Source of the DNA: a virus
Length of the DNA: 23,384 nt
Virus record (IMG/VR): IMGVR_UViG_3300048056_000085
Location: 1-23,384 of that record
Direction: 5' to 3' (one strand)
Shown: positions 1-23,384 of the stretch, piece after piece
How positions within the stretch are numbered: the first letter of the stretch is position 1
How the letters are laid out: each line of letters begins with the position of its first letter
Position numbers and translations under genes: made by a program
Notes under the pieces: generated by a model
Told to the model about the DNA's origin: nothing
Seen by the model: only the letters and a program-made list of their open reading frames with translations
Database searches by the model: none

Positions 1-2
1 TC

Positions 3-650
3 AACGGGGTGGGATTCCGCATCGTGAACAACGCCTCGGGCGGCTTCAACGACGGTTGCTGGCTCAGCGTTCAGTTGTTTGGTGCCGCTGCTGGTGCGGC
101 GCCTCCCGACCCGAGGATCCCAGGGTTCGACCCCGGTTCACCCTGGCGCCTGACGATCAAGTTTGAGCGCATCACCAGTCCCGGCGGATCGCAGGTGTAC
201 GAAGGGATCACGAAACAGCCCTTCGACAACTGCACCAATGGCGGCTTGAGGCGTAACTGGGTCGCGCAGAGCAACGCCGGCGCCTACTTTGGGGCGCGGG
301 GGACCACGGGTCTTGACAGCCTGGCAGGGGCCGACCCCACCGAAAACGTGATCGTGATCGACGTCAACCCGCGCGAGACCACGCCTCAGTACCTGGTGTC
401 GCGTGGGTTTGCGACTGCTGGCGACGCTTCGCTGCCGACCCCGTATCCGACGAGCGGGCTACTGACATTCCTGCCCGTCAACGCAAACTCGGCGCAGGAC
501 ACAGCGGCCAACGCTTATCTGCACGACCAGGACTACTTTAGCGCCCCTCTGCGCACCGAGGCCCAACTGACGCGCATTTTCCTTGGCACGGACCTCAACG
601 GCGAGATCGTGTTCAAGCGCTGGCGACTGGAACAGAGGGCCGCGCTATGA
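3..650 (+). CDS. Unrecognised phage protein, C-terminal part (5' end outside window)
   Basis: The frame is open to the left edge, so this is probably the 3' part of a longer gene. A GTG at 9 is the first start codon visible, but it has no visible ribosome binding site within the window and the codons before it are also open. The visible product is about 215 residues, rich in Gly, Asn, Thr and Pro, with alternating hydrophobic residues that suggest a beta-rich fold, and no membrane segment. I recognise no family. Its stop overlaps the ATG of the next gene (ATGA at 647-650), so it is translationally coupled to a membrane protein and belongs to the late operon. A virion or decoration role is possible but is inferred only from position. 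Confidence 0.6.
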   Translation, partial: NGVGFRIVNNASGGFNDGCWLSVQLFGAAAGAAPPDPRIPGFDPGSPWRLTIKFERITSPGGSQVYEGITKQPFDNCTNGGLRRNWVAQSNAGAYFGARGTTGLDSLAGADPTENVIVIDVNPRETTPQYLVSRGFATAGDASLPTPYPTSGLLTFLPVNANSAQDTAANAYLHDQDYFSAPLRTEAQLTRIFLGTDLNGEIVFKRWRLEQRAAL

Positions 651-1000
651 GTGGATGGGAGGCCGTTCAGACTTGGGCGCCGTTTGCCGGTGCTGTAGGG
701 GTCGCCCTGCTTGGCGCTGGTGCGACGTACCAAGAGCTTGCGACAAAGCCCAGCATGGAGCAGGTCCGGCATGAGGTGCAGGCTCCTGTGCGCCAGCTCG
801 AGTCCGAGGCTGCCAAGCTGGAGCGGCGCGTGTTTGCCGTCGAGCGCGGCGCTGACCGGGCGTCCGCCGTGCTCGAGCTGCTTCTACTGCAGTCCGACTG
901 GCAGGAGGCCGTCCTGCAGCACGTGGGTGAAAAGCGGAAGGGAAAGCCCCCTCCTCCACCACCGGAGATCCAAGAGAAGCGAAGGGAGCTGATGCGATGA
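647..1000 (+). CDS. Small membrane protein with coiled coil, holin- or spanin-like
   Basis: A 117-aa protein with one N-terminal hydrophobic segment (about residues 10-27, rich in Ala, Gly and Val). A charged helical region (about 36-95) with coiled-coil character follows, then a basic tail containing six consecutive prolines (101-106). The layout of one membrane helix followed by a coiled coil resembles several small phage membrane proteins, including DUF2730-type proteins and some lysis accessory proteins. No family-specific motif settles which. It overlaps both neighbours by ATGA and is followed by a second small membrane protein, so the pair could be a lysis pair. No endolysin is recognised nearby. 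The function is inferred; the membrane topology is read directly from the sequence. Confidence 0.7.
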   Translation: MSGWEAVQTWAPFAGAVGVALLGAGATYQELATKPSMEQVRHEVQAPVRQLESEAAKLERRVFAVERGADRASAVLELLLLQSDWQEAVLQHVGEKRKGKPPPPPPEIQEKRRELMR

Positions 1001-1233
1001 CCGACAAGATCAACAGCATGAAACAGTGGGCGAAGGGCAGCCCGTCGATGGCCCACATCGACCCGGCCTTGGCGTCGGTGATTAGCGCTGGCCTAGCGCT
1101 GTCGATGGCCCTTGGCCTCCCAGGCGCCCTGGGCACCACGCCGGACGTGTTTGCCCAGGTGGCGTTTTCGGCCGCCTCTTTTGCCACGCTTCTCAGGGCG
1201 TGGCTCTGGCCCAAGGCTCCCGCCGCCGAGTAG
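997..1233 (+). CDS. Small two-helix membrane protein, putative holin
   Basis: A 78-aa protein with two hydrophobic segments (about residues 24-45 and 51-71), separated by a short Gly/Pro/Thr turn, with a basic N-terminus and a short polar C-terminus. Size and topology fit class II-like phage holins, but holins share little sequence, so this is a structural guess. The ATG sits inside the stop of the preceding membrane-protein gene (ATGA, 997-1000), and the neck gene follows after 3 nt. Lying between an unknown gene and the neck module, rather than beside an endolysin, is not typical for a holin. A virion or packaging membrane role cannot be excluded. Confidence 0.7.
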   Translation: MTDKINSMKQWAKGSPSMAHIDPALASVISAGLALSMALGLPGALGTTPDVFAQVAFSAASFATLLRAWLWPKAPAAE

Positions 1234-1236
1234 TCG

Positions 1237-1647
1237 ATGGCCCTGCTGGATCGCGTCAAGTGCCTGATCTCGGACTGCAACGTTGGTCCGCTGGTCTGCA
1301 CGCGCCGTGACCCACGGGTCCAGAACCGATTTGGCGGCTTCGACCCTGCGCCGGCCCAGACCTTCTCGATCGACCCGATCGCGGCCGTCAATGCCACGGG
1401 TCGGAGCCTAGGGCAGTCGCCCGAGGCTGACCGAAACGCCGAAACCGTCGAGTTCTACGTCCGATCCGATATCAGCTACCCGGCCGGGGTGGACCCACGA
1501 CCTCGGGTCGCTGACGTGGGGGACGTGCCGGACGTGATCACGTACCGGGGGCGCAACTTCCGGTGCACCCAGGTCGAGGACTACTTGCTGCAGGGTGACG
1601 TGTACCTCATCACGGCGACCCTGGAGGACCTGCAGACCGATGCCTGA
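1237..1647 (+). CDS. Neck / head-tail connector-like protein
   Basis: A 136-aa soluble protein without membrane segments. Its second half reads as beta strands (for example VITYRGRNFRCTQVEDY), as in small phage neck proteins that close the capsid portal or join head to tail. I do not recognise a precise family. The call rests on size, fold character and position: it precedes the tail terminator and the sheath, the usual place for head-completion or connector proteins in myoviruses. Its last codons overlap the start of the next gene (ATG at 1640), implying translational coupling. Confidence 0.55.
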   Translation: MALLDRVKCLISDCNVGPLVCTRRDPRVQNRFGGFDPAPAQTFSIDPIAAVNATGRSLGQSPEADRNAETVEFYVRSDISYPAGVDPRPRVADVGDVPDVITYRGRNFRCTQVEDYLLQGDVYLITATLEDLQTDA

Positions 1648-2488
1648 GATCCGCAGCCCGATCCGGCTCGACAAGCTGCAGCAGTCGATCTTCGACGTGC
1701 TCAGCGAGGCGCTAGCGCCTGCGCAAGTGGCCTGGGGATACAACGAGCAGACGTTCGAAGCGTTTCCCAGCCAGTTCTGCAACCTACAGCTAATCGGGCC
1801 CACGGCAAGCATCCGGCAGCACAGGCAAGGCGTACCCGTGCGACCGCTGACCTCGGCGATCGTGCGTGTTACGTCGATCGACCCGCTGCAACGGCTCCTG
1901 GTTGAGATCAACCGCGGAGAGTACGTTACGGACCCGTTGCCTGGCGATACGGTGACGGACGTGCGGGATGCACTGCTCGCGCAGATCGACCAGGACGAGC
2001 CTGACCTGACTGTCACGGCAGACGGCGCAGACGGGATCCTCCTCGTGTCCACGTACACAGGCGCCCTGTGGTCGCTGGCCCTGTCGGCTGGGCTCACGGC
2101 TGACTCTGTGGTCCCCTCCCTGGCGTGCGTGCTGCTTACCGACGTGACGCGGGAGTTTTCCCTGAGCGTGCAATGCTTCGCTAAGGGACGGGAACCCCGC
2201 AATGGGGCCTGGGACCTGTGCGGGAGAGCGCTTGCCGCTTTTGAGGCCGACGACCTAGGCGACGTGCTCGACCGGGCTGGCGTGGGGCTGCGTCGCCGAG
2301 GCCCGGCGGTAGACCTGAGCGCCATCGCTGGGGCGCACTGGGAATCGCGTATTTCGTTCGATCTGGCGCTTTACATGCGCTCACGATCCACGCGGGAAAT
2401 CGGCGTCATTGAGAGCGCAAACATCCTGCTAAACTACACAGACGAGGCGGGTAACACCGTCGCCACGAACACGGCCTCGGTGCCGTAG
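1640..2488 (+). CDS. Neck / tail terminator protein (LIC_12616 or gp12-like)
   Basis: A 282-aa protein. The ATG at 1640 is preferred to earlier in-frame starts because a GGAGGA lies about 11 nt upstream, the product then begins MPEIRSPIRL, and the overlap with the upstream connector gene is only 8 nt. Sequence character and position just before the sheath fit the phage neck-terminator family (LIC_12616/gp12-like), which stops tail growth and joins tail to head. The C-terminal part (IGVIESANILLNYTDEAG) resembles the end of that family. The product looks longer than simple terminators. Family assignment is from memory of sequence character, not a search. Confidence 0.55.
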   Translation: MPEIRSPIRLDKLQQSIFDVLSEALAPAQVAWGYNEQTFEAFPSQFCNLQLIGPTASIRQHRQGVPVRPLTSAIVRVTSIDPLQRLLVEINRGEYVTDPLPGDTVTDVRDALLAQIDQDEPDLTVTADGADGILLVSTYTGALWSLALSAGLTADSVVPSLACVLLTDVTREFSLSVQCFAKGREPRNGAWDLCGRALAAFEADDLGDVLDRAGVGLRRRGPAVDLSAIAGAHWESRISFDLALYMRSRSTREIGVIESANILLNYTDEAGNTVATNTASVP

Positions 2489-2496
2489 GAGAGTCC

Positions 2497-3561
2497 ATGC
2501 CCGCTGCCATCACTGAGTTTGTCGACGTCGACGTTCTGCTTCAGGGTCCACCCGCGGAGCGGTTTGAGTTTGGCGCGCTGATGGGCGCCTTTGCCCACAC
2601 GGTCAGCGCCAACCGCCAAGAGGGTCCGTTTTCCTCGCTCGCGGACCTCGAGGGTGCCGGCTTCACGGTATTCACAGCGCCGGAGGTGAACGCCTGGGCG
2701 TCTGCCGTGTTTGCCCAGCAAGCCGGCGTTGAGAACGTGATCGTGGGCCTCATCGACCCGCTCGACGCCGACCTGACCGCGTCGCTCGACGCCATTGAGG
2801 CGGCCGACCCGACGTCGTTCTACCTGGTCAACGTCGACACTCGGCTCGACGCGGACATCCTGCTGCTGGCTGCGTGGACGGAGTCGCGAGAGAAGATCGC
2901 GATCGCCCAGACCTCCAGTGCTGACCTCCTGGCTGGCACGGTCGGGAACATCGGCTTGCTGCTGCAGGCGGCCAGCTACAACCGAACGGCGCTGATCTAC
3001 CACGACGACGACACCGAATATTTGGACGGCGGCTGGTCCAGCATCATCGGCGGATTCAACCTGGATGGCCCGGCCGGGGTGGGCACGGCGTTCGGCAAAA
3101 CCGTTGCCGGCGTGCCGTTCGACGCCGTGTCGAGCACGGAGGCCGACAACATCTACAGCGCCAACGCCAACCTCTACGGGCGCAACCTCGGCCTGTCCTT
3201 CACGAGCAAGGGCACGATGGCCAGCGGACGGTTTATCGACGTGCAGACCTCGCTGGACTGGGTCAAGACCCGGCTTGAGGAGGACCTTCTGACGCTGCTC
3301 ACCAGCACGCCGACCAAGATCCCCTACACCGACGCCGGGATCGCCCTGTGCGGCAACTCGGCGCAGGCTGTGCTTGAGCGTGGCGTCACTGCCGGTCACT
3401 TCACTGACGATGGGCCACTCGGGCCGCCGAGTGTCACGCTGCCGCTGCGGCGAAACATCGCCAACGCCAAGATCCAGGCTCGAGAGCTGGAGTTTCAGGC
3501 CCAGGCCACGCTGGCCGGCGCGATCCAAAAGGTTGAGCTTACCCTCTCCGTGAGCTTCTAG
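2497..3561 (+). CDS. Tail sheath protein (DUF3383 family)
   Basis: A 354-aa protein with the character of the DUF3383 sheath family: a short N-terminal beta region, a central segment including YNRTALIYHDDD (from about residue 162), and a C-terminal region with LERGV and NIANAKIQARELEFQ. It would polymerise around the tail tube and contract to drive the tube through the host envelope. A good Shine-Dalgarno (GGAGAG, 2488-2493) precedes the ATG. The tube gene follows after 9 nt, the normal sheath-tube order. At about 350 residues it is a compact, single-domain type of sheath, as in simple short-genome myoviruses. Confidence 0.85.
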   Translation: MPAAITEFVDVDVLLQGPPAERFEFGALMGAFAHTVSANRQEGPFSSLADLEGAGFTVFTAPEVNAWASAVFAQQAGVENVIVGLIDPLDADLTASLDAIEAADPTSFYLVNVDTRLDADILLLAAWTESREKIAIAQTSSADLLAGTVGNIGLLLQAASYNRTALIYHDDDTEYLDGGWSSIIGGFNLDGPAGVGTAFGKTVAGVPFDAVSSTEADNIYSANANLYGRNLGLSFTSKGTMASGRFIDVQTSLDWVKTRLEEDLLTLLTSTPTKIPYTDAGIALCGNSAQAVLERGVTAGHFTDDGPLGPPSVTLPLRRNIANAKIQARELEFQAQATLAGAIQKVELTLSVSF

Positions 3562-3570
3562 GAGTAAACC

Positions 3571-4014
3571 ATGCGTCAATACAGCATCGATCAAGTCGAG
3601 GTGTCCTGGCAGGGCCTGTCCTTCAAGGAGGGCCTGGCTGCGGGCACGAGCATCACGGAAAGCCGCAACGCTCCGAGCTGGACCCAAAAGGTCAACGGCG
3701 CGGTGAGCAAAACCGTGCGGATCTACAACCCCGATCGCTCGGGGACGATCACGATCACGGTGGACCAGGAGTCGCTGCTACACCAGCAGCTCCGGGCGCT
3801 CGCCGAGGCTGACGTGCTCGCGCGCAACGTGGTCGGTCCGATGACGGTCCGCGACAACTCCAACGACGAGACGATGACCTACCTCAACGCGCACATCGCC
3901 TCGCAGCCCAACGAGACGCGCGGAACGGACTCGAGCACCTTCGAGTGGGTGTTCAACTTCGAGAACTTCGCCAAGCTGCCCGCCCTGGGCAACGCCAACA
4001 CCGTCGGGACCTAG
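3571..4014 (+). CDS. Tail tube protein (DUF3277 family)
   Basis: A 147-aa protein directly after the sheath, with the size and beta-rich pattern of the DUF3277 tube family. It starts with MRQYSIDQVEVSWQG, has a central strand pair with DRSGTITITVDQ, and ends in FEWVFNFENFA. The tube forms the inner rigid cylinder of the contractile tail. The stop of the sheath gene merges into the ribosome binding site (TAGGAG) 9 nt upstream of the ATG, so sheath and tube are likely translated at high, matched rates. Family identification is from sequence character and synteny. Confidence 0.85.
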   Translation: MRQYSIDQVEVSWQGLSFKEGLAAGTSITESRNAPSWTQKVNGAVSKTVRIYNPDRSGTITITVDQESLLHQQLRALAEADVLARNVVGPMTVRDNSNDETMTYLNAHIASQPNETRGTDSSTFEWVFNFENFAKLPALGNANTVGT

Positions 4015-4046
4015 CGCGTGGCGCTGGTGGGGAGTAGGGTGCAGTC

Positions 4047-4457
4047 ATGGGCATAGTACGCGAGCACACGACCGAGATCGACGGTCTCACCTACCACTGC
4101 ACCACGTTCACGGCGTCTGAGGGCCTGACGCTGTTGCCTGCGCTGATCCGCCTGTTCGGTAAGCGGGTGATCCAGCTCGCCATGCAAAGCGGCGACAACC
4201 TGCCGCACATGCTTGAGCAACCAGAGGTGCTGGCCGCGATCGTCACGGAGGCCGCCAGGGAGGCGGCCGGGGACGACGAGGGCTGGCTGGTGCTGCGCCG
4301 GCTGGTCAGCAAGACCACGTGCGACCAGACGCAGATCGGCGACGCCCAGGTCAAGGCGTCGGTCGCCGAGCACTTCGACACCCACTTCACCGGCCGCCTG
4401 ATGCACTTGATCAAGGTGTCGGTGTGGGTGGCGACGCAGTCTTTCGCGGGGCCCTAG
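4047..4457 (+). CDS. Tail assembly chaperone, short form
   Basis: A 136-aa mostly helical acidic protein between the tube and tape-measure genes, the invariant position of phage tail assembly chaperones (lambda gpG-like). These bind the tape measure and recruit tube subunits and are not part of the virion. An AGGGTG lies close upstream of the ATG. The reading frame ends in GGG CCC TAG (4449-4457). A second, overlapping frame in the -1 register stays open through this point, so a longer frameshifted product is likely. I recognise no specific family; the call rests on position, length and the overlapping downstream frame. Confidence 0.7.
   Translation: MGIVREHTTEIDGLTYHCTTFTASEGLTLLPALIRLFGKRVIQLAMQSGDNLPHMLEQPEVLAAIVTEAAREAAGDDEGWLVLRRLVSKTTCDQTQIGDAQVKASVAEHFDTHFTGRLMHLIKVSVWVATQSFAGP
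4448..4454 (+). promoter_or_regulatory. Candidate -1 ribosomal frameshift site GGGGCCC
   Basis: Zero-frame codons are GGG CCC TAG. Slipping back one base re-pairs the P-site glycine tRNA perfectly (GGG to GGG), whereas the A-site tRNA would pair only partly (CCC to GCC). The -1 frame then continues A-L-V-R-E-P into the downstream domain. It is not the classical X XXY YYZ heptamer, so efficiency is uncertain. I did not identify a clear downstream pseudoknot by eye. Confidence 0.4.
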
Positions 4458-4723
4458 TGCGAGAGCCACTCGACAGGTGGCACCCGTACACGCGGGCGAG
4501 CGGACCGCGACAGGGCATAGGGCCGCGCAACGTAGACTGGAGGCTGTACCGGGCCTGCGATACGGGCCAGGGTGGCGTCGACGTGGCCGCCTATCAGGCG
4601 CTGCACACCACGATCGACCTCGAGGGCCTGTTCGACTTGATCGAGATGCGGGAATGCATGGACTCCTGGGCACACGCTGAGATGCACAACGCTGACCACC
4701 GAGCCAAGCAGGGGGGCTACTGA
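4457..4723 (+). CDS. Tail assembly chaperone C-terminal extension (-1 frame; gpGT-like)
   Basis: This frame is in the -1 register relative to the upstream chaperone and is already open before the upstream stop. The segment from 4457 encodes about 88 residues, including WRLYRACDTGQGG and DLIEMRECMDSW, the kind of short helical domain fused by frameshifting to phage chaperones (it resembles DUF6889-type sequences, tentatively). It can be expressed by -1 slippage at the GGGG run (4448-4451), or by reinitiation at the GTG at 4457, which overlaps the upstream TAG. I favour frameshifting from family precedent (lambda G/GT) but cannot exclude reinitiation. Its stop overlaps the tape-measure ATG by one base (TGATG, 4721-4725). 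Confidence 0.6.
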   Translation: MREPLDRWHPYTRASGPRQGIGPRNVDWRLYRACDTGQGGVDVAAYQALHTTIDLEGLFDLIEMRECMDSWAHAEMHNADHRAKQGGY

Positions 4724-6462
4724 TGGCGGCCACGATCGCAGAGCTTCTTGTCAAGATCGGCGTCAGCGTTGACGGAGCCAAGAGGGCCGAGCAGCAGATC
4801 GCCGATCTCGGCAAGACCGGCAAGACGACCGGCCAGACGATGCAGCGCGACCTTGCTGGCGGCATCGACCAGGCCGGCGTGCGCACGGTGGCACTCGGCA
4901 ACCTCGTGGCGCAGGGGGCCACCGCGCTTGCGGGACTCGCTGTGCAGGCGATCCGCACGGGCGCCGCGTTTGCCGTGGACCTCGTCAAAGGGTTTGCGTC
5001 GGCGGGCGACGAGATCGCCAAGACGGCCCGCCAGCTCGGCGTCGGGGCCGAGTCGTTGCAGCGGCTGAGGTTTGCCGCGGAGCGTTCCGGGGTGTCCACC
5101 GCGGCCCTGGAGCGGTCGTTTCGCACCCTCCAGACCGGGCTGATCGACGCGCGGGAACGCGGCGTCGGGCCTGCCGTAGACGGCCTAGAGCTGCTCGGCC
5201 TGACCATCGAGGATGTGCCCGTAGACGACGCCGAGGCAGCGTTTGGGGTCATTGCCGACGCGCTGCGCGACGTGGAGTCGGAGGCCGAGCGATCCAGCAT
5301 TGCCGCGGACCTGTTCGGGCAGCGTGCCGGAATCGAGCTCAAGAGCCTTCTCGCCGAGGGCAGCGAGGGGATCGACGCGCTAGGCGACCGTGCCGAGGCC
5401 CTCGGGGGCGTGCTGGGCGAGGACACGCTGACCAGTGCAGAGCAGCTCACTGACGCCTTTACGGACCTTCAGACGCTGTTTGAGGGGGTCAAAAACACGA
5501 TCGGGGCCGCACTTGCGCCGACGGTGACCGACCTAGTCAACCGCCTGACCGAGTTTGTCCGAACCAACGATGACCTGATTACGCAGGACATCCCCAAGCT
5601 GTTCGACGCGCTAGCCAAGATCATCCCTCCGGTGGTCGAGTTTGCGGCGCAGCTCGTGGACGGCGTGGCGTTCCTGGTGACCGAGTTTCAGCGCTTCAAC
5701 AGGGAAGCCGAGGACGGGATCGGGTCGGCCAAGGTGCTGCGCGACGTGTTCGCCACGCTGGCCGCTCCGATCCGCACGATTGTGGACCTGATCGGTCAAG
5801 CCATCGGGGCTCTCGATCGCTTGGCCGACCGCGTCAACGTCCTGGGATCGGCTCGGGATCGGATCCAGTCTGCCTTTGGGATCCAGGCGCAGACCGGCGC
5901 GTTTGCGACGGACCAGATCACCAACCAGCGCGTAAGCGCCACCGACGTGCTCACGGGGGCGCGCCGGGGCGTATCGGCCGAGTCCGTCGCTGCGGAACGC
6001 AGGCTCACCGAGCAGCTCGAGTCAGAATCCCAGGCGCGCGAGGCTTTCTTTGCCGAGCAGCAGCAGGCCGAGGCCGACGCAGCGGTCAGGGCCCAGCGCC
6101 TAGCCACAGGACGCACGCGGGTTCGTGGCTCGCGCGGTCGGAGTGGTGGTGGGCGCGCGACCAGAGACGCTCAGGACGTGGTGTCAAGCGTGACGTTTGA
6201 GGACGTCCTGCGCGGCGTGATCGGTGGACGTGGCGACGACATCGCACGGCAGATCGGCGGGCTGGCCTCCCGCACGCCATCGGCCGCAGCGATCAAGCCC
6301 ACGGTGGCGATCGACTTCTTCAACTTCCAGGTTACGCAAAACATCACAGGCCGCGCCGACCCAGCGGAGATCGGGCGTCAGGCATCCGAGGCGATCCGCC
6401 GCGAGTTCCGGTCGCAGACGGCTCGCGCAGGCAACACGCTGTCGAGTAACATCGTGAGGTGA
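4723..6462 (+). CDS. Tail tape measure protein
   Basis: A 579-aa protein directly after the chaperone genes and the largest tail protein, as expected for a tape measure. It is mainly helical with coiled-coil stretches (residues 1-45 and around 415-455), a hydrophobic helix near residues 55-90 and a basic Gly/Arg-rich stretch around 460-485. It sets tail length and is ejected ahead of the DNA. At about 0.15 nm per residue this length predicts a short tail of roughly 85-90 nm. The ATG overlaps the previous stop (TGATG). The final helix ends near the Dit-like gene. No peptidase or lysozyme motif was noticed. Confidence 0.85.
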   Translation: MAATIAELLVKIGVSVDGAKRAEQQIADLGKTGKTTGQTMQRDLAGGIDQAGVRTVALGNLVAQGATALAGLAVQAIRTGAAFAVDLVKGFASAGDEIAKTARQLGVGAESLQRLRFAAERSGVSTAALERSFRTLQTGLIDARERGVGPAVDGLELLGLTIEDVPVDDAEAAFGVIADALRDVESEAERSSIAADLFGQRAGIELKSLLAEGSEGIDALGDRAEALGGVLGEDTLTSAEQLTDAFTDLQTLFEGVKNTIGAALAPTVTDLVNRLTEFVRTNDDLITQDIPKLFDALAKIIPPVVEFAAQLVDGVAFLVTEFQRFNREAEDGIGSAKVLRDVFATLAAPIRTIVDLIGQAIGALDRLADRVNVLGSARDRIQSAFGIQAQTGAFATDQITNQRVSATDVLTGARRGVSAESVAAERRLTEQLESESQAREAFFAEQQQAEADAAVRAQRLATGRTRVRGSRGRSGGGRATRDAQDVVSSVTFEDVLRGVIGGRGDDIARQIGGLASRTPSAAAIKPTVAIDFFNFQVTQNITGRADPAEIGRQASEAIRREFRSQTARAGNTLSSNIVR

Positions 6463-6466
6463 CACA

Positions 6467-7144
6467 GTGACCAGCGTGCTGCAAAACCCCGCCCTGCTGG
6501 GCCTTATCGGTCGGTCCACCGCGTCATTTTTCGCGCTGGACCCGACCGGCACGACACCGATCCAGATCCTGCCGGACCTGGTCCCCGGCGTTACGCCGTT
6601 GCGGATCACGTTTGACTTGATCGACCAGGAGACATTCACGGAGGAGTGGGACGCGACGGAAAACAGCTTGCAGGACTTCACCGACGTGGCGAGCAACCTG
6701 CGTCGCCGCCTGCGGTCCCTGTCGATTACGGGCACGCTGTCCGGCGTGGCTCAGTCGCTGGCGAGCGGAGTTTCCCCGGTGCCCACGCCCATCGGGCTGC
6801 GTCTGGACCTGATCCGCGTCGCGGCCCTATCTCAGCTCGCAGGGAGACGCAGGCCCGTTGCTTGCGTGACTCCTCGAGTCTCGCTCCCCAAGGCGTTCAT
6901 TACGTCAATATCTCGCCCCTGGTCGCCAGACAACGGCGAGAGCACGATCGTGACGGTCACGCTCCGCGAGGCCCGTATCGTCAGCCCGATCACGGCCGAC
7001 GCCATCGCGCCCGACTTCGGCGCGCAGGTGCCGGGCAACAACACCGCGGTCGGCGGCGGCCAGCAGGCGGGGACTCCCGTTACCACTCAGGCTGTGTCAC
7101 CTTCTACCAGCACGGGCGTGCCGCCCGTCGTGACCCCGCGATGA
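6467..7144 (+). CDS. Dit-like distal tail / baseplate protein
   Basis: A 225-aa protein with a GTG start at 6467, supported by GAGG 7 nt upstream. The first ~175 residues match the character of the N-terminal domain of Dit-like phage tail proteins: a beta-barrel with RSLSITGTL (about residues 83-91), a helix LDLIRVAALSQLAGRRRPV, and a strand STIVTVTLREARIV. The last ~45 residues are a low-complexity Gly/Thr/Pro/Val tail. It would sit at the tube-baseplate junction. The order tape measure, Dit-like, plug, hub, spike matches simple contractile baseplates such as cyanophage Pam3. Its stop overlaps the ATG of a 33-codon mini-gene (ATGA at 7141-7144). Confidence 0.65.
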   Translation: MTSVLQNPALLGLIGRSTASFFALDPTGTTPIQILPDLVPGVTPLRITFDLIDQETFTEEWDATENSLQDFTDVASNLRRRLRSLSITGTLSGVAQSLASGVSPVPTPIGLRLDLIRVAALSQLAGRRRPVACVTPRVSLPKAFITSISRPWSPDNGESTIVTVTLREARIVSPITADAIAPDFGAQVPGNNTAVGGGQQAGTPVTTQAVSPSTSTGVPPVVTPR

Positions 7145-7242
7145 TTAGCCGACGCGCATACAAGGTGATCAGCCATTACGCCCGGATCTGGTACTCCGTG
7201 CGATCCAACCTTGACGCCCTGGGGGTGCCACGGTGGCGGTGA
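7141..7242 (+). CDS. 33-aa basic mini-protein, unknown
   Basis: ATG at 7141 overlaps the preceding stop (ATGA), and its TGA (7240-7242) overlaps the start region of the plug gene (GTG at 7233), so it fills exactly what would otherwise be an 88-bp gap in a tightly packed operon. The peptide is cationic (six Arg, one Lys, one Asp) with an aromatic segment YARIWYSV. I recognise no family. The double overlap argues for a translated, coupled gene rather than chance. The alternative is that it is only a translational bridge delivering ribosomes to the plug gene. Confidence 0.5.
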   Translation: MISRRAYKVISHYARIWYSVRSNLDALGVPRWR

Positions 7243-7574
7243 TCGAGATCCAGGTGCAGCCGGCCGAGGGCGTGTCGCGCTTTGAGACGTCGATCGTACT
7301 CGAGCAGGTTCGTTACACGTTTGCCTTCTACACGAACACGGAACGCAACGGCTGGGCGTTCGACCTGACGGACGACACGCAGACGCTGTTGCTTGCAGGC
7401 ATCGGGCTGACGGGAGGCGTGGACCTGCTCTACCCGTACCGCTACCTTTCCGTTCCGCCCGGCGCTTTGTTCGTCAACGATCAGGCCCCGACCAGAGCGG
7501 ACCCCACGATCGACGGCTTCGCGCAAGAGCAGGTGGCGCTCTACTACGTGACCAGCGACGAGGCGTTCGCGTGA
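7233..7574 (+). CDS. Baseplate plug protein (Pam3 gp18-like)
   Basis: A 113-aa beta-rich protein with the pattern of the cyanophage Pam3 plug family: an N-terminal strand ending in YTFAFYTNTERNGWAFDL, then DDTQTLLLAGIGLTGGVDLLYPY, and a C-terminal strand pair. In Pam3 this protein sits between the tube end and hub and plugs the channel. The GTG start (7233) has a GGGGG stretch about 7 nt upstream, inside the mini-gene. It is the last gene before a terminator hairpin (7589-7604), yet the hub gene that should follow lies 370 bp further on, beyond a reverse-strand insert. Confidence 0.7.
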   Translation: MAVIEIQVQPAEGVSRFETSIVLEQVRYTFAFYTNTERNGWAFDLTDDTQTLLLAGIGLTGGVDLLYPYRYLSVPPGALFVNDQAPTRADPTIDGFAQEQVALYYVTSDEAFA

Positions 7575-7579
7575 CCGGC

Positions 7580-7610
7580 AAAAAAAAACCGCCCCGAAGG
7601 GCGGCTTTTT
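7580..7610. terminator. Bidirectional Rho-independent terminator
   Basis: A 6-bp perfect GC stem (CCGCCC 7589-7594 / GGGCGG 7599-7604) with a 4-nt loop, flanked by A9 on the left (7580-7588) and a T5 run on the right (7606-7610). Read on the minus strand it is CCGCCC-TTCG-GGGCGG followed by nine T: a UUCG tetraloop with a long U tract, an excellent terminator for the reverse gene. On the plus strand it is followed by CTTTTT and could also stop or thin late transcription. Confidence 0.85.
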
Positions 7611-7627
7611 GTCAGCCGTTGGCGCGC

Positions 7628-7873
7628 CTAGCAGGCGACCATGCGGGCCATCCAGGGAAGCCCCAGGGCATCCAGGGCCGCGGCCACGATGCGGGCGTCC
7701 TCCAGTCGCTGCCGCGTCTCGCGGCTCATGCGACCCTTGCGAGCCTCGGTCTGCAGCGTCGGGCAGTAGCCATCGCGGCAGAGGGCGACAAAGTCAGTGA
7801 TGGTCATGCCGGCGGTGTTCTGCGCGGCGGCCTCAAGGCGGTCGGTGGTGGGCTGGGTGCTGCTGCTGTCCAT
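7628..7873 (-). CDS. Reverse-strand moron, 81-aa unknown protein
   Basis: An 81-residue protein read against all surrounding structural genes. It starts MDSSS, has two cysteines near residues 32-37 (CRDGYC), and a helical C-terminal half (RQRLEDARIVAAALDALG). I recognise no family. It has its own consensus promoter (TTGACA at 7908-7903, 17-bp spacer, TATACC at 7885-7880), its ATG only 6 nt past the -10 box, and a strong terminator 20-40 bp after its stop. This is the hallmark of a moron, an autonomously expressed gene inserted in a late operon, often expressed from a prophage. The first five codons and promoter are shared with the gene at 21356-21571. The role is unknown. Confidence 0.7.
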   Translation of the reverse strand: MDSSSTQPTTDRLEAAAQNTAGMTITDFVALCRDGYCPTLQTEARKGRMSRETRQRLEDARIVAAALDALGLPWMARMVAC

Positions 7874-7879
7874 GCACTC

Positions 7880-7928
7880 GGTATAAAGTGTGTCACTCCG
7901 ACTGTCAACGGTTCAGATCAATTTTTTT
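7880..7928 (-). promoter_or_regulatory. Sigma70-type promoter of the reverse moron, with A-tract
   Basis: On the minus strand: A7 (7928-7922), a block GATCTGAACCG, then TTGACA (perfect -35, 7908-7903), a 17-bp spacer, TATACC (-10, 7885-7880), six bases, then ATG at 7873. A start site at normal distance from the -10 falls on or next to the ATG, so the mRNA should be leaderless. The spacer contains GTGTCAC (7890-7896), one half of the palindromic operator seen at 22109-22127. The whole block is near-identical to the promoter at 21578-21627. Confidence 0.8.
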
Positions 7929-7942
7929 GGGGACGGCTGTAG

Positions 7943-8875
7943 ATGGTCGCAGTGTACCCAGAGTTCCTGCACGTCACGTCACTAGTGACGGTAACCAGCA
8001 CCCCGCCGATTGTGGCTCAGAGCGTGGCTGGCGAAGGGCTGCGCGTGACGTGGTCTGTGCGCAAGAGCAACAGCAGCGAGCCCGACACGGCCAGGGTCAC
8101 GATCTACAACCTGGCCTTAGCTTCGCGCAAACTGCTCGAGGCGCTTGTCCCGGCGCTCCCAGGGTTCGCGTTCCGGTGCGCGCTCAGCATTGGCTGGGGT
8201 GATGCGGTGAACCCTGGGCCCGGTTTTGTGCCGCCCACTCAGGTGCTGGCCGGGCGTATCTGGAGCATCACGCCAGAATTGCGGGAGCGCACCGACGTGC
8301 TGACGGTGATTGAGTTCGGCGACGGGTTGGTCGAGCTCCGCGATGCTGCGCCGGGCGGCGCATCGCTGGCGGCTCAGATCCTGTCGTGGTCGAGCGTGGT
8401 GAGCCTGGTCGCCGCCGAGCTGGGCTTGACCGTATCGCCTGCCGCTCTGGCGGTGATTGACGCGGCGGCGCTGCGCCAGGGCTTGCCCGTGTACGGGGCC
8501 GGAAACCTGATCCTGGGTGACCGTGAGATCCGAGAGAAGCTCGACAACATCTTCGAGGCGTTGCGCATCGGATACACGATTGACAACGGCATCCTGAGAG
8601 CCTTCGACGGCTCCGGCTTGCGCAACGACCTGCCCCCGCAGGTGCTGGCGCCGCTGTCGGGCCTGCTGTCCTTTGCCGTCACGGACGACGGTGGCGTGGA
8701 GTTTGAGGCCCTCGCTAACCCTCTGCTCGCGCCTGGATCGCAAGTCACAGTGCTCAACGACCTTGGCATCGTGCAGGGCGGGGGACCTTTGCGCGTGGAG
8801 TCGATCGAGTTTGCCGGCGACAACTACGAAAACAGCCTCATGCGGGGCGTAGCTAGAAGGTTCAGGCCCGTCTGA
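7943..8875 (+). CDS. Baseplate hub protein (Pam3 gp19 / gp44-like)
   Basis: A 310-aa protein resembling baseplate hub proteins of simple contractile phages (phage Mu gp44 / Pam3 hub type). The N-terminal strands (VTWSVRKSNSSEPDTARVTIYNL) and the segment VLAGRIWSITPELRERTDVLTVIEFGDG are typical of the first tube-like domains. The central helical segment and C-terminal GSQVTVLN...PLRVESIEFAGDN match the last barrel domain, where an order such as 'xRVxxIxHxGDN' is common. It forms the trimeric hub between plug and spike. GGGGA lies about 9 nt before the ATG. Because it follows the reverse insert, late transcripts must read through the hairpin at 7589-7604 or start after it. Confidence 0.75.
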   Translation: MVAVYPEFLHVTSLVTVTSTPPIVAQSVAGEGLRVTWSVRKSNSSEPDTARVTIYNLALASRKLLEALVPALPGFAFRCALSIGWGDAVNPGPGFVPPTQVLAGRIWSITPELRERTDVLTVIEFGDGLVELRDAAPGGASLAAQILSWSSVVSLVAAELGLTVSPAALAVIDAAALRQGLPVYGAGNLILGDREIREKLDNIFEALRIGYTIDNGILRAFDGSGLRNDLPPQVLAPLSGLLSFAVTDDGGVEFEALANPLLAPGSQVTVLNDLGIVQGGGPLRVESIEFAGDNYENSLMRGVARRFRPV

Positions 8876-9618
8876 TGCCCGGTCGCGAAAACGTCTCCCC
8901 GTCGCCCTACGAGCTGCCAAAGGACGCCTCGGTGGCGGACCTTCTACGCCAGGTGCAACGGCTGACCAAGCTGTCGATCCGCACCCACGCGCCGGCAACC
9001 GTGTTGCTGTACGACCCTGTTAGGCAGCTCGTGGATTGCACCGTCGATCATCTGCTGACCGTCAAGGTCGTGGACGAGACGCAGGCCGCTCGCCTGGTCG
9101 CGCAAGGTGCCGTGCTCGAGGGGGTGCCGCCCAACGCGACCGCCACGCTCCCGCCGATCCGGCTGACTCAGATCCCCGTGGCGTGGCCGCGAACCATCGC
9201 GGGGTACGTGACGTTCCCGCTCGTGCCTGGAGACACGGGCGAACTGCACGTCAGTGACCGCAGCCTGGCACAGTGGCGCCTACTTGGGGCCCCAGCCGAC
9301 CCCAAGCTAGCCGAGACGCATTCACTAGCCGACAGCGTGTTTCACCCCGGCCTCACGGCCGACACGGCGCCGATCGTGCCGCCGACTGACCTTACGGCGA
9401 CCGTGGTGCAGGGGCCGCAGGTCAAGCTAGGCCCCTTGGCGGCCTCGCCGGTGGCTAAGGGGACCGAGCTGATCGCAGCCGTAGACGCTGCGCTGGCCGC
9501 CGCCATCGCAGCCATCCCAGGGCCACCGGACGCAGGCGCCAGAGCCTTCACGGCGTTTCAGGTCGCGTGGAACGCTTCAAAAACTGCTATCTTGTCACCC
9601 AAGGCGCTGACGGAGTAG
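8875..9618 (+). CDS. Baseplate spike / gpV-like protein (Gp138 family N-terminal)
   Basis: A 247-aa protein whose ATG overlaps the hub stop (TGATG, 8873-8877). Residues about 30-155 match the character of the Gp138 N-terminal OB-fold of membrane-piercing spikes: VDCTVDHLLTVKVV, then IPVAWPRTIAGYVTFPLVPGD, then ELHVSDRSLAQWRL and HSLADSVFHPGL. This forms the trimeric needle that punctures the outer envelope. The C-terminal ~70 residues are Ala-rich and helical, and no PAAR cap or iron-binding HxH tip was noticed, so another protein may cap the spike. Position between hub and gp25-like wedge is canonical. Confidence 0.8.
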   Translation: MPGRENVSPSPYELPKDASVADLLRQVQRLTKLSIRTHAPATVLLYDPVRQLVDCTVDHLLTVKVVDETQAARLVAQGAVLEGVPPNATATLPPIRLTQIPVAWPRTIAGYVTFPLVPGDTGELHVSDRSLAQWRLLGAPADPKLAETHSLADSVFHPGLTADTAPIVPPTDLTATVVQGPQVKLGPLAASPVAKGTELIAAVDAALAAAIAAIPGPPDAGARAFTAFQVAWNASKTAILSPKALTE

Positions 9619-9628
9619 AACGCGTCAA

Positions 9629-9988
9629 ATGGACCTGCGGCTCACAGACTACGACCTCGACATCACGGACGGCGAGCTGTCGTTCGTGCGTGGCGCCGAG
9701 GCCATCGCTCAGGATGTGCGGATGCGGCTGAGGACGTGGCTCGGTGAAACGCCCTACGACCAGGCTGCCGGCGTGCCGTACCTGCAGGTCATCTTTGAGC
9801 GTGGCGTGAGCCAGGAAGCGATCCGGTTTGTGATCGAAAACCGGATCCTAGACACGCCGGGAGTGGAGCAGGTCACCAGCCTCGAGGTGCAGGTCAACTC
9901 GCAGACGCGGGAGGCTACGATCGCGGGCCGCGCCCTGCTGATCGGTGACGTGGAGATCGACTTTTCCGAGCTTGTGGAGACCGCCTAA
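9629..9988 (+). CDS. Baseplate wedge, gp25/gpW-like
   Basis: A 119-aa protein with the T4 gp25 / P2 gpW-like character: an N-terminal DLRLTDYDLDITDGELSFV, then AEAIAQDVRMRLRTWLGETPYD, then a C-terminal beta pair. These proteins polymerise as sheath-like initiators at the baseplate core. A DYDLDITDGEL start followed by a QDV...L.TWLGE motif is frequent in Mu-like and Pam3-like baseplates. Its stop TAA overlaps the ATG of the J-like wedge gene (TAATG, 9986-9990), the usual neighbour. Confidence 0.85.
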   Translation: MDLRLTDYDLDITDGELSFVRGAEAIAQDVRMRLRTWLGETPYDQAAGVPYLQVIFERGVSQEAIRFVIENRILDTPGVEQVTSLEVQVNSQTREATIAGRALLIGDVEIDFSELVETA

Positions 9989-11214
9989 TGCCCCTTGCAA
10001 TCACTTCCGCAGGACTCCAGACCCAGACTCAGGCCGAGATCCGCGACGAGCTTGTCGCCAAGCTGAGGGCGACCTTCGGAAACAACATCAACACGAACAC
10101 GAGCTCGATCCTCGGCCAGCTCGTGAACATCGTGTCTGAGCTGCGGGCTGTGGACCAGCAGGCACTGCTGGCGGTGTTCCAGGGCTTCGACCCGAACGCG
10201 GCGCAAGGCGTGGCGTTGGACCAGCGAGCGGCCCTGACGGGCTCCCTGCGCAACGGTGCGACGTTCTCTGTGGTCGAGGGCGAACTGACGTTTGGCGGGC
10301 CAGGAACGATCGTCAACGGCGCGCAGATCCAGAACGCCGACAACCAGACGATCTGGGAGCTGGTCAACGGGCCGTTTACGGCTCTTGGTCCCACTGTGAT
10401 CGCTGGCGCTCAGTTTCAGGCGATCGACCCTGGGCCGGTCGTGGCAAACGCCGGCACCAACTGGACGCTGGTGACGGCCGTCCCCGGCTTGACCGGGTTT
10501 GCCAACCCGGCCGACGACGCCAACCTAGGATCGCTGCAGGAGTCCGACCCGGAGTTTCGCCAGCGCCGGCTGCTTGAGCTGTTCGCTCGCGGCCTGGGTC
10601 CGCTTGCGGCGATCTCCGCGGTGGTCTCCCGTGTCGATGGGGTGCTGAGTGTCCGCACGTACCACAACCCGAACGTGAACCCTGTGGACAGCGACGGCAT
10701 ACCGTTTAAGGCGTTCAACGTCGTTGTCGAGACGCAACCGAGCCCGCCCCCGGCCGCGCTGGAGCAGTCGATCCTTGACGCGATCTGGTCAGCCACGGGT
10801 GCGGGTGGTCAGTCGTTTGGATCGATTACCGGGATCGTGGTGGACAGCGAGGGCACGCCTCAGCCGGTTGCCTTTGACATCGTGACGAACATCGACGTGT
10901 TCATCGCGGTTGAGCTGGTAACGAGCACGTCGGAGAACGCGATCACGCCCAACATCGAGGCGATCGTGCAGCGGGCAATCCTTGACCGCGCCTTGGCCGA
11001 GTGGCAGGTGGTCGGCCGCGACGTGCTGTCCTTCGACGTGATTGGCGTCGTCAACGACCTGATCACGTCTGGGCAGATTAGCGGCGTCGATCAGGTGCTT
11101 GCCGGCGTTCAGCGGCTGGTGCTGCCCGCGCCCACAGGCCCGCAAAAAGAGGCGATCGGCATCCGCGAGAAAGCCGAGTTTGACCTCCCAGCGATCTCGG
11201 TGGTGAGCAGCTAA
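9988..11214 (+). CDS. Baseplate J-like wedge protein (gpJ / Mu gp47 family)
   Basis: A 408-aa protein of the baseplate J family. The N-terminus has the typical AEIRDELVAKLRATFG and NTNTSSILGQLVNIVSEL segment. The middle has GVALDQRAALTGSLR and LQESDPEFRQRR, and the C-terminal half has the alpha/beta domains with SVRTYHNPN and the ISGVDQVL end. It forms the dimeric wedge arms that attach fibres and control sheath contraction. Its ATG overlaps the wedge gp25-like stop, and its TAA overlaps the next ATG (TAATG, 11212-11216), so the baseplate genes form one coupled operon. Confidence 0.9.
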   Translation: MPLAITSAGLQTQTQAEIRDELVAKLRATFGNNINTNTSSILGQLVNIVSELRAVDQQALLAVFQGFDPNAAQGVALDQRAALTGSLRNGATFSVVEGELTFGGPGTIVNGAQIQNADNQTIWELVNGPFTALGPTVIAGAQFQAIDPGPVVANAGTNWTLVTAVPGLTGFANPADDANLGSLQESDPEFRQRRLLELFARGLGPLAAISAVVSRVDGVLSVRTYHNPNVNPVDSDGIPFKAFNVVVETQPSPPPAALEQSILDAIWSATGAGGQSFGSITGIVVDSEGTPQPVAFDIVTNIDVFIAVELVTSTSENAITPNIEAIVQRAILDRALAEWQVVGRDVLSFDVIGVVNDLITSGQISGVDQVLAGVQRLVLPAPTGPQKEAIGIREKAEFDLPAISVVSS

Positions 11215-11912
11215 TGCCGTGGGGATCGCTATCGTGGGGGACGGGCCTTCCCTGGGGGCTGTCGTCGAGCCCTGGGCCCGCGGAGTTCTGCGCCATCGCA
11301 GATGACCGCGTGCTTGTGCAAATGGACGACGCGCCGGGTAACCGGGACTTTCGCGATCTGATCTGCGTGCTGGTCGAGGATCTTGGCCTCTACCGCGACG
11401 TTTGCCGAGACGCGATCCTCAAAGCGTTCGACATCGACCAGGCCGCAGGTGCCCAGCTTGACGCGATCGGTTCCCTGGTCGGATTGGCCCGCGAGGGTGA
11501 GTCCGATGCACGATACAGGACGCTCTTGCAGATCCAGATCGAGCTGATCCTTAGCCAGCAGCGAGATGGCGCACGCTGGACCGGGACCGGGGAGAACATA
11601 CTCCGAATCTGCCGCCTGTTCATTGGACCGGCGACACCGCCGGTTGTCCTGATCAACACTCCGCCCTACGATTTCACTCTGACCGTGCCTACCATCACAA
11701 TCGCCAACGCGGGGCGGCTGTTCCGCTTCCTCTGCAAAGCCCTGTACGCAGGGGTGCTAGGGAACATCAAGTTTGAACTGCAACCAAACAGCCGCTGGAA
11801 CAGCGTGTCTGTGGCGGTCCCGCAGGGCGGAATATTCTGCTCTGTGTCCGTGCCTGTGCCTAACTGCGCTCAGTTTGGCACCGTCCGAACCATCGGAACC
11901 TGCAACCCGTAA
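11214..11912 (+). CDS. Baseplate / tail protein, DUF2612-like (tail protein I role)
   Basis: A 232-aa protein directly after the J-like wedge, where tail protein I or Mu gp48-like proteins sit. Residues about 78-115 (GAQLDAIGSLVGLAREGES followed by DARYRTLLQIQIELILSQ) match the character of DUF2612-type baseplate proteins, with an LDxIGxLVGLxR then D..YR pattern. It probably links wedge to tail fibre. The start is unusual: MPWGSLSWGTGLPWG, a Trp/Gly-rich repeat. The C-terminus contains three cysteines (in FCSVSVPVPNC and GTCNP), which could be structural. The family call is tentative. Confidence 0.65.
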   Translation: MPWGSLSWGTGLPWGLSSSPGPAEFCAIADDRVLVQMDDAPGNRDFRDLICVLVEDLGLYRDVCRDAILKAFDIDQAAGAQLDAIGSLVGLAREGESDARYRTLLQIQIELILSQQRDGARWTGTGENILRICRLFIGPATPPVVLINTPPYDFTLTVPTITIANAGRLFRFLCKALYAGVLGNIKFELQPNSRWNSVSVAVPQGGIFCSVSVPVPNCAQFGTVRTIGTCNP

Positions 11913-11921
11913 GGAATACCC

Positions 11922-13241
11922 ATGCCAACCAAACCCGCAGGCGTTTACAGCGTAGCCACCGACCTGAACTATTCGTCGGGTGTCGCTACGGGATTCCCGA
12001 CCAAGAGCGCGACCGTCTCGGCGACCGAGGGGTTTTTCCCTGACACCGCGATTGCGGCCGAGGAGCAAAACTACCTGTGGAACTTGACGGGCGAGTGGAC
12101 CTCGTGGCTTTTCGCCGGAACGTCGCTGCCCGTCATCGACACCACGATCGTAGAGCGTGACGCGCTGGGGCGGTCGCAGTTCGCGATCGTGCAGGCCGGC
12201 AACACTGCGTCGCCAAGCATCCCCGTGATCGTGGACGGCAACGCCGGCCAGCCTGCCGGTGACCCGGCGGTCGCGATCAACAGCAACACCGGGTCCGCGG
12301 CCTCAGCGACATCGGCCAGTTCCGACCCCACGATGTCAGCGACCAACGGGTCGGACGGGATCGGCGTGCTGGCCATCACGTCTGCTGGCCCAGCCGGGGT
12401 GCAGGGGCAGTCTGCCACGGCCGCGCCGTCGGTGGGGGTTGAGGGCGTGTCTCGAGGCCCCGCGTCGATCGGCGTGCTTGGACGCGGAGACGCGACCCTC
12501 GGAGCCCTTCCAGGTGTCGCCGGTGTCGCCCTGGCTGACAACGGGATCGGAGTGTACGGGCAGGTATCGGCCACAGCCGGCATCACGGCTGCCGGCGTGC
12601 AGGGCGACGCAACCCTTTCTTCCGACGCGGTGGGCGTGTGGGGCCTGGCTGCCGGGGGCTATGGCGTGCAGGCTCAGTCCGACCAGACCGCACCGCAGCG
12701 GGCCGCCCTGCGCCTCGTTCCGCAGGACACGGACCCCGTAATCGCGGGCGAGGGCGACACGTACCACAACCTGACGGGCTATCGCCGCATCTTCGCCGAC
12801 TCGCTCTGGCGAAGCGTGACAACGCAGCCGGGCAACACTGTACGGGCCTTTGAGGTCACGCCGGGCCCGGTGGCTATCCCGCTGGTGCCCACGCTGGTCG
12901 TTTCGGCGACGCTGGGCCTCAACAACCAGCCCCTGGTTGGCGGTGAACTGGAGATCTACGTCGAGCTGCAGCCGGCGTGGGGCACCAGTTCGCTCTCGGC
13001 GATCTCCGGCCTCACTGTGACGCTGCGTGACACGACCGCAGCGGTGGACGTGTGGTCCCAGGTGCTCTCGACGCCGGCCGCTCCGGCAGCGGGCGTGGTC
13101 GCGCGCACCTTCGCTCGGACGGTTCGGTACACGCTGCCTGGCACTGGACCGCGCGGCTTTGAGGTGCTTGTCGAGCGCACGACCGGGGCGGACAACGCCG
13201 AGATCTTCGACGCGGTTCTCAAGATCGACGGGGTCTACTAG
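11922..13241 (+). CDS. Probable tail fibre / receptor-binding protein with GVxG repeats
   Basis: A 439-aa protein in the fibre position after the baseplate genes, with an AAGGA ribosome binding site. N-terminal ~75 residues (including FPDTAIAAEEQNYLWN and TGEWTSWL) look like a baseplate attachment domain seen in phage fibres. Residues about 146-253 hold a degenerate repeat in which GV followed by a small or aromatic residue and G recurs (GVLA, GVQG, GVEG, GVLG, GVAG, GVYG, GVQG, GVWG), typical of trimeric beta-prism or beta-helical shafts. The last ~130 residues form a beta-rich globular domain, the likely receptor-binding tip. No chaperone gene follows; terminase comes next, sharing a base (TAGTG at 13239-13243). 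Confidence 0.7.
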   Translation: MPTKPAGVYSVATDLNYSSGVATGFPTKSATVSATEGFFPDTAIAAEEQNYLWNLTGEWTSWLFAGTSLPVIDTTIVERDALGRSQFAIVQAGNTASPSIPVIVDGNAGQPAGDPAVAINSNTGSAASATSASSDPTMSATNGSDGIGVLAITSAGPAGVQGQSATAAPSVGVEGVSRGPASIGVLGRGDATLGALPGVAGVALADNGIGVYGQVSATAGITAAGVQGDATLSSDAVGVWGLAAGGYGVQAQSDQTAPQRAALRLVPQDTDPVIAGEGDTYHNLTGYRRIFADSLWRSVTTQPGNTVRAFEVTPGPVAIPLVPTLVVSATLGLNNQPLVGGELEIYVELQPAWGTSSLSAISGLTVTLRDTTAAVDVWSQVLSTPAAPAAGVVARTFARTVRYTLPGTGPRGFEVLVERTTGADNAEIFDAVLKIDGVY

Positions 13242-13738
13242 TGGCTGACGAACCTGCCCAGATCGAGGCCCTGTGGTCCGCTTGTGACAACCAGCCGATC
13301 GGCCGAGGTCACGTCAAGCTGACTCGGGGCTTTATCGCTGAGTTCTGCAAGCAGGTTCGCCGCGGAAACTTTCTGCGCGTCGCCGCCAATCGGCTCGGCG
13401 TGAGCGAGCAAACGTGCTGGCAGTGGCGCTCAGATGGGCGCCGTGAGCTTGCCGAGTACGAGGCTGGCAAGCGGGAAACCGTGTCGCTGCGCGTGCTTTT
13501 TCTGGTCGAGGGTGACCGGGCGTCCAGCGACCTACACGACCGCCTTATCGTGGACGTGCTCTCCAGCGATGACGCCAAGCTCAAGTTTGAGTTCATGCGT
13601 CGGAGGTGGGGCAAGATCTACAGCGCCAACCCGAACGCCACCGAGGACCCAGAGACCGGCGAGGAGCACACGATCGACGCCGTGTCCCTCCTGCTTGAGC
13701 GCATCGAGGCGCTAAAAGGTGATGGCTCGGCTACCTGA
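13241..13738 (+). CDS. Terminase small subunit
   Basis: A 165-aa protein with a GTG start overlapping the fibre stop. Residues about 44-66 form a helix-turn-helix (FLRVAANRLGVSEQTCWQW), the DNA-recognition element of small terminases. Helical oligomerisation segments follow, including RLIVDVLSSDDAKLKFEFM. It recognises the packaging site and stimulates the large subunit. The 3' end overlaps the large-subunit gene by about 17-20 bases. The HTH plus position directly before an unambiguous large terminase makes the call firm despite low family conservation. A cos or pac site could lie in or near this gene, but I see none. Confidence 0.85.
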   Translation: MADEPAQIEALWSACDNQPIGRGHVKLTRGFIAEFCKQVRRGNFLRVAANRLGVSEQTCWQWRSDGRRELAEYEAGKRETVSLRVLFLVEGDRASSDLHDRLIVDVLSSDDAKLKFEFMRRRWGKIYSANPNATEDPETGEEHTIDAVSLLLERIEALKGDGSAT

Positions 13739-15035
13739 CATTGCGCAGCACCTGGGCTCGCTGACGCCTCCGCAGGTCCGCGCCCTGATTGGGTCGCTGT
13801 CGCACCAAGAGGCGATGGCGATCCTGTCGGACTGGTCGCAATGGTCGCTCCCGTACCAGCGTCTACCCGAGGGTGACTGGCGTCGGTGGGTGCTACGTGC
13901 CGGGCGCGGCACGGGCAAGACGTACACGGGTGCGCGGACTGTGGTCGAGGTGGCGCGCGACCGATCCAAGATCCGCACGGGGGAGATCGGGCTAATCGGC
14001 CGCACCTACCACGACGTTCGGTTCACGATGGTCGAGGGGCCCAGCGGCATCCTCCACGCAGCGCCGCACGACTTCCGGCCCACGTGGGAGCCGGGCAACG
14101 GCGTGTTGACGTTTCCAAACGGCGTGCGCGCTAGGGCCTACTCGGCAGATCGCCCTGAGTCGATCCGCGGGCCGAACTTCGCCTGGGTCTGGGGCGACGA
14201 GGTGTCGCACTGGCCCGACCTTGATCGCACGTGGTGGGAGGTCGTGGAGCCGGCGTTGCGGATCGGGTGGGCGCGGGCGATGCTCACGACCACCCCGCTA
14301 CCCGATGAGGCTCTCAGCAAGATTGAGAAAATGTCCGACACCGTGGTTACCAGGGCGGCCACGTTCGATAATCCCTACTTGTCTCAGGCGATCCGCAACG
14401 CCCTGAAGGAGCGGTTTGAGGGCACGCGGATCGGTCGCCAGGAGCTTTATGGGGAGATCCTTGAGCAGACTGCTGGCGCCCTGTGGACCTCGGCCATGAT
14501 CGAGGATCATCGGGTCGATCGGGCCCCGCGGAACCTTGCGCGCGTCGTCGTCGCCGTAGACCCCGCCGTGACGGCCAACGCAGACAGCGACGAGACGGGG
14601 ATCGTCGTGGCAGGGCTGGGCGTCGATCGCCAGGTGTACGTGCTGGCTGATAGGTCGATGCGCGGGGCCCCTCACGAGTGGGCCAGCGCGGCCGTAAGCG
14701 CATATTACCGCTTCGGTGCGTCGCGCATCGTGGCCGAGGTTAACAACGGAGGGGATATGGTCGAGAGCACGATCCGCGCCGTTGACGACCGGGTGGCTTA
14801 CCGCTCCGTGAGGGCGACTCGAGGCAAAGTGTTGCGCGCTGAGCCCGTCGCGGCCCTGTACGAGCGCGGCAAGGTGCACCACGTGCGGGGCCTCGGCGAC
14901 CTTGAGGCTCAGCTCACGACGTGGAGCCCGATCAACGCGAAGGGGAGCCCTGACCGACTTGACGCCCTTGTTTGGGCTATCACCGATCTTGTTCTGTCTG
15001 AGAAAGAGGCAGGGCCCCTGCAAGGATACCTATGA
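13722..15035 (+). CDS. Terminase large subunit (ATPase and nuclease)
   Basis: A 437-aa packaging motor. Walker A lies at residues about 60-67 (AGRGTGKT) and Walker B at about 154-160 (AWVWGDE). The RNase H-like nuclease follows, with the first acidic residue at D280 (VVVAVDPAV), further acids near D288/D290, and a late SPDRLDAL motif (409-416) carrying the last acids. It translocates DNA into the head and cuts concatemers. Start: ATG 13722 is preceded by GTG 13719 in frame; the products differ by one residue, and ATG is preferred. Its TGA overlaps the ATG of the portal fusion (ATGA, 15032-15035). Confidence 0.95.
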   Translation: MARLPDIAQHLGSLTPPQVRALIGSLSHQEAMAILSDWSQWSLPYQRLPEGDWRRWVLRAGRGTGKTYTGARTVVEVARDRSKIRTGEIGLIGRTYHDVRFTMVEGPSGILHAAPHDFRPTWEPGNGVLTFPNGVRARAYSADRPESIRGPNFAWVWGDEVSHWPDLDRTWWEVVEPALRIGWARAMLTTTPLPDEALSKIEKMSDTVVTRAATFDNPYLSQAIRNALKERFEGTRIGRQELYGEILEQTAGALWTSAMIEDHRVDRAPRNLARVVVAVDPAVTANADSDETGIVVAGLGVDRQVYVLADRSMRGAPHEWASAAVSAYYRFGASRIVAEVNNGGDMVESTIRAVDDRVAYRSVRATRGKVLRAEPVAALYERGKVHHVRGLGDLEAQLTTWSPINAKGSPDRLDALVWAITDLVLSEKEAGPLQGYL

Positions 15036-17437
15036 GCGACACGCCCAAGATCCCGCGAACCGACGACTTTCTCAACGCCGTATCCGGTCTCGGCGGGAGC
15101 TACGACAAAAGCCAGTACACGTTTTTCCGTCGCCGCCCTTACCTGCAATACGACGAGCTAAGCGACCTGTACGAGCAGGACGCGATTGCCGCGCGAGTCA
15201 TTGACCGGCTGGTGGACGACGCCACCCGCGAGGGCTTCAGGATCGTCGGGCCCGACGAAGATTTCGACTTCGACGCGGTGTCCTCCGACCTGGAGGATCT
15301 TGGGGCAATTACGGCCATCGGCGATGCCTGGCGATGGGCTCGTCTTTACGGGGGTGCCATCGCAGTTATGGTGGTGGCAGACGGTCGCAAGCTCAGCGAG
15401 CCGCTCGACGTGCAGCAGGCACAGCGCCTGCTGTCGGTCCAGGTGATCGAGGCGCCCTATGCCATCCCGTCTGACTGGAACCCAGGTCTAGGCGCTCGAG
15501 GCTTCCGCGACCCTCGGCGATACGATGTGACCGTCGTCGCTGGGCGCGGGGATACGCGGTCGATCGACGCCTCCCGCGTCATGCGCTTTGACGGCATCCG
15601 CGTGCCGCCGTCGCGCCTGCTGGAGCGGTACGGGTGGGGCCCCTCGTTGCTGGACCGGGTCGCACGGGAGATCTTCCAGCTCGGCGAGGTGATGGGCTAC
15701 TCGCGCAACATCATCCACGAGATGAGCGTGATGGCGTTCAAGATCGAGGGTTTGCGCGAGCAGCTCTGCGGCGACGAGCGTTCGCAGTCCGAGATCCGCA
15801 AGGTCTTTGAGACGCTTCGGTTTGCGATCGACAACATGAACGCGCTCGTGCTCGACACGAAAGACGACTACGGCGAGATCAGCCGATCGACCAACGGACT
15901 GCGCGACATGATCGAGGAGTTCGTGTCAGCTCTGGTCCGGGCCACGGACATGCCCCGCACCGTGCTCCTCGGTGAGCAGCCCAGCGGGCTCAACGCCAAC
16001 GCGGACAGCGAGATCAGGTCATGGTTTGACTACGTCCACAGCCAACAGCGCGCCGTGCTTACGCCGGCTGTCAACCGACTTCTTGAGGTGTACTTCGCGG
16101 TGCGGTCAAACAGGGGCGACCGTGTACCGTCCGAGTGGACGATCGAATGGAACCCGCTGTGGCAGATGGACGAGCAGCAGGCGGCCCAGGCTCGCCTCAC
16201 GCGGGCCCAGGCGCGCGCCATCGACGTCAACAGCGGCGCGGTGTCGGCCGACGAGGTGCGCCAAGACCCAGACCTTCGAGATGTCTACGAGATCGACCCG
16301 TCGGCAGCGGCTCCCCCTCCACCCATGCCAGCCCCGGCCAGTGGAGTCGCCCTTCTCGGACAGGACGAGGAGGACGCTGACAGGGAGCCCGTGGTGCTGC
16401 CTGACAGCTACATTAGGCCGGGATCAACGATGGTCGGCACGCGACAGGCTGCGGAGGCCCTTGGGGTTTCGCAAGCCACCGTGCGACGACTGGCACGCGA
16501 GGGGCAGATCCCCGCGACGATGGTAGGTTCGCGTATGCGGATCCCGCTTGAGCAAGCACGCGAGACGTTGCAGCCGATCACTGGCGATTCGGTCAAAAAA
16601 AAAACGGACCTAGCGCCGACTGACCACGACGTGCTTTCCACGCTCTTGCGGGCCGAGGTGGCATACACCCGCGATCTCGCCAAGATCGCCCGTGACCTGC
16701 GGAGGGCGATCGCGTCTCGCGTTGGACGGCGCATTGAGCAGCTTGCTGCCGAGGGGCCAAGGGCGGTCGAGGTGGCTGTGAGGCAAGCGATCCGTGAGTC
16801 GGGTGCAGTCCTGCCGGACGCGCAGATCCGAAGAATCATCCGCGACCAGTGGGCGCGGGTGCGGACGGCATCCGATGACACGGTAGTGCTCATGGTGGGG
16901 TCGGCGAGCAGCATTGACCGCGATCGGCTCCTGGCCCTGGCCGGCGGTAGGCCAGAGGACCCGGAGAATCCGACCCGCGACGAGCAGATCGGGGCCGTGC
17001 TGGCGGCTGCGCTGGCCGTCGCTGGCGACCGAGCTAGGCGGGAGTGGGCTCGAGCCAACACGGAGCTGATCCGCGACATTCCTGCCAAGCACGAGCAGGA
17101 TCTAGTGCTGGCGCTGACAGAGGCGGTCGAGCAGGGCAAGGGCGCCGACCGACTGCGCGAGATCATCACCGAGCGCGACGGGATCACAGAGCGGCGCACG
17201 CAGACGATCGCCGAGGACCAGACCCAAAAGGGAGTCGGACAGCTCCAGCAGGAACGCCTGGGCGGCGCTGGCGTCGGTCAGTACACGTGGCGCACCATGA
17301 TGGACGACCGCGTCAGAGACGAGCACGCGGCCCGTGAGGGCCAGGTTTTTGCTTGGGACCAGCCGCCAGAGGACGGGCACCCTGGCGAGCCGGTGAACTG
17401 CCGATGCGTCGCCGAGCCTGTGTTAGAGCTAGAATGA
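15032..17437 (+). CDS. Portal (DUF1073 type) - HTH - Mu F/SPP1 gp7-like head morphogenesis fusion
   Basis: An 801-aa fusion. Residues 1-~420 are a DUF1073-type portal (this Pfam family is also named after the Acb1 N-terminal domain). Visible motifs are LSDLYEQDAIAARVIDRLVD, the WRWARLYGGA segment and DMPRTVLLGEQPSGLNANADS. Residues 467-513 are a clear excisionase-like (HTH_17/MerR-type) helix-turn-helix: TRQAAEALGVSQATVRRLA followed by a basic wing IPATMVGSRMRIPLE. Three lysines (522-524) coded by an A10 tract follow. The C-terminal part is helical and ends in a Mu F-type domain (YTWRTMMDDRVRDEH from 751, H783-P-G and CRC at 790-792). Portal plus MuF fusions are known; an HTH between them is unusual. 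Slippage at A10 would release the portal-HTH alone. Confidence 0.9.
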   Translation: MSDTPKIPRTDDFLNAVSGLGGSYDKSQYTFFRRRPYLQYDELSDLYEQDAIAARVIDRLVDDATREGFRIVGPDEDFDFDAVSSDLEDLGAITAIGDAWRWARLYGGAIAVMVVADGRKLSEPLDVQQAQRLLSVQVIEAPYAIPSDWNPGLGARGFRDPRRYDVTVVAGRGDTRSIDASRVMRFDGIRVPPSRLLERYGWGPSLLDRVAREIFQLGEVMGYSRNIIHEMSVMAFKIEGLREQLCGDERSQSEIRKVFETLRFAIDNMNALVLDTKDDYGEISRSTNGLRDMIEEFVSALVRATDMPRTVLLGEQPSGLNANADSEIRSWFDYVHSQQRAVLTPAVNRLLEVYFAVRSNRGDRVPSEWTIEWNPLWQMDEQQAAQARLTRAQARAIDVNSGAVSADEVRQDPDLRDVYEIDPSAAAPPPPMPAPASGVALLGQDEEDADREPVVLPDSYIRPGSTMVGTRQAAEALGVSQATVRRLAREGQIPATMVGSRMRIPLEQARETLQPITGDSVKKKTDLAPTDHDVLSTLLRAEVAYTRDLAKIARDLRRAIASRVGRRIEQLAAEGPRAVEVAVRQAIRESGAVLPDAQIRRIIRDQWARVRTASDDTVVLMVGSASSIDRDRLLALAGGRPEDPENPTRDEQIGAVLAAALAVAGDRARREWARANTELIRDIPAKHEQDLVLALTEAVEQGKGADRLREIITERDGITERRTQTIAEDQTQKGVGQLQQERLGGAGVGQYTWRTMMDDRVRDEHAAREGQVFAWDQPPEDGHPGEPVNCRCVAEPVLELE
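16595..16604 (+). promoter_or_regulatory. A10 homopolymer, candidate programmed slippage site
   Basis: Ten consecutive A lie inside the portal fusion gene, in zero frame AAA AAA AAA A, exactly at the border between the HTH domain and the MuF-like half. Losing one A gives KKKRT then TAG; gaining one gives KKKNGPSAD then TGA. Both shifted frames therefore stop within a few codons and would yield a ~526-530-residue portal-HTH without the MuF domain. A run this long is rare in such GC-rich coding sequence. A sequencing error cannot be excluded from one read of the sequence. Confidence 0.5.
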
Positions 17438-17462
17438 GTGCGCTAAGATCGGAGAGAACAAC

Positions 17463-17813
17463 ATGGCACTGATCCGACAGACACAGATCGCCGGCCAGCC
17501 GTTTAGCGGCGCGGCCAACGACGGGCTGTTTGACCCAAACGGACTTCGGCCCGTGAGTCGGTCGCTGCAGATCCGCGTCAACTCCGTGGGCTTCTCGACC
17601 ACGTCAACGGTGGGTGTGGAGCTGGTGCGGGTTTCGCCCGAGGGGGACGAGGTGGTGCTGTTCCGCGGAACGTCGGCGAACCTCTACGTCCAGGGGCTAG
17701 TGTTGCCGACCAGCGATGACGGGCGCTATTACACGCTACAGCTCCGGTCGCTGGCCCTTCCGGGGCCTGGCGTCGTGACCTTCGACTACGACGCGATCGG
17801 CACGGAGCAGTAA
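17463..17813 (+). CDS. Unknown late protein, 116 aa, beta-rich
   Basis: The ATG has a good GGAGAG ribosome binding site 6 nt upstream and starts 25 bp after the portal fusion stop, one of the few real gaps in the late cluster. The product alternates hydrophobic and polar residues throughout (SLQIRVNSVGF, TVGVELVRVSPEGDEVVLF, YYTLQLRSL, VVTFDYDAIG), suggesting an all-beta sandwich like small decoration or fibre-accessory proteins. No family is recognised. GTG of the fibre-like gene follows one base after its stop, so the two are coupled and may act together on the virion surface. Confidence 0.75.
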   Translation: MALIRQTQIAGQPFSGAANDGLFDPNGLRPVSRSLQIRVNSVGFSTTSTVGVELVRVSPEGDEVVLFRGTSANLYVQGLVLPTSDDGRYYTLQLRSLALPGPGVVTFDYDAIGTEQ

Positions 17814-17814
17814 G

Positions 17815-19122
17815 GTGGGCGCGCGCGATTTTCTTGTGCCCGTCTTTGCGACCTTCGACGGCGTCGTCTCGCTGCCAGTGGGCCAGTCGGCGGGCGATGG
17901 CGACGGCGACGGTGATGGCGACGGTGACACGCCAGTCGTCGCGTCCGTGGACCCGGCCGCCGTCGCCCCGGTGGCCCCGCTGTTCAACACCTTTGCGGAT
18001 GCGTGGGCGTACCTGGCCGGCTTCGAGGGCTTCCGCGTCCTGACCCTACTGGACGACGTGGCGGTCACTCCGGGGACCTACTCCGGGGGCCGTGGCCTGC
18101 GGATCGCTGGCGATATCTCCCGCGATACCACTCTGACGGTGCCCGAGGGCGTCGTCTTTGAGGGCTTGCGGCAACTGACCGACCGCGTCAAGGTCGTGTT
18201 CACTGGCACCACCCCGCCCGTGTCGGACTTCACCGGAGACGCCATCGCCGGTCAGCCGGACATCTTCTATCTGGAGAAGGGCTGCGCGGTGGACTGCACT
18301 GGCGCTGGCCCCTTCTTCCGAATTGCTGGCGACGGCACGCCTCAGTCTGCCTTTGGCGGGCTTGCGCTCAACTTTACGCAGGATATCGGGGGAGCGTCCA
18401 CCACCCCGGTGTTTGAGGCGACCGCTGGAGCCTTCGGCTTCTTCTTCCTTCTGGCGAACTCCTCCCTAGCGGCAGGTTCGCTCGCTTCGGACGCGGCATC
18501 CGTGATCGCGCTGCAACTCAGCGCAGATAGCAGCACGAGCCGAAACCCCGCGGACTACCCCGCGATCCTCGGCGGTTTCGTTGCGGAGCTAGGAGCGCGC
18601 GGGGACCGGGTGCTCTATGACCCGTTCGTCAACTCGACGGGGCTGATCTCCGACACTGTTCAGGGAGCGCTGGACGAGGTCGCTGAGACCGGGCTTGCGT
18701 TCGGCGGCTACCTAGACGCGAGTGTGCCGCTCGTTGTCGGCGTGCCCGTCCTCGTGAACCCAACCGTCCAGACGGCCACGTTCGACCCCGGCACGTATGT
18801 CTGGGCTCCCTCGACGGACGTGAGTATCCTGCGCGACGGCAAATATGAGATCACGTATGGCGCCGTCTACAACAACACGGGCACCGGGACGAGGTTTGTG
18901 CAGCTTGACCTGCTGGTGAGCGGGCTGGCACAGCCTGGGCTAGAGGTCACCACGAGCGTTGAGGGCAGCGGCTTTACTCCGGTCAACGGCATCACTCGCA
19001 CTACGATCCTTGACCTTGTGGGCGGCCAGTCCATCGGGATCGCTGCTACGCAACTCAACGGAGCCGCGACCGTCACAACGGTCACCAACGAGATCTTTCT
19101 CTCCATCCGAAAGGTGCGCTGA
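17815..19122 (+). CDS. Fibre-like virion protein with GD repeat and TNF/C1q-like C-terminus
   Basis: A 435-aa protein, GTG start with GGAG 7 nt upstream. Residues 27-38 are GDGDGDGDGDGD, a flexible acidic linker that also reads as overlapping DxDxDG calcium-loop motifs. The middle (about 100-260) is beta-rich, Gly/Thr-rich. The segment STGLISDTVQGALDEV (about 277-292) matches the short helix seen before trimeric fibre tips. The last ~130 residues (KYEITYGAVYNNTGTGTRFVQL and the C-terminal EIFLSIRKVR) have the jelly-roll strand pattern of TNF/C1q-like phage receptor-binding domains. I infer a second fibre or capsid-surface fibre. The C-terminal fold call is by eye. Confidence 0.65.
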   Translation: MGARDFLVPVFATFDGVVSLPVGQSAGDGDGDGDGDGDTPVVASVDPAAVAPVAPLFNTFADAWAYLAGFEGFRVLTLLDDVAVTPGTYSGGRGLRIAGDISRDTTLTVPEGVVFEGLRQLTDRVKVVFTGTTPPVSDFTGDAIAGQPDIFYLEKGCAVDCTGAGPFFRIAGDGTPQSAFGGLALNFTQDIGGASTTPVFEATAGAFGFFFLLANSSLAAGSLASDAASVIALQLSADSSTSRNPADYPAILGGFVAELGARGDRVLYDPFVNSTGLISDTVQGALDEVAETGLAFGGYLDASVPLVVGVPVLVNPTVQTATFDPGTYVWAPSTDVSILRDGKYEITYGAVYNNTGTGTRFVQLDLLVSGLAQPGLEVTTSVEGSGFTPVNGITRTTILDLVGGQSIGIAATQLNGAATVTTVTNEIFLSIRKVR

Positions 19123-19124
19123 CC

Positions 19125-20012
19125 GTGCCCGAAGAAATCATCCCACTGAGCGCGTTCCCCCTGGGCCTCCAAGACCGCGATGGGTTCGTGCGCGAACTGA
19201 ACGCGGCATACAACGGACTACTGGCAACCACCGTCCGCACGGTGTCGCTCACCGAGGTTGCCGTCGTCTACACCGGGGAACTGGCTGACATCCTCGCCGT
19301 CGCTGCGCTACACCCTCAGCCACCGAGCGCCGAGAATGACCCGCTCTCCCTCCGAATCGGCGATCACTTTTCGCCGCCTCGCCGGCTACTCGCGCCGCCC
19401 GCTGATGTGGTCTGGGACGTGTTGACGCCCAACCTGCACAAGCGGATCGGTCTGCGCGACGGTGGAGGATATGTCACCCGTTGGGATTTCATGCCCATTG
19501 TCAACGGCGTGCGCGGGGATAACGTGGTGTGCGAGCATCACACGTATTTGATCCCGTCACCCGGAGCCGCGCCTCTCAAGCGTGACGTGGAGATCGAGTG
19601 GCTACGCCGAGACGGCATCGGCCACCCGGATCGAAAGTTCATGGAAAAGTGGTACGACACCCCGGAGACGATTGCCAAAGAGGGCAAGCTCCGACGTGGC
19701 AAGCTCATGGAGGAGGCCCAGGGCCTAATCTACCAGTGGCTCCTCTCAAACGGGTACACATTTGACGACGGCAAGGATTTCGTGACCAGCTTGTCTGGGC
19801 ACGTATCGACCTACGAAGAATATTCGGATATGGGTATCCTCGCCACCGTCCAGGCATCCGACGCACAGACGTTCCCCTGGCTCGACCAAGCTGGAGCGTT
19901 CTCGGAGTCACTTGCTACTCCCGTCCGCGACGGACAACCGCTGTCCGCCAACCTCGTCACCCCAAGAGAGTTCCTGATCGGGATTCTCGACATCTACGCT
20001 ACCAGCCCGTAA
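19125..20012 (+). CDS. Unknown late protein, 295 aa
   Basis: GTG start at 19125, three bases after the previous stop, with AAGG about 11 nt upstream. A mixed alpha/beta protein without signal peptide or membrane segment. It has aromatic clusters (YVTRWDFMPIV, EHHTYLIP, EIEWLRRDG, KWYDTPE) and a helical stretch KLMEEAQGLIYQWLLSNGY. The N-terminal DRDGFVRELNAAYNGLLATTV also looks helical. I recognise no family. Its position behind the fibre-like gene suggests a virion or fibre-assembly function, but nothing in the sequence proves it. Confidence 0.7.
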   Translation: MPEEIIPLSAFPLGLQDRDGFVRELNAAYNGLLATTVRTVSLTEVAVVYTGELADILAVAALHPQPPSAENDPLSLRIGDHFSPPRRLLAPPADVVWDVLTPNLHKRIGLRDGGGYVTRWDFMPIVNGVRGDNVVCEHHTYLIPSPGAAPLKRDVEIEWLRRDGIGHPDRKFMEKWYDTPETIAKEGKLRRGKLMEEAQGLIYQWLLSNGYTFDDGKDFVTSLSGHVSTYEEYSDMGILATVQASDAQTFPWLDQAGAFSESLATPVRDGQPLSANLVTPREFLIGILDIYATSP

Positions 20013-20021
20013 GGAGACTCC

Positions 20022-20384
20022 ATGCCGCTGATCCCGACCACCCCTGAAACGCGGTCTGTCCCTGGCCCCTCCGAGCAGCGGACGCTTGACCGGATGCACT
20101 TGCTAAGCTTCAAGTTCGTGCAGGACGTCAACGCCACTGACAACGCTCACGTTGAGGTTGAATGGCGCGTGGGGTACGACCACCCGACGCTGACCGTGAC
20201 CGATGCGCTTGGCACTCGGCCGCTGTTTCAGGAAATCGAGCGCAAGCGGGCGCGTCTGTCTGGCGCTGCCGTCATGGCCGCTGTCGCGGCGACACCATCC
20301 GGCGCTTCGGTGTTTGACGCCGTAAGAAACGCCGTGTGGGCGCTCTTGATCGCCGAGGGTCACGTCGGCGGGACGGTGCAGTGA
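20022..20384 (+). CDS. Unknown late protein, 120 aa
   Basis: An AGGAG (20012-20016) merges with the upstream stop and precedes the ATG by about 5 nt, so expression should be strong. The N-terminus is Pro/Thr/Ser-rich. The middle has beta strands (HLLSFKFVQDVNATDNAHVE then VEWRVGYDHPTLTV) and the C-terminal half is helical and Ala-rich. No family recognised. The stop overlaps the GTG of the phospholipase-like gene (GTGA, 20381-20384), so those two are translated together. Function unknown. Confidence 0.75.
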   Translation: MPLIPTTPETRSVPGPSEQRTLDRMHLLSFKFVQDVNATDNAHVEVEWRVGYDHPTLTVTDALGTRPLFQEIERKRARLSGAAVMAAVAATPSGASVFDAVRNAVWALLIAEGHVGGTVQ

Positions 20385-20647
20385 CCAGGGCCGACCGCAG
20401 GGCCGCGGACATCGTGCTACGCGACAGGGCTCGAGCGCTCGCCTGGAGCGGGCCTGCAAGGATCAAGGCTATCGGGGTGTGGATCGTGTTTGCCGTCCGA
20501 GTCGCGATCGGATGGCACAGCCAACCGGCAGGCTGGCTCAGGCTGTCATGGCACGGAAAATATTGCGGGCCCGGCCACAGTGGCACGGGCCCGCCGGTGG
20601 ACGAACTCGACGCGGCTTGCCGCGATCACGACATCGCCTACGACTAA
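20381..20647 (+). CDS. Membrane-associated phospholipase A2-like protein
   Basis: An 88-aa protein starting at the GTG that overlaps the upstream stop. The basic N-terminus (residues 1-29) is followed by a hydrophobic, partly amphipathic helix (30-45, with one Arg). The C-terminus carries the phospholipase A2 signature: calcium loop Y61-C-G-P-G65, then G-x-G-P-P-V-D-E-L-D, then the catalytic helix A-C-R-D-H83-D84-I-A-Y. This matches the parvovirus VP1-type PLA2 pattern (YxGPG and HDxAY). The protein stops right after the catalytic helix, so the third helix carrying the usual partner Asp is absent. It may be a minimal or dead domain, or need a partner. A lysis or entry role is inferred. Confidence 0.7.
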
Positions 20648-21045
20648 AATGGAATGTCGTCGTCTCCCAGGTCGCCTGTGTACGCCGCAGGCGTTTGACC
20701 GTGCGTGTAGTCGCCTGAAGCTCCGTCCTCTCGGCGCTGGCGACCGCCCAGGAACTGAACGCGATCGGCGACGATGTCGGTGCTGTACCGCTTGACGCCG
20801 TCCTTCTCGTAGGCGCTGGTCTTGAGACGCCCTTCGACGGCAACCGAGGAGCCTTTCGCCAGGTACCGCTCGCAGCTCTCTGCTTGCCGGCCGAACACCA
20901 CGACGCGGTGCCACTCGGTCTGCGGCTCGCCCTCGCGAGGCTTGTAGGTGGTCGCGACCGACAGCCGAGCAACGGCCATCCCGCTCTGTGACTGCCGCGT
21001 CTCAGGGTCGCGGCCGAGGTTTCCGATGATGATCACTTTGTTCAT
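20644..21045 (-). CDS. ssb: Single-stranded DNA-binding protein
   Basis: A 133-aa SSB. The OB fold is unmistakable: [43 protein letters not shown] and VQFLGG. The disordered linker ends in the acidic tip DDDIPF, the standard docking peptide for replication and repair enzymes. It coats ssDNA during phage replication or recombination. GGAG lies about 6 nt upstream of the ATG (on the minus strand), 12 bp after the ribbon-helix-helix gene, so the two share an operon. Its stop codon interleaves with that of the convergent phospholipase-like gene (CTAA, 20644-20647), with no terminator between them. Being reverse to the late genes, it is probably early expressed. Confidence 0.97.
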
Positions 21046-21057
21046 GGACTTGCTCCG

Positions 21058-21297
21058 TCAGAAGGTGAAGTAAGCGCTGTGGTCGACGGGGGGAACGTGC
21101 GGCTCACGAGCCCGTAGGTATCGGCGGGCCTCATCCTGGGTCGGGATGTCGATCCCACGCTCCCGTGCCGCGGTCTCGATCGCTCGCTGAATCCAGGCTG
21201 CCGCAGGGATCCCCTCGGCCGCGGCCAGGTCGCGAAGTGCCAGGTACACGCCAGGCGGCATAGAGACCGACCGGCGCCATTTTTTGCTGCTGCTCAC
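21058..21297 (-). CDS. Ribbon-helix-helix (CopG/Arc-like) DNA-binding protein
   Basis: A 79-aa protein with a GTG start (MSSSKKWRRS). Residues about 8-49 have the ribbon-helix-helix pattern: strand RRSVSMPP, helix GVYLALRDLAAAEGI, then helix PAAAWIQRAIETAARERG. Such dimers bind operators and often repress their own promoter. The C-terminal ~30 residues (ending in HSAYFTF) are not typical of the family and may bind a partner. It directly precedes SSB. Its start also carries the AGC-AGC-AGC codons seen in the two leaderless cassettes. A hairpin lies just upstream of its start (21308-21332). The exact target is unknown. Confidence 0.75.
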   Translation of the reverse strand: MSSSKKWRRSVSMPPGVYLALRDLAAAEGIPAAAWIQRAIETAARERGIDIPTQDEARRYLRAREPHVPPVDHSAYFTF

Positions 21298-21307
21298 ACC
21301 CCGAAAG

Positions 21308-21332
21308 CCCCGTCCGCTTGCGCGGTACGGGG
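21308..21332 (-). terminator. GC-rich hairpin between 71-aa gene and RHH gene (terminator or attenuator)
   Basis: Inverted repeat CCCCGT (21308-21313) / ACGGGG (21327-21332) with an inner pairing CCGC/GCGG around a 4-nt loop. On the minus strand it is followed only by CTTTC, so the U tract is weak. The same arm carries the only G-rich stretch within ribosome-binding distance of the RHH gene's GTG, so it could alternatively hide that site. No promoter is visible between the two genes, so SSB probably depends on transcripts passing this hairpin. Confidence 0.4.
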
Positions 21333-21355
21333 ATGGTGTGGGTGGTGGGCGACGG

Positions 21356-21571
21356 CTAGTCCACTGCGGCTCCCCAGGCCGGGCCCAGCTTGCGCGCGGT
21401 TTCCGTGGCTACCTCGGCAGATCGCCCAAGGTAGACCGTGGCGCCTGCCGCGGTGGTCGAGGTCCACCCGTAGCGGGCGGGACCTAGACCATGGTACGCC
21501 CACCCGTAGGTGACGGTGGTGTGCGGGATTAGTGCGTTGATCTTGGCGGTGTTGCTGCTGCTGCTGTCCAT
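21356..21571 (-). CDS. 71-aa unknown protein, leaderless cassette
   Basis: A 71-residue protein beginning MDSSSSNTAKINAL, rich in Tyr, Trp, Gly, Thr and Ala (TYGWAYHGLG, YGWTSTTAA), with no recognised family. No Shine-Dalgarno is present; the ATG lies 6 nt after a TATACA -10 box, implying a leaderless mRNA. Its promoter and first five codons are almost identical to those of the reverse moron at 7628-7873, though the rest of the proteins are unrelated. It precedes the RHH and SSB genes on the same strand. Function unknown. Confidence 0.65.
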   Translation of the reverse strand: MDSSSSNTAKINALIPHTTVTYGWAYHGLGPARYGWTSTTAAGATVYLGRSAEVATETARKLGPAWGAAVD

Positions 21572-21577
21572 GCCCCC

Positions 21578-21627
21578 TGTATAGGGGTGGTCATCGAGAG
21601 TGTCAACGGTCCTGATCGACTTTTTTT
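21578..21627 (-). promoter_or_regulatory. Sigma70-type promoter for 71-aa gene and probably RHH-SSB
   Basis: On the minus strand: A7 (21627-21621), block GATCAGGACCG, TTGACA (-35, 21606-21601), 17-bp spacer, TATACA (-10, 21583-21578), six bases, ATG at 21571. Geometry and much of the sequence equal the promoter at 7880-7928. The stop codon of the upstream 66-aa gene (TGA, 21605-21603) lies inside this -35 box. Confidence 0.8.
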
Positions 21628-21803
21628 GCTCGAGGCGCCGGAACGCCGGTCAGGAGCCACACGGGGCCGCGCACGCGCCATCCGATCGTGACCTCGACGG
21701 TCCACGGGCCACGTGACCAGGCGGGCAGGTCGATCCGCCAGCCGAGGTCATCCTCCCCAGACCACGCAGTCCGTGTGGCTCTCGACCACCCGCGCCACAG
21801 CAC
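21603..21803 (-). CDS. 66-aa unknown protein coupled to the repressor
   Basis: A GTG at 21803 lies one base after the repressor's stop (TAG-g-GTG), suggesting reinitiation; an in-frame ATG at 21842 inside the repressor is an alternative start. The product is very Trp-rich (about eight Trp) with a strand-like pattern (LGWRIDLPAW, GPWTVEVTIGWRVRG). No family is recognised. The last codons and stop coincide with the A7 block and -35 box of the next promoter. It may be a partner or antirepressor of the XRE protein, but this is only inferred from coupling. Confidence 0.5.
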   Translation of the reverse strand: MLWRGWSRATRTAWSGEDDLGWRIDLPAWSRGPWTVEVTIGWRVRGPVWLLTGVPAPRAKKVDQDR

Positions 21804-21804
21804 C

Positions 21805-22050
21805 CTAGATAGTAGTAGGCGCGTTGGTGTGGGCGGGGGCATTGTCGGACTGCTGTAGTAGATGCTGCGGGGTCACGCCCAGCGCGCGGGCGAGGTCCAC
21901 CAGCCGGCCCACCGAGGGCACGCAAGCTCCGCGCTCGACGGCGGCGACCCAGGCCCGCGAGGTGCCGGCCAGCTCGGCCAGTTCCCGCTGAGATAGCCCT
22001 GCGTCGAGGCGCGCTAGCCTGACGGCGGCCGGGATGTGGTCGGGGGACAT
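21805..22050 (-). CDS. XRE-family helix-turn-helix repressor
   Basis: An 81-aa Cro/CI-type protein. The HTH core is at residues about 19-41 (LSQRELAELAGTSRAWVAAVE), followed by PSVGRLVDLARALGV, completing the five-helix domain. A Pro/Thr/Ala tail replaces any peptidase or dimerisation domain. I choose ATG 22050 because it lies exactly 6 nt after a TATCAT box with TTGTGG 17 bp further up; a GTG at 22083 would add 11 residues (beginning MDDGQPNYHAA). It is divergent from the operon at 22137, and the intergenic palindrome is its likely operator. It probably controls early/lysogenic expression. Size suggests a simple dimeric switch protein. Confidence 0.85.
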   Translation of the reverse strand: MSPDHIPAAVRLARLDAGLSQRELAELAGTSRAWVAAVERGACVPSVGRLVDLARALGVTPQHLLQQSDNAPAHTNAPTTI

Positions 22051-22056
22051 AGCCGC

Positions 22057-22085
22057 ATGATAGTTAGGCTGCCCATCATCCACAA
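22057..22085 (-). promoter_or_regulatory. Promoter of the XRE repressor, leaderless geometry
   Basis: On the minus strand TTGTGG (22085-22080), 17-bp spacer, TATCAT (22062-22057), six bases, ATG at 22050. The -35 is weak but spacer and -10-to-ATG distance match the two strong promoters at 7880 and 21578. A longer protein starting at 22083 would have to be transcribed from elsewhere. Confidence 0.55.
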
Positions 22086-22101
22086 GGGCGTGCTTTTTTT
22101 C

Positions 22102-22130
22102 TTGACAGGTGTCACTGTGAGTGACACTTA
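22102..22130 (+). promoter_or_regulatory. Promoter with palindromic operator for the plus-strand operon
   Basis: TTGACA (22102-22107) is preceded by T7 (22094-22100). The palindrome GTGTCAC-TGTGA-GTGACAC (22109-22127) fills the spacer. The distance from -35 to ATG (22137) equals that of the other leaderless promoters, placing the -10 at 22125-22130 (CACTTA), a poor match that the operator overlaps. A repressor bound here would block polymerase. The divergent XRE protein is the obvious candidate. Confidence 0.6.
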
Positions 22131-22136
22131 TCCCGC

Positions 22137-22457
22137 ATGGACACGACGACCACCACGGCGGTGCCGACCGCCACGACCACTATCTGCTGGCCCCCGCACG
22201 ACGTGCCGCCAGCGTACGATCTGGCCCACGACGCCGCTCTGCTGCTCGCAGCGGGGATCAGTGACATCATCCACACCACCGACCGGCGCGAGCGCTGGGA
22301 TGTAGCGCGTGACTACTCGAGGCGCGCCGTCGCACTGGCCGGGGACGTGACGCTCGCGGCTCGGCGAGGCGACGATCGCCGGTCCTGCGAGGAGGCGATG
22401 CGTCTGCTCAGGATCCTGCTCCTGCACTGCCAGGAGGTCATGGAGGTGTCGTGGTGA
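22137..22457 (+). CDS. 106-aa unknown protein, first gene of right-end operon
   Basis: Starts MDTTTTTAVPTATTT, a Thr-rich disordered N-terminus. A helical domain with HDVPPAYDLAHDAALLLAAG, the charged stretch DRRERWDVARDYSRRAV and a C-terminal helix LLRILLLHCQEVM follows. I recognise no family. There is no Shine-Dalgarno; the first gene base is close to the expected transcription start, so the mRNA may be leaderless. The beginning ATGGACA is shared with the two other leaderless cassettes. The stop overlaps the next start (GTGA, 22454-22457). The gene is under the control region shared with the XRE repressor. Confidence 0.65.
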   Translation: MDTTTTTAVPTATTTICWPPHDVPPAYDLAHDAALLLAAGISDIIHTTDRRERWDVARDYSRRAVALAGDVTLAARRGDDRRSCEEAMRLLRILLLHCQEVMEVSW

Positions 22458-22666
22458 CGGACTGGCGGCACGACCCGGAGGAACCCGAGACGTGGATCTC
22501 CACGGACGACTACGAGGGGACGCGGGGGATCGTGACGATCCGCGGCCAAGGCCACGGTGGGCAGTGGGTCGGATCCCCGGAGCAGCTCCGACTGCTGGCG
22601 GCCGAGCTGCTCGAGCTGGCGGCCGAGTGCGAGGCCCGCAGGGCCGAGGAGGCGGGGCGTGACTAG
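22454..22666 (+). CDS. 70-aa unknown acidic protein
   Basis: GTG at 22454 overlaps the previous stop (an in-frame GTG at 22451 is also possible). The N-terminal half (WISTDDYEGTRGIVTIRGQG) looks like a beta hairpin. The C-terminal half is a helix rich in Leu, Glu and Ala (EQLRLLAAELLELAAECEARRAEEAG). Small proteins of this strand-then-helix kind occur in phage early regions, but no family is recognised. It overlaps the pentapeptide-repeat gene by 8 bases and contains that gene's ribosome binding site (GAGGAGG, 22646-22652), so the three genes form one operon. Confidence 0.65.
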   Translation: MTDWRHDPEEPETWISTDDYEGTRGIVTIRGQGHGGQWVGSPEQLRLLAAELLELAAECEARRAEEAGRD

Positions 22667-23384
22667 CGTCCGAGAGCGCCTTGAGGCGCACGCTGAGGCG
22701 TGCCGGGAGGCCACCGCGGCGGGGCATAGTCGGCCGGACTGGGCCGGTGGCCACTTGCGCGATGCCGAACTGTGCCAAGCCAACCTTCGCGGCGCCAACC
22801 TGCGCGGCGCTGACCTGCGCTTCGCCAACCTACTCGGAGCCAACCTACTCGGCGTCGACCTGCGCGGCGCCAACCTGCGCGGCGCTGACCTGCGCGGCGC
22901 TGACCTGCGCGGCGCTGACCTGCGCGATGCCGACCTGTGCCAAGCCAACCTTCGCGGCGCCAACCTGCGCGGCGCCAACCTGCGCGGCGCCAGCCTGCGC
23001 TTTGCTGACCTGCGCGAAGCCGACCTGCGCGAAGCCGACCTGCGCTTCGCTGACCTGCGCGACGCTAGCCTGCGCCACGCCGACCTTGGCGACGCCAACC
23101 TGCACCGCGCCGACCTGCGCGGCGCCAACCTGCGCGGCGCCAACCTGGGCCACGCCGACCTGGGCGACGCCGACCTGGGCGGTGCCGCCGGCGCTGACGA
23201 GGTGCCGCGTGCGCCCGTGGCTGGCCTGGCCGCGGCAGTGCTGCGCCAGATCACGGAGCACCCGGAGACCTGGGACCAGGAGGTCTGGCACTCGGACTGC
23301 GGCACGGCGCACTGCTGCGCCGGATGGGCGGTGGTGCTGGCCGGGGGGGCTGGCCCCCGTGCCGAGGCGCGCCTGGGCACGGGG
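22659..23384 (+). CDS. Pentapeptide-repeat protein (3' end outside window)
   Basis: GTG at 22659 with GAGGAGG 6 nt upstream; the frame is open to the last base (242 codons seen). After a short helical N-terminus (1-33), residues 36-175 are 28 tandem pentapeptides of the A(D/N/S)LRG type, which fold as a right-handed square beta-helix of about seven turns. The only change at the first position is one Val. Beyond the repeats come APVAGLAAAVLRQI and a segment with CGTAHCCAGWAV (C214 to V225), a C-terminal motif often found after such repeats. Some pentapeptide proteins (Qnr, MfpA) mimic DNA and protect gyrase; whether this one does is not shown. Third gene of the operon under the XRE/operator control region. 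Confidence 0.9.
   Translation, partial: MTSVRERLEAHAEACREATAAGHSRPDWAGGHLRDAELCQANLRGANLRGADLRFANLLGANLLGVDLRGANLRGADLRGADLRGADLRDADLCQANLRGANLRGANLRGASLRFADLREADLREADLRFADLRDASLRHADLGDANLHRADLRGANLRGANLGHADLGDADLGGAAGADEVPRAPVAGLAAAVLRQITEHPETWDQEVWHSDCGTAHCCAGWAVVLAGGAGPRAEARLGTG

Follow-up and report, generated by a model that had tools for sequence, protein, structure and literature searches.

An optional winged-helix cassette in the portal proteins of a clade of uncultivated phages, with a putative slippage site before the MuF domain

A portal, a winged helix, and a MuF domain in one reading frame

The window analyzed here, IMG/VR virus record IMGVR_UViG_3300048056_000085 over its full 23,384 bases, is by gene context a contractile-tailed phage, with a tail sheath gene at 2497–3561. 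On the plus strand, genes for the terminase small subunit (TerS, 13241–13738; phrog_4102 TerS, 4.1e-6) and the terminase large subunit (TerL, 13719–15035; Terminase_6N, Terminase_6C, and PHROG TerL families) are followed by an unbroken reading frame of 801 amino acids (15032–17437), in which an initial annotation had placed a portal, an excisionase-like domain, and a MuF domain. All three were recovered in this single frame with Pfam. The portal body (residues 1–420; 15032–16291) matches Phage_portal_3 (PF06381, formerly DUF1073) at residues 42–394 (1.2e-69; 235 bits against a gathering score of 33.8) and resembles, in Foldseek (E 1e-17) as well as in sequence, the solved portals of FCWL1, Pam3, T1, E217, and XM1. 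A linker that is proline-rich and then acidic (residues 421–460; 16292–16411) leads into a winged helix-turn-helix (HTH) domain (residues 461–513; 16412–16570), and a second linker (residues 514–547; 16571–16672), which contains a run of ten adenines (A10, 16595–16604), leads into the MuF part (residues 534–801; 16631–17434). Within the latter, Phage_Mu_F (PF04233; 17108–17413) was identified above its gathering score at residues 693–794 (9.7e-21), and TIGR01641 at residues 694–797. The PHROG matches of the 801-residue ORF likewise span portal, head morphogenesis, excisionase, and transcriptional regulator families. Rfam and tRNA scans across the window returned no match.

The HTH region is predicted to fold separately as a DNA-binding-type domain

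Profile searches agreed on the nature of the central domain, with both HTH_17 (residues 470–507; 1.5e-9; 38.4 bits for a cut-off of 27) and the NCBIfam model TIGR01764 “excise” (residues 470–508; 1.2e-10; 41.6 bits for 28.8) above their curated thresholds. When the full protein was modeled with AlphaFold as a monomer, using an alignment of 29 sequences, residues 461–513 formed a canonical winged helix (pLDDT 91–94) with the element order strand-helix-helix-strand-strand-helix, including helices at 470–477, 481–489, and 506–512 and strands at 496–498 and 501–505. The model places this region outside the portal barrel, between linker segments with pLDDT <50 (residues 435–453 and 516–547), and the winged helix retained a mean pLDDT of 90 when modeled in isolation; model confidence was lower for the MuF parts. 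On this predicted structure, the portal HTH is a separately folded domain of the DNA-binding type.

The closest structures in Foldseek were Pukovnik Xis (TMt 0.79) and DNA-bound BldC (0.76), and further matches included RdfS, DNA-bound RacA, MerR-type proteins, P2 Cox, and the gpNu1 DNA-binding domain; the E-values were weak (best 0.017), as expected at 63 residues, and the probabilities of the top matches were near 1. BldC, Cox, and Xis were also among the best matches in an independent profile search of PDB sequences. Pukovnik Xis (4j2n), BldC (6ama), RdfS (8dgl), and P2 Cox (4lhf) share with the portal domain its fold, element order, and HTH_17/TIGR01764 membership, but they act as small, free-standing regulators or recombination factors, whereas the portal HTH is attached to a ring-forming structural protein. 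BldC and RdfS form head-to-tail oligomers (PMC5859096, PMC11963761), and RdfS has no clear consensus DNA motif (PMC11963761).

Among relatives of the window portal, the HTH domains are divergent (mean identity 32%) and range in net charge from −1 to +6, which suggests that DNA binding may be weak or lost in some members. This divergence would also fit a winged helix that has lost DNA binding altogether and been co-opted as a protein–protein module contacting MuF, the scaffold, or an internal head protein. However, the glycine turn and the basic wing (GSR or similar, with R/K at the wing start) are kept in 11 aligned HTH domains along with the helix pattern, and the domains of the window and of its relative L094 score well as HTH_17, so that we regard such a co-option as unlikely.

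The HTH domain is an optional cassette within the clade

Relatives were collected from IMG/VR scans with portal alignments and form a clade of uncultivated phages. Of 29 representative portals, 13 (the window, L094, L096, L104, L110, L120, L123, L124, L126, L128, L130, L182, and L184) have an HTH-type domain C-terminal to the portal body, always in the same position; L123, L182, and L184 were detected although they lay outside the seed of our local HTH model. Independently of that model, the Pfam HTH_17 profile matched 10 of the 29 portals at E ≤0.01, and the window, L094, L120, and L124 passed its gathering score. The portal, HTH, and MuF domains share one frame in the window, L096, L104/L106/L111 (L111 being cut by the contig end), and L110, while in L094, L120, L124, and L130 the portal ORF ends after the HTH and MuF is the next ORF. 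In the relatives’ loci, the local HTH model picked up nothing but portal ORFs, apart from two weak matches outside portals (in L038 and L134), and we rejected the idea that the HTH is a captured neighboring gene.

These contigs also bear on whether the join is an artifact. The window is a single metagenomic contig, and a 97% identical contig stops at residue 454, directly before the HTH, as might be seen if the three domains had been brought together by an assembly or sequencing error. Yet portal-HTH, with or without MuF, was found in contigs from many metagenomes whose portals are 31–72% identical (72% for L094 and the window). Assembly error is thereby refuted for the portal-HTH join, and the chance that it accounts for the three-domain protein is negligible. 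The search for similar fusions suggested at the outset did find them. The initial annotation had also considered that close relatives might lack the domain and expose an error here: some relatives do lack it, but the many independent contigs that carry it contradict the second part.

Four gains or losses of the HTH are needed on the portal tree, at least two of them forced by strongly supported branches, and HTH and portal similarity are correlated at r = 0.49 (9 of 5000 permutations as high). The HTH of L184 is 58–60% identical to those of L110 and L120 while the corresponding portals are 32–40% identical, hence either the HTH evolves there under tighter constraint than the portal or it passes from one portal to another. 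L120 and L115/L116 form a natural pair. Their sequences align collinearly (77% nucleotide identity) as far as L120:2853 / L116:5267, and collinearity between L120 and L116 resumes at L120:3090 / L116:5291. L116 lacks the linker and the HTH alone, i.e., one clean cassette of ~236 bp, and the HTH is an optional cassette within the clade.

Beyond the clade, HTH-bearing portals were not encountered. None was present among the matches listed from 50,697 cultured phage records (tblastn, two HTH types), and portal searches of cultured phages yielded only records below 60% identity, with no HTH in any of ten aligned portals. A first scan of bacterial genomes found no HTH-bearing portal, and a second found two portals, both without HTH. 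Across 379 bacterial genomes of one phylum, portal matches never reached into the HTH (L227 being partly N-masked), and many free HTH proteins matched the HTH part of the profile. A scan for MuF relatives retrieved the L094 contig again and nothing else. The solved PF06381/DUF1073 portals of Pam3 (8hds), FCWL1 (9jlf), T1 (9l01), and E217 (8fvh) are alike in sequence and fold over the portal body but, unlike the window portal, all lack the HTH, and from our reading of motifs the portals of Pam3 and of a Rhodovastum carry a 2H-phosphoesterase-like tail instead. Fusions of portal or MuF to 2H, Nudix, and ART domains are already known (PMC9503650). In Microbacterium phages of clusters EA and EB, portal and MuF lie in one gene as in the window, although no HTH or slippery tract has been reported there (PMC7302621). 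In the mainly open-access literature searched, we found neither a portal with an HTH nor a frameshift between portal and MuF. The initial annotation called a sequence-specific DNA-binding domain in a portal unexpected; across the collections and open-access papers covered, we came upon no report or record of a portal bearing a DNA-binding-type domain, or of recoding between portal and MuF.

Roles in packaging or regulation are less well supported

The initial annotation offered two roles for the domain, in docking the packaging site or the terminase–DNA complex at the portal vertex, or in regulating late genes as free portal. For the first, the fold resembles the gpNu1 terminase DNA-binding domain (1j9i; 7lwr, from a packaging-motor study), and the domain has a weak match to the TerS family phrog_57 (7.9e-4). 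However, a TerS gene lies upstream of TerL, in the window and its relatives, whether or not the portal carries an HTH, and the HTH is missing in relatives with the identical TerS-TerL-portal order. Since TerS is present in both groups, the HTH does not replace packaging-site recognition, and we rejected it as a TerS substitute. By the established topology of portals, the C terminus, at the crown, would point into the capsid interior rather than toward the side on which the terminase acts. Recognition of a packaging site or of a terminase–DNA complex by the winged helix has thus become less well supported, and we consider it quite improbable.

For the second role, unassembled portal would act as a transcription regulator, for instance repressing its own late operon until assembly has consumed the portal. 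HTH_17 and BldC-type domains are typical of regulators, and feedback on portal supply would be plausible in principle. Against this, we identified no operator, found no precedent in the literature searched, and note that an assembling ring protein fused to MuF would be an odd site for a regulator, which makes this role distinctly unlikely.

An A tract marks the HTH/MuF junction

The junction between HTH and MuF carries an A tract in the window (A10 as assembled, 16595–16604), in L094 (A9), and in L109 and L110 (A9 in both, from two different metagenomes). Since the window and L094 are sisters, the tracts count as two lineages, not as three separate origins. The relatives’ loci, 312 kb in total (overlapping and near-identical contigs included) and with GC >50%, contain no further A or T run of ≥9; away from the junction, runs of ≥8 are likewise absent from 20 kb of L110 contig sequence and from the whole 10.7-kb L094 contig. 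When synonymous codons were resampled, such a run turned up at any position of the portal ORF in 45 of 4000 draws for the window, and in 37 and 12 of 4000 for the two other portals, making the tract improbable on codon usage. Elsewhere in the window, a second A tract (A9, 7580–7588) adjoins a terminator-like hairpin.

In the window, where the frame continues into MuF, both other frames stop soon after the tract, at a TAG (16611–16613, +1) and a TGA (16621–16623, −1), i.e., after 4 and 8 codons, compared with 4 and 10 codons in L110. For L094, a stop follows after 14 codons in frame 0, and it is the −1 frame that enters MuF. The first ATG, GTG, or TTG of this MuF is a GTG at 3294, downstream of a conserved HDxLSTLLRAE. 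The extended motif HDxLSTLLRAEVAY shares 13 of 14 residues between L094 and the window, which are 56% identical over the whole MuF part. As the first start codon comes only after these conserved residues, translation would reach MuF of L094 by way of the portal frame.

Bacterial RNA polymerase slips efficiently at runs of ≥9 As or Ts (PMC5009743, PMC4256274), and slippage at the tract probably yields both portal-HTH and portal-HTH-MuF, judging from the tract and its frames. Thermus thermophilus dnaX, in which the long product is in frame and both other frames stop, has the layout of the window (PMC5009743), and Citrobacter rodentium tssM (A11) corresponds to the L094 layout (PMC4256274); both combine a homopolymer of ≥9 with long and short products and near stops in other frames (PMC5009743, PMC4256274). 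We found no account of dnaX- or tssM-type slippage at a portal/MuF boundary, and at the window junction it is putative. Scans of the flanks of the three tracts gave no stimulatory RNA structure (z-scores −0.79 to +1.42) and so lend no support to a programmed −1 ribosomal frameshift. MuF is fused without any A tract in L096 and L104, hence dosing of MuF is not general in the clade.

The tract could alternatively be a phase-variable site of replication slippage, at which members of a population would toggle MuF between a fused and a separate state, rather than every genome yielding both products. The tract lengths in the window (A10, fused) and in L094 (A9, MuF in the −1 frame) differ as this predicts; however, L109 and L110 have the same A9 in two metagenomes, and transcriptional slippage at ≥9 As would be efficient enough to give both products anyway (PMC5009743, PMC4256274). 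We consider phase variation fairly unlikely. It concerns the junction alone and overlaps the other explanations, and the likelihoods given for the several readings are not meant to sum to one.

A proposed DNA tether at the portal crown

Our preferred reading, with a probability of about 0.48, is that the optional linker and winged-helix cassette, mounted on the portal crown within the head, serves to tether DNA. We consider it the best reading because the crown is lumenal and because the MuF protein of SPP1, gp7, is internal and portal-bound. The portal C terminus would have gained a flexible linker and a winged helix, followed here by MuF, so that the ring would carry up to 12 tethered winged helices, together with MuF, at the portal vertex. 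These would grip the portal-proximal genome, whether or not with sequence specificity, and may anchor or pilot the DNA, helping to keep it in and to start its orderly exit. RNA polymerase slipping on the A10 would supply both portal-HTH and portal-HTH-MuF, so that MuF would not have to be present on every subunit.

A functional parallel is SPP1 gp7 itself, a MuF minor capsid protein bound to the portal in the procapsid and present in one or two copies per capsid, which supports the start of infection and is needed for efficient infection (PMC6316719, PMC5576092). It is termed DNA-binding in the title of the original targeting paper (PMC6316719, PMC5576092). However, gp7 is a separate polypeptide with no HTH_17-type domain described, whereas MuF in the window is fused to portal-HTH. 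Many relatives manage without the HTH domain, which counts against a tether. The fuller proposal of a new portal class, in which an exchangeable winged-helix DNA clamp at the lumenal crown and MuF dosed by transcriptional slippage make up a ring mixing short with long subunits, which grips the genome end and pilots it, we consider doubtful.

For most tailed phages, in our judgement, little is understood of what keeps the last-packaged end of the DNA at the portal and what sets off its exit. With a natural portal that tethers a domain of the DNA-binding type, and close relatives that lack precisely this cassette, the question becomes testable. If the A tract acts as proposed, recoding would set the number of portal subunits that carry MuF, and if the winged helix grips DNA, it would represent a DNA-holding device inside the virus head, built from a domain that portals of this clade seem to have acquired repeatedly.

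Genes flanking the portal and other features of the window

Overlapping ORFs at 4047–4457 and 4319–4723, which stand in a −1 relation just upstream of a tape-measure-sized gene, are candidates for the frameshift pair that encodes tail assembly chaperones. The second A9 run of the window (7580–7604 region) is located directly 5′ of a terminator-like hairpin (7589–7604) and, because the two adjoin, is probably terminator sequence instead of a slippage site. After the portal ORF, the tested genes in 17463–20384 (17463, 17815, 19125, and 20022) had no Pfam or PHROG match, whereas in phiEt88- and DIBBI-type relatives the capsid genes sit at the corresponding place after the portal; those of this phage may be located beyond the limits of the record. 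The right end of the window cuts a pentapeptide-repeat ORF (22557–23384, + strand), whose array of A-D/N-L-R-G type (22779–23187) repeats a 15-bp unit about 27 times.

Domain content of related portals

The nearest relative, IMGVR_UViG_3300024433_000220 (L002/L214), encodes a portal 97% identical to that of the window, and its contig stops at portal residue 454, directly before the position of the winged-helix HTH. Two HTH-containing portals of the uncultivated clade, L126:868-3027 and L184:3938-5758, have in common an extra stretch (SIAAVLAQVSEGTL and SLVELVQQVSSGIL) that follows the portal body and precedes the HTH. Further DUF1073 portals carry long, unrelated C-terminal extensions (L032:2923-7176, L051:1234-3768, L081:2794-6405, and L087:1853-4165), including pentapeptide-like repeats in that of L081. 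In the Pam3 (L005:2272-4137) and Rhodovastum (L013:2899-4818) portals, a 2H-phosphoesterase-like tail, with motifs HVTIAYSKKPLDW / HVTVAFSRKPLDW, occupies the place of the HTH. The C-terminal end of the portal therefore seems to be a position where domains are added.
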